This document shows positions 1-47,798 of a stretch of DNA of 47,798 bases, in pieces. The position numbers and the translations under genes were made by a program. The DNA lies in contig JAFMBV010000017.1 of assembly GCA_017858255.1 (NCBI GenBank), positions 1 to 47,798 of the forward strand. The letters are read 5' to 3'. The notes beneath the pieces are model-generated. The model saw only the letters and a program-made list of their open reading frames with translations. It was not told where the DNA came from and ran no database searches. Within the stretch, counting starts at the first letter, position 1, and every line of letters begins with the position of its first letter. The stretch is from Bacteriovoracaceae bacterium. Lineage in GTDB: Bacteria; Bdellovibrionota; Bacteriovoracia; Bacteriovoracales; Bacteriovoracaceae.

Positions 1-1
1 C

Positions 2-346
2 GGTTCATATTTTGGAAACACAGGTGGCTTCCAAGGTAATAACTTTTGGATGCAACAACAACAGCAACAACAACAACAAATGCAACAACAACAATCGCGT
101 TCAAACTTTTCAAATTATATTAATCAATCGAATTATCAAACAGGTCAAGCAGCAGCTCAGGGCCTATATCATAACTATATGCAAGCAGGTCAAGCTTATG
201 GGGCCAGTGCTCAAGGAATGCAAGGTTATGGTCAAGGTAATGCCGGATATGGTGGTTTCATGGGTAGTGTTCCCTACGGATTAGGTGGGGTTCAGGCCGG
301 TGCTTCTATCGGTGGCTACATCGGTGGTGGATTCGGTTTTAGATAA
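2..346 (+). CDS. Gly/Gln/Ala-rich protein, C-terminal part (5' end outside window)
   Basis: The reading frame is open from the first bases of the window, so this is the C-terminal ~114 residues of a longer protein. It is low-complexity: a glycine/asparagine/phenylalanine-rich start, a polyglutamine block (about residues 17-32), then an alanine/glycine/tyrosine-rich tail ending in GGYIGGGFGFR. No catalytic motif is visible. Such tails occur on surface or secreted structural proteins, but no function can be assigned. A methionine codon at position 50 opens the polyglutamine run, but no ribosome binding site precedes it and coding character continues upstream, so it is not the real start. The gene ends at a strong bidirectional terminator. 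Confidence 0.7.
   Translation, partial: GSYFGNTGGFQGNNFWMQQQQQQQQQMQQQQSRSNFSNYINQSNYQTGQAAAQGLYHNYMQAGQAYGASAQGMQGYGQGNAGYGGFMGSVPYGLGGVQAGASIGGYIGGGFGFR
50..103 (+). repeat. CAA/CAG trinucleotide microsatellite encoding polyglutamine
   Basis: About 16 near-uninterrupted CAA/CAG codons, broken by one internal ATG, lie inside the Gly/Gln-rich reading frame. Length changes by whole units would keep the frame. Confidence 0.8.
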
Positions 347-360
347 AAAAATAAAGAGTA

Positions 361-394
361 GAAAAAAGAAAGGCTCCTAATGGAGCCTTTTTTT
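361..394. terminator. Bidirectional rho-independent terminator
   Basis: A nine-base-pair stem (AAAGGCTCC, loop TAAT, GGAGCCTTT) is followed by a T run on the plus strand. Preceding A residues serve as the T run for the minus strand. It sits between the two convergent genes ending at 346 and 393 and can serve both. Confidence 0.9.
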
Positions 395-809
395 ATTTAT
401 TGTGAATGAGTGTTTTAATATCGTGTCGAAAGATCACCTGAATCTTATCAGCATCAATGAGTTTATCAATAACCCCTGGACCAAATTTTGGATGATCAAT
501 AATATCTCCAAGTTCAAACTTGGCCTTGATAGAATACTTTTGAGACTTAGAACTAGAGCTTGCTACTCTGTTCATCCAGATATCTGAAATAGAGTCTGCG
601 CTAGTAGACTTCTTAGTTGTTTTGCCTTTTTTAGTTTTAGAGGCCTTAACATTTGAAGGATCTTTGTACGCATGCGTATTTTGGCAAGTTTTACACTGAA
701 CTTTGCCAATAATTGTATCACTCTTCATGGTCATTACGAGATGGGCCAATGTGAGTTTACATTTATTACAATACGAGAGAACTTCTTTTCCAACGCCCAG
801 CTGACTCAT
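393..809 (-). CDS. Small zinc-ribbon protein with C-terminal Tudor/SH3-like segment
   Basis: About 138 residues. The start at 809 is chosen because AAAGGAT lies about six bases upstream; the frame stays open upstream to 893 but that stretch has no ribosome binding site. The N-terminal part has two CxxC pairs (YCNKC and QCKTC), a typical zinc ribbon. A lysine/serine/threonine-rich linker follows. The last ~45 residues (FELGDIIDHPKFGPGVIDKL and on) match the 'GD.I.HP.FG.G.V' pattern seen in the Tudor-like C-terminal segment of PcrA/UvrD helicases and in many short myxobacterial and Bdellovibrio proteins. That suggests contact with RNA polymerase or nucleic acid. This is inference from the motif. 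The gene is divergent from uvrC with a 115-base gap. Confidence 0.75.
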   Translation of the reverse strand: MSQLGVGKEVLSYCNKCKLTLAHLVMTMKSDTIIGKVQCKTCQNTHAYKDPSNVKASKTKKGKTTKKSTSADSISDIWMNRVASSSSKSQKYSIKAKFELGDIIDHPKFGPGVIDKLIDADKIQVIFRHDIKTLIHNK

Positions 810-924
810 CAATATCCTTTGGATAGGTGCTATAAGAGTTTTAAGAGGGTTTAACTTAAATGACGTTGTGTGCAAAGTAAAGACTGTATGCAATGGACTA
901 AGTATTTGAAAAAATAGTGATTAT

Positions 925-2793
925 ATGAGTGTAGGTAGTCCTAGGTTATTGAAATTAAAAGAAAAGGCGAAAGCGCTTCCGCGTAAGCCTGGCTGTTATC
1001 TTATGAAGTCTTCTCAGGATAAGGTTCTTTATGTAGGGAAGGCCAAAGATTTAAAGGCGAGAGTTTCAAGTTATTTCCAAAATTCCGTGAAATCACCTAA
1101 GACAGAAATTCTTGTAGGGCATATTCGTGAATTTGATTTTCTTCTCACCGACACGGAAGCAGAAGCTCTTGTTCTAGAAAATAATCTCATTAAAAAATAC
1201 GCTCCTAAATACAACATAATGATGAGAGACGATAAATCTTATCCCTATGTCACGGTTGATTTTAATGAGCCATTTCCTCGTTTACAGTATCAGCGAAAAG
1301 TAAAAAGGGGTTTAGGTAAAAAAGTATTTGGTCCCTTTGTTCATGGGACTAATATTTCTGACGTCTTAAGAATTCTCATTAAATCTTTTCAACTTAGAGA
1401 TTGTACTCTAAGAGAGTTTCGCTCAAGGAAGGAGCCTTGCCTTCTTTATCAAATTAAACAATGTAGCGCCCCTTGCGTCGGAAAGATTTCCGAAACTGAT
1501 TATGAAGAGGATCTAAGGCTTGCAACTAATTTCTTTGAGGATAAAGGTAAAGAGTCTTTAAAGGTTTTAGAAGAAAGAATGCAAGACCTGGCGAATAGAG
1601 AAGAGTTTGAGCATGCAGCGATGATTAGAGACAACCTAGAGGTTCTGCAGCACTTTATGGACTTCGCTCATCAGGAAAACGCTGAAATGATGGGTGAGGC
1701 GAAAAATATTGATATCGTGTCCTATAATGTAGGAGACATAGAGGTTGATTTAGCGATCTACCTTATTCGCAATGGCCTTTTGCTTGGTCATAAAAACTTT
1801 CATTTTCCTGTTATTGATTGCTCTGAGGAGATCGAAAGTGAAGTCATTAACTTCATTTTTCAATATTATTCATCCGGTGGAGAGTCTTTGCCTGATATTA
1901 TTACGACTGAGTTTTCAAGAGAAAATAAAAAACTCTTTCAAGACGCCTTAAAGTCGTTGGGCTCAATAAAGGTAATAAAACCAAAAACAAAGGATTTAGA
2001 CCTATCTTCACTTATGAAGCTTACCCATGATCAAGCTAGGGAACACCAAAGGGTTCGTATAACAAATGAAGACTCTGTCTATGTCGGCCTTAATAAACTT
2101 AAGGATCTCCTTGGAATGAAGGAGAGACCAGTCGTCTTAGAATGCTATGACATTGCGATTTTTCAAGGGAGTTCTCCCACGGCAGCTCAGATTGTTTTTA
2201 GAGATGGCAAGCCCGAGAAAAAGTCATATCGCAACTATCACTTAACTGAAAGAGATGAGGGAAACAATGACTTTGCGATGATGGAAGAGGTTCTTGAGCG
2301 AAGGTTAGAGCACGGTGAGCTTCCTGATGTATTCATTGTTGATGGAGGTAAGGGACAGCTTAGTTCTTTTCGAAAAGTTCTAGAGGAAGCTGGACTGGAT
2401 ATCCCAATATGCGCGATCGCCAAAGCAAAAGCAAAGGGTGAGTTTAATGATGAAGTCATTCAAAGGAGTGAGGAAAGACTTTTTATACCTAACCGTGCGA
2501 ACCCTTACCTTTTGGCCAAAAACAAATCTCTTTTTAGAATCATTACCCAGATGAGGGATGAGGCCCATCGATTTTCTCGTAGGCTTCACCATAAAGCTGA
2601 AAAGAAGAGAACTTTTTCTAGTTGGGTAGATCAAGTAGAAGGAGTTGGTCCTAAAATGAAGAAAAATATTTTGAAAAATATTCGCTTGAGCCCAACCGAT
2701 TTGTCTCGGTTGGAGGCTGAGGAGATCTCAAAAGAGCTTGAGGTCTCCCTGAAAATCGCAAAAAATATCTTAAAAGTTTTGCGACCTAATTAA
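925..2793 (+). CDS. uvrC: Excinuclease ABC subunit C
   Basis: UvrC makes both incisions, 3' and 5' of a bulky lesion, in UvrABC nucleotide excision repair. At 622 residues the length is normal. The N-terminal GIY-YIG nuclease is clear (PGCYLM near residue 22, LYVGKA near 35, catalytic Glu in LVLENNLIKKY). A UVR motif that contacts UvrB follows (EFEHAAMIRDNLEVLQ, about 232-247). The RNase H-like nuclease domain (ECYDIAIFQGS, FIVDGGKGQL) and a C-terminal tandem helix-hairpin-helix (VEGVGPKMKKNILKN) complete the protein. The ribosome binding site is weak. Its last eight bases overlap the 3' end of the convergent zinc-ribbon gene. Confidence 0.97.
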   Translation: MSVGSPRLLKLKEKAKALPRKPGCYLMKSSQDKVLYVGKAKDLKARVSSYFQNSVKSPKTEILVGHIREFDFLLTDTEAEALVLENNLIKKYAPKYNIMMRDDKSYPYVTVDFNEPFPRLQYQRKVKRGLGKKVFGPFVHGTNISDVLRILIKSFQLRDCTLREFRSRKEPCLLYQIKQCSAPCVGKISETDYEEDLRLATNFFEDKGKESLKVLEERMQDLANREEFEHAAMIRDNLEVLQHFMDFAHQENAEMMGEAKNIDIVSYNVGDIEVDLAIYLIRNGLLLGHKNFHFPVIDCSEEIESEVINFIFQYYSSGGESLPDIITTEFSRENKKLFQDALKSLGSIKVIKPKTKDLDLSSLMKLTHDQAREHQRVRITNEDSVYVGLNKLKDLLGMKERPVVLECYDIAIFQGSSPTAAQIVFRDGKPEKKSYRNYHLTERDEGNNDFAMMEEVLERRLEHGELPDVFIVDGGKGQLSSFRKVLEEAGLDIPICAIAKAKAKGEFNDEVIQRSEERLFIPNRANPYLLAKNKSLFRIITQMRDEAHRFSRRLHHKAEKKRTFSSWVDQVEGVGPKMKKNILKNIRLSPTDLSRLEAEEISKELEVSLKIAKNILKVLRPN

Positions 2794-2998
2794 GAATATG
2801 TAGAAGCTTCTTATTGCCACCACCACACTCTGGGCATCTCGCCGTTTCTTGAACATAAAGATTTTTGTAATCTGAAAGGTGGGTAAAGATTAACTTTCCA
2901 CCACAGACATGACAGTCATCAATTTGTTTTTTAACTTGGGAAACTTCGCCAAAGTATTCTTCGAATCTTTCAAATTTAAAGTCGACCTCTTTTGTCAT
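2786..2998 (-). CDS. Small zinc-ribbon protein, function unknown
   Basis: About 70 residues when started at 2998, where AGGAGAA precedes the ATG by seven bases; an in-frame codon at 3013 has no such site. Two CxxCGG-type knuckles (CHVCGG and CPECGG) about 30 residues apart form a zinc ribbon, with an acidic helix before it. No enzyme motif is present. It could be a nucleic-acid or protein adaptor. It is convergent with uvrC, and the two coding ends overlap by eight bases. Confidence 0.75.
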   Translation of the reverse strand: MTKEVDFKFERFEEYFGEVSQVKKQIDDCHVCGGKLIFTHLSDYKNLYVQETARCPECGGGNKKLLHILN

Positions 2999-3145
2999 GG
3001 TCGTTCTCCTCAAATTTTATGGGGTCTATGACCCGTTGCAGGTAAATACTATTTCGTCTTAACTCATGTGCTCCTTTACATAAGATTGAGACAATGCGAT
3101 TACTTGGAGGAATTTACCCTTCTTAATGATTAAAGGTGACCATTA

Positions 3146-3988
3146 GTGTCAGATATAGATTATAAAAAACTGAGAGCTGCTCAAAAGGAAATGGCCAGAA
3201 AGGGCACATTTCCCTTCCCAACCTACGCTGAGGCCCTATTTTCGCAGGTTTTGGTCACAAGACGACCAATAGAGAGTGCTTTTGGGAAGACTCTTGAAAC
3301 GAAAACTAGCAAAACGCCTATCGCCGTACCTGGTCCTCAAGTTGCTTCTTCAAGAGAGGAAGTTTCTAAAGATCAAGACGAAAAGAAAAGCATGCTGCAA
3401 TCTTTAGGACGCTTTGTTTCGGAGTCTGCTGGTTTGGATGAAAAAGTTTCTTTTAAAGGCGGAGAATTAAAGACCAAATCGACTGGTAATGATCTTGTTA
3501 TAAACGAAGCTGAATTGGTGACAATTGCACACCCTCGTATTGTAGACACTCTTGACACTAAAACGATGATTCTCTTTGTTGGTGAATGCCCAAAGGATTA
3601 TGATTCAGAAAATCCATACTCTGACCTTCTAAGTAAAATGATTGCCGCTATGAAGATAGGAGCAGGAACCCATTGTCGGGTTTTTATAACCAAGGATAGT
3701 GAAGTTGCTGAACAGGAGTGGTTCGGTCTTTTAAAGGAAATCCCTCGTGATGTTCAGGAACTAATCATCGTTTCACTTGGTGCTTTGTCTACAAACACCA
3801 TTCTCCAAAAAAAGGAGAGACTCTCTAAGATTCACGGTAAAGAGTTTAACTTAATGCTTAAGAGAGGGGCTCAGGAGCTCCAATTAAAAGTATTCCCAGT
3901 CTTTCATCCTGATATTCTTCAAATTAATCCAAATATGAAGCGTTCTGCATGGCTTGATCTTCAAAAGGTTATGGAGTTTCTTCCTTAG
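3146..3988 (+). CDS. Uracil-DNA-glycosylase-superfamily-like protein, probably catalytically altered
   Basis: 280 residues, started at a GTG with AAGGTGA seven bases upstream. Residues ~1-130 are a charged, low-complexity N-terminal region. From about 140 the order fits a family 4/5-type uracil-DNA-glycosylase fold: a 'FVGECP' strand-loop where the family has 'GEAPG', LLSKMIAAM, a central 'IIVSLGALST' strand, and a C-terminal FHPDILQINPNMKRSAWLDL that matches the 'HPs.ll..P..K...W.DL' motif. The usual motif-A acidic residues and the 4Fe-4S cysteines of family 4 are not visible, so base-excision activity is doubtful. It stands alone between uvrC's neighbour and the SpoIID gene. Confidence 0.6.
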   Translation: MSDIDYKKLRAAQKEMARKGTFPFPTYAEALFSQVLVTRRPIESAFGKTLETKTSKTPIAVPGPQVASSREEVSKDQDEKKSMLQSLGRFVSESAGLDEKVSFKGGELKTKSTGNDLVINEAELVTIAHPRIVDTLDTKTMILFVGECPKDYDSENPYSDLLSKMIAAMKIGAGTHCRVFITKDSEVAEQEWFGLLKEIPRDVQELIIVSLGALSTNTILQKKERLSKIHGKEFNLMLKRGAQELQLKVFPVFHPDILQINPNMKRSAWLDLQKVMEFLP

Positions 3989-4094
3989 TTCAACTCAATG
4001 CTGTGTTGAATTAACCATTAAAAATCGATAAGATAGATAAATAATAAGACGGCTACGGATTGGCCGTTTCCTGGGACCCAAGGAAGGAAACCCT

Positions 4095-5360
4095 TTGAAG
4101 GATAATCTCCTCTTTATCACCGTACTTTTTCTGTGGATTTCTCCAAGTTGGGGAAATATTGCTCGCGTCTATGGCCGTCATCTCGAGGAAAATGCCAAGC
4201 CTAATGGACCCGAGTTGCGAGCAATAAGAAATGAGTCCATTAAAGATGCTCCTATGATTAAGGTCCGTGTTCAAAAATCATTAAAAAATGTCTTCATTAC
4301 TGGGACCGACTTGAAGAGGAAGTTTCATTTAAATAATGACGTTCAAGTCTTTAAAGGGCGCAAGGCCATTAAATTTAAATGTGAAAATATTCAATCGCGG
4401 TCCTCTTTTAAAAAACCAATCCTTCTCGCATCTTTAGGCTCAAGCACCGGATTAATTTCTTTAGCAAAGGAAAAGTTTAAAGGGCTTTTGCATGTTGTAA
4501 CATCAAGAAAAAATGACAGCTGTGATGTAATTCATGAGACCAGTTTAGAAACTTATATTTCAAGTTTATTAGCAAGAGAGATGAACTCTAAGTGGCCAAT
4601 AGAAGCTTTGAAGGCTCAAGCGATAGCAGCTAGGAGTTATGCCCTTCATAAAATGAATAGTGGCCAGGTCAAAAAGGAAGCAGGTCACGAAACTTATTAT
4701 CATATTGAAAGTTCTGAGAAGCACCAAGTGAGTGGAAACTTTTTTGACGCTAATTTAAATACAGAGCTCGCGGCCCATTCCACAAGTGGATTGGTGCTTG
4801 TAAATGAAACGGAGAAAATAGCCCCCATCTTTTTTCATGCAAAGTGTGGTGGTCGAACGTTGAGGCCAGAGCAGGTGTGGCAAAATTCTTTAAAAAGCTA
4901 CAAAGCTGTACCTTGTCCCTATTGTAAAGATCATGGATCACAGGGATTTGATAATACTCTTACCTTAAAGAAATGGCAGAAATTCCTTCGCTGGGCCGTG
5001 AAGAAGGGTTATATGGATGAAGCCGTGATTCAGCTAAGTGAGAAGGAAGACCTCCGTATAGTTCCAGATAAAAAGTTTTCAAGAAAGATTCGCTTTTATT
5101 TGGGAGATAAGAATTTCTCCTTTAAAAAGGCCTTATTAAGAAGATATTTTGGTCGCTTCATTGTGCCCTCTAATAACTTTACTCTAAAATTAGAAAGTGC
5201 TGGTCCACGTATGGTTAAGCTAAGAGTTAAAGGTGATGGGCTTGGTCATGGAGTCGGTATGTGCCAGCTAGGAGCACTAGATTTAGCTGATAAGGGTTGG
5301 GACTATAGAAAAATTTTAAGTCATTATTTCCCAGGTCATAAACTTAAGAAGATTTACTGA
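4095..5360 (+). CDS. SpoIID/LytB-family protein (peptidoglycan glycan-strand enzyme or amidase enhancer)
   Basis: 421 residues, TTG start with AGGAAGG about seven bases upstream. An N-terminal signal peptide (LLFITVLFLWISPSWG) sends it out of the cytoplasm. The SpoIID domain begins near residue 155: 'ETYISSLLAREM', 'WPIEALKAQAIAARSYAL', then 'FFHAKCGGRT', and at the end 'GHGVGMCQLGALDLA' and 'ILSHYFPG'. In sporulating bacteria SpoIID is a lytic transglycosylase acting on denuded glycan, and LytB enhances amidases. It is two bases upstream of an Amidase_3 gene, so the pair probably acts together on peptidoglycan: the amidase removes stem peptides and this enzyme cuts bare glycan. That partnership is inferred from family biology and adjacency. 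Confidence 0.88.
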   Translation: MKDNLLFITVLFLWISPSWGNIARVYGRHLEENAKPNGPELRAIRNESIKDAPMIKVRVQKSLKNVFITGTDLKRKFHLNNDVQVFKGRKAIKFKCENIQSRSSFKKPILLASLGSSTGLISLAKEKFKGLLHVVTSRKNDSCDVIHETSLETYISSLLAREMNSKWPIEALKAQAIAARSYALHKMNSGQVKKEAGHETYYHIESSEKHQVSGNFFDANLNTELAAHSTSGLVLVNETEKIAPIFFHAKCGGRTLRPEQVWQNSLKSYKAVPCPYCKDHGSQGFDNTLTLKKWQKFLRWAVKKGYMDEAVIQLSEKEDLRIVPDKKFSRKIRFYLGDKNFSFKKALLRRYFGRFIVPSNNFTLKLESAGPRMVKLRVKGDGLGHGVGMCQLGALDLADKGWDYRKILSHYFPGHKLKKIY

Positions 5361-5362
5361 TA

Positions 5363-6121
5363 ATGAAAAAACCTCTTTTTATACTATTTTTACTTTTCTC
5401 ACTAGGTGCTCAGGCCTTTACCATTCTGATTGATCCTGGACATGGGGGTGAGGATGAGGGAGCAAGGGCCAGGTACTACTTTGCTAAGAAGAGATGGAGA
5501 CTCATTAAGGAGAAGGACATTGCCCTATCTTTAGCGAAGAAAATTCATGAAGAGTTGGTGAAGAAGAAGTTTAATAGCTATTTAACTAGAAGCGTAGATA
5601 GAACAGTAACGCTTGCTGAAAGAGCTGAACTTGCAGAAAAGATTAAGGCGGACCTTTTTATTAGTGTTCATATAAATAGTACTGAAGAAAATGAGCCGCG
5701 AGGTTTTGAAACTTATTATCTGGATAACCACAATGATTCTGCCATCAAGAAAGTCGAGCAGGTTGAAAATAAGGATTTAACCGGAAAGGAAATTATTGTG
5801 AATAAAATCCTGACGGATTTAGTGATTGAAAGGACCGTGAAAAGCTCAAAGGGTTTGGCCAAGAGTATTCATTCAAATATACAAGTGCTAGTTGGAAAGC
5901 GTTATAAAATGATTGATCGGGGAGTGAAGCCGGGTCTCTTTTATGTATTGGCCTTAACGAAGAGGCCGGGGATTTTATTAGAGGTTGGCTTTTTATCTAA
6001 TTCTAAAGAGCTTAAAAAACTTCTAGATGATAAATTTCAAAGTCGTTATGCCAAGGCAGTTGCCCGGGGAATAGCCGACTATATTAAAAAGCAGAATAAA
6101 TCTGAACCTGCTCTTTTTTAA
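5363..6121 (+). CDS. N-acetylmuramoyl-L-alanine amidase (Amidase_3)
   Basis: 252 residues with a signal peptide (LFILFLLFSLGAQA). It hydrolyses the bond between muramic acid and L-alanine of the stem peptide. Zinc ligands and catalytic residues of the family are present: His in 'IDPGHGGEDEGA', Glu in 'KEKDIALSLAKKI', His in 'DLFISVHINS', and Glu in 'GILLEVGFLSN'. It has only the catalytic domain, without AMIN or LysM targeting domains, so it probably relies on partners for localisation. It is co-transcribed with the SpoIID-family gene (two-base gap). No convincing terminator is seen in the ~105 bases after it. Confidence 0.93.
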   Translation: MKKPLFILFLLFSLGAQAFTILIDPGHGGEDEGARARYYFAKKRWRLIKEKDIALSLAKKIHEELVKKKFNSYLTRSVDRTVTLAERAELAEKIKADLFISVHINSTEENEPRGFETYYLDNHNDSAIKKVEQVENKDLTGKEIIVNKILTDLVIERTVKSSKGLAKSIHSNIQVLVGKRYKMIDRGVKPGLFYVLALTKRPGILLEVGFLSNSKELKKLLDDKFQSRYAKAVARGIADYIKKQNKSEPALF

Positions 6122-6226
6122 CTCCACTTTTTTCCTAAGGGAGGAGCGAAAGGTCGCCCCCTCACTCCTCGCTTTGGAGAGAGTAGAGAGTGGCCCCAAT
6201 TCCATAGGGCCTAATAAATTCTTAAA

Positions 6227-6856
6227 TTAGTAACAATTGATTCCTGCAGAAGCGACATTGATTGGTACGTATCCACCAAACGCTGGGCTGTAAAATCCAA
6301 TTTGGCCATTTGATACTGCACCGGTTGCGCATGATCCACTATTGTTCAGGCTTAGAGCATTCACATAGAAGTTACTCATCTGAGCATTTGGACCAATATA
6401 TTGGTTAACTCCATCACTAAATTGACAGAAAGAAAGGACAACATTGAAGCCAAGTTGATTGCCATTTGAGACTTTGCTCACAAAGACTAAATCACCGTTA
6501 GCAGACTTTCCATAGTAAGAGCCTTGTGAGCTTCCTGAAACAGTTCCGCTTTGGAGGTAACCAGAAATGGTACTGCCATTACTAGCTTGTTGTAAGGTGA
6601 AGGTCATATCCTGCATGCGCCCTTGAGAACATGAAGTTGAACCTTTAAGTGAATTCCACACATTAAGGTTATTTCCACCTGTGGAAGGGTCGGAAAAGAC
6701 GGGGCTTGTACCTACTGGTAAAGAACCGGTTCCGTTATTACTAGGTCCAGTTTCATTTTTATCTGAACCGCATGATACAGCTAGCATAGCTGCAAGTCCT
6801 AGAAGGCTAAGTTTTTGGCCTATAGACTTAAGTTTAAAATAGTTGAACGTTTTCAT
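6227..6856 (-). CDS. Putative secreted lipoprotein, function unknown
   Basis: About 209 residues. The start at 6856 has AGGAGAG six to eight bases upstream; the open frame reaches 6934 but that would run through the promoter described below. The signal peptide ends in LAVSC, a plausible lipobox, followed by GSDKNETGPSNN, a flexible tether. The rest is Ser/Gly/Asn-rich with beta-type alternation and two late cysteines (SGSCATG and INCY). No family is recognised. It is monocistronic and appears to be controlled by a sigma-54-type promoter. Confidence 0.7.
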   Translation of the reverse strand: MKTFNYFKLKSIGQKLSLLGLAAMLAVSCGSDKNETGPSNNGTGSLPVGTSPVFSDPSTGGNNLNVWNSLKGSTSCSQGRMQDMTFTLQQASNGSTISGYLQSGTVSGSSQGSYYGKSANGDLVFVSKVSNGNQLGFNVVLSFCQFSDGVNQYIGPNAQMSNFYVNALSLNNSGSCATGAVSNGQIGFYSPAFGGYVPINVASAGINCY

Positions 6857-6907
6857 TTTACTCTCTCCTGTTAAATTAACTCTCTCAAAGTTATGTACTG
6901 AACTAGT

Positions 6908-6923
6908 TGCAGAAAGTGTGCCA
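6908..6923 (-). promoter_or_regulatory. Sigma-54 (-24/-12) type promoter of the lipoprotein gene
   Basis: Read on the minus strand the sequence is TGGCACACTTTCTGCA, which fits the consensus TGGCACG-N4-TTGCA with two deviations. GG and GC are separated by exactly ten bases. The predicted start is near 6898, giving a leader of ~40 bases that contains the ribosome binding site. Confidence 0.6.
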
Positions 6924-7217
6924 ACCTGCGGCAAAGTGGGGATTTGATAGGTGTACTACCTTTTTTAATGTGATTACAGTTGCTTATGGCTATGTTTGGT
7001 GGCTGTGGAAGATGTGTTGGTCTTGGCCTGATCGGCCTAAGCTGTAAATTCTCTAACCCCTGTCAAAGAATTAGTCACTTTTGATTGCAGTGAATTTATC
7101 AAAATTGACAAAGACTTTACCCTTAGCGGCTCATTATCTGGCACATATTGGCCGATTCTAAAGCATCATACCCAAAGAGGAAGAATTTTCTGGAAGGTAT
7201 TAAGTGACTGAAAATAC

Positions 7218-7223
7218 TATAAT
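7218..7223 (+). promoter_or_regulatory. Candidate -10 box TATAAT for the membrane protein gene
   Basis: A perfect TATAAT lies 31 bases before the ATG at 7255. The -35 region (around 7195-7200) is poor. A transcript from here would start near 7230, which excludes the upstream GTG at 7204 as start codon. Confidence 0.4.
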
Positions 7224-7254
7224 AAATTTGTATATGTATTTAGGAGAGTTCTTA

Positions 7255-8220
7255 ATGAGTGCCTTGGTCAACACTAAGAAGGTTATTGAATTATTAAAGG
7301 GAAGGTGGCGTAAGCTTTGGAAAAATGACGAAGCGAAGTTTCGTATTCTTACCAGCTTAAAAATGACTTCAATCCCTCTTTTTACTTTTACTATAACAGC
7401 AGCGTTCTTTTGGATTCTCCTTAATATGAACCTTATCTTTTTTAGGGCAAACGAATATCGAGGCATTGATGCATTCGGAGAAGTCTTCTTTGATTTTCTC
7501 TCAAGTAGCTTAACGGACTTGATGCCATATGCAGCACTCTTGCTCATCTTTGTGAATGTTACGGCGATTTATACCTCTGATATTCTCCTGAGGCCATTTC
7601 GTTTGATCGGAGATTACTGCGAAAAAAGAAATGGGGGAGAGGACGCAAGTTATAATCCTGATTTCTTCACAGACCTAAAGTTACTCAGTCAATTTAGTGA
7701 GTTCTTCTTCTCTTATATGGAAACGGCAGAGCTAAATAAGGCACTTCACGAGGTTGCTGTTCCTAAAAAGTATTCAAAAATTCATCAGCCAGGTTTTGAG
7801 AAAACCTTTTTCCTCCATTATTTACTTTATATATTGGCAAGTGTTTTGGCCGTGTCTATTGCCTTGTATGCTTTTGCAAATGGATTATATGAAGACATCA
7901 TTTTACTCGCTGATCAGACTCTTCCAAATAATCCAAAGATAAATCTATTCTTAAGTGATCAGAAAGCTATTATTGACCAAATTATTTGGTTCGCTCTTTG
8001 TATAAGTATGGTTATGTATTTTTTCTTGGCCACTCACCTTTACCAAGCGGTAGCAGCACCAGCTTTTGCTGTATTTGCCACAATGAGATCTTTTCTAAAG
8101 GGCAACTATGAACAGAGAGTTCATTTGATTGGTTACCCCGCACTGAGACCTCAAACGAGGAAGCTAAATAAGTACTTGGATTGGATTCAAAAGAACTTGG
8201 TAAAAAATTCCGAAAACTAG
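7255..8220 (+). CDS. Membrane protein with two transmembrane-hairpin/HAMP-like modules, no output domain
   Basis: 321 residues from the ATG at 7255, which has AGGAG eight bases upstream. Four membrane segments are visible, at about residues 35-58, 83-106, 185-208 and 240-265. After the second comes 'LLRPFRLIGDYCEKRNGG', and after the fourth 'APAFAVFATMRSFLKGNYEQ' plus a helical tail. Both resemble HAMP linkers (proline after the membrane, helix, glycine turn, charged helix). The layout looks like a duplicated TM-TM-HAMP unit. No kinase, cyclase, receptor or phosphatase domain follows. It could be a signalling adaptor, but function is unknown. Confidence 0.75.
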   Translation: MSALVNTKKVIELLKGRWRKLWKNDEAKFRILTSLKMTSIPLFTFTITAAFFWILLNMNLIFFRANEYRGIDAFGEVFFDFLSSSLTDLMPYAALLLIFVNVTAIYTSDILLRPFRLIGDYCEKRNGGEDASYNPDFFTDLKLLSQFSEFFFSYMETAELNKALHEVAVPKKYSKIHQPGFEKTFFLHYLLYILASVLAVSIALYAFANGLYEDIILLADQTLPNNPKINLFLSDQKAIIDQIIWFALCISMVMYFFLATHLYQAVAAPAFAVFATMRSFLKGNYEQRVHLIGYPALRPQTRKLNKYLDWIQKNLVKNSEN

Positions 8221-8290
8221 AGGTTGATTTTCTATAAGACTAATGAAGAATAGAGGGATATTTCTCTCTTAAAAAGAAAAGGATGTATTA

Positions 8291-9082
8291 ATGAAAAACG
8301 TTAAATTTGCTTCAATACTTGGGCTTGCGCTGATTTTCTCGCTTTCCTCGTGTATGAATAAGGACGCACTTAAAAAAACCCTTAAGGAAAACCCAGAGAT
8401 TCTTTATGAGGCCATCAAAGCAGACCCTGCTGAATTCATGATGGTACTTCAAGAAGCAGCTCAAAATGCTAAAGGGGCCATGCAAGAAAAGAAGGTTGAA
8501 GCTGAGAAAAAAGCCTTTGAAGAAAGCTTCAGTAGCCCTCTAAAACCAATGATTAGAGAAAATGAATCAGTTCGTGGAACAAAAGATGGGCCTCTTGTGC
8601 TTATTGAGTACTCTGATTTTGAGTGCCCCTTCTGTAGTAGAGGTTTTGAAACTGTAACTAAAATTTTAGAGAAATATGAAGGTAAGGTTCAATTTATCTA
8701 CAAGCACCTTCCGCTTAGTTTTCACCCTGCAGCGATGATTGCTGCTCAGTATTACGAGGCCATTCGTATTCAATCTGAAGAAAAAGCATTTAAATTTCAT
8801 GATGCTATTTTCGCAAATCAAAGAAAACTTAAGAATGGAAAGTCATTCCTTGATGCAGAGGCTAAGAAACTTGGCGTTAATATGAAAAAACTTGCTGGAG
8901 ATTTTAATTCAGAAAAAGTTAACAAGCGTATTAAGGAAGACATGGCGGAAGCCGCTAAGTTTGGTATTCAAGGGACTCCTGGCTTTGTTCTTAACGGAAT
9001 TCCTGTAAAGGGAGCTTATCCTCTTGACCATTTTGTGAAAATTGTTGATGAGCTAAAAAAGAGAAATCTTGTTAAGTTGTAA
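8291..9082 (+). CDS. DsbA-family thioredoxin-fold lipoprotein
   Basis: 263 residues. The signal peptide ends in the lipobox LSSC, so the protein is probably lipid-anchored in the periplasm. A charged helical region (about 25-90) precedes the thioredoxin fold. The redox motif is CPFC in 'YSDFECPFCSRGFE'. The cis-proline loop is 'GIQGTPGFVLNG', typical of DsbA/DsbG-like 'thioredoxin_4' proteins. It should oxidise or isomerise disulfides in exported proteins. The ribosome binding site is AAAGGATG. It is monocistronic and ends at a strong terminator. Confidence 0.9.
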   Translation: MKNVKFASILGLALIFSLSSCMNKDALKKTLKENPEILYEAIKADPAEFMMVLQEAAQNAKGAMQEKKVEAEKKAFEESFSSPLKPMIRENESVRGTKDGPLVLIEYSDFECPFCSRGFETVTKILEKYEGKVQFIYKHLPLSFHPAAMIAAQYYEAIRIQSEEKAFKFHDAIFANQRKLKNGKSFLDAEAKKLGVNMKKLAGDFNSEKVNKRIKEDMAEAAKFGIQGTPGFVLNGIPVKGAYPLDHFVKIVDELKKRNLVKL

Positions 9083-9108
9083 TTAAATGATTAACCAAAA
9101 TTAATTTG

Positions 9109-9133
9109 ACCCCGCCACGTGCGGGGTTTTTTT
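9109..9133 (+). terminator. Rho-independent terminator
   Basis: A perfect seven-base-pair GC-rich stem (ACCCCGC, loop CACGT, GCGGGGT) is followed by seven T residues. It ends the DsbA-like lipoprotein transcript. Confidence 0.93.
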
Positions 9134-9134
9134 A

Positions 9135-9143
9135 TGCTAAAAT
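9135..9143 (+). promoter_or_regulatory. Extended -10 promoter for a probably leaderless gene
   Basis: TGC followed by TAAAAT fits the TGn extended -10 form. It ends seven bases before the A of the ATG at 9150, so the expected transcription start is at or next to the start codon. Confidence 0.45.
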
Positions 9144-9149
9144 GACAAT

Positions 9150-9569
9150 ATGTTTGAAGGTACTTACAACAATTTTTCCAGAAGACCACAAAAGAGAGCA
9201 GATATTCTTAAGCATGAGAATAGCTTTGAAAATCTAATCCGTAGTTCTTCTGCCCCAGAAGAGGAGGATATCCACAGGGTTTTCACCGAATCTTTAAAGA
9301 AGCTATTAAACCTGACATCAGCAGTAGAGTTGATCGAAGGTCTTCATGCCTTAGAGGCAGACCTAGGTAGACTCGAGGAAAAATATCCTGGAGTAGATAC
9401 ACCAAAGTTAAATGACTTTTACCAAGAGCTTTCTCCTATCGTTTTACAAAAATATTGGGAAAGAAGGAAGAATCCTATTTCTGAAGAGTCTATTGATGAT
9501 CTCTTTTTGGAGAGTATTCATATTGCTATTGAAGAAGAAATGTTTATTTGGCAAGAAAAAATTAACTAA
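9150..9569 (+). CDS. Hypothetical protein, soluble, acidic, helical
   Basis: 139 residues, not recognised. The sequence is acidic and mostly helical, has no signal peptide or membrane segment, and carries repeated E/D-rich stretches (SAPEEEDIHRVF, EEESID-like near the end). It begins only 16 bases after a terminator and has no ribosome binding site, but an extended -10 box lies just before the ATG. It is followed by the HU gene after ~112 bases. Confidence 0.65.
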   Translation: MFEGTYNNFSRRPQKRADILKHENSFENLIRSSSAPEEEDIHRVFTESLKKLLNLTSAVELIEGLHALEADLGRLEEKYPGVDTPKLNDFYQELSPIVLQKYWERRKNPISEESIDDLFLESIHIAIEEEMFIWQEKIN

Positions 9570-9681
9570 AAACCTCCAAAAGCCTTTCTCCATGGCGCTT
9601 TCAAAAAAAAAATTTGTCAATCAAAGTAAAATACGTAACCATTTTAGTATTCGAATTATTCACTTACCAATAGGAGTTGGA

Positions 9682-9960
9682 ATGAACAGAAAAGAGCTAA
9701 TTGAAGCAATCCTTAAGGACAAAGGACTTAACCACCTAACAAAGAAAGATGCTGATCACTTTGTTGCGACACTGATCGACGTTGTAAAGAAAACTGTTAA
9801 AAAAGGTGACGATGTTTCCCTTATCGGTTTTGGATCATTCTCTAAAGTTCGTCGTGCTGCACGTATGGGCGTAAACCCTGCGACAGGTGAGAAGATCAAA
9901 ATTAAAGCAAAGACTCTTCCTAAATTCCGTCCAGGAAAAGCTTGGAAAGAAATGATGTAA
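9682..9960 (+). CDS. HU/IHF-family DNA-binding protein
   Basis: 92 residues, started at the ATG at 9682 with AGGAG eight bases before; an open frame extending back to 9412 is an artefact overlapping the preceding gene. Family hallmarks are present: 'MNRKELIEAI' N-terminal helix, 'GFGSFSKVRRAAR' beta turn, and 'NPATGEKIKI', the DNA-intercalating arm with its proline, ending 'PKFRPGKAWKEMM'. HU bends and compacts DNA as a dimer. Whether this is HU or an IHF subunit cannot be told from one sequence. It has its own strong terminator. Confidence 0.95.
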   Translation: MNRKELIEAILKDKGLNHLTKKDADHFVATLIDVVKKTVKKGDDVSLIGFGSFSKVRRAARMGVNPATGEKIKIKAKTLPKFRPGKAWKEMM

Positions 9961-9991
9961 TTTCCTTTTTTTAGGAATTTAAATAAGAAAG

Positions 9992-10018
9992 CCCTCCTCT
10001 TTTAGGAGGGTTTTTTTT
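9992..10018 (+). terminator. Rho-independent terminator after the HU gene
   Basis: A seven-base-pair stem (CCCTCCT, loop CTTTT, AGGAGGG) is followed by eight T residues. Confidence 0.94.
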
Positions 10019-10144
10019 GGTGTCATTAGTACACCACCTATTTCGTCGGGCATTTATTTCGTCATGGCCTTGACGCTTTTTCAGTATATTGGAAGAAATT
10101 TCCTAGCCTACTAGGTAGAAAGTTCCATCCTCTGTTCTCTCTGA

Positions 10145-10172
10145 TTGATATCTTGCACACAGCGTGTATAAT
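10145..10172 (+). promoter_or_regulatory. Sigma-70-type promoter of the flagellar operon
   Basis: TTGATA, a 16-base spacer, and a perfect TATAAT lie upstream of fliL. The predicted start is near 10179, giving a leader of ~57 bases. The leader contains an AGGATGGT element at 10222-10229 that recurs in the operon. Confidence 0.6.
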
Positions 10173-10235
10173 TTTTGACAGAGGGTAGGTAATAAAATCC
10201 TCTCGTCATAGCTAATAAACCAGGATGGTAAAGAG

Positions 10236-10790
10236 ATGGCCGAAGAAAATGAGCAAATGGAAGTACAACCACCTGCTAATAAAGTTTCCTCTGCAAAAAA
10301 TCCACTTCTAACGATACTTGTAGTCGCTAATACTGCGGTGATGGTCGCAGTAGCCTATTTTCAGTTTATGAGTCATCAAAAACTGGCTGAAACACCCTCC
10401 ATTAGTGATGTTGTTAAGGCCGAGATGAAAAAAATCACTGGTGAAGATGGAGAAATTCAAATAACTGGTGAAGCACAGGTAGATGATGGAAAGTTGTTTC
10501 CTCTAGATGGCTTTACGGCCAACCTCGCGCAGGGAGATGGACCTCGTCGTTTTGTACGGCTTAATACAGTTTTAAAATTTTCAAAAGAATCTAATGAAGA
10601 AGAGTTTAAGAGAAGAAAGGCTCAAATAAGAGATTCTGTTATTACGACTTTGAATGGAAAAAGACCCGAAGACCTTTTAAGTGTCCAAGGTAAAAATTTC
10701 TTGAAAGAGGAGATTAAAGCGGCGATTAATGCCTTTCTGGTTGATGGTCACGTTATAGACGTTTTTTACGTCAGTTTTCAAATTAACTAG
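10236..10790 (+). CDS. fliL: Flagellar basal-body-associated protein FliL
   Basis: 184 residues. FliL is a single-pass inner-membrane protein that rings the stator and supports torque. A short cytoplasmic tail is followed by one membrane helix (about 23-43, LLTILVVANTAVMVAVAYFQ). The periplasmic domain carries the FliL pattern 'FTANLAQGDGPRRFVRLNTV' and ends 'LVDGHVIDVFYVSFQIN'. It is first in the flagellar operon, 66 bases ahead of fliM. The AGGATGGT in its leader may be both ribosome binding site and regulatory element; AAAGAG also abuts the ATG. Confidence 0.93.
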   Translation: MAEENEQMEVQPPANKVSSAKNPLLTILVVANTAVMVAVAYFQFMSHQKLAETPSISDVVKAEMKKITGEDGEIQITGEAQVDDGKLFPLDGFTANLAQGDGPRRFVRLNTVLKFSKESNEEEFKRRKAQIRDSVITTLNGKRPEDLLSVQGKNFLKEEIKAAINAFLVDGHVIDVFYVSFQIN

Positions 10791-10855
10791 CTAGTTTAAT
10801 TCTAGCGGGCGGTGAGCAGGAAGTTCACTAAATATTTCCCAGGAGGGGATTCGGT

Positions 10856-11887
10856 ATGGCCCAAGTTCTAAGTCAAGAAGAAGTAGATGCTCTATTAAAT
10901 GCCGTAAACGACGGTGAATCTTATGATATCCTCGGTGGAGGCGGCGCTGACTTTGATGCTGCTGATGACGTAGATGATAATATTCAGACCTATGACCTAA
11001 CCAATCAAGATAGGGTTATTCGTGGTCGAATGCCGATCTTAGAAATTATCTATGAAAGGTTTATTAGATCCTTTCGAGTGTCTCTTTCTAACTCATTAAG
11101 AAAAATCTCTACAATTTCGATGATCTCAACAGACCTTTTGAAGTTTGGTGAGTTCGTAAATACTCTGCCTATCCCGTCTTGCATGTGTATCATGAGGTAC
11201 AACGAGCTTAGAGGTCCTGCTCTCCTCGTTTTTGAGTCAAAGCTTGCTTATGCAATTATTGATTCTTACTTTGGTGGCACTGACCGACCTTTTACAAAAA
11301 TAGAAGGGAAAGAATTTACTCAGATTGAACTTTCTTTTATGAAGAAAGTCATGGACATGGCAATCACTGACTTAGAAGAGGCGTGGGCACCAGTTCATAG
11401 AATTGATGCTCAATACCTTAGAACAGAGATCAACCCACAGTTTGTTGGTGTTGTTCCTCCATCGGACGTCATCATTGCTACTACCCTTGAAGTAGAATTT
11501 GAGTCTGCATCTGGAACAGTAATGATTGTGGTTCCTTATTCGACGATTGAACCTATTAAGCAAAAATTGAGCTCTAGTTTCCAAACAGACAATGATATGG
11601 CGGACAGTATTTGGACGACTGCTATGAATGATCACATTATGGATGCGACGACGGATGTCATTGTTAAGCTTGGAGAAGCACCGATGACGGTTGGTGATCT
11701 TGTTACGTTGGAAAAGGGTGACATTATACCTCTTAATCAAGAAGCTTCTGGTGAAGTGACTCTTGCAGTAGAAGGTGTTGAGAAAATGAAGTGTCTCATT
11801 GGAGTACACAAGGGAAATAGAGCAATACAGGTCACAAAAGTTTTAAATAAAGAAAGAAGAAATATCCAAATAAAGCAGGGAGAGTAA
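10856..11887 (+). CDS. fliM: Flagellar motor switch protein FliM
   Basis: 343 residues, with a strong AGGAGGGG ribosome binding site. FliM links the MS ring to FliN in the C-ring and receives CheY-P. The N-terminal '[13 protein letters not shown]' is the CheY-binding segment. The middle CheC-like domain includes '[13 protein letters not shown]' and '[19 protein letters not shown]'. The C-terminal SpoA domain includes '[20 protein letters not shown]'. The stop is two bases from fliN, so translation is probably coupled. Confidence 0.97.
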
Positions 11888-11889
11888 AT

Positions 11890-12270
11890 ATGGAAAACGA
11901 AACAAATAATGAAGGGGCACTTAGTAATGTTGATCCAAAAGACCTTCAAGAAATATCAAACATCGCAGATAATGTGCAAGCTGGTGATGATGCCCTTAAT
12001 AAACTAAAGGTTCAAAACCTCGATTTTATTCTCGATATTCCCTTAAAGGTAACAGTCGAGTTAGGAAGAACATCAGTTGTCATCAAAGACCTCTTGCAAC
12101 TGGGTCAGGGTTCTGTTTTGGAACTAGATAAGCTCGCTGGTGAACCACTGGAGATTCTCGTTAACGGTAAGCTAGTCGCAAAGGGTGAAGTTGTTGTTGT
12201 GAATGAGAAATTCGGGATTCGTTTGACTGATATTATCTCTCCAGTAGAGAGAATAGAAACGCTTAAATAA
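11890..12270 (+). CDS. fliN: Flagellar motor switch protein FliN
   Basis: 126 residues. The first ~50 residues are an acidic leader; the remainder is a SpoA domain: '[20 protein letters not shown]', '[20 protein letters not shown]' and '[20 protein letters not shown]'. FliN forms the base of the C-ring and docks the FliH-FliI export ATPase complex. It lies directly behind fliM, in the usual order. Confidence 0.97.
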
Positions 12271-12298
12271 GTATTAAATAAGTAACTTAGGAAGAGTT

Positions 12299-13438
12299 AT
12301 GAAATTTTTAGTAAGCCTCGCATTAATTTTTATTACCTTAACGACCTATGCAAATAAAGCAAAAGTATTAAATGTTACTTTTGAAGACAAGGGACGGGAG
12401 GGAAGATTAGTTGTTGAACTTGATCGAGAATTGGCGGATTTTCCGGAGCTTTCTGTTAAAAATAACTTTGTTCAAGTTGCTATACCGGGTTCTTTTGTAT
12501 GGCCGAAAATTGAAAAGAAATTTTCAGTAAATAAGTCTTATGACTCTAAAATTCTTGCTTATCAATTTGATAAAGAAAAAGTACGTATACGCGCAATCCT
12601 TCCTCAGAATATGGAAGGTAAGACCGACCGTATAGCCTTAGTTTTGAAGGGTAAGAAAATTATTGTCAATTTTCCAAAGAATAAAACAGTTTTGGTGAAT
12701 CCAGGTAGAGCTCCTGCTTTGGCACCTGCAAGTCGAAAAGCATTGGCGAAAAAAGATTCAAGTGTATATGACGAGTCTTACTTGGAGAAATTGTTAAAAG
12801 AAAAAGAATCATTAATTGATATTAAAAAACCACAAGCTAAAGGTAAGTTGCCTGCAAAGAACGATAGTGTCTCTGTTATACAAGCCGCTCAAACTAAGAA
12901 AAAGAATGAGTTCTCTTTGTCCTCATACGCAGGAAAGTTTGTAGGGTTTTTGGCCCTTGTTCTTCTCCTTTTTTATGGAATTGTTACTCTCTTAAAAAAA
13001 GGAGCTTTTAGTAAAAGTAAATTAGGCTTTCTTAACAGCACAAAAGTGATTGAAGTTCTTAATACAACTTATATCGCTCCTAAGAGAAGCCTATTATTAA
13101 TCCGAGCCCATAAACAAGTATTTCTAGTTGGGAGTTCAGAAAAAGGTCTACACATGATTTCTGAGGTCAATGATATGAGCGGTCTCTTTAAAGAGGGTGA
13201 GAAAAGCCTTAGTGGTTCAAATTTTGATTCCTCACTCGGGGTCGCAAATAGTGAAGAGAAATCTTTTAAGCTAAAAGACTTTTTAGATAATGAAAGTGAG
13301 AAAGATAATAACGAAGGAACGGACTCTGTAGCTCTAAGAGCAATTGAGAAAGAAATGGCCGCTGCAAAAGAAAGCCATAAAGTGAAATTTAGCGATCAAA
13401 TTAAAAGTAAACTTAAAGATCTGAAGCCACTTCAGTAA
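12299..13438 (+). CDS. fliO: FliO-type flagellar biosynthesis protein with large periplasmic N-terminal domain
   Basis: 379 residues, far longer than the ~100-150 usual for FliO. A signal peptide (LVSLALIFITLTTYA) is followed by a beta-rich ~110-residue domain resembling AMIN-type domains. A Lys/Ala/Pro linker follows, then one membrane helix (about 216-233, FVGFLALVLLLFYGIVTLL). After the membrane comes the FliO core: 'NSTKVIEVLNTTYIAPKRSLLLI', then 'VFLVGSSEKGLHMISEV', and an acidic tail. FliO is the assembly factor for the FliP ring. The position between fliN and fliP supports the call. The AMIN resemblance is only by pattern. Confidence 0.85.
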   Translation: MKFLVSLALIFITLTTYANKAKVLNVTFEDKGREGRLVVELDRELADFPELSVKNNFVQVAIPGSFVWPKIEKKFSVNKSYDSKILAYQFDKEKVRIRAILPQNMEGKTDRIALVLKGKKIIVNFPKNKTVLVNPGRAPALAPASRKALAKKDSSVYDESYLEKLLKEKESLIDIKKPQAKGKLPAKNDSVSVIQAAQTKKKNEFSLSSYAGKFVGFLALVLLLFYGIVTLLKKGAFSKSKLGFLNSTKVIEVLNTTYIAPKRSLLLIRAHKQVFLVGSSEKGLHMISEVNDMSGLFKEGEKSLSGSNFDSSLGVANSEEKSFKLKDFLDNESEKDNNEGTDSVALRAIEKEMAAAKESHKVKFSDQIKSKLKDLKPLQ

Positions 13439-13450
13439 TCAGGAGCATTA

Positions 13451-14185
13451 GTGAAAAAGTTAATTTCTATTCTCCTGTTTTTCTTTTCAGGAATTACATT
13501 CGCTCAGCAGGGTAATGTTGGACTTCCTGGTTTGTCGGTAAATTTTGGTCAAGGTACGGACCTTGTCGATACGATTCAAGTACTCGTTCTCTTTACTGTT
13601 CTAACTATGGCGCCGGCGATTCTTATCCTGTGTACCTGTTTTACCAGAATTATTGTCGTTCTTTCTTTTATGAGACAAGCGATTGGTACTCAGAATTTAC
13701 CTCCCAACCAGTTGCTAATTGGGTTTGCATTATTCTTATCGATCTTCGTTATGAAGCCTACAGGCATGGCGATTTATAACCAGGGTATTCAGCCTTACGT
13801 AAAAAAACAAATTAAGACCGAACAAGCATTGACCGTCATTGAATATCACCTGAGAGGCTTTATGAGTAAGCAGGTGAGAAAGGCGGATATCGGGTTATTC
13901 TTCGATATCACTGGAGAGAAAGCTCCGAACGATATTAATGAAGTTCCAATTCATTATTTAATACCAGCTTTTATTATCTCTGAGCTTAAGACTGCTTTTC
14001 AAATTGGGTTTCTTCTTTACATCCCTTTTCTCATCTTGGATATGGTGGTGGCCTCAGTGCTGATGGCAATGGGTATGATGATGTTGCCTCCTGTCGTTGT
14101 GTCTCTACCATTTAAGTTGCTTTTATTTGTTCTTGTTGATGGGTGGCAGTTGGTAACAGGATCGATTTTACGGTCTTTTAATTAA
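13451..14185 (+). CDS. fliP: Flagellar export gate protein FliP
   Basis: 244 residues, GTG start with AGGAG upstream. FliP forms the pentameric core of the export gate. It has a cleavable signal peptide (LLFFFSGITFA) and the family signature around 'TCFTRIIVVLSFMRQAIG' and 'PPNQLLIGFALFLSIFVM'. The second half carries 'HYLIPAFIISELKTAFQIGF' and 'PPVVVSLPFKLLLFVLVDGW'. Four membrane segments are expected. It starts 12 bases after fliO. Confidence 0.98.
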   Translation: MKKLISILLFFFSGITFAQQGNVGLPGLSVNFGQGTDLVDTIQVLVLFTVLTMAPAILILCTCFTRIIVVLSFMRQAIGTQNLPPNQLLIGFALFLSIFVMKPTGMAIYNQGIQPYVKKQIKTEQALTVIEYHLRGFMSKQVRKADIGLFFDITGEKAPNDINEVPIHYLIPAFIISELKTAFQIGFLLYIPFLILDMVVASVLMAMGMMMLPPVVVSLPFKLLLFVLVDGWQLVTGSILRSFN

Positions 14186-14194
14186 GGAATAAAT

Positions 14195-14470
14195 ATGGGT
14201 TACGACGTCTTTTCAGAGATAACAAATCAGGCCATTAAAGTAACCCTTTATGTTGCTTCACCAATGCTTCTTGGAGCGCTGGTTATGGGTATTTTGGTTT
14301 CTCTATTTCAAGCAGTAACACAGATTAACGAGCAGACGCTTTCCTTTATCCCTAAGATAATTGTCATCGTTGGTGCCATGGTTATTTTTGCACCTTGGAT
14401 GTCTGAGACTTTAGTTAATTTTACAAAGGAATTGATTTTAAGCATTCCAGAAATAATTAACCAGAATTAG
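14195..14470 (+). CDS. fliQ: Flagellar export gate protein FliQ
   Basis: 91 residues with two membrane helices, the standard size. Conserved 'SPMLLGALVMGILVSLFQAV' and 'TQINEQTLSFIPKI' are present. Four copies wrap around the FliP-FliR complex in the export gate. It is nine bases after fliP. Confidence 0.98.
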   Translation: MGYDVFSEITNQAIKVTLYVASPMLLGALVMGILVSLFQAVTQINEQTLSFIPKIIVIVGAMVIFAPWMSETLVNFTKELILSIPEIINQN

Positions 14471-14481
14471 GAGTAATAGAC

Positions 14482-15261
14482 TTGGTAAATATAAGTGTCA
14501 TTGATATTCACGCTTTAACCTGCTTCTGGCTTGTTTTTACAAGATGGATGCTTGTGATTATTCAATTACCAATATTCGATAATAATAGTATTCCAAGTCT
14601 TGTTAAAGTTTTGTTTTCTCTAATTCTAAGTTTTGCTTTTTTTCCTCTCGTGAAGGCCGAAGTTTATAAAGATATGGTCTATATGGGCGTCGATAGCTTT
14701 TGGATCTTAACAATTTTTTACGCCGTTGTTAGTTTACTCATTGGTTACCTTGTTAAGTGTCTAATGGAACTCTTTACTGCAAGTGGGTCGGTTATTACTC
14801 AACAAATAGGTTTTGGAGCAGTGGCCTATTTTGATCCCGCAAGTGCGAGTAGAGTGGGGCCATTTGAGCAAATTATTCGCTGGACAATGATTGTTGTGAT
14901 CATAAGTTCTGGTGCATTATTGCCAATGTTTAAAGGAATATTTAACTCTTTCTTCAGTATTCATGTATACGACCTTGGAAAGATGGCCTCTTCCCCTGAA
15001 TACTTTTTGACAGTTTTTAAAGGTCTCTTTATGTCTGCTCTCTTGCTTGCAAGTCCTCTAATCTTTACAAACATGTTGATTATGACTGTACTAGGTATTG
15101 TCGCAAGAACCGTACCTCAAATGAATGTCATCATGGTTTCTTTTGTTGTGAATATTGGATTAGGGCTTTTAGTATTTGCAGCTAGTTCAAGTGAGTTTTT
15201 TAGAGTGGCATTTCAAATATATACCGACAAATTAGGGAATTGGTTTCAATTTCTTTTATAG
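14482..15261 (+). CDS. fliR: Flagellar export gate protein FliR
   Basis: 259 residues, TTG start with AGGAG eight bases before. FliR completes the FliP5-FliR1 export pore. About six membrane helices are visible. Recognisable stretches are 'FTRWMLVIIQLPIFDNNSIP', 'GSVITQQIGFGAVAYFDPAS' and 'NMLIMTVLGIVARTVPQMNV'. Confidence 0.97.
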   Translation: MVNISVIDIHALTCFWLVFTRWMLVIIQLPIFDNNSIPSLVKVLFSLILSFAFFPLVKAEVYKDMVYMGVDSFWILTIFYAVVSLLIGYLVKCLMELFTASGSVITQQIGFGAVAYFDPASASRVGPFEQIIRWTMIVVIISSGALLPMFKGIFNSFFSIHVYDLGKMASSPEYFLTVFKGLFMSALLLASPLIFTNMLIMTVLGIVARTVPQMNVIMVSFVVNIGLGLLVFAASSSEFFRVAFQIYTDKLGNWFQFLL

Positions 15262-15273
15262 TAAGGATCATAA

Positions 15274-16356
15274 GTGGCTGATGATATAGATTCAGATCAG
15301 GAAAAGACGGAAGAGCCGAGCCAGCAAAGGATCGATGAATTTCGTAATAGGGGCGAGGTCGCGAGTTCAAAAGAACTCAATAGCGTTCTCGTGCTCTCTG
15401 CTTCGATCCTGGCTTTGATGCTTTCAATTGTCTATATCTATGAAACTCTGAGTGAGTTTGTACAGTGGCTCTATACACTAGACATTGCTTTTGCTTACAC
15501 AGAAAAAAGTTTTAGAACAATTGTTACAAAAACAGCAATGACTGGTTTTAAATGTATTGCCCCAGTTACCGCGACTGCTCTTTGTGTAGGAATCCTTGCG
15601 AATGTCGCCCAGGTTGGCTTTCTCTTTAGCACTGAAGTTTTGGAGTTAAAGCTAGAGAGAGTAAATCCACTTGCTGGTATCAAGAGACTCTTTTCGATGA
15701 AGAGTATGGTTGAGGCCATTAAAGCTGTTTTTAAGTTTATTTTTGTGATGGCAATTGTTTATTACGCTGTGAAAGATGATATTAACTCTTTTCAAGGCTA
15801 CTTCCATGTCTCGTTCATTGAAGGCTTTTTACATGCCCGTTTCTTCATGGCAAAAGTTGCTTTTTCAATAATTGGATCCATCAGCATTATTGCATTGGGA
15901 GACTTCGCTTATCAAAAAATAAGTTATCAAAACAAACTCCGTCAGACTAAAGAACAAGCGAAGAAAGAAAGTAAAGAGCAAGATGGTAATCCCGAGGTTA
16001 AGCAAAGAATTCGTGCCATTCAAAGAGAAATGGCAACAAAGCGATTGATGAATGACATTCCAAATGCAGATGTAGTTGTTACAAACCCTACCCACTTTGC
16101 CGTCGTTTTAAAATATGACCCAGAAGAGATGGTTTCACCTTTGGTTATGGGCAAGGGAGCCGACCATTTGGCATTGAGGATTAGAGAAATTGCCAAGAAG
16201 CATAACGTACCTGTTGTAGAGAATGTTCCCTTAGCGAGGGCCCTCTATAAAACAGCCAACTCTGGTGAATATGTGCCTCGTAACTTATATAAAGCAGTAG
16301 CAGAGGTATTGGCCTTTGTTTATAAACTTAAGAGAAAACAAAAAGCTATAAGCTAG
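15274..16356 (+). CDS. flhB: Flagellar export switch protein FlhB
   Basis: 360 residues, GTG start. FlhB switches export from rod/hook to filament substrates after autocleavage. The N-terminal 'EKTEEPSQQRIDEFRNRGEV' is diagnostic, and four membrane helices follow. The autocleavage motif NPTH starts at residue 271 ('VVVTNPTHFAVVLKYDPEEM') and is intact. The C-terminal domain ends 'VYKLKRKQKAIS'. Confidence 0.98.
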   Translation: MADDIDSDQEKTEEPSQQRIDEFRNRGEVASSKELNSVLVLSASILALMLSIVYIYETLSEFVQWLYTLDIAFAYTEKSFRTIVTKTAMTGFKCIAPVTATALCVGILANVAQVGFLFSTEVLELKLERVNPLAGIKRLFSMKSMVEAIKAVFKFIFVMAIVYYAVKDDINSFQGYFHVSFIEGFLHARFFMAKVAFSIIGSISIIALGDFAYQKISYQNKLRQTKEQAKKESKEQDGNPEVKQRIRAIQREMATKRLMNDIPNADVVVTNPTHFAVVLKYDPEEMVSPLVMGKGADHLALRIREIAKKHNVPVVENVPLARALYKTANSGEYVPRNLYKAVAEVLAFVYKLKRKQKAIS

Positions 16357-16369
16357 GATTAATTAATCT

Positions 16370-18445
16370 ATGGATGGATTACTTAAAAAACTGAAATTCT
16401 TCACAAATAACTCCGACTTAGCCGTTGCGATTGGTCTACTGTTAATTCTTTCGGTGATGATTGTTCCCATCCCACCAATGCTTTTAGACCTCCTCCTTGC
16501 TCTAACATTATCTTTAAGTATTGTTATCCTTTTGGTTTCTGTTTACACGAAAAAGCCATTAGACTTCTCTACATTTCCATCAATTCTTTTGGTGATGACT
16601 TTATTCCGACTTTCCTTAAACGTTGCTTCAACAAGAAATATCCTTCTTAGAGGTGGTGGAGAGGGAACAGAAGCAGCTGGTGAGATTATTCGGTCTTTTG
16701 GTGAATTTGTTGTCGAAGGCAATTATGTAGTTGGTATTATCGTTTTTATCATCTTAGTTATTATCAACTTTATGGTTATTACTAAAGGTGCCGGTAGGGT
16801 TGCAGAAGTTGCTGCACGATTTACCTTAGATGCTATGCCAGGTAAGCAAATGGCAATCGATGCTGATCTAAATGCTGGTCTCATTGATGATAATGAGGCG
16901 AAGGTGCGAAGAAAAGAAGTTGCGGAAGAGGCAGACTTTTACGGTTCAATGGATGGTGCCAGTAAGTTTGTTCGTGGTGATGCTATTGCTGGTATCTTGA
17001 TTACAGTAGTAAACATCATTGGCGGTATTATCGTAGGTGTGGCCCAAAATGGTCTCGATATAAGTGAAGCTACCAGAGTTTTTACTTTGCTTACTGTTGG
17101 TGACGGTCTTGTCTCTCAAATACCAGCTCTCATAATCTCTACTGCTGCTGGTGTTATAGCCACAAGAAACAAGAGTGATGATTCACTCGGTGAGCAAGTA
17201 GGAAAGCAGTTCAAAATTCATCCCAAGGCCATTTATATGGCATCTGGTGTTCTCTTTACCTTTGCTGCTATTCCAGGACTTCCTAAGTTCCCTTTTATTG
17301 TTATGGGGCTCGTTCTAGTTGGAACAGCTTATAAGATTGAACAATCTAATGATAACGATGTTGAAGCAGCAAAACTTGCAGAGAGGTCAGAAGATAAAGA
17401 AAAGCCGGAAAATTTAGAGGATCTACTTGGGCTAGAGCTTGTCGAGCTAGAAGTTGGCTATGGTCTCGTAAACCTTGTCGATTCAGAGCAGAATGGAGAT
17501 CTTCTGGAACGAATCACTCATATTCGAAAACAATTTGCCCTCGATTGGGGCGTTATTATTCCCTCGGTTCGCATTAAAGATAACCTTGAGCTTAAGCCTG
17601 GTGGATATAATATTAAGATCAAGGGGATTAAAGTCGCAGAAGGAGATCTGATGACGGATCACTTCCTTGCTATGGATCCTGGTGGAATAATTGAGCCAAT
17701 GGATGGCATTGAAACTACAGAACCAGTTTTTGGCCTGCCAGCTGTGTGGATTAGTGAAGATCAAAGAGAGGATGCCCAATATAATGGTTATACTGTAGTA
17801 GATCTCTCAACAGTTGTTGCGACTCACTTGACAGAACTACTCAAGTCTAATGTTCATGAGCTCTTTGGTCGCCAAGAATTAGTTAATTTACTTGATACAT
17901 TTAAGGAAAATTACCCGAAAATTGTATCAGATTTAATTCCCGATATTCTCACTATGGGCCAGGTCCTGAAAGTTTTACAAAACCTCTTAAGGGAAGGTGT
18001 TTCTGTCCGCGATCTTCGTACCACTCTTGAGACACTGGCCGAGTATGGTGCTACAATAAAGGACACGGATAGTCTTACTGAAATGGTAAGGCAGTCCCTT
18101 TATAGAACTATTACTTTTAGTATTAGCAGCGAGCAGGGAGAGATTCCCTTATTTACACTCGATAGAGGAATTGAAGAGTCAATCGCTCAGAATATTATCC
18201 AAACTGAGCAGGGCCAACAGGTATCTCTTGACCCTAAAGTGACTCAATCTATCCTTGCGAGCTTAAATGAAAAAATAGAAGAGGCAACTAATATGGGGGA
18301 GAAGATGATTGTTTTATGTTCTCCAGTAATTAGAAGTCACTTTAAGAAGTTAACGGAAAAGTTCATTCCAAACCTAGTTGTTGTATCCCATAATGAACTT
18401 AGTCCAGATGCTAATATTAGATCACTAGGAACGGTGAGGTTGTAG
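16370..18445 (+). CDS. flhA: Flagellar export protein FlhA
   Basis: 691 residues, normal length. FlhA forms the nonameric ring that docks export substrates and conducts protons. About eight membrane helices occupy the first ~330 residues. The FHIPEP signature is seen as 'RFTLDAMPGKQMAIDADLNA', with 'FYGSMDGASKFVRGDAIAGI' behind it. The cytoplasmic domain follows with 'DWGVIIPSVRIKDN' and 'LIPDILTMGQVLKVLQNLL'. It is one base upstream of flhF. Confidence 0.98.
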   Translation: MDGLLKKLKFFTNNSDLAVAIGLLLILSVMIVPIPPMLLDLLLALTLSLSIVILLVSVYTKKPLDFSTFPSILLVMTLFRLSLNVASTRNILLRGGGEGTEAAGEIIRSFGEFVVEGNYVVGIIVFIILVIINFMVITKGAGRVAEVAARFTLDAMPGKQMAIDADLNAGLIDDNEAKVRRKEVAEEADFYGSMDGASKFVRGDAIAGILITVVNIIGGIIVGVAQNGLDISEATRVFTLLTVGDGLVSQIPALIISTAAGVIATRNKSDDSLGEQVGKQFKIHPKAIYMASGVLFTFAAIPGLPKFPFIVMGLVLVGTAYKIEQSNDNDVEAAKLAERSEDKEKPENLEDLLGLELVELEVGYGLVNLVDSEQNGDLLERITHIRKQFALDWGVIIPSVRIKDNLELKPGGYNIKIKGIKVAEGDLMTDHFLAMDPGGIIEPMDGIETTEPVFGLPAVWISEDQREDAQYNGYTVVDLSTVVATHLTELLKSNVHELFGRQELVNLLDTFKENYPKIVSDLIPDILTMGQVLKVLQNLLREGVSVRDLRTTLETLAEYGATIKDTDSLTEMVRQSLYRTITFSISSEQGEIPLFTLDRGIEESIAQNIIQTEQGQQVSLDPKVTQSILASLNEKIEEATNMGEKMIVLCSPVIRSHFKKLTEKFIPNLVVVSHNELSPDANIRSLGTVRL

Positions 18446-18446
18446 T

Positions 18447-19874
18447 ATGTATGTGAGAAAATTTGAAGCCGATTCATTGGACGAAGCGCTCAAATCAATT
18501 AAAAAAGAACTTGGACCTGATGCCATTATTTTAAAAACGGTATCAAATAAAGGGTTGAAGGGAGCTTTCAAAAAGAAAAGAGTTGAAATTACTGCGGCAA
18601 TTTCAGAAAAAAACTATACGAGAAAAGCTCGGGTAGATCAGGTATTTGATGACGAAACAAAGGAAAGGTTTTATCAAAATGATTCCTCGTATATTTCCCA
18701 AATGATCGACGGGCATACTGATAATCGCAGTGAACAAACTGCTCAAAGCTCTGGTGCTAAGGGATACTCTAGTCTTGGCTTAAATAAGCCCGTGCAATCA
18801 GTCAAAGAATTTGGTGGAAGGATGAAGAATAGTCTCGATGATTTTTTATCTGGTCCGCCATCACAAGAAGAACACTACTTAAGTCAAAATCCAGCGCAGG
18901 TTCAGTTACCTCGTGAAAAAGTTATTTCTCAAGAAGTACTATCTTCACCTCAGGTAAACCTCGCTCAAGAAGCCCGTGATGAGAGGGCCGAACGTTTTCG
19001 TGAGCATGAAAGTGAGCTTATCGAGAATCAAAGACGAAAAATTGATGAAATGGAAAAAAAACTTTACGAATTAACGAAGTCAATTGAACGTCTTGATAAA
19101 AAAGAACCGATTGGCCTGTATCAACTTAGAACAACCTTAAAGAGTCTTTCAATAGCTGATTCAACAATTAATGAAATTCTTAAGAAAGCAGGATTTGAAT
19201 TAGACGAAAATGATCAAAAAGATATCGATACAGTATTTGAATTTGCTCTTCGCGAAATGCTAGAGAGGATTCCTACAGATATGCCAAAGTTTTCTAGCCT
19301 AGAGGGAAGTGAGACTCCTTGTTTAACAATACTTGTCTCTGATAGCTCTTGTGGACAAACCTCAATGCTTTATAAGCTAGGTGCCTTAAAGAAAGATAGC
19401 CGTTTGGTTCAATACCAACCTGGAAAGAATAAAGGTTTTACTGAATCTATTTTTGATTTAAAAGTTGATAAAGTTGGAACGATTCCAGAGGTCGTATCCT
19501 GTATTCGTAAGTCTTTGGAGAATGGTGAAAATGTAATCGTTGATTACAGAAATAATAAGACAGAATTAAATGACACAAAGAAGTTCATTGATGGGGTTCG
19601 TCGTGCGTTTGGCAATGTGGAAGTATTGATCTGTCTTTCGGCGATTCACTCAGAGATTTACAATAGAAAAGTAACTTCTACTTATGAATCTTTAGCAGAT
19701 GGTTTGATAATGACGAACTTAGATTTGTGTTTAAATTATGGAGCGTTATTTAATATTAGTGAGGAATATCCTAGTTTACCTTTGAAGTTTTTTGGTACAG
19801 GAGAGGTTATTCCAGAAGATATTGAGTCAGCAACTGGTGAAAGAATTCTCGCAGGAATGTTTAAGTTGAACTAA
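18447..19874 (+). CDS. flhF: FlhF-like flagellar placement protein with degenerate GTPase domain
   Basis: 475 residues. FlhF is an SRP-type GTPase that marks the pole for flagellar assembly. The N-terminal B domain is clear ('FEADSLDEALKSIKKELGPD', 'AIILKTVSNKG'), followed by a long glutamine-rich linker, a coiled coil (about 190-220) and a helical N domain. The G domain is degraded: the P-loop, normally GPTGVGKTT, is 'SDSSCGQTSM', with Gln304 replacing the essential lysine. The usual 'DTAGR' motif is replaced by 'IVDYRNNKTE'. Binding or hydrolysis of GTP is therefore doubtful. No frameshift is visible and the frame is intact, so it is probably a functional, nucleotide-independent scaffold. 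Confidence 0.88.
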   Translation: MYVRKFEADSLDEALKSIKKELGPDAIILKTVSNKGLKGAFKKKRVEITAAISEKNYTRKARVDQVFDDETKERFYQNDSSYISQMIDGHTDNRSEQTAQSSGAKGYSSLGLNKPVQSVKEFGGRMKNSLDDFLSGPPSQEEHYLSQNPAQVQLPREKVISQEVLSSPQVNLAQEARDERAERFREHESELIENQRRKIDEMEKKLYELTKSIERLDKKEPIGLYQLRTTLKSLSIADSTINEILKKAGFELDENDQKDIDTVFEFALREMLERIPTDMPKFSSLEGSETPCLTILVSDSSCGQTSMLYKLGALKKDSRLVQYQPGKNKGFTESIFDLKVDKVGTIPEVVSCIRKSLENGENVIVDYRNNKTELNDTKKFIDGVRRAFGNVEVLICLSAIHSEIYNRKVTSTYESLADGLIMTNLDLCLNYGALFNISEEYPSLPLKFFGTGEVIPEDIESATGERILAGMFKLN

Positions 19875-19886
19875 GAAATTATTAAC

Positions 19887-19911
19887 CAGGGTCGCTAGGA
19901 TGGTGACCCTG
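19887..19911 (+). promoter_or_regulatory. Intercistronic hairpin with TAGGATG loop before flhG
   Basis: CAGGGTCGC pairs with GTGACCCTG (nine pairs, one G-T) around the seven-base loop TAGGATG. The 3' arm ends next to the flhG ribosome binding site GAGGAG at 19911-19916. GGA in a hairpin loop fits the CsrA/RsmA site pattern. No T run follows, so it is not an intrinsic terminator. Confidence 0.5.
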
Positions 19912-19921
19912 AGGAGAATGA

Positions 19922-20818
19922 ATGTCACGGAAGACACCTGGGGAATGGTTACTTTCCCAAAACTCGAACTTTAGTCGCAACGGCGTAAGTTGCCCAACCC
20001 AAAGGCCTTGTAAAACGATTGCTGTCTCTAGTGGTAAAGGGGGAGTGGGGAAAACTTCGGTCGCGATAAAACTATCGAAGTTATTAGTTGAGAGGGGCGA
20101 AAAGGTCCTACTTATTGATTGTGATTATAATCTAAGTAACACAGCCGTTAAATTAGGCTTTCCACTTGAAAGTAAATTCTACGACCTTCTACAAAGTAAA
20201 ATTGAATTTGATGAGGCGATTCATAAAGATGGTAATTTTCATCTACTGAGTGCTTGTAATGGTAATGTGGATTTATTTGAGAAAGATCTTGGTCTTGAAA
20301 ACCTTATCATCGATATCATCTCTGCTCATAATGAGGACTATGATTCAATTATCTTGGATTGTCCCGCAGGTCTAACAAAAGAAGTTTGTACATTGAGCGG
20401 CTATTGCGATTATCGATTTGTCGTTATAACTCCAGATAAATCTTCAATTACTGATAGTTACTCATTAATAAAGGTTTTAGGCCAAAGATTTGGTGTTCGT
20501 GAACATCACCTTATATTTAATAAAATTTCAAACGAGAAGCAGTATGAGCGCCTCACAAAGACATTCTTGGAGACGGCAAGTCTTTACCTTGACTGCCGCT
20601 TAAATGTGTTGGGTGCTATTCCATTTTTTAGACAAAACGTCGATCTTTTTGATCGGGAACTGTTAAAAGTTGCCGGTTCAAAGATTCATAACTCTTTTAA
20701 TAATGTCATCGATCGGTTTACCGAGGAGAACATTGGCACTAGTGCTAACTCATTCCCAATTTTTCAGCGGGGATTAGATAGTGGCTTAGGTCAAAAACAG
20801 GATGTTCAATCATTATAA
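19922..20818 (+). CDS. flhG: FlhG/FleN-type MinD-like ATPase, flagellar number regulator
   Basis: 298 residues. FlhG is a ParA/MinD-type ATPase that limits flagellar number and normally stimulates FlhF. The deviant Walker A is intact ('SSGKGGVGKTS', Lys39 and Lys44), as are 'LLIDCDYNLSN' and 'SIILDCPAGL', where Asp and Gly of the family are retained. The N-terminal segment before the P-loop lacks the 'DQA..LR' activator helix of canonical FlhG. The C-terminal amphipathic membrane-binding helix is not obvious. It overlaps the ATG of the next frame by one base, though the better fliA start is downstream. Confidence 0.93.
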   Translation: MSRKTPGEWLLSQNSNFSRNGVSCPTQRPCKTIAVSSGKGGVGKTSVAIKLSKLLVERGEKVLLIDCDYNLSNTAVKLGFPLESKFYDLLQSKIEFDEAIHKDGNFHLLSACNGNVDLFEKDLGLENLIIDIISAHNEDYDSIILDCPAGLTKEVCTLSGYCDYRFVVITPDKSSITDSYSLIKVLGQRFGVREHHLIFNKISNEKQYERLTKTFLETASLYLDCRLNVLGAIPFFRQNVDLFDRELLKVAGSKIHNSFNNVIDRFTEENIGTSANSFPIFQRGLDSGLGQKQDVQSL

Positions 20819-20835
20819 TGACAAGGAGTATGTCG

Positions 20836-21621
20836 ATGTCTTCTATTTCAAAAAAGCTTAAAAATCTTAAAGACTACAAAACAGATATTGATGCTCAAAC
20901 AAAAGATGAAATTATTATAGAATATGCTCCGTTGGTAAAGTTTATCGCCATGAAAATAGCATCTAGACTTCCTTCAAATATTGAGCTGGATGATCTTATT
21001 TCATGTGGAGTTATAGGCTTAATGGATGCGATAGATAAGTTTGACCCGACTAGGGACAATAAGTTTAAAACTTATGCCGAATTTAGAGTAAGAGGCGCCA
21101 TTTTAGATGAGCTTAGAGCTCAAGATTGGGTTCCTCGTTCTGTTAGGGAAAAGGCGAAACTCGTAGAGAGAACATATGCTCGTCTAGAGTCAGACCTTGG
21201 AAGACCGGCAAGCGATGAAGAAATGTGTGTGGCACTTGAATGTACTCAAGAAGAGTTTCACGACCTTCTCAATAAAGCGAAGTCTGTTTCTCTATTAAAT
21301 ATTGATGACTCAGCATCGTTCAATAGAGGTGACAAAAAGCTCATGGCAGGATTGATGGAGGACAGCCGTTCTTCAAACCCATTTACTGCTGTAAGCTATA
21401 AAAATGTTAGAGACAAAATTAAAGAAGGAATAAAGTCATTACCTGAAAAGCAAAGGCTTGTTCTCTCTCTCTATTACTATGAAGATCTTAATTTAAAAGA
21501 AATTGGCTCAGTATTAGATGTAACAGAGTCCAGAGTGTCTCAACTACACACACAGGCCATTTTAAAATTAAAAACAAAGCTTCGGACAGTCTTCGAGACT
21601 CCGGAAGATCTCGCAGGCTAA
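20836..21621 (+). CDS. fliA: RNA polymerase sigma-28 factor FliA
   Basis: About 261 residues from the ATG at 20836, chosen because AAGGAG lies seven bases before; the ATG at 20818 has no ribosome binding site. FliA drives late flagellar and chemotaxis genes. Region 2 is 'LDDLISCGVIGLMDAIDKFD' followed by 'FKTYAEFRVRGAILDELRAQ' and 'DWVPRSVREK', the sigma-28 signature. Region 4 has 'LPEKQRLVLSLYYYEDLNLK' and 'VTESRVSQLHTQAI'. No anti-sigma FlgM gene is in the window. Confidence 0.97.
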   Translation: MSSISKKLKNLKDYKTDIDAQTKDEIIIEYAPLVKFIAMKIASRLPSNIELDDLISCGVIGLMDAIDKFDPTRDNKFKTYAEFRVRGAILDELRAQDWVPRSVREKAKLVERTYARLESDLGRPASDEEMCVALECTQEEFHDLLNKAKSVSLLNIDDSASFNRGDKKLMAGLMEDSRSSNPFTAVSYKNVRDKIKEGIKSLPEKQRLVLSLYYYEDLNLKEIGSVLDVTESRVSQLHTQAILKLKTKLRTVFETPEDLAG

Positions 21622-21632
21622 ATTAATAGCCT
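21615..21632 (+). other. Small hairpin across the fliA stop codon
   Basis: AGGCTA, AATTAA, TAGCCT: six-base-pair stem including the fliA TAA. No T run follows. It immediately precedes the second hairpin at 21633-21651. Confidence 0.35.
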
Positions 21633-21651
21633 ATTTACTAGGATGGTAAAT
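21633..21651 (+). promoter_or_regulatory. Hairpin with TAGGATG loop covering ribosome binding site and start codon
   Basis: ATTTAC pairs with GTAAAT around the loop TAGGATG. The Shine-Dalgarno AGGA (21640-21643) is in the loop and the first two bases of the ATG at 21650 are in the stem. UACUAGGAUG differs at one base from the published CsrA consensus core (UACARGGAUG). Confidence 0.5.
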
Positions 21652-22564
21652 GGAGAAAGGTCATTTAAAAGATAATTTTAAACAGGGAATGGATGCACTA
21701 GGCGATCTTTATGGCCTAGGGGACTCTGGTATTTACCCTGTTATTGACCGTCTTCATTTTCATTTTAATGAATTAAGACAATCAAAAAAAGATACCCCTC
21801 GTGAGCATGAGTTTGGAGCTTTAAGGCGTTTGTTTAATCAAGAAATCAATCATTTGGTTGTTGAGTTCTTTCGGGACCAACCAAGTGGTACTAAAGTGGA
21901 TATTCTAGATCAATTAAAAAGACCTGATTTAAAAACCCTAGACAATTTAATTACCTCGTTTCCTCTAGCTTCTGATGTTTGTGGCCTTTTTAATTTTCAG
22001 AAGAACATACAAGTTACTATTGAAAATAATAAGTTTTCTTTTTGTGGTGAAGTACCCTTGAATTTAGACTTAGAGAAATTGAGACTTGAAAGTTACCGAT
22101 TAACTCGGTTATTTCTAAGTAAAAACATTCTTTTTACTTTTAAGGTGTTTGAAACGAATAGAAGCGATAACTTCAAAATTCAATTTGATTTTCACATGGA
22201 TGGAGATGAGGAACCTCTTCTTATCCAAGTTGAAAAGGAAACTGTTTTATCACTGTCTCCAGTAATGAAGGCATTTACTCATCCATTAGAAGATATCGAG
22301 AAACTAGGCGAGCACAATATTTTTCTTATAGATGAAAACTATGAGGCCAAGCCTCTCGACCGTTCTGAATATAAAAAATCCATACAAGACCAAAGTTGTC
22401 ACCTTTTTCATTTTCCCTTTCTCTTTCGTCCCATATCTTTAATAATAAAGACAAGAATTTATGGTGATGTGAAAGCCGTAGATTTAGACGGGTTAGGTAG
22501 CTTAAGTGAGGGTAGCTCACTCAAAGTTTTACCAATTAATCTGTTTAAAATTTTTCAAAAATAA
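21650..22564 (+). CDS. Unknown protein encoded in the flagellar operon
   Basis: 304 residues, not recognised. It has no signal peptide or membrane helix, so it is probably cytoplasmic. The N-terminal ~110 residues are helical with several histidines ('RLHFHFNELRQ'); the middle alternates beta strands and the C-terminal part ('LFHFPFLFRPISLIIKTRIY') is hydrophobic but too short and mixed for a clear membrane helix. It starts 28 bases after fliA and 36 bases before the next gene, so it is part of the flagellar transcript. Its start region is folded into a hairpin. Confidence 0.7.
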   Translation: MEKGHLKDNFKQGMDALGDLYGLGDSGIYPVIDRLHFHFNELRQSKKDTPREHEFGALRRLFNQEINHLVVEFFRDQPSGTKVDILDQLKRPDLKTLDNLITSFPLASDVCGLFNFQKNIQVTIENNKFSFCGEVPLNLDLEKLRLESYRLTRLFLSKNILFTFKVFETNRSDNFKIQFDFHMDGDEEPLLIQVEKETVLSLSPVMKAFTHPLEDIEKLGEHNIFLIDENYEAKPLDRSEYKKSIQDQSCHLFHFPFLFRPISLIIKTRIYGDVKAVDLDGLGSLSEGSSLKVLPINLFKIFQK

Positions 22565-22600
22565 TAGAAGTAATAAAGATCCAGGAAGGAGATTTACGAG

Positions 22601-24991
22601 ATGTTTCTCAAAGCTAGCCGTGCGCTTCAGGTATATTATGTTGTTGTCCTCACTCTTACGATTAGTGCCTTTGGCATAGGTGTAAAATATTTTTGGGACA
22701 ATGGACCATTTGATGTCGAAAATCTAAATGCCGCCTTCGAAGCCTCTCTTCATTTTGATGAACTTAAGGATAAGGCAGGACTTGATTCTGTCAAAATCCT
22801 TGTTGAAGAAGATAGGGCAAGAGATGCAATTTTACGTTTAAATACTGTAGATAAAAGAACTAAGACGCTTCATCATTTTAATAAGGTAGAGTCTTATGAA
22901 AACTTTAGAAGCTCTTTAAATCAAACAAAAAAACATTTAAATGAACTGATTTCGTACCCACAAATGGGAAGCGTGATTTTGGTCCTTGCAAATAAAGTTA
23001 GCTCATTTGAAAGCTTTGTTGTTCAAAATAACTGGCGAAGCCTTACTCGTATCTCAAGAAGAGTAAAGGCTAGAATGTCTGGTAGATCAATCCAAACTCC
23101 AGGCTTCTTTACTAAAAAGAAATTGGAAACACTTTTAACATTAACTCAAAGAGATGTTGAGTTAATGAAAAAAATCACCATGGGCTCCGTTCTTTCCAAT
23201 AGGGATAAGCAAAATATTGTTGGTAAACTTAAAACCGTAAATACAGAAGTCTCCATGCTGTCACGTTATACAAGTGCTTTTGGAAACTTTTCAGGAAGTT
23301 TTAAAACTCTAAAAATACAATATAAAACATGGTTTGAAGAAGTGGCGCCTCAAATCAGCCTAACTAAACTTAAAATGGAAAAGGATACCCAGACAATGGC
23401 CTTTGCTCTCTTGGGGATTGGGGCTTTCTTATTATTTTCTCTATTCGGTGGAATTTGGTTTTACTCTAGAACAAGAAGAAGTGAGCAAGCTGAACTAGAA
23501 CAAAAAATTCTTAAAAGAATTCAAGATGGTCTTTTTCCAATGGAAAATAAAATCGTTGATCAAAATACAAGTGAAGACTTTAAGAGAGAGTTTGATAGGT
23601 GTCGTGAATATTTTCATAAGAGAATATCCTTTGGTACTGTTTTCCAGGAAGCTGTTCCATTTAGCAGCGTACTTTTGGATTCGAATTTAAATGTTTCATG
23701 GGCAAATGATCTATTTTATGAGCATTGGAACTTATCTGAAACTCACAGAGAAGGTAGTTCTATTTCTTGGGATTTTCTTCAGCAATATACTAATCTTGGC
23801 GAAGATGACCCCGTTTTGATGGCCCATAATCAAGGTGTTGCAGGTATATATCAGATTCAAGTAAAAGACCCTAAAACGAACGACTGTCTTCCTTATGAAA
23901 TGTATGTGTCACCTGTAGAATATTCTCAACAAAAGAGAATTATGATTTTCTTTTACCCTTTGAGAAGTCTTGAGGAAACTATTACTAATCAAACTAAGGC
24001 GATAGTTGGTCCAATACGTAGGACATTAGAGGCCTTCTCAGATAATAATTTTAATCAAAGTACTCAAGAAAAACTTCTTAAAGATTACGAGGTCGCTGGA
24101 ATAGGCGAATTATTCGAGAAACTAAAAATCTTTTTTGATGCAACAGAGTTGGTTAAGTCTGAGTTTTTAGAAGAAATCCAAATCTTAGAGAATAGTATTA
24201 ATGACCAAATGAAGTTAGTTTCAGATCTCGAGGCCTTTGGTAATAGAGAGCTTTCTATCGCAGGTGATTCGAAAGTTTATTTTGAGAAAACGAAAACAGC
24301 AATTATCCATAATATTGATCTTCGCTACGAGCTTGAGCGTTTATTTACAGTGACACTAAATATTTCCAAAGATCTTTTAAAACAAGAGCATAGTTTGATG
24401 GAATCAAGTGTTAAATCGATAAATATAATAGAAGAAAATCAAAAAGCTTTTGTATCCGTTAATGCTACAAAGGAAGATTTTAAAGATCTAAAAGGTACAA
24501 TTGATGAGTTACGGGCTCGATTAAATCAATCATTAGAACAAACTCTTCTTTTTATGAAAAAAGAAGGCATCGACCCTAAGCTTGAATCAAGTATTACTAA
24601 GGTACGTTTAGAGATGAAAGGAGTGGAGCAAGTGCTTCAAAGTTTTAATAAGGTCTTAAGGAATCTAGATGTTGGTCTAGGGAAGATGGCCCTAATCTCT
24701 GAACAAGCAGAAATGCCTCGCCTAGATAAAATGAATGAGACCTTGGCCAATGTTCGTAAGGACCTTGATGACTCAACTTTTGAGTTTGGTAGATTAACCC
24801 GCTCTGGCCAGAAAACTGATGAATTGGTCGTTGAGTCCTTAAAAGAACTTTACCAAGGCTTTAGCCTATCTAATGAGTTAAACCAAAGCGGGCTAGGTAT
24901 TATTTATAGAAACCGAGAAGAAGACGACGTAAAGGAAGTCATTTTCTCGGAAGATCAAGAACTGAGCCAAGAGTTAGATTCCAATCTTTAG
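22601..24991 (+). CDS. Receptor-like protein: periplasmic sensor, PAS-like domain, long coiled coil, no output domain
   Basis: 796 residues, ribosome binding site AGGAAGGAG. One membrane helix near the N-terminus (about 12-29) and a second at ~268-290 ('FALLGIGAFLLFSLFGGIWF') enclose a ~240-residue helical periplasmic domain. A cytoplasmic PAS-like domain follows at ~345-455 ('PFSSVLLDSNLNVSWANDLF'). The last ~340 residues are helical coiled coil. The highly conserved chemoreceptor hairpin tip and histidine-kinase motifs are absent. The layout is that of a chemoreceptor or sensor kinase stripped of output. It is the last gene of the flagellar run and overlaps the convergent coaE end by four bases. 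Function unknown. Confidence 0.8.
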   Translation: MFLKASRALQVYYVVVLTLTISAFGIGVKYFWDNGPFDVENLNAAFEASLHFDELKDKAGLDSVKILVEEDRARDAILRLNTVDKRTKTLHHFNKVESYENFRSSLNQTKKHLNELISYPQMGSVILVLANKVSSFESFVVQNNWRSLTRISRRVKARMSGRSIQTPGFFTKKKLETLLTLTQRDVELMKKITMGSVLSNRDKQNIVGKLKTVNTEVSMLSRYTSAFGNFSGSFKTLKIQYKTWFEEVAPQISLTKLKMEKDTQTMAFALLGIGAFLLFSLFGGIWFYSRTRRSEQAELEQKILKRIQDGLFPMENKIVDQNTSEDFKREFDRCREYFHKRISFGTVFQEAVPFSSVLLDSNLNVSWANDLFYEHWNLSETHREGSSISWDFLQQYTNLGEDDPVLMAHNQGVAGIYQIQVKDPKTNDCLPYEMYVSPVEYSQQKRIMIFFYPLRSLEETITNQTKAIVGPIRRTLEAFSDNNFNQSTQEKLLKDYEVAGIGELFEKLKIFFDATELVKSEFLEEIQILENSINDQMKLVSDLEAFGNRELSIAGDSKVYFEKTKTAIIHNIDLRYELERLFTVTLNISKDLLKQEHSLMESSVKSINIIEENQKAFVSVNATKEDFKDLKGTIDELRARLNQSLEQTLLFMKKEGIDPKLESSITKVRLEMKGVEQVLQSFNKVLRNLDVGLGKMALISEQAEMPRLDKMNETLANVRKDLDDSTFEFGRLTRSGQKTDELVVESLKELYQGFSLSNELNQSGLGIIYRNREEDDVKEVIFSEDQELSQELDSNL

Positions 24992-25641
24992 GACTTTTCA
25001 AAGAGGAGCACTTTCGCCTTTTGGCATTGCTCCTCAAGTTCTTTTAACCCCATATGATTTTCAATCACAAGATCGGCGTTTTTTATCTTTTCTTTGTTCG
25101 GTAACTGCTTTGCAATAATTGCCTTTACCGTCGCTTCATCTGAATTTGGATCGCGTTTAAGAATCCGCTTTAGCTGGGACTCTTCGTCGGATGAAATAAC
25201 AATTACATAGTCTACTTTATCTTCCAGTTTCTTTTCAAAAAGAAGAGGAACATCATAAATTACTGGGACTTCAGAATTCTCAATTGCTTCTTTAAAGTAT
25301 TTAGGAAGCTGCTGATATAAGAACTTTTCAAGTTGGCTTTTTATTAAGCCATTGGCAAAAAAGACCTTTCTCAATATTGAAAAATCTACTTCATCATTGA
25401 TTACCGCCACTGGGCAAAGATTCTTTACGAACTCAATAGTTTTTTCATCTTCATAGATGCGATGAATAAGTTGATCTGCATCTAGAACAAGTAAACCCTC
25501 ACTTTTAAAGAAAGAAGAGACTGTGCTCTTTCCACCGCCAATATTTCCAGTAATCGCGACAATGGGGTTTTCTATATTATAAAGTCTCTTCTCCGGTGTA
25601 AGTTTTATGTAGTCATTCTTGAGGTTTAGTTCTGTTTTCAT
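24988..25641 (-). CDS. coaE: Dephospho-CoA kinase
   Basis: 217 residues when started at the ATG at 25641, one base after the mazG stop; an in-frame ATG at 25662 inside mazG is an alternative. CoaE phosphorylates dephospho-CoA in the last step of CoA synthesis. The P-loop is 'AITGNIGGGKSTVS', followed by 'LVLDADQLIHRIY' and the lid 'LKRILKRD'. 'IYDVPLLFEKKL' is the family motif. It has an unusual ~30-residue extension before the P-loop. It is cotranscribed with mazG. Confidence 0.95.
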   Translation of the reverse strand: MKTELNLKNDYIKLTPEKRLYNIENPIVAITGNIGGGKSTVSSFFKSEGLLVLDADQLIHRIYEDEKTIEFVKNLCPVAVINDEVDFSILRKVFFANGLIKSQLEKFLYQQLPKYFKEAIENSEVPVIYDVPLLFEKKLEDKVDYVIVISSDEESQLKRILKRDPNSDEATVKAIIAKQLPNKEKIKNADLVIENHMGLKELEEQCQKAKVLLFEKS

Positions 25642-25642
25642 A

Positions 25643-26434
25643 TTATTCTTGTGCCTTTGCATGGGTCCAGTATTTATCTAGTTGTTCTTGGGTCATATCT
25701 TTAAAGTCTTTGCCTTCTTGTACGAGTTGATCTTCCATCGCATAGAATCGCTTAAGAAACTTTTGGTTTGCTTTTTTGAGCAACTCTTCGGGATCTAAAT
25801 TTAGATGGCGTGATAATTGTGCTGCTGAAAATAAAAAGTCGCCTAGTTCTTCACCAATTCGATCTAAATTAACTTTACTTGGCATGAGCTCCTCTTTTAA
25901 CTCCTGCCATTCCTCTTCTACTTTCCATGCAACTTGTCCTGCGTTTTCCCAATCAAAGTTTAACGCCTTTGTTTTATGGCCAATATTTTCCGCCACCTTC
26001 AAGGCAGGTCCGTATATAATTTTTTCCTTTATAGCGCGTGTGCTCTTCTGCCCCTTTTCTTGTTCTTTTATTTTATGCCAATTTTCATTGACCTCTTTCG
26101 AGGTAACCTTTTGATTGTTAGGGTTATCAAATACATGAGGATGGCGGCGTATGAGCTTATCTGCTAATGTTTTAGATACAGATTCTAGGTCAAATTCCCC
26201 ACTTTCACTTGCGATCTGTGAATGAAGTAGAACTTGCAGTAATACATCCCCCAATTCTTCTTTCATTGAAGGGGAGTCACCTTTCTCTACAGCTTCTTTA
26301 AATTCATAGCTTTCTTCGAGTAGATATTTTAGCAAGCTCTGGTGATTTTGCTCCAAGTCCCATGGGCAGCCTTTCTCAGGATCCCTTAAGGCTTTGACGA
26401 CTTGTACCAAATTTGTGAATTCATTTAATATCAT
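25643..26434 (-). CDS. mazG: Nucleoside triphosphate pyrophosphohydrolase MazG
   Basis: 263 residues, the long two-domain form. MazG hydrolyses NTPs/dNTPs to monophosphates and pyrophosphate. The first domain has 'PWDLEQNHQSLLKYLLEESY' and 'EELGDVLLQVLLHS', the second 'EEEWQELKEEL' and 'EELGDFLFSAAQLSRH'; both EExxE/ExxD metal-binding sets are present. It is upstream of coaE and divergent from ybeY. Confidence 0.95.
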   Translation of the reverse strand: MILNEFTNLVQVVKALRDPEKGCPWDLEQNHQSLLKYLLEESYEFKEAVEKGDSPSMKEELGDVLLQVLLHSQIASESGEFDLESVSKTLADKLIRRHPHVFDNPNNQKVTSKEVNENWHKIKEQEKGQKSTRAIKEKIIYGPALKVAENIGHKTKALNFDWENAGQVAWKVEEEWQELKEELMPSKVNLDRIGEELGDFLFSAAQLSRHLNLDPEELLKKANQKFLKRFYAMEDQLVQEGKDFKDMTQEQLDKYWTHAKAQE

Positions 26435-26490
26435 AAAGAAGTCCAGTGCTTGAGTTCAGAAAGTATTCAGCTTTGTTGACTAGTGATAGT

Positions 26491-26496
26491 ATAATT
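26491..26496 (+). promoter_or_regulatory. Candidate -10 box TATAAT upstream of ybeY
   Basis: A perfect TATAAT lies 57 bases upstream of the ybeY start in the 118-base region between divergent mazG and ybeY. No good -35 at the standard distance is visible. Confidence 0.35.
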
Positions 26497-26552
26497 CACA
26501 CGGAGAACTCTGTCTTTATCAGATATGACGCTCTAGCTCAAAGTAGGAAGTT

Positions 26553-27086
26553 ATGAGTCAACAATACTCGACCAAAAATTTAGAGATTTCTTATGATAAA
26601 AGCTTGAGGCACAACCCCTTCGGAAATGGTTTTAATAAGAGGTTCCAGACAGTTGCTGTTCTGATTGATCATTTTCTTATGAATAAAAGGCAAAACCTTT
26701 TCTCTCACCAGTATTCAGTAAAGCCATTTTATTCATTTAATGTGACTCTTTGTGGAGACACCAAGATGAAACGCCTTAACTCTGTGTTTCGCCAAAAAGA
26801 TAAAACGACTGATGTTCTAACATTGGCGTTATACGAAAATATTCGTGGAGGAGAAGAGTTTCTTCTTAACGAACTTGAGCTTGGAGATATTCTTATTTCC
26901 GGTCCTGTTATGAAAAAACAGGCAAAAGAGTATAATGTCACGGTGGAGCAAGAGTTTTTTCATCTTTTGATACATGGATTTCTTCATCTTCTGGGCTTTG
27001 ACCATGAAATTTCCCAAAAAGAAGAAGAGCTGATGCAGAAACTTGAAAAAAAATTGATAGATAAAATTTATAAAGAAATATATTAG
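26553..27086 (+). CDS. ybeY: Endoribonuclease YbeY (16S rRNA maturation)
   Basis: 177 residues. YbeY is a zinc-dependent RNase for 16S 3'-end maturation and ribosome quality control. The H3xH5xH zinc motif is intact: 'HLLIHGFLHLLGFDHE'. The preceding 'FRQKDKTTDVLTLALYE' and 'ELGDILIS' are family features. The N-terminal ~35 residues are longer than in most homologues. AGGAAGT precedes the ATG. It begins the plus-strand envelope run, nine bases before prfB. Confidence 0.95.
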   Translation: MSQQYSTKNLEISYDKSLRHNPFGNGFNKRFQTVAVLIDHFLMNKRQNLFSHQYSVKPFYSFNVTLCGDTKMKRLNSVFRQKDKTTDVLTLALYENIRGGEEFLLNELELGDILISGPVMKKQAKEYNVTVEQEFFHLLIHGFLHLLGFDHEISQKEEELMQKLEKKLIDKIYKEIY

Positions 27087-27094
27087 GGGATCAA

Positions 27095-28238
27095 ATGGAA
27101 CAGACTGTAAAAATTGAGCTTGATGAGTGCCGCTCTTCTATAAAAAGCTATCAGGATAAACTAGTCGTTTTACGGAGGTCACTTTGAGGTAGATCGTAAA
27201 AAAGGTCGACTGGAAGAAATATCCCAGATGGAAGGAATGGAGGGATTTTGGGATGACTCAGACAACGCCGCAAAAATCCAAAAAGAAAAAAGTCTCCTCC
27301 AGGATGTGGTATCAACATATGAATCTCTAAATGAGTCAAATGAAGAATTTGAAATTCTGAATGAGTACGCACAGGCAGACGATGATCAAAGTTCTGCTGA
27401 AGAGGCCATTGAGGTCTTTAATAAATTCATCACTAGCTTTAATAAGGCAGAGCAAAAGGTTCTCCTTAGTGAAGAGATGGATCCTAACAATGCTATTATC
27501 AGTGTTAATGCTGGTGCTGGCGGTACAGAGTCTTGCGACTGGGCCTTAATGCTCTATCGAATGGTAGTTCGTTGGGCTGAATCGAAAAATTTTAATGTTA
27601 AAACTCTCGATTATCAGGACGGTGATGCGGCCGGGATAAAGTCAGCGACATTAACAATCGAAGGACCTTATGCTTATGGTCTTTTGAAGTCCGAGTCCGG
27701 TGTGCATCGCTTGGTAAGGATTTCCCCTTTTGATTCGAATGCTCGTCGTCACACTTCCTTTGCAAGTCTTTATGTTTCTCCTGAAGTAGATGACGACATT
27801 GAAATAGAAATTAATGATGGTGATTTAAGAATAGATGTTTACCGCTCAGGTGGCGCTGGTGGGCAATCAGTAAACACAACTGACTCAGCTGTCAGAATCA
27901 CCCACAAACCTACGAATACTGTTGTTACTTGTCAGAATGAGCGTTCTCAATTGCAAAACAAATTGCAGGCCATGAAGGTTTTACGTTCTCGCTTATTTGA
28001 ACTTGAAATGGAAAAAAGGCGAGAAAAAGAAGCTGTAGAAGAAGCAAATAAAAGAAAGATCGAATGGGGGAGTCAGATTCGCTCGTATGTTCTCCATCCC
28101 TATAAAATGGTAAAGGATCACCGTACCAATTTTGAAAGTTCTCAAGCAGAGAAAGTGTTAGATGGTGATCTTGATGGCTTTATGGATTCGTACTTAAGAT
28201 GGGTTGTTCAAAATGACATCCCGGAGGGAGAAGAATGA
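27095..28238 (+). CDS. prfB: Peptide chain release factor 2 (programmed +1 frameshift)
   Basis: RF2 releases peptides at UGA and UAA. The first 30 codons (27095-27184) end at an in-frame UGA (27185-27187); after +1 slippage at CTT the frame continues from GAG at 27186 to 28238, giving ~380 residues. The joined reading '...LVVLRRSL-EVDRKKGRLEE' matches RF2, whereas the downstream ATG at 27228 lacks the N-terminal helix. The peptide anticodon region has 'SPFDSNARRHTSF' and the catalytic loop is 'SGGAGGQSVNTTDSAV' (GGQ). The ORF from 27228 alone is an artefact. It overlaps the next gene by four bases (ATGA). Confidence 0.96.
27174..27187 (+). promoter_or_regulatory. RF2 programmed frameshift signal
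   Basis: A Shine-Dalgarno-like GGAGG (27174-27178), three bases, then CTT TGA. This is the same layout as E. coli prfB (SD, 3-base spacer, CUU UGA), where slow termination at UGA by low RF2 promotes the +1 shift. The base after TGA here is G rather than C. Confidence 0.93.
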
Positions 28239-29446
28239 GAGGCGGTGTCTTTTCTTCATTTTCAAAAACGCTAATATGGGATCGAGCAAATTTTAAGTTT
28301 GCCTTAGGTGTTTGGCTGGGGCTTTCCTTTTCCATCGCCGTTATTCTTAGCACGATTGGAATTATGGACGGTTTTGTTTCCTCTATGAAAAAGGGATTGA
28401 GGCACAGTAATGGTGACCTTTATTTTTACTCACGCAGTGGTTTTTTCACATTAGATACAGATACTTTAAAAGCTCTTGAAGGACTCGACTTTAAAGTTAT
28501 GACAGAGTCTATTGAATCCCAGGCTTTTCTCGTTGTTGAGGGAAGTTCCAAAGGGGTGGCAGTTAAAGGTGTTGATGGACCGAGTTTTTCACAATTAACA
28601 GGTAAAAATATAAACCCTGAGCCTGGAAAGATTATTATTGGTGACGAACTTGCGCGTGTCATGCGTTTAAAGAAAGGTGACGAGGTCGTCTTGGTGCTAG
28701 CGAAAGGAAATAAGAGCATGGAGGGGTTGCCTCTTCTTAAAAACTTCATTGTTCAAGGAATTGTCGATCATGGGATCTATCAAAAGGACCTACGTTTTGC
28801 CTATTTAAGACGATCTGAGTTGGCACAAATGTTGGGGGTAGAAAAAAAAGTCAATATGGTGGCGATGAACTTATCAGAAAATATAAAAGACGGAAACTCT
28901 GATGCTTTTGAGAGTATCATTAATGATAAACGTTTTATATTAGAAGATATTTTAGGTATTGATTTTAGAGTAAAGCCATTTTGGTATGACTTTAGCTCCC
29001 TAATTGAGGCTGTTGAGATTGAAAAATTCACAATTGGCTTGATACTACAAATTATTGTCGTGATATCTATTTTTAATGTTTTATCCTTTCTTACCTTTCT
29101 CAATGAAAAGAAGTCTAGAGAGATCTTTCTTTTTCAGGCTTTAGGACTTAGTTCAAAAGGTCTCAGAAAGTCTTGGTTGTACTTGATATTGTTTTTATGG
29201 ATTGCTTCTTGTTCCTTTTCAATAATTTTCGTCGCAATATTTAATTACTTATTGGCAAATCTCCCTTTCTTGAGCTTGCCTGGAGACGTCTATCATTTAG
29301 CGAGACTAAGTTTATCTTTGGATGTCAGTGACTTTATCTTAGTCTTTATGAGTGTTCTTGTTTGGCTTTTAATTATCGTATCTTTTTCTTTGTACAGAAT
29401 GAACAAACGTTCTATTCTTTATGGCCTGAGAAAGGAGTTCTCTTAA
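28235..29446 (+). CDS. LolC/LolE-type lipoprotein-release ABC permease
   Basis: 403 residues. The layout is that of MacB/FtsX-family permeases: an N-terminal membrane helix (about 24-44, FALGVWLGLSFSIAVIL), a large periplasmic domain (about 50-255) and three C-terminal helices. 'SSFSKTLIWDR...' and 'IGIMDGFVSSMKKGL' fit LolC/E. With LolD it would extract mature lipoproteins from the inner membrane and hand them to LolA. Only one permease gene is present, so a homodimeric (LolF-like) or incomplete arrangement is possible. It overlaps prfB and abuts lolD with no gap. Confidence 0.88.
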   Translation: MRGGVFSSFSKTLIWDRANFKFALGVWLGLSFSIAVILSTIGIMDGFVSSMKKGLRHSNGDLYFYSRSGFFTLDTDTLKALEGLDFKVMTESIESQAFLVVEGSSKGVAVKGVDGPSFSQLTGKNINPEPGKIIIGDELARVMRLKKGDEVVLVLAKGNKSMEGLPLLKNFIVQGIVDHGIYQKDLRFAYLRRSELAQMLGVEKKVNMVAMNLSENIKDGNSDAFESIINDKRFILEDILGIDFRVKPFWYDFSSLIEAVEIEKFTIGLILQIIVVISIFNVLSFLTFLNEKKSREIFLFQALGLSSKGLRKSWLYLILFLWIASCSFSIIFVAIFNYLLANLPFLSLPGDVYHLARLSLSLDVSDFILVFMSVLVWLLIIVSFSLYRMNKRSILYGLRKEFS

Positions 29447-30154
29447 ATGTCTTTAGTTAATGTAAATAATGTATCTAAAAAATACGGCAATCAATTTGCT
29501 TTGAAGAATCTTTCTCTTGAACTTGAAGAGAAGGGTCAGTACGCGATTTTAGGCGCTTCAGGTTCTGGAAAATCTACTTTGCTTTACCTTCTTGGAGGAC
29601 TGGATAAACCAGACCAAGGAGAAATAGAGGTTGATGGGTTGTCCTTGAGTAAGCTTGATGACCAGGAAATGGCAGACTATAGGAATACAAAAATTGGCTT
29701 TATTTTTCAGTTTCACTTCTTATTGCCCAGCATAAACTGCATGAAGAATATATTACTCCCTGCAGAAATTGGTGGCCATAAAGTTGGGCCAGTAAAGAAG
29801 CAAGCATTAGAGCTAGCGGATTATTTAGGAATTAGTCAGTGCTTAAAGAAGTTTCCCTATGAGCTGTCTGGCGGTGAGCAACAGAGAGTAAATATTGTAC
29901 GTGCACTCAGTCTTAAGCCTCAGATACTATTGTGTGATGAGCCAACAGGAAATCTTGATTCTGAAAACTCTCAAAAGGTTACACTTTTACTCCAAAAACT
30001 GTCTTTAGAGTTCCAATCAACGCTTGCTGTCGTAACTCATGATCCAAGCGTAGCACAGAGGTTTCAACAAAAATTCGTTCTTAAAGATGGTCAATTGCTT
30101 GAGGCTCAACGCGCCCCTGATGCTGCCCCGCCTCCTCCCGCTCCAGAAAATTGA
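29447..30154 (+). CDS. lolD: Lipoprotein-release ABC ATPase LolD
   Basis: 235 residues. All ABC motifs are present: Walker A 'GASGSGKSTLL', Q-loop 'FIFQFHFLLPS', signature 'LSGGEQQRVNIVRAL', Walker B 'ILLCDEPTGNLD', and H-loop 'VVTHD'. It powers the adjacent LolC/E-type permease. The last ~15 residues are an unusual Ala/Pro-rich tail ending in PPPPAPEN, not typical for LolD. Confidence 0.93.
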   Translation: MSLVNVNNVSKKYGNQFALKNLSLELEEKGQYAILGASGSGKSTLLYLLGGLDKPDQGEIEVDGLSLSKLDDQEMADYRNTKIGFIFQFHFLLPSINCMKNILLPAEIGGHKVGPVKKQALELADYLGISQCLKKFPYELSGGEQQRVNIVRALSLKPQILLCDEPTGNLDSENSQKVTLLLQKLSLEFQSTLAVVTHDPSVAQRFQQKFVLKDGQLLEAQRAPDAAPPPPAPEN

Positions 30155-30241
30155 GAGAGAAGATTGTAATACCCTGTGATTATTGATAATTTTCCATATC
30201 AGAGTTTTTTTCTAGAGCTTTCTAACTTAAATAGTTTAGGG

Positions 30242-32599
30242 ATGGCACGCATTCAACAAGGACAGTCGTTGACCTCAGGTAAAATTGGATCTCAACCCCA
30301 TTGGATAAATAAGTCGGCTCTTTTTACATTAAAGTTAGCTGCTCTATTTCTTGTTTTCACTTTCCACTCCTCCCTTAGTTATTCTTACGATGATTTGGGG
30401 CCAAGGAAAAATCTTTTTAAAATTCAAGGAATTGATATCACCGGCCTGAAAAAGGTTGAGAAAGAAGCGATTCTTGAAAAAATTGGTGCCCGTGTGGGAA
30501 TGACGCTTGATAATTATTTATTAAAGCGCGACATTGAAAAAATCTATGCTCTTAAATATTTTGAGTTCGTTGAGGGCCATATTGAAAAGCGTGGGGGAAA
30601 GGATTTCCTCGTATATAAAGTTAAAGAAAAGCCGATTATCACTAATATCATTTTTGAAGGTAACAGCGAAATCGATATTGACGACTTAACAGCGGTTCTC
30701 AAATCAAAAGAATATGCAATCCTAGACGTGAGTACCATTCAGACAGACGTTGCCGCCATTCAAAAACAATATGAAGAGAAGGGTTTTTATCTGGCAAAGG
30801 TCAGGTACGAGATTCGTAAGGTGAACGAAGAAAATGTTGAACTCGTTTTTAAGGTAAAAGAGTTTGATAAAGTTTTGGTTAAGAAGGTTATTTATCTTGG
30901 AAACAAGGCCTTTAGCGATAATCAATTAAAGGATATTATGGAGACTCGTGAAGAGGGGCTCTTTTCCTTTATGTCTGGAAGTGGAAACTTTAAGGAGTTT
31001 AACTTTCAAACAGATATAGAACGAATTAAATACTTTTATAAAACGAAAGGTTACTTACAAGTTAATGTAGGGACACCAGAGATTACTGTTTCTGAAGATA
31101 AAAAATGGGTTTTCATCACTTTGAAAATCAATGAAGGACCTCAGTTCACGGTAAATGATATCTACTTTCAGGGAGAGGTTCTCTTTCCAGAGAAAGAGCT
31201 TCTCGAAAAGGTACAACTTGTTGCGGGTAATATCTATTCTGAAGAGCTTCTCAGGCAAGATATTCAAACATTGACTGAAATGTATCAAGATGAGGGTTAT
31301 GCTTTTGCCAACGTTTTAAGAACTCTTAAGGTTGTCCCTGGCGAAAATAAGGTAAATGTAGAATTCTCCTTTGAAAAAGGAAAGATCGCCTATTTCGGTC
31401 GTATCTCGGTGAAGGGTAATACTAAGACTAGAGATAAGGTTGTTCGCCGTGAGCTATTTATCCGTGAGGGTATGAAGTTTTCAGGCTCTGCTCTAAGGAA
31501 ATCAAAAGAGGCCGTAAATCGTTTAGGATTCTTTGAGCCGAATTCAGTTCTCTTTAATACAGTGTCCCCAAAAGGTAGAGACGATGTTCTTGATGTTGAA
31601 GTTCAGGTTAAAGAGAGAAATACTGGTCAAATTAGTTTAGGAGCGGGTTACTCAACTGCGACAGGAGGCTTTCTTCAGGCGTCTATTGCTCAAAATAACT
31701 TTCGAGGTCTTGGCCAAAACTTATCCTTCTCCCTATCACTTTCGGGAGTTCAAAAAACTTTCAATATCGGTTTCACTGAGCCCTATCTGTTCGATTCTAA
31801 ATGGACTGCTGGCGGGGATATCTTTAAGTCAGAAAATGCAAACTCTGATAACTTCAGTTTTAAAAGAGAGGGCTTTAACTTGAGGGTAGGTTACCCGATC
31901 TATGATTTCACCCGTCTCTTTGCTACTTATAAATATGAAGACACTCAGATTAGTGCAACGGATGACCCAACACTTAATGAAAGTATTGAAAATGGTGTTG
32001 CGTCTTCGATTAGATTTTCTTTGATCCGAGATGTTCGTGATAATGCTTTTGAGCCTAGCAAGGGTTATTTTCTATCCGTTGCTACTGAATATACTGGTCT
32101 CGGCTTTGAGAAAAAATGGTGGAAGAACGAATTTGATGGCCGATACTACAAAAAAGTTTACGGAGATCTTGTTTTGAGGACAAGATTGTTTGCTAGTAAA
32201 ATAGAAGAGATAGATCCCAGGCCTGTTCCACGTTCCGAAAAGTTTGCTCTTGGTGGAGCGAGAAACCTAAGAGGTTACGATATTGAAGGTGTTGGTCCTT
32301 TTCAAGATGTTCAATTAGCAAACGGAAGAACTCGTCCGGTTAATCAAAGAGGGCTCTTTTCTACTTTTGCTACTGTTGAGTTTGAGCATCCACTTGCCCA
32401 AGAAGCTGGACTAAAATGGGTGGTCTTTGCTGATGCAGGGCATGCTGGTGATTATGACGATTTTAAGCTTTATAAAGATTATGGTTTTGGTTTTAGATGG
32501 TTTTCTCCTATTGGTGTGCTTCGCTTTGAGTTTGGCTATCCATGGGGTGATGAAGGCCAAGGTAGCCAATTCCACTTCGATATAGGACAATTATTTTAG
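30242..32599 (+). CDS. bamA: Outer-membrane protein assembly factor BamA
   Basis: About 785 residues. BamA folds beta-barrel proteins into the outer membrane. The signal peptide lies near 'LAALFLVFTFHSS'; periplasmic POTRA domains (about five) fill the first half, and the C-terminal half is the barrel. The barrel motif appears as 'GGARNLRGYDIEG' and the last residues 'FHFDIGQLF' end in phenylalanine, the beta signal. The start is uncertain: a GTG at 30176 and a TTG at 30269 (with AAGGA just before) are alternatives. It is 87 bases after lolD and 20 bases before ompH. Confidence 0.95.
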   Translation: MARIQQGQSLTSGKIGSQPHWINKSALFTLKLAALFLVFTFHSSLSYSYDDLGPRKNLFKIQGIDITGLKKVEKEAILEKIGARVGMTLDNYLLKRDIEKIYALKYFEFVEGHIEKRGGKDFLVYKVKEKPIITNIIFEGNSEIDIDDLTAVLKSKEYAILDVSTIQTDVAAIQKQYEEKGFYLAKVRYEIRKVNEENVELVFKVKEFDKVLVKKVIYLGNKAFSDNQLKDIMETREEGLFSFMSGSGNFKEFNFQTDIERIKYFYKTKGYLQVNVGTPEITVSEDKKWVFITLKINEGPQFTVNDIYFQGEVLFPEKELLEKVQLVAGNIYSEELLRQDIQTLTEMYQDEGYAFANVLRTLKVVPGENKVNVEFSFEKGKIAYFGRISVKGNTKTRDKVVRRELFIREGMKFSGSALRKSKEAVNRLGFFEPNSVLFNTVSPKGRDDVLDVEVQVKERNTGQISLGAGYSTATGGFLQASIAQNNFRGLGQNLSFSLSLSGVQKTFNIGFTEPYLFDSKWTAGGDIFKSENANSDNFSFKREGFNLRVGYPIYDFTRLFATYKYEDTQISATDDPTLNESIENGVASSIRFSLIRDVRDNAFEPSKGYFLSVATEYTGLGFEKKWWKNEFDGRYYKKVYGDLVLRTRLFASKIEEIDPRPVPRSEKFALGGARNLRGYDIEGVGPFQDVQLANGRTRPVNQRGLFSTFATVEFEHPLAQEAGLKWVVFADAGHAGDYDDFKLYKDYGFGFRWFSPIGVLRFEFGYPWGDEGQGSQFHFDIGQLF

Positions 32600-32619
32600 A
32601 TCTACTTTTAGGAGTTTAT

Positions 32620-33117
32620 ATGAAAAGCATTCTTATTTTGTCTCTTGCAATGGCCTTCTCTTTTTCAACACTAGCTGCAAAAATTGCAAAGGTTGATGTG
32701 CAAAAAGTTTTGCTAACAGTTGATGAAGGTAAAAAAGTTCGCACTACGCTTAAAAAGAAGTTTGATGAGAAACAAAAAATTATAAAGAAAGAAGAAGATC
32801 AAATTAGAAAAATGCAACAAGACTTCCAAAAACAAAGTCTTGTTATGAATGACAAAGCTAAATTAAAAAAAGAAAAAGAAATTCAAGCTAAAATTATGGC
32901 CTTACAACAGAAGACAATGACTTTCCAAAAGGAAATTCAAGGTCAAGAAAACAAGCTCAAAAAGCCAATCCTTGAGAAGGTTCGTACCGTTATAGAAGGA
33001 ATTTCTAAAAGTGGTGGTTATGATATGGTTTTTGAAGTTTCGACTTCACCAATTTATGTAAAAGAAGTCACTGATATTACGAATCAAGTTGTTGAAGCGT
33101 ATAATAAGAAAAAATAA
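32620..33117 (+). CDS. skp: Periplasmic chaperone OmpH/Skp
   Basis: 165 residues. The signal peptide (LSLAMAFSFSTLAAK) is followed by 'IAKVDVQKVLLTVDEGKKV' and a long lysine-rich coiled coil (about 45-115), then a short beta region. Skp trimers hold unfolded outer-membrane proteins for BamA. The position after bamA is the common arrangement. Confidence 0.94.
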   Translation: MKSILILSLAMAFSFSTLAAKIAKVDVQKVLLTVDEGKKVRTTLKKKFDEKQKIIKKEEDQIRKMQQDFQKQSLVMNDKAKLKKEKEIQAKIMALQQKTMTFQKEIQGQENKLKKPILEKVRTVIEGISKSGGYDMVFEVSTSPIYVKEVTDITNQVVEAYNKKK

Positions 33118-33146
33118 ATCCGAATTAAATTGAATGGCCATAGGGA

Positions 33147-33169
33147 AAAGGGGAACAACGTTCCCCTTT
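33147..33169 (+). terminator. Hairpin between ompH and lpxD (weak terminator or attenuator)
   Basis: AAAGGGGAA, loop CAACG, TTCCCCTTT: a perfect nine-base-pair stem, followed only by CTTATT rather than a full T run. It may reduce rather than stop transcription into the lpx genes. Confidence 0.55.
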
Positions 33170-33186
33170 CTTATTAAGGTGGTTTT

Positions 33187-34209
33187 GTGAAAGGTTCAAA
33201 TTTAAAAGAAATATATAATGATTTTCACCTCGGTGGATATACAAAAGATTTTGACTCTTTTGAATTCAAAAGCATTAGCGATAAGAATTCTATAAAGAAC
33301 AAATCAATCTACTTTTGTGGGAAAGCAATTTTTTGGCAAACTCTTAAGGCCAATTCAGAAAAAGATCTTTTGATAATATTTTCTAAGAAATTCTTTGATG
33401 AAGGTGGCACTGACTTGTTAAGCCAGCTAAAGGACTACTCTTTTTGGGCCACTGTTGAGAATTTGCCTTTAGCCATGTCTGCTCTCTCTGAGCCATTTTA
33501 TAAAGAGTTCACTGCGGAAGATAATGATGAGGTTGATGGCAGACAAATGGGAACCTGTGAAGTCCATCCGACTGCAATTATTTCGCAAGGAGTATTCCTT
33601 GGAGCTCACGTCAAAATTGGTCGAAATGTTCGCTTATATCCAGGTTGTGTTGTCTCTAGCTTTTGCGAAATTGAAGACGAAACAATCCTTTATCCTAATG
33701 TGACTCTTATGCCACGTACCCGTCTCGGGAAGTTTTGTCGCATTCATAGTGGGACAGTAATTGGTTCAGATGGCTTTGGTTATAATTTTAATGAAGGAGT
33801 TCACCATAAGGTCTGGCACATGGGTGGAGTAATTATTGGTGACAATGTTGAGATTGGAAGCAACTCCTCTGTGGATCAAGGAACATTCTCTCCAACAAAA
33901 ATTTATAGTGGAACCAAGATAGATAATTTGGTTCAAGTTGCTCATAATGTTCAGCTTGGCATGGGAACAATACTCTGCGGCCAAGCAGGTGTCGCTGGTT
34001 CAGCAACTATCGGTGACTTTACTGTGGTTGGAGGTAGCGCCGCGATTGCACCAGATTGCCATATAGGGAAAGCTTGTCAGATTGGTGGCCTTGCTGGTGT
34101 TATGAATAACTTAGAAGACGGTGCTAAAGTGGCTGGTTTTCCTGCTAGACCAATAAAGGAATGGCTCAAAGGCCTAGCTTACGTTCGCAAAATGACATTA
34201 AAGAAATAA
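33187..34209 (+). CDS. lpxD: UDP-3-O-acyl-glucosamine N-acyltransferase LpxD
   Basis: 340 residues, GTG start. LpxD transfers the acyl chain to the 2-amino group in lipid A synthesis. The first ~100 residues form the uridine-binding domain. The rest is a left-handed beta helix of hexapeptide repeats, including 'VHPTAIISQGVFLGAHVKIG'. The catalytic histidine lies in 'DNLVQVAHNVQLG'. A C-terminal helix ends the protein. Confidence 0.96.
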   Translation: MKGSNLKEIYNDFHLGGYTKDFDSFEFKSISDKNSIKNKSIYFCGKAIFWQTLKANSEKDLLIIFSKKFFDEGGTDLLSQLKDYSFWATVENLPLAMSALSEPFYKEFTAEDNDEVDGRQMGTCEVHPTAIISQGVFLGAHVKIGRNVRLYPGCVVSSFCEIEDETILYPNVTLMPRTRLGKFCRIHSGTVIGSDGFGYNFNEGVHHKVWHMGGVIIGDNVEIGSNSSVDQGTFSPTKIYSGTKIDNLVQVAHNVQLGMGTILCGQAGVAGSATIGDFTVVGGSAAIAPDCHIGKACQIGGLAGVMNNLEDGAKVAGFPARPIKEWLKGLAYVRKMTLKK

Positions 34210-34222
34210 TTGGGAGTAAGCT

Positions 34223-34717
34223 GTGATTATTGGAATTGAAGACGTTAAAAAATATTTACCTCATAGAGATCCTTTTCTCTTTGTGGATAGTATTGAAGAG
34301 ATCTACCTAAGAGAAGGTGTGGAAGAAAAAGAGAAATATGAAATTAAGGAAATAATAGGTGGTGGTGCTATAGGCTCTTTCTTTGCAAGACCAGATCATT
34401 CAATTTTTGCTGGTCACTTCCCAGGGAATCCAATACTTCCGGGTGTTATCCAAATTGAAATGATGGCGCAAATATCTTCCTTTGCTCTGATGAAAATTTA
34501 CCCAAACTGGAAGAATCTACAGATGGATGTCATGCTTTTAGGGGTAAACTCTGCAAAGTTTAGAAAGCCAGTTTTTCCAGGTATGAAGTTAACAATTAAA
34601 ACAGAGTGTGAAAAAGTACGTGGTCCATTTATGACTAATAAGTGTACGGTCACATGCGATGGTGAGGTTATGTCGGATGCCTCAGTTCTCGCCTCCGTTA
34701 AATTTACTGAAAAGTGA
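34223..34717 (+). CDS. fabZ: (3R)-hydroxyacyl-ACP dehydratase FabZ
   Basis: 164 residues, GTG start, hot-dog fold. FabZ dehydrates 3-hydroxyacyl-ACP and sets the share of hydroxyacyl-ACP left for lipid A. Present are 'LPHRDPFLFVDSIEE' and the active-site 'FAGHFPGNPILPGVIQIEMM', with the catalytic His and the Glu of 'IQIE'. It has an insertion near residues 30-50 rich in Glu/Lys. It lies between lpxD and lpxA. Confidence 0.96.
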   Translation: MIIGIEDVKKYLPHRDPFLFVDSIEEIYLREGVEEKEKYEIKEIIGGGAIGSFFARPDHSIFAGHFPGNPILPGVIQIEMMAQISSFALMKIYPNWKNLQMDVMLLGVNSAKFRKPVFPGMKLTIKTECEKVRGPFMTNKCTVTCDGEVMSDASVLASVKFTEK

Positions 34718-34724
34718 GGTTGTC

Positions 34725-35519
34725 ATGGAAGCATCTATTCACGAACTAGCGATTGTATCACCTGAGGCACAATTGGCTGAAGGGGTTGTTGTTGGTCCTT
34801 TTTCTCTAATTGGTCCCAACGTTAAACTGGGGAAGGATACGATTATCCATTCTCATGTGAAAATTGAAGGTCATACAACTATAGGCGAAAGAAATGAGGT
34901 TTACTCATTCTGTACAATTGGTGCCCCTCCTCAGGATTTAACGTATAAGAACGAACCTACTGAAACTATAATTGGTAATGACAATATTTTTAGAGAATAT
35001 GTCAGCATTCACAGGGGAACCCACAAAGACCGCGCGAAAACGACAATTGGTAATAAATCCTTATTCATGGCCTACGTACATTTAGGGCATGATGTGGATT
35101 TTGGTAGTAACTGTATCGTTGCAAATTCTACTAACTTCGCGGGACACGTTAAGGTGGGAGATAAAGTTATTATCGGTGGAGGTTGTAATATTTCCCAATT
35201 TGTTAGCTTGGGTACAGGCTCTTATCTTGGTGGAGCTTCTGCGATTGACCGTGATATTCCTACATTTTGTACTGCCTATGGCAATCGTGTGCGATTAAAA
35301 GGAATTAATATCATTGGTCTTCGTCGTAACGGTCATTCAAAACAGGTTATTACAGAGGTAGTCGATTTTTATCGTATGATGGAAGCGAGCCCTCTAAGCC
35401 CTAGGGCCTTTGTTGAACACGAAGAGCTCATGGTTGATTTTAAAAATAATGAAGTCATAGATGAAATGGTTTCTGAAATTAGAAAAAGTGAAGTTGGAAT
35501 AGCACCTTTCATGTCTTAA
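34725..35519 (+). CDS. lpxA: UDP-GlcNAc acyltransferase LpxA
   Basis: 264 residues from the ATG at 34725, with GAGG seven bases before; the open frame reaching 34659 overlaps fabZ and is not used. LpxA attaches the 3-hydroxyacyl chain at position 3 in the first step of lipid A synthesis. Hexapeptide repeats form the beta helix. The catalytic His is in 'LFMAYVHLGHDVDFGSN'. The C-terminal helical domain includes 'RLKGINIIGLRRNG'. Whether the acceptor is UDP-GlcNAc or the 3-amino sugar cannot be told by reading. Confidence 0.97.
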   Translation: MEASIHELAIVSPEAQLAEGVVVGPFSLIGPNVKLGKDTIIHSHVKIEGHTTIGERNEVYSFCTIGAPPQDLTYKNEPTETIIGNDNIFREYVSIHRGTHKDRAKTTIGNKSLFMAYVHLGHDVDFGSNCIVANSTNFAGHVKVGDKVIIGGGCNISQFVSLGTGSYLGGASAIDRDIPTFCTAYGNRVRLKGINIIGLRRNGHSKQVITEVVDFYRMMEASPLSPRAFVEHEELMVDFKNNEVIDEMVSEIRKSEVGIAPFMS

Positions 35520-35530
35520 AGAGGCCCAAA

Positions 35531-36469
35531 ATGATTAAAGTTGTAATCTTTGGCTTAGGCCATTTAGGTAAATGGCATGCTGATAAAGTAATGGCCCTCG
35601 CTGATGCTGAATTGGTTGCCATTGTTGACCCAAACCCTAATACAACGAAAATACTTAAAGAAAAAAATATTGATGTTCCTGTTTTTGAAAGTTTATCAAC
35701 TTGTCAGGTTTCCTTTGATGCAGGAATCGTTGTTACGCCGACATCATTACACTTTAATTTATGTAAGGAACTTCTGAATCTCGGAAAGCATATTTTTTGT
35801 GAAAAGCCGATGACGTCAACCTTTGAAGAATCTTTGGAACTAGAAAAACTCGTTAATGAAAAGAAAGTGACTTTTCAAGTTGGTCATAGTGAAAGGTTTC
35901 ACTCTGTTTGGGCAGAGATCCTTAAGAGAGATGAATACTTTGTAGGCCAACCCATTTTTCATTTGGAAAGACAGGCATCCTTTAAAGGTCGAGCGACGGA
36001 TGTAGATGTTGTTCAGGATTTAATGATCCATGACCTCGATATCTTGCTTTATTTAATAAATGAACGTCCTTTTCAGGTTACGGCCTATGGAAAAAAGATG
36101 AGAACGGACAAGTGGGACTATGCTGAGGCCCATTTCGAATATTCTTCTGGAATAATGGCCACGATTAAGGTCGGTCGAAATTATGTCCGAGAAGTTAGAA
36201 GTTTTGAAATTATTAATGACGCTGGTTCTTTGGTTGTAGATTTATTTGAAAAAAAACTTATAGAAGCACCTGGAACAGCGATAAATGATTTTGTTATCGA
36301 AAGTTTGTATGAACCAAGAGATCATCTTCTTGAAGAGCATATTGCCTTTTACAAGGCCATAAAAGGAGATGGTGTCGTTCCTGTCAGTGTTGGAGACGGA
36401 CGAAGTGCGGTTTACCTCGTTGGAAAGGTGATTTCCGCTATCGAGTCTGGTCAAACAGAAAAATGTTAA
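35531..36469 (+). CDS. Gfo/Idh/MocA-family oxidoreductase in the lipid A operon (possible GnnA)
   Basis: 312 residues. An N-terminal Rossmann fold binds NAD(P) ('VVIFGLGHLGKWHADKV', 'VAIVDPNPNT'), and 'GKHIFCEKPMTST' carries the EKP motif. The C-terminal domain includes 'FQVGHSERFHSVWAEI' and 'DVVQDLMIHDLDILLYLI', family features. It lies between lpxA and lpxB and overlaps lpxB by seven bases, so a role in lipid A is likely. In Acidithiobacillus, GnnA of this family oxidises C3 of UDP-GlcNAc before GnnB aminates it, giving 2,3-diamino sugar. No GnnB is in this window. The GnnA call is inference. Confidence 0.85.
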   Translation: MIKVVIFGLGHLGKWHADKVMALADAELVAIVDPNPNTTKILKEKNIDVPVFESLSTCQVSFDAGIVVTPTSLHFNLCKELLNLGKHIFCEKPMTSTFEESLELEKLVNEKKVTFQVGHSERFHSVWAEILKRDEYFVGQPIFHLERQASFKGRATDVDVVQDLMIHDLDILLYLINERPFQVTAYGKKMRTDKWDYAEAHFEYSSGIMATIKVGRNYVREVRSFEIINDAGSLVVDLFEKKLIEAPGTAINDFVIESLYEPRDHLLEEHIAFYKAIKGDGVVPVSVGDGRSAVYLVGKVISAIESGQTEKC

Positions 36470-37614
36470 AAGAAAGCTGCCTGATTATTGCAGGTGAAAA
36501 GTCTGGGGAAGAGCACGCAATGAGCTTTCTACCAGATATTCTTAAAGAAAAGGATGTAGCATTCTTTGGTGTTGGCGGTGACGAAATGAAATCTGCCGGT
36601 GTCGATCTTCTTTATCATTTGGAAGACTTTTCATCTTGGGGATTTAGCGAAGTTATTCAGAAAATTCCTTTTTATTTTAAAGCCTTAAATCGAATTGTTA
36701 ATGAAGTAAAAAAGAGAAACTGCAAGACAGCTATTCTTATCGATTTTCAAGATTTTAATTTAAGGCTTTGTAAGAGATTAAAAAAAGAAGGCGTTAATGT
36801 ACTATATTACGTCGCTCCTCAGGCTTGGGCCTGGAAGGAGTGGAGAGCACAGGCACTGGGTGAGACAGTACATACCTTGTTTACGATAATACCTTTTGAA
36901 AAAAAGTGGTTTCTTGATCGTGGTGTTCGCCAAGTAAAATCTGTCCCTCATCCTCTTTGGTATCATTATAAAGAAAAACTTGAAAATAATGATTTTGGTA
37001 TAAAGAAAAAACCATTTTCAAATATTAGCCAAGGTCCAAGACTTCTTTGTTTACCCGGAAGCCGGAATTTTGAAGTGAAAAATTTACTTCCTTTATTTTG
37101 TAAGGTTTTAGAGAACTTTCCTCACGCTAAAGCAGGTATTGTACTATCTCCTAATGTAAAAAAAGAATTGTATGAACCTTATATGAAGTATTTTTCTCAT
37201 CAATGGGATCATGACAGAATAGCTGAGGCGCTAACTTGGGCCGATATGTCTCTCGCAGCGAGTGGAACAGTCACGCTGACATGTGCTCTTTTTGAAGTCC
37301 CCACTGTCGTTTGTTACAAGACGTCTTTATTAAATGAATATATCTTCCATACCTTTTTGAACTATGATGGTCCTATTTCACTCGCAAATATTGTTCATAA
37401 TCATTTGATTTTTCCTGAGTTTGTTCAAGAGGGTGCCAGCGTCTACAATATCCTGAATTCTCTAAATCAATGGATTAACAATCAAAAAGAATATGAAAGA
37501 GTTAAAGAGACATTGACTCTAACAAGGTCTTTAGTCCATGGTGACCTTAATAATATTGGTGAATTTATGGGAGATGTTATAAGAATGAATAAGGAGAAAA
37601 CTATTGAGCATTGA
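36463..37614 (+). CDS. lpxB: Lipid A disaccharide synthase LpxB
   Basis: 383 residues. LpxB joins 2,3-diacyl-GlcN-1-P and UDP-2,3-diacyl-GlcN. GT19 features: 'CLIIAGEKSGEEHAMSFL', 'VLYYVAPQAWAWKEWRAQAL', 'LCLPGSRNFEVKNLLPLF' and 'MSLAASGTVTLTCALFEVPT'. 'GEKSGEEHA' is slightly divergent from the usual GE.SGD.HGA. It overlaps both neighbours, so translation is probably coupled. Confidence 0.95.
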   Translation: MLKESCLIIAGEKSGEEHAMSFLPDILKEKDVAFFGVGGDEMKSAGVDLLYHLEDFSSWGFSEVIQKIPFYFKALNRIVNEVKKRNCKTAILIDFQDFNLRLCKRLKKEGVNVLYYVAPQAWAWKEWRAQALGETVHTLFTIIPFEKKWFLDRGVRQVKSVPHPLWYHYKEKLENNDFGIKKKPFSNISQGPRLLCLPGSRNFEVKNLLPLFCKVLENFPHAKAGIVLSPNVKKELYEPYMKYFSHQWDHDRIAEALTWADMSLAASGTVTLTCALFEVPTVVCYKTSLLNEYIFHTFLNYDGPISLANIVHNHLIFPEFVQEGASVYNILNSLNQWINNQKEYERVKETLTLTRSLVHGDLNNIGEFMGDVIRMNKEKTIEH

Positions 37615-38671
37615 TAATCCTATCCTTAAATTATTTTTAAAACTGCTATATCCTTTGGCCCTCCTATGGGATGGAGTTTATCGGTTTAGACGCTTTCTTT
37701 ATAACTATGACTTTTTTACTTCGGAAAAGTTTCAAGTACCAATTATCTCAGTGGGGAACCTTACCTTTGGCGGTACAGGTAAAACACCTTTCACTATTTG
37801 GCTTAGTGAATATTTAAATGAAAAAGATAAGAAAGTTATGATCCTTACCAGAGGGTACAAGGGAAAACTTGAGAATAGCAGTGGCATTCTGCGCTCCGGA
37901 AAAAGATTGGGCTTTAATCCTTTTGAGTACGGAGACGAAGCCCTTTTATTAGTAAGAAGATTAAAAAATGCCGTAGTTGTTGTCGGTAAAAATCGAAAAG
38001 AAAATTTAGAGTTTTACTTTGATAAAGAACTCCCGGATGTTGTTCTTCTAGATGATGGACACCAACACTTAAAATTACAAAGAAACCTAAATATTGTTTT
38101 ATTTGATGCCTTGATGGCCCCAGAACGTTATAAAGTAGCGCCATTAGGTTATATGAGAGAAGGCTTTTCTGCTCTCAAGGATGCGGATCTTATTGTTATT
38201 GGTCGTGCCTCACAAGTTAACTCTGAACGTCTTACTGATCTAAAAGATCTTATAAAGAAGCATTGCAATCCAGGCGTAAAATTTTCTCTTATGGATTATC
38301 GTCCAACAGGATTCTTTAATTCATCCTATGAACTCAGTATGACTAAAGAGCAGATCCAGGGAAAGAAGGTGATCTGTTTGGCAGGGATCGCATCTCCGGA
38401 GTCCTTTTTCAACTTGGTGGAGTCTATCGGTGCGGATGTTATTGAAAGACTGTCTTTTCCAGACCATTACTTTTTTGAAGTAGAGGAAGTTAAAGAAATA
38501 ATCGAGCGCGCTCATAAAGAAAATGCCTATGTTGTCACCACAGAAAAGGATATTGTTAAGATAAGGCGAATAATTGACGACGCTAGTCTTCTTTATCTCG
38601 AGATTCAGGTTGATTTCCTGTCAGGTAAGAGTGACGCCCTAGAAATAATTTCTCAAGCTATTGAAAATTAA
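37604..38671 (+). CDS. lpxK: Tetraacyldisaccharide 4'-kinase LpxK
   Basis: 355 residues, TTG start with AAGGAG seven bases upstream and inside lpxB. LpxK phosphorylates the 4' position of the lipid A precursor. The Walker A is 'LTFGGTGKTPFTIW'. Other family stretches are 'ILTRGYKGKLENSSG', 'FGDEALL-like' 'EYGDEALLLVRRL', 'DVVLLDDGHQHLKL' and 'AYVVTTEKDIVKI'. The msbA flippase gene often found next to it is absent here. If lipid A in this group carries mannose instead of phosphate, as described for Bdellovibrio, this product would be a further-processed intermediate. Confidence 0.95.
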   Translation: MSIDNPILKLFLKLLYPLALLWDGVYRFRRFLYNYDFFTSEKFQVPIISVGNLTFGGTGKTPFTIWLSEYLNEKDKKVMILTRGYKGKLENSSGILRSGKRLGFNPFEYGDEALLLVRRLKNAVVVVGKNRKENLEFYFDKELPDVVLLDDGHQHLKLQRNLNIVLFDALMAPERYKVAPLGYMREGFSALKDADLIVIGRASQVNSERLTDLKDLIKKHCNPGVKFSLMDYRPTGFFNSSYELSMTKEQIQGKKVICLAGIASPESFFNLVESIGADVIERLSFPDHYFFEVEEVKEIIERAHKENAYVVTTEKDIVKIRRIIDDASLLYLEIQVDFLSGKSDALEIISQAIEN

Positions 38672-38693
38672 TGGATCTGATAGACTTAAGAGT

Positions 38694-39818
38694 ATGACTA
38701 AGCCTCTAATTCTTAAGACTATTTGCTTCTCCTTTATAGCACTAACATTGAGTGTTCTTAGTTCCTGTGCAACAAAAAAAGATACTGATTTTTTAGATAT
38801 TAACTCAGGTGCGATCGAAAATGATTTAAAGTTAAGTAAGTCTAAATTCAAGAAGTTTTCAATTAAAAAGGTTTCGCCTGATAAAAAAGATAATCCTAGA
38901 CCTTCCGGCGCTTCTGAAAAAGATAAAACCGATTCACAATCTAAAGATGAAGGATCAGGCCCACAAGAATCCAGACAAGAGAATCTGGCCTTTGGGTCAA
39001 AAGACAAAATCGTTACAGAAGGTCTACTTCTTCCATACCCAAGCGACTACCCTGAAACCTTAAAAAAATATGACAAAATTTCTTTGAAAACTTGGAGCCT
39101 CTCTCGGCCAAAGATTTTTCTAGGTGAAAAATTCACATTTCGTGTTGCCTATTTAGGTATTACTGCCGGTCATATCAAAATGGAAACTCTACCCATTGTA
39201 GAAATTGGAAATAGAAAGGCTTACCACTTCAAAGCTCACATGCGCTCTGCTCGCTATTATAGCTATATTTACAAGCTAGATGATTCTTTGGAGTCATTTA
39301 CTTCGGTAGAGGACTTTATCCCAATGAAGTATGTTCTTTTACAAAGAGAAAGTGGACAAAAAGTAGATGATATTCAACTTTTTGATAGAGAAGAACTTAA
39401 AACTTATCACTTTTATAAAAGACTCAAAAAAGGAAAAACAAAAGAGCTGGAAATCGAAAAGCCTATTCCACGTTTTTTTCAGGATTCCTTTTCTGCCCTT
39501 CACTTTGTTAGAGGCTTTCCTATGAACAAAGGGGACTTATATGAGTTTCCAATCGTCACCAGAGGTAAGATTTGGATTCTGAAAATTAAAGTAGAGGGAA
39601 AAGAAACAATTGATGTTAATGGAAAGGACACATTAGCTTATCGCTTAAATGCGGAAACAAGATTTCCCGGCGTCCTTGAAAAAAAAGGCGACATCCTTTT
39701 CTGGTACTCTGCAGATAAGGTTAAGAAACTACTTAAATTCGAGGCTCAAGTTAAAATAGGAGCTGTTAGAGGAGAACTTGTCGACTATACCCCAGGAAGG
39801 TCTATTGAAACCCTTTGA
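38694..39818 (+). CDS. DUF3108-domain lipoprotein
   Basis: About 374 residues from the ATG at 38694; a TTG at 38661 would put extra residues ahead of a clear signal peptide. The lipobox is 'LSVLSSCATK'. Residues ~30-110 are a Lys/Ser/Asp-rich tether. From ~120 the DUF3108 pattern appears: 'FRVAYLGITAGHIKME', 'HFKAHMRSARYYSYIYKLDD', and 'KGDILFWYSADKVKKLLKFE'. DUF3108 proteins are periplasmic or outer-membrane, and their role is poorly known. The position behind lpxK suggests an envelope task. It overlaps the glycosyltransferase start. Confidence 0.85.
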   Translation: MTKPLILKTICFSFIALTLSVLSSCATKKDTDFLDINSGAIENDLKLSKSKFKKFSIKKVSPDKKDNPRPSGASEKDKTDSQSKDEGSGPQESRQENLAFGSKDKIVTEGLLLPYPSDYPETLKKYDKISLKTWSLSRPKIFLGEKFTFRVAYLGITAGHIKMETLPIVEIGNRKAYHFKAHMRSARYYSYIYKLDDSLESFTSVEDFIPMKYVLLQRESGQKVDDIQLFDREELKTYHFYKRLKKGKTKELEIEKPIPRFFQDSFSALHFVRGFPMNKGDLYEFPIVTRGKIWILKIKVEGKETIDVNGKDTLAYRLNAETRFPGVLEKKGDILFWYSADKVKKLLKFEAQVKIGAVRGELVDYTPGRSIETL

Positions 39819-41004
39819 TGGTAAAACCTTTTTCTATATGGGTCTCAGCAATCGCTGGGGAACAGAGGAGAGAACAATATTAAAGGATTGTCTTCTCGCT
39901 AAAAAATCTGGAGCGACAGTTTACCTATATACTTACAGAGATTCTGTTTTAGATGGTCGAGCTAAGGAGAGAGGTATTGAATGCCTTTATCACCAAGGAA
40001 AATTCGTTACTAAGGTTTTTAAATGGCATAAACTTCGGAAGCTTAAGAACCTTCTTACTGAGCTTCAGGTTAATGTCGTACATTGCTACGATATAAAAGT
40101 CCTATGGCCTTTATGTCTTTATATGCGATCAATGCCTCTTGTCCCTCTTGTGTTTACTTTAAGTAATGATTTAAAAATATATTATAAAGACTTTTGGTAT
40201 AGACCCCTTGTTGAAAGAGTTGACCAAGTTCTTCTGCCCTTGGCTGAAATGGTGGAGAATGTTTGGGGTCACTTAGGTATACCACCCCGTAAAATTGACT
40301 TTGTTGGGCTTGGACTAAAACCAATGAAAGCGTCTCCAAGCGCCATTCGCCCGCCTTTTCGTTTCACGGATAAGCGCTGGTACATTGGCACCAATTTAAA
40401 TGGAATAGAAACGAATACTCATTTTCTAGATACTGTTTTCCATTCTTTTCGCGTAATGATGGAGAAGGGATTAGAAGAGAAAAACTACACGTTTGCTCTT
40501 TGTAATGAGAGAAGTTGGTCGGAATGTGTTTTGACTAGTGAGTTAAGGCGGCAAGTTAAAGATTGGGGCCTTGAGGAACACGTCGCCTTCGTTGATGAAA
40601 AAATTGTCGCCAAACACCAACTTGATATAGACCTTTGGTTAGGTCTTACTAGAAGAGAAGATTTAGAAGATTACGCTATTCAAGCACTCATCGATGGCCG
40701 TCCTGTATGTATCCCTAGAACCGCTTTTTCTATGGAAGTTTTTAGAAGCTTTGGTGCTATTGGAGAAACTTACATGAATGGTGATTCACGTGAGATTCGT
40801 GAGAAGTGTGAAACCATTTTAAGGAACCTTGGTACTTACGAAAAGAACATTCATAAGTCCCATCAGGCCTTAATTGAGAACTATGGTGATACTCTTTACG
40901 AAGAGAAAATGATTAAAATATATCAAAAGCTCTTAAACAGAAGACGCCGTCTTTGGAAGACAAAGCAAAAACGGAAACTATCGAAGCTTAACCCATTGAA
41001 ATAA
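39778..41004 (+). CDS. GT-B-type glycosyltransferase, atypical
   Basis: About 408 residues from a TTG at 39778; a second TTG at 39805 after AGGAAGG would give a nine-residue shorter protein and a smaller overlap. The fold looks like GT4: N-terminal 'FFYMGLSNRWGTEERTILKD' and 'LLTELQVNVVHCYDIKVLW', then a C-terminal half with 'DIDLWLGLTRREDLEDYAIQ' and 'ALIDGRPVCIPRT', close to the E-x7-E donor-site region but with Asp in the second acidic place. The strongly basic tail (RRRRLWKTKQKRK) may touch membrane or phosphate. Being last in the lipid A run, it could add a sugar to lipid A or core. Confidence 0.75.
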   Translation: MSTIPQEGLLKPFDGKTFFYMGLSNRWGTEERTILKDCLLAKKSGATVYLYTYRDSVLDGRAKERGIECLYHQGKFVTKVFKWHKLRKLKNLLTELQVNVVHCYDIKVLWPLCLYMRSMPLVPLVFTLSNDLKIYYKDFWYRPLVERVDQVLLPLAEMVENVWGHLGIPPRKIDFVGLGLKPMKASPSAIRPPFRFTDKRWYIGTNLNGIETNTHFLDTVFHSFRVMMEKGLEEKNYTFALCNERSWSECVLTSELRRQVKDWGLEEHVAFVDEKIVAKHQLDIDLWLGLTRREDLEDYAIQALIDGRPVCIPRTAFSMEVFRSFGAIGETYMNGDSREIREKCETILRNLGTYEKNIHKSHQALIENYGDTLYEEKMIKIYQKLLNRRRRLWKTKQKRKLSKLNPLK

Positions 41005-41098
41005 CGTGTTTTAAAGTGTTGAGTTTGTTGACGCTTCGTGTTTATTATTCAAATCCCATAGGAAATTAATTTAAAGATATCTATAGTGCGAGAAAGGC

Positions 41099-41127
41099 TT
41101 AACAAAGGCCTTTAAGTGCGTTATTCT
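41099..41127 (+). promoter_or_regulatory. Sigma-70-type promoter of rpsA with GC-rich discriminator
   Basis: TTAACA, a 17-base spacer, TATTCT, then GCGCC. The GC-rich stretch between -10 and the start is typical of promoters under stringent control. The start is predicted near 41134, giving a leader of ~115 bases. Confidence 0.55.
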
Positions 41128-41150
41128 GCGCCACAAAAATTAAAGTATTT

Positions 41151-41184
41151 CCAATGCTTACAGTAGTAAGGTTGGAAACATTGG
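41151..41184 (+). promoter_or_regulatory. Structured rpsA leader (nested stem-loop)
   Basis: CCAATG (41151-41156) pairs with CATTGG (41179-41184). Inside, CTTAC pairs with GTAAG around AGTA, with the bulge GTTGGAAA on the 3' side. A small GGGC-CTT-GCCC stem follows at once. Leader hairpins are used for autogenous control of S1 in gammaproteobacteria; the same role here is inference. Confidence 0.45.
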
Positions 41185-41250
41185 GCCTTGCCCTTTGCTA
41201 ATGAAACAGACTTTTTTTCAAATGAAAAAGAGTCAAAAAAGAGGTGTTTT

Positions 41251-42981
41251 ATGTCAACAACACAAGACATTAAACAAAAATGGATGGAAGATTTCGAAGT
41301 TGTTTTCGGCGAAGATGTTGAAACAAAAGAAACAACGGAATTCTCAACGCTTCTCGAGTCCGAGGAGACAAAAAATTTCGTAGAAGGCGAAGTTTACGAT
41401 GGTAAGGTTGTAAATATTGGACCTGACTTTACAATGGTGGATATTGGTTACAAGCAAGAAGGCTTAGTATCTACAAGAGAGTTCTTAAACTATGATGGAA
41501 CTCTTAAAATTAAAGAAGGTCAAACGATTGAAGTTTATCTAGATAAGCTAGAGTCTTCAATGGGTAACCTTGTTCTTTCTAAAGATAAGGCCGAAATTCT
41601 TAAAGCATGGGATAAAATCTCTGAAGCTTGTGAATCAGGTACGCCTCTTGAGGGAACTGTTGTTGCCAAAGTTAAGGGTGGTTTATCTGTCGATATCGGC
41701 GTTAAGGCATTCCTTCCTGGATCACAAATTGATCTACGTCCAACTCGTTACCTTGATAAATATATTGGTAAGAGAATGGAATTCAAAGTTATCAAGTTCA
41801 ACAAGAAACGCGGTAACATCGTTCTTTCTCGTCGTGCAATTCTTCAAGAAGAGCGCAATAAGATGAGAGGAGAAATCCTTGAGCAAATGCAAGAGGGTAT
41901 GATCGTTAAAGGTGTAGTTAAAAACATTACTGACTACGGTGCCTTTATTGATCTTGGTGGAATCGATGGCCTACTACATATTACTGATATGTCTTGGGGT
42001 CGTGTTAAGCATCCAAGTAACCTTCTTAATATCGGTGATGAAATCGAAGTTAAGATTCTTAAGTTTGATAAGGACAAAGAGCGCGTTTCTCTTGGTCTTA
42101 AGCAAGTTCAGCCAAACCCTTGGGAAGAAGCTCAGAGTAAGTATGTTGCTGGTAAGAAAGTTAGTGGAGAAATCGTTTCTGTTAAAGATTACGGTATCTT
42201 CATCGAGCTTGACGACGGTATTGAAGGACTTATTCACGTTTCTGAGATGTCTTGGACAAACAAAATCAAAAACCCTGCAAAACATTTCACTGTTGGTGAG
42301 CAAGTTGAAGCTCAGGTTCTTGATGTTGATGTTGAAAACAAGAGAATCTCTCTTGGTCTTAAGCAACTTCAGCCTAACCCATGGGATGATATCGCAGCTA
42401 AATTTCCTATCGGTAAAAAGGTTAAGGGGACAGTTAAGTCTATCGTAGACTTTGGTGTATTCATTGATCTTGGCGAAGATGTAGATGCTCTTATTCACGT
42501 TTCTGACCTTTCTTGGACAAAGAAAGCGATTAACGTAAGTGAAGTGTTTAAAGAAGGACAAGAGGTTGAAGCAGCGGTTGTTTCTTTAGATAAAGAAAAC
42601 CAAAAGTTTTGCCTTGGTATTAAGCAACTAGAAGAAGATCCTTGGAAGAAAATCGAAGAAAGACTTCCAGTAGGTGTCGTAGCAGAAGCTGAAGTTGTTC
42701 GTGTAACTGACTTTGGGGCTTTTGTTGAACTAGAAACTGGTATCGAAGGTTTGATTCATATTTCAGAGCTTTCTGAAGATAGAGTTGAGAAGCCTGAAGA
42801 AGTTGTTCAAAAAGGACAAGTTGTTAAGGCCATGATTATCTCAATTGATAAGGAAGCTAAGAAAATTGCTCTTTCCATGAAGTCTGCAGTTAACGCTGAA
42901 GCTGGTGGATTTGACAAAAAAGACACAGTTCGCTCGGCAACACTTGCTGACAAACTCGCTGGCTTTAAAGTTGATGAGTAA
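41251..42981 (+). CDS. rpsA: 30S ribosomal protein S1
   Basis: About 576 residues from the ATG at 41251, which has AAGAGGTG before it; an upstream frame opening at 41188 lies in the structured leader and lacks such a site. S1 recruits mRNA to the 30S subunit. Six S1 domains can be traced; examples are 'EGEVYDGKVVNIGPDFTMVD' (1), 'GVVKNITDYGAFIDLGGIDG' (3), 'SIVDFGVFIDLGEDVDALIH' (5) and 'VVRVTDFGAFVELETGIEGL' (6). Domains 3-6 carry the canonical RNA-binding pattern, and the first two are the divergent ribosome-binding pair. It has its own promoter and terminator. Confidence 0.98.
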   Translation: MSTTQDIKQKWMEDFEVVFGEDVETKETTEFSTLLESEETKNFVEGEVYDGKVVNIGPDFTMVDIGYKQEGLVSTREFLNYDGTLKIKEGQTIEVYLDKLESSMGNLVLSKDKAEILKAWDKISEACESGTPLEGTVVAKVKGGLSVDIGVKAFLPGSQIDLRPTRYLDKYIGKRMEFKVIKFNKKRGNIVLSRRAILQEERNKMRGEILEQMQEGMIVKGVVKNITDYGAFIDLGGIDGLLHITDMSWGRVKHPSNLLNIGDEIEVKILKFDKDKERVSLGLKQVQPNPWEEAQSKYVAGKKVSGEIVSVKDYGIFIELDDGIEGLIHVSEMSWTNKIKNPAKHFTVGEQVEAQVLDVDVENKRISLGLKQLQPNPWDDIAAKFPIGKKVKGTVKSIVDFGVFIDLGEDVDALIHVSDLSWTKKAINVSEVFKEGQEVEAAVVSLDKENQKFCLGIKQLEEDPWKKIEERLPVGVVAEAEVVRVTDFGAFVELETGIEGLIHISELSEDRVEKPEEVVQKGQVVKAMIISIDKEAKKIALSMKSAVNAEAGGFDKKDTVRSATLADKLAGFKVDE

Positions 42982-43004
42982 GATTAAACTAAATTAATCT
43001 AATG

Positions 43005-43034
43005 AAAGGCTCCCTTTGGGGAGCCTTTTTTTTT
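43005..43034 (+). terminator. Rho-independent terminator after rpsA
   Basis: AAAGGCTCCC, loop TTTG, GGGAGCCTTT: ten-base-pair stem followed by nine T residues counting from the stem. Confidence 0.95.
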
Positions 43035-43045
43035 GAGAATTAAGA

Positions 43046-43300
43046 ATGAAAAAAATACTATTCGTAATAACTTCGACTTTCATTTACGGATGCTCAACGA
43101 GTTCTTATGACCCGCCTAAAAGAGCTTATCTAGAAGATAGTGTATCTGTTAGAACGGTGTTACAGCAGGCCCATTCTGCCTATATTCGAGGCTGTATAAT
43201 AGCTCATCAAGAACATAAAAAGAAAAAGGTCTTTTCTCACTGTAAAGATCTCGCTGATAAATACATCGAAACAGATATTCTAAATGTCATGGATCAATAG
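43046..43300 (+). CDS. Small lipoprotein, function unknown
   Basis: 84 residues. The signal peptide 'KKILFVITSTFIYGC' ends in an acceptable lipobox (IYGC), followed by STSSYDPP. The mature part is a short helical domain with two further cysteines (RGCIIAHQ and SHCKDLA) spaced ~24 residues, which may form a disulfide. No recognised family. It starts just after the rpsA terminator with only a weak ribosome binding site. Confidence 0.7.
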   Translation: MKKILFVITSTFIYGCSTSSYDPPKRAYLEDSVSVRTVLQQAHSAYIRGCIIAHQEHKKKKVFSHCKDLADKYIETDILNVMDQ

Positions 43301-43312
43301 ATAAGTAGAAGC

Positions 43313-44119
43313 TTAAAGGTCTGTAAAAAACTTAATAATATTCTTTATGGACACGATAAAAAGGATAAGGGCAAAACCTTTTCTTAGTTTTTCCTGCGGG
43401 ATAATGTGTGCGTAGTGAGTTCCAATTTTAGAGAAAATTAAACTCGTCGAAAGTACCCCGAGTACTCCTGGTACATAAATATAACCATAGGTATAGGGAG
43501 GCAACATCTCTGTGTTAATTGGCTTAAGAAGAGTTGCTATTGAGCCTGTTAATGCTATGACGAACCCAATGGCCGCTGATATACCTACTGCTTGAGTGAG
43601 AGGGACTTTTTTCCAAGTTAAATAAGGGACGCTTATTGTCCCACCACCAATACCGAGAATTGCTGATTTAAATCCAATAATATTTCCAATAACAAAGTTC
43701 CAAATTCTCGTTGGTTTTGAATCCGCTTGATCATTTACCTTAAAGCCAAACCACATTTTTAGAGCGATTAGGCTTACATAAACCATAAGGATAGTTTCAA
43801 GAACTTCTGGAGGAATCCCTCTAACAAAGAAGGTTCCGATGAGAGTACCCATGATGACAAATAATATAAGTTCGCCTAGGATTTTTTTATCAAGAGGGGC
43901 TTTTTGATGATGGTTCCAGGAGGAGTAAAGGCTTGTAAAAAGAATGACTCCAAGAGAGGTTCTTGTTGCCATATAAATTGCATGTTGAGAACTTACTCCC
44001 ATCTCTTCCATGGCAAAAAGCAATGCGGGAACCATGATAACCCCGCCACCAATTCCAAATAGTCCGCTGACACTACCAACGAATATTCCTAAAAATATAA
44101 AGAGTATAAAGGGATTCAC
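43313..44119 (-). CDS. TauE/SafE-family membrane permease
   Basis: 268 residues, GTG start, about seven to eight membrane helices. The duplicated family motif is seen twice: 'VSGLFGIGGGVIMVPALLF' near the N-terminus and 'SAILGIGGGTISVPYLTW' in the middle. Members export sulfite, sulfoacetate or related anions; the substrate here is not known. It lies 30 bases downstream of the alpha/beta-hydrolase gene on the same strand and may share its transcript. Confidence 0.92.
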   Translation of the reverse strand: MNPFILFIFLGIFVGSVSGLFGIGGGVIMVPALLFAMEEMGVSSQHAIYMATRTSLGVILFTSLYSSWNHHQKAPLDKKILGELILFVIMGTLIGTFFVRGIPPEVLETILMVYVSLIALKMWFGFKVNDQADSKPTRIWNFVIGNIIGFKSAILGIGGGTISVPYLTWKKVPLTQAVGISAAIGFVIALTGSIATLLKPINTEMLPPYTYGYIYVPGVLGVLSTSLIFSKIGTHYAHIIPQEKLRKGFALILFIVSIKNIIKFFTDL

Positions 44120-44149
44120 CCCATGAGTTTAGTCTAAGCGTTGTCGAAA

Positions 44150-45397
44150 TTAAAGGGGGGCTGGTGTAAAGACAAGGGCCTTGTCTCCTAACTTTTTGAT
44201 AAACTTCTCAACCTTATCATAGGTGTCAAAGTCGTAGCGTTTAAAGACTCCACGAAGACCTTTGCGGCCACTATCAAAAAATATTGTCTCAAGGCTTAGA
44301 TTTTCCTCAGGAAGCTCAACTCGGAGATCTTTCAGCTTTTCAGAGCCGAGATACTCACCTTCGTAATTGATACAGATTCCATAGGAGTTGAGATCAATGA
44401 TCTTTACTTCTTTCTGCCAACCGGTGGTTGGGTTTTTAAGAATAACTAGACCTTTATAAATCCAGCGAGGTTCTAATATTTTTTTCTCAAGAGGGATTTC
44501 TTTGTCGTAAAAGGGATGGATACCTTCATTTTGGTGAATTTTACCGTTAATAGCAAATTCTCTGTAGGTATTAATCATTAGTTCTTTTTTTACAAAAGGG
44601 GCTAAATGATCGCAGTCTCTAAGAACTGCAACTTGTACGTTTGTGCATTTATTAGCTACGGCCAAACATTCACTCGGAGTTGTGAAGTTGTCGTATTCTC
44701 CAGCGATAACGAGAGTTTCACAAACTGGAGAATCACCCGTTAGTCCATCTAAGTCGAGGAGTCTTTGAGTATTGGATCGGTATCTCGATTTATCGTTCTC
44801 AGAAAGCGCCATAAGAGACTTATGAAAGCCGCGAATCAACATTCTAGGAATTCTTGTTCTCTTTCTCTGTGAATAGTTAAAGAGGTTGAGAATAACCCCG
44901 GTAGAGAAGTCTTTTAAGCGTCCTTCATCAAGGGCGATAAGACTTTCCTCTAAGAGGATGCGAACGGATTTTCTTAACTTCGGTGTAGTACCACCTAAAA
45001 TCAGTCTATCCGTTTTCTCTGGATATTTACCAGCAAAGGTAAAGCCTATGGCCGAACCATAACTCAGTGCCACTGGTGTGACTTTTTTTATATTTAGCTC
45101 ATCTAAAAAGCTTGCAAGAATATCAGCGTATACTGCGAAGCTTATGCCTTCGGCTTCCTGATCATTACTACCTTGTCCAGGTAGGTCTATTAGAATCACA
45201 GGAAGGTGCTCGCTAAGTTTCTCTACTTCTTTTTTGAAAGAGTGAAACTTTTGAAAAGCTCCACCTAAAATGACGAGAGGACTCACACCAGAAAATTGTT
45301 TCTGGGCAAATGCTAGATAATTTACTTGCCAGCCGCCTTTGACCTTAATCGACTTGTGCGATTGTAGATCAGCTGCTGAAAACAAAGAAAATTCCAT
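44150..45397 (-). CDS. Alpha/beta-hydrolase with C-terminal PilZ-like domain
   Basis: About 415 residues from the ATG at 45397, with AGGGAG nine bases before; a GTG at 45421 is less well placed. Residues ~1-275 are an alpha/beta-hydrolase: oxyanion region 'LVILGGAFQ', 'ILIDLPGQGSND', nucleophile Ser112 in 'VALSYGSAIGF', Asp in 'VIAGEYDNFTTP' and His in 'LRDCDHLAPF', a complete triad. Residues ~305-415 look like PilZ ('PRWIYKGLVIL', 'VKIIDLNSYGICINYEG'), but the RxxxR arginines are incomplete and DxSxxG is D-x-N-x-x-G. Cyclic-di-GMP binding is possible, not certain. No signal peptide, so cytoplasmic. Confidence 0.82.
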   Translation of the reverse strand: MEFSLFSAADLQSHKSIKVKGGWQVNYLAFAQKQFSGVSPLVILGGAFQKFHSFKKEVEKLSEHLPVILIDLPGQGSNDQEAEGISFAVYADILASFLDELNIKKVTPVALSYGSAIGFTFAGKYPEKTDRLILGGTTPKLRKSVRILLEESLIALDEGRLKDFSTGVILNLFNYSQRKRTRIPRMLIRGFHKSLMALSENDKSRYRSNTQRLLDLDGLTGDSPVCETLVIAGEYDNFTTPSECLAVANKCTNVQVAVLRDCDHLAPFVKKELMINTYREFAINGKIHQNEGIHPFYDKEIPLEKKILEPRWIYKGLVILKNPTTGWQKEVKIIDLNSYGICINYEGEYLGSEKLKDLRVELPEENLSLETIFFDSGRKGLRGVFKRYDFDTYDKVEKFIKKLGDKALVFTPAPL

Positions 45398-45422
45398 ACT
45401 CCAATACTCCCTATTATTCACA

Positions 45423-45442
45423 ACCGTATAAATTGATACGGT
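45423..45442. promoter_or_regulatory. Perfect inverted repeat, candidate operator
   Basis: ACCGTAT, AAATTG, ATACGGT: seven-base arms and a six-base spacer, 26 bases upstream of the hydrolase start. The position suits a repressor site overlapping the promoter or leader. No T run. Confidence 0.45.
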
Positions 45443-45592
45443 GTGCGAATGCTCAGGCCCTCTCCCACATAAGTCTTATCATGCACCCCTGAATAATCAA
45501 ATTGATTTAGAGCAATTTACTAAAAGTGATAATTTACAGGGTAGGTAAAGTTATTGAAATTATGTGTATAAATAAAAAACAGAGGGGAAGTG

Positions 45593-45877
45593 TTAGTGAA
45601 GGTTTGATTGACTCGTTGCGTCGCAGTATTGAGGTCCATGGTCATCTATTTCTTGGTCGATTTCTTTTTTTAAGTGTTCCGTATCTTCTTTGCTTGCACC
45701 AAGAGAGAGAATGAGTGACTCAGGAAGAGAGGGTTCTTTTAAGTGTACATCGATACCCATCTCTTCAAGCTTTTCAGCGTAAGCAAATGCTTCTTCTCGC
45801 TTAGATAAAGGGTAGCTTGCAAGCTCTTGGCCTTGTTCATCGAGTAGGAGAATTGTGTGGCTTTTGTATTCACTCAT
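45593..45877 (-). CDS. Small hypothetical protein
   Basis: 94 residues, with GGTAGGAGC before the ATG. It reads 'SHTILLLDEQGQELASYPLS' then a helix with 'EEAFAYAEKLEEMGIDVHLK', an alpha/beta arrangement, and an acidic helical end. No recognised family, signal peptide or membrane helix. The opposite-strand frame at 45526-45714 has no coding features. Confidence 0.6.
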   Translation of the reverse strand: MSEYKSHTILLLDEQGQELASYPLSKREEAFAYAEKLEEMGIDVHLKEPSLPESLILSLGASKEDTEHLKKEIDQEIDDHGPQYCDATSQSNLH

Positions 45878-45960
45878 GCTCCTACCTTAGCTTAGAAACC
45901 TTAATCTTGACACCATTAAGTAGAAACCGTTTACTAGGGCCAATTAGAATTGAGGAATTT

Positions 45961-46314
45961 ATGAACAAGCTCTTTTTGGTTGAAAATGATGATCTTACTC
46001 GCCAATTATTTGAAGAAATTTTTGGTGAAAGAATTTATACCTTAAGCTCTAGCGAAGACCTCTCTTTCCGCTTGCCGGACTTTGCACCAGACATGGTTTT
46101 ATTTGGGGCGGAAATATTCCTTAAGGATAGCTTGGTTGAGATGGAGAGAATTAAAGTTTGTGCGGATATTCCTTTTGCCCTTATGGGGTTTGAGCCTCAG
46201 CAAGCGGCCGCTTCTGAGCTTGGTTGGAAAGGGGCTTTTTTGCTTAAGCCCTTAGAAATAAAGCATTTGGAGCAAATAATTGCTGATCTTCATACTCAAC
46301 TGTCAAAGAGCTAA
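45961..46314 (+). CDS. Receiver-like domain protein lacking the phospho-acceptor aspartate
   Basis: 117 residues from the ATG at 45961, with TGAGGA before it; the open frame reaching 45817 crosses the neighbouring gene. The order is that of a CheY-type receiver: 'LFLVENDDLTRQLFEEIF' with its acidic pair, and 'AFLLKPLEIKHLEQII' with the conserved Lys-Pro. The phospho-acceptor, normally in 'PDLVLLD', is 'PDMVLFG', so Gly replaces Asp. The switch Thr/Ser position ('FALMGF') is also altered. It is probably a phosphorylation-independent adaptor. It has no output domain. Confidence 0.7.
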   Translation: MNKLFLVENDDLTRQLFEEIFGERIYTLSSSEDLSFRLPDFAPDMVLFGAEIFLKDSLVEMERIKVCADIPFALMGFEPQQAAASELGWKGAFLLKPLEIKHLEQIIADLHTQLSKS

Positions 46315-46330
46315 AGCCGATAAGAAGCTT

Positions 46331-46426
46331 ATGGATAGAGATCAGATTATTGTAATTACTGGTATTGGTGTTGTGATTGTCGTTTTTTCGGTGACACTTA
46401 TTTTTCGCAGTGGTGCTTTTTTCTAA
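46331..46426 (+). CDS. Possible 31-residue single-pass membrane peptide
   Basis: Reads MDRDQIIVITGIGVVIVVFS and on to ...RSGAFF: a short charged start, one hydrophobic helix and a basic end. It begins 16 bases after the receiver-like gene on the same strand. Its ribosome binding site (AAG of 'GATAAGAAG') is weak, and ATAAG-AAG-CTTAT folds over its ATG. It is below normal ORF cut-offs, so it is tentative. Confidence 0.35.
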   Translation: MDRDQIIVITGIGVVIVVFSVTLIFRSGAFF

Positions 46427-46433
46427 ATTTCTT

Positions 46434-47765
46434 TTAAAGGGGCTTCTTCTTCTGGAGAGACAGACTTTCTTCGGGCTTTAATACAAAATCATGAAGACCT
46501 AATTGGTTAAAAATGAAGTCTGGAACTCGGACCCGATAGAAAATCCCTTTTTGGTAATTACTACTTTTAATAATATTTGTTTTAGAGGCCACTGAACTGT
46601 GTGCCGCCCCTTCATCATAGGGAACAAATAAGTCGTACTGATTCTGCTTGTCTAGAAAGTAATTAATAATACGACTACGCAGGTCTCTCATTTCTTCGTC
46701 ATTAAATGAACTAACCACATAAGAGTTTGGGTGAACTCTCTTTATAATTTTTGCTTTGATAGGATCATTTAATAAATCCTTCTTATTAAAAACGATAAAC
46801 TTTTCTTTATCACCTACACCGAGTTCGTTGAGAACTTCCTCTGTCACTTTAAGCTGCTTTTTATAATTGGGGTCGCTTACATCACAAACGATGATTAAGA
46901 GGTCTGCCTCAAGAGCAGATTCTAGTGTTGTTTTAAAACCTTCAATCAAAGCATTTGGAAGGTTAGAAATAAATCCAACGGTATCAATTAAGATCATCGG
47001 CGGATGGGTGTCAGGATTTAAGGTTCTAAAAGTCGAGTCTAGCGTAGCAAATAATATATTTTCTTCTTTAATATCGACTTGGCACAAACGATTCATCAGT
47101 GAGGATTTTCCTGCATTGGTGTATCCAACTAGTGCTGCAGTTACGGCCATATTTTGGCGCTTCTTCTTTTGCTGTTCTCTGGATTTTGCTAAGAGTTTTA
47201 ATTCTTTCTTATAAAACTCTATTCTTTGTCGGATGATTCTTCGGTCAAGCTCAATCTGCTTCTCACCTTCACCACCCTTAACACCAACTCCACCTCTTTG
47301 CCTTCCTAGGTGAGTCCAAAATCCCGAGAGTCGGGGCAATACATATTGTAGGCGTGCAATTTCGATTTGAATTTTTGCATCTCTCGTTCGTGCATGCCTG
47401 GCAAAAATTTCTAAAATGACGTGAACCCTATCTACAACTGAGAGTTCGGTGATTTTACGTATATTTCTAATTTGTGAAGCCGTTAACTCAAAATCAAAAA
47501 CAAGAAGAGTCGATCCTTCATCCTTGGCCTTAGTGGCAATTTCTTGGAGCTTTCCTGAACCTAATATTGTTGCAGGGTCGAGGCTATTACGACTTTGGAT
47601 ATACTGATACCCCGTGGGTATATCAAGTGTTCGTAATAGTTCACGTAGTTCAGAAATTGAGCGACCGGTCTCAACCTCTGTTTTGTGTTCTTCAAACTTA
47701 GGACAAATGATGGAAACGAGCGATGCCCTAGCGTCTGATGAGATATGGAATTCATTATCGAGCAA
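46434..47765 (-). CDS. hflX: Ribosome-associated GTPase HflX
   Basis: 443 residues from a TTG at 47765, six bases after AAGAGA and downstream of an in-frame stop. HflX splits stalled 70S ribosomes, notably under stress. The N-terminal HflX domain has 'DPATILGSGKLQEIA' and 'IQIEIARLQYVLPRLSGFW', plus the glycine-rich 'QRGGVGVKGGEGEKQIELDR'. The GTPase has G1 'LVGYTNAGKSSLMNRL', G3 'DTVGFI' and G4 'NKKDLL'. It is convergent with the preceding genes; no intrinsic terminator is visible between 46427 and 46433. Confidence 0.96.
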   Translation of the reverse strand: MLDNEFHISSDARASLVSIICPKFEEHKTEVETGRSISELRELLRTLDIPTGYQYIQSRNSLDPATILGSGKLQEIATKAKDEGSTLLVFDFELTASQIRNIRKITELSVVDRVHVILEIFARHARTRDAKIQIEIARLQYVLPRLSGFWTHLGRQRGGVGVKGGEGEKQIELDRRIIRQRIEFYKKELKLLAKSREQQKKKRQNMAVTAALVGYTNAGKSSLMNRLCQVDIKEENILFATLDSTFRTLNPDTHPPMILIDTVGFISNLPNALIEGFKTTLESALEADLLIIVCDVSDPNYKKQLKVTEEVLNELGVGDKEKFIVFNKKDLLNDPIKAKIIKRVHPNSYVVSSFNDEEMRDLRSRIINYFLDKQNQYDLFVPYDEGAAHSSVASKTNIIKSSNYQKGIFYRVRVPDFIFNQLGLHDFVLKPEESLSLQKKKPL

Positions 47766-47798
47766 TACTATTCTCTTAATCTAAGGATAACGTTGTCT

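Follow-up and report, generated by a model that had tools for sequence, protein, structure and literature searches.

The flhF gene of the window (the whole stretch of DNA analysed, 47,798 nucleotides) encodes a protein that is FlhF by descent and derives from a GTP-using FlhF, but has very likely lost the ability to hydrolyse GTP. The lysine of its P-loop is replaced by glutamine, as it is throughout the family of the window, and both switch I and the DTAGR motif of switch II are gone. The partner protein FlhG has changed in parallel, and the new element here is its loss of the DQAxxLR motif together with a conserved N-terminal [ED]-W-L-x-S across the family. Members of this family (Bacteriovoracaceae/Halobacteriovoraceae) are mostly aquatic, predatory-type bacteria.

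The flhF frame is open through 475 amino acids and a stop codon without interruption, and is preceded by flhB-flhA and followed by flhG-fliA (Table 1), i.e. it occupies its place in the order flhA-flhF-flhG(-fliA). In the named Bacteriovoracaceae loci, FlhA adjoins FlhF in 79 of 80 cases and FlhG does so in 76 of 80, many loci being cut by contig edges. The TIGR03499 (FlhF) profile matched the B and N domains (profile positions 1-191 of 286) with 64.3 bits, which is below its equivalog cut-off of 174 bits, and Pfam SRP54 matched the C-terminal half only (30 bits). When a profile of 80 sequences was compared with the PDB, the best solved relative was the FlhF of B. subtilis (2px0), the P-loop Lys of which aligned with Gln304; a further match was the FliG-interacting domain of FlhF (9en1). 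In an AlphaFold2 model of the window FlhF, the NG domain was predicted with confidence (pLDDT about 90), while the linker 97-172 was disordered; a fold search with this model retrieved S. putrefaciens FlhF (8r9r) as the best hit (TM 0.77 on target), followed by other SRP GTPases. The protein thus has the domain order B-N-G and an NG fold of the SRP type, and it is the profile matches, the predicted fold and the gene order that identify it as FlhF by descent. A previous sequence-only reading had described an intact 475-residue frame in the flhA-flhF-flhG context with a good B domain, Gln304 in place of the P-loop Lys and no DTAGR, and on all these points the description held.

Two further genes follow fliA on the plus strand. 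One (22601-24991) encodes a product of 796 aa without a Pfam match above cut-off and is found 3' of fliA in 64 of 80 family loci; it may be a conserved partner of the flagellar genes in this cluster. The other (21650-22564, 304 aa) belongs to no known family and lies 3' of fliA in 35 of 80 family loci.

Table 1. Features of the flhF locus in the window
Feature	Position	Strand	Basis
flhA, export gate	16370..18445	+	syntenic, upstream of flhF
flhF, putative FlhF-derived pseudo-GTPase, 475 aa	18447..19874	+	synteny, B domain, fold
flhF B domain including the FliG-interacting domain, residues 1-97, strongly conserved in the family	18447..18737	+	profile matches
flhF N domain, helices, residues 222-290	19110..19316	+	model and alignment
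Changed P-loop SDSSCGQTS, residues 298-306 (Gln304 codon 19356-19358)	19338..19364	+	alignment
Former DTAGR (G3), now DYRNN, residues 366-370; Asp retained, Thr, Gly and Arg gone	19542..19556	+	alignment
Former TKLDE (G4), now TNLDLC, residues 423-428; base-recognition Asp426 retained, Cys428 family-specific	19713..19730	+	alignment
flhG, partner ATPase of the MinD type, KGGVGKT intact	19922..20818	+	adjoins flhF downstream
FlhG N-terminal motif PGEWLLSQNS, residues 6-15, replacing the DQAxxLR enhancer helix	19937..19966	+	family alignment
fliA, sigma-28	20818..21621	+	syntenic, downstream of flhG

The nucleotide site was compared between 108 distinct FlhFs of the GTDB family of the window and 38 FlhFs of the phylum's other families in which the G domain could be read. 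At position 304, all 108 family proteins have Gln (codon CAA in 73, CAG in 35) and all 38 of the others have Lys, so that the P-loop pattern GxxGxGK[TS] is replaced by SxxSxGQ[TS], with Lys in 0/108. Since Gln304 recurs in all of these distinct sequences, from many genomes including those of cultured isolates, chance and a sequencing or assembly error are ruled out. The first P-loop Gly (position 298) has become Ser in 106/108, compared with Gly in 38/38 elsewhere in the phylum, and position 299, which is Pro in 31/38 elsewhere, is Glu or Asp in 100/108. DTxGR is present in none of the family proteins (16/38 elsewhere), and the DxxR/K of switch I in one (27/38 elsewhere), the switch I region being short and variable in the family. 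The TKxD of G4 has kept its Asp (Asp426, 107/108), while its Lys (2/108) is replaced by His, Asn or Tyr in nearly all cases. Other parts of the site persist, namely Gly303 (107/108), Ser/Thr305 (104/108), Asp366 (107/108) and the (nearly) invariant GTG..P.D of the G5 region. Outside the pocket, the Gly at position 235 of the N-domain motif (38/38 in other families) is Asp in 75% of the Bacteriovoracaceae proteins. Family-specific conserved residues include S298, Q304, I400, E403, Y405, N406, C428 and F448, most of which presumably lie in segments lining the nucleotide pocket or the dimer interface of SRP GTPases. The loss of switch I, the change of the P-loop Gly to Ser followed by an acid, and the parallel change in FlhG had been missed by the sequence-only reading.

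Like the canonical FlhFs of B. subtilis (2px0/2px3), S. putrefaciens (8r9r/9en1) and V. alginolyticus, the window FlhF combines the B-N-G architecture and NG fold with a place in flhA-flhF-flhG-fliA, a single copy and retention with the flagellum. Unlike them, it lacks the P-loop Lys, the DTxR of switch I, DTAGR and the Lys of TKxD, and carries S298, Q304, E403, Y405, N406 and C428 as new conserved residues.

A homologue of FlhF was found in 119 of the 129 family genomes, the named matches belonging to Bacteriovorax, Halobacteriovorax and uncultured Bacteriovoracaceae/Halobacteriovoraceae. Nine of the ten genomes without a match, several of them incomplete drafts, also lack FlhA. The remaining one has an FlhA match that ends at position 594 of a model with 657 positions, with flhF expected beyond it; FlhF is thus retained where the flagellum is retained. 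In a quick tree built without the P-loop columns, a single Lys/Gln change suffices, with a support of 89 for the Gln side and a long outgroup branch. The exchange is therefore one clade event that marks Bacteriovoracaceae rather than Bdellovibrionota or predators as such, and the loss first seen in one gene proves to be shared by its family and, within the phylum, limited to it. No second FlhF was found in the draft genome of the window (98% complete), its other SRP GTPases being FtsY and Ffh only, both with an intact P-loop and DTAGR; a weak fourth match in this search was a pair of ArsA/Get3-like ATPases. In ten near-complete relatives, likewise, only FtsY and Ffh were found besides a weak FlhF match. 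The window gene is apparently the single flhF of its genome, and a backup FlhF with an intact P-loop, which the sequence-only reading had named as evidence against itself, is rejected for the window genome and these relatives.

In canonical FlhG, an N-terminal DQAxxLR helix provides the catalytic Gln that stimulates FlhF (PMC12826062). This enhancer motif was found in 0/101 FlhGs of the family. Instead, an [ED]-W-L-x-S motif near the start is present in 98/101 family FlhGs and in 0/24 FlhGs from outside the family; these counts are unbiased, while the invariance of W9 and L10 in one alignment reflects its selection by the W-L pattern. The full motif reads M-x(4-9)-[AT]-S-[ED]-W-L-[LVM]-S-[FQ]-N, and the linker from its Trp to Walker A varies from 18 to 43 residues. 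In a predicted structure, a short helix over the W-L motif sits on a flexible tether, with low confidence, and a helix at 254-270 precedes a disordered C-terminal tail. Family FlhG shares with FlhG/FleN/YlxH an intact Walker A (KGGVGKT, conforming to the KGGxGK[TS] of MinD-like ATPases), a MinD-like sequence and a position next to flhF, but differs in carrying, in place of DQAxxLR, the W-L motif, a probable docking element for the altered surface of FlhF. The two proteins vary together in the other families of the phylum as well, DQAxxLR being present in 4/5 FlhGs encoded beside a DTxGR FlhF and in 0/16 beside FlhFs with a degraded G3.

Since the P-loop Lys, switch I and DTAGR are lost, SRP-type GTP hydrolysis would not be expected from the known chemistry of SRP GTPases. 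The FlhF of this family is probably an ancient pseudo-GTPase that serves as an adapter at the pole and does not cycle through GTP hydrolysis, with FlhG keeping its ATPase site. In the common ancestor of Bacteriovoracaceae, Gln took the place of the P-loop Lys, and switch I and DTAGR disappeared. The NG fold and its surfaces were retained under strong purifying selection, as judged from the sequences for selection and from prediction for the fold. In S. putrefaciens, the FliG-interacting domain within the B domain of FlhF binds FliG, and the NG domain binds the landmark HubP irrespective of nucleotide (PMC11236974). By analogy, the B domain most probably holds FliG/FliF and the NG domain a polar landmark with no need for a nucleotide cycle. 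In Vibrio, hydrolysis-dead FlhF still places flagella (PMC6092412, PMC7226244). Profiles of possible landmark components (PF10975, FipA-type, and TIGR03505, FimV core) gave no match in the window genome, although the controls were silent too. Numerical control would then rest on FlhG, with its ATPase motif intact, its FlhF-activating helix lost and [ED]-W-L-x-S gained. A point against this model is the strict invariance of Gln304, which suggests that the site has a function and is no vacant pocket. More tentatively, and with somewhat less than even confidence, the whole may be seen as a rewired circuit, in which an SRP-family pseudo-GTPase is fixed in an entire family, the activating helix of FlhG has become a docking motif, and polar placement and number depend on the ATPase of FlhG alone. 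Judging from the literature searched, this would be the first natural SRP-type pseudo-GTPase fixed in a bacterial family: in the open-access literature, neither another SRP-type case nor a paper describing the change of Bacteriovoracaceae FlhF/FlhG was found. Degenerate septins, which are pseudo-GTPases of a different superfamily, likewise keep a GTPase fold for assembly after the loss of catalysis (PMC10731463).

The main rival to the pseudo-GTPase adapter is a nucleotide-bound but non-cycling FlhF, whose pocket permanently binds GDP, GTP or a (p)ppGpp-like ligand in a structural or signalling role, with Gln304 replacing Lys at the phosphates and only hydrolysis and activation by FlhG lost. 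FlhF might still bind nucleotide weakly or without hydrolysing it, because Ser/Thr305, Asp366 and Asp426, which contact nucleotide or Mg in canonical FlhF, are conserved in the family, together with G303, Q304 and the G5 region. In V. alginolyticus, mutation of T306 or D439 in FlhF abolishes flagella, while G299A, K305A and K437A mutants are still flagellate, though weakened (PMC6092412); in a register set by the motifs, the equivalents of the two essential residues are kept here and the tolerated positions are the changed ones. For other species, GTP binding rather than hydrolysis is reported to matter (PMC12713375, PMC7226244). Against this reading stand the Ser and the new acid beside the phosphate site, the lost switch I and the replaced Lys of G4. 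In addition, FlhFs with the acid at 299 tend to have a new base at 368 (both in 97, neither in 5 and mixed in 6 of the 108 FlhFs, which is suggestive only, relatives being counted several times and kinship uncorrected), and such a pair could form a salt bridge that fills the pocket, perhaps across the empty phosphate site. On the whole, permanent nucleotide binding is rather unlikely. Of the nucleotide-free scaffold proposed by the sequence-only reading, the scaffold itself remains plausible and a GTPase cycle very probably no longer operates, but complete freedom from nucleotide does not follow, given the kept S/T305, D366 and D426.

A lifestyle explanation, according to which these bacteria gave up the GTP switch because they make one flagellum in each predatory cycle, had also been offered. 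The family does include the predators Bacteriovorax and Halobacteriovorax, and B. stolpii and B. starrii carry one polar flagellum (PMC7175336). However, Bdellovibrio bacteriovorus, which combines one polar sheathed flagellum with a predatory life (PMC7175336), has kept the Lys: in strain HD100, the genome of which was recognised from a virtually identical match to Bd0816 (PDB 5cer), the P-loop of FlhF is an intact GPAGSGKTS, DTAGR is replaced by VDYTG, and FlhG is without DQAxxLR. The Lys is kept by other Bdellovibrio FlhFs as well, despite the same lifestyle, and a single clade event puts any association with lifestyle beyond test. Predation is thus very improbable and is rejected as the cause. 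Bdellovibrio, of the same phylum, resembles Bacteriovoracaceae in its degraded DTAGR and in an FlhG without DQAxxLR, but differs in the P-loop Lys, in a switch I DTFK present in related Bdellovibrio, and in an FlhG without the W-L motif. The phylum forms a graded series from canonical proteins, through Bdellovibrio without DTAGR and DQAxxLR, to Bacteriovoracaceae without the Lys.

The G domain is under strong purifying selection, in agreement with the earlier view that the gene is not decaying. Compared with the nearest relative, its dN is 0.014 at a dS of about 1.4 (1.36; Nei-Gojobori, dS above 1 being rough), and in most pairs of 85-94% identity it has a lower dN than either the B or the N domain, with synonymous divergence ranging from about 0.45 to above 1. 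A vestigial FlhF with a B-domain role only and a drifting G domain, which the short, variable switch I region might suggest, is extremely improbable in view of these rates, the near fixation of Gln304 and about a dozen family-specific residues, and the open full-length frames in nearly all family matches, and decay or relaxed constraint is ruled out as far as sequence can do so.

Whether FlhF needs its GTP cycle or GTP binding only for flagellar placement has been argued from point mutants, with outcomes differing by species. Here, a natural experiment is available, in which a large family, the described members of which have a single polar flagellum, has lost both the catalytic residues of FlhF and the helix by which FlhG activates it. 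The replacement of the FlhF site and the matching change in FlhG suggest that Bacteriovoracaceae position their one polar flagellum without a GTP switch that is regarded as essential in other systems, and the family offers a natural system that separates flagellar placement from GTP hydrolysis.
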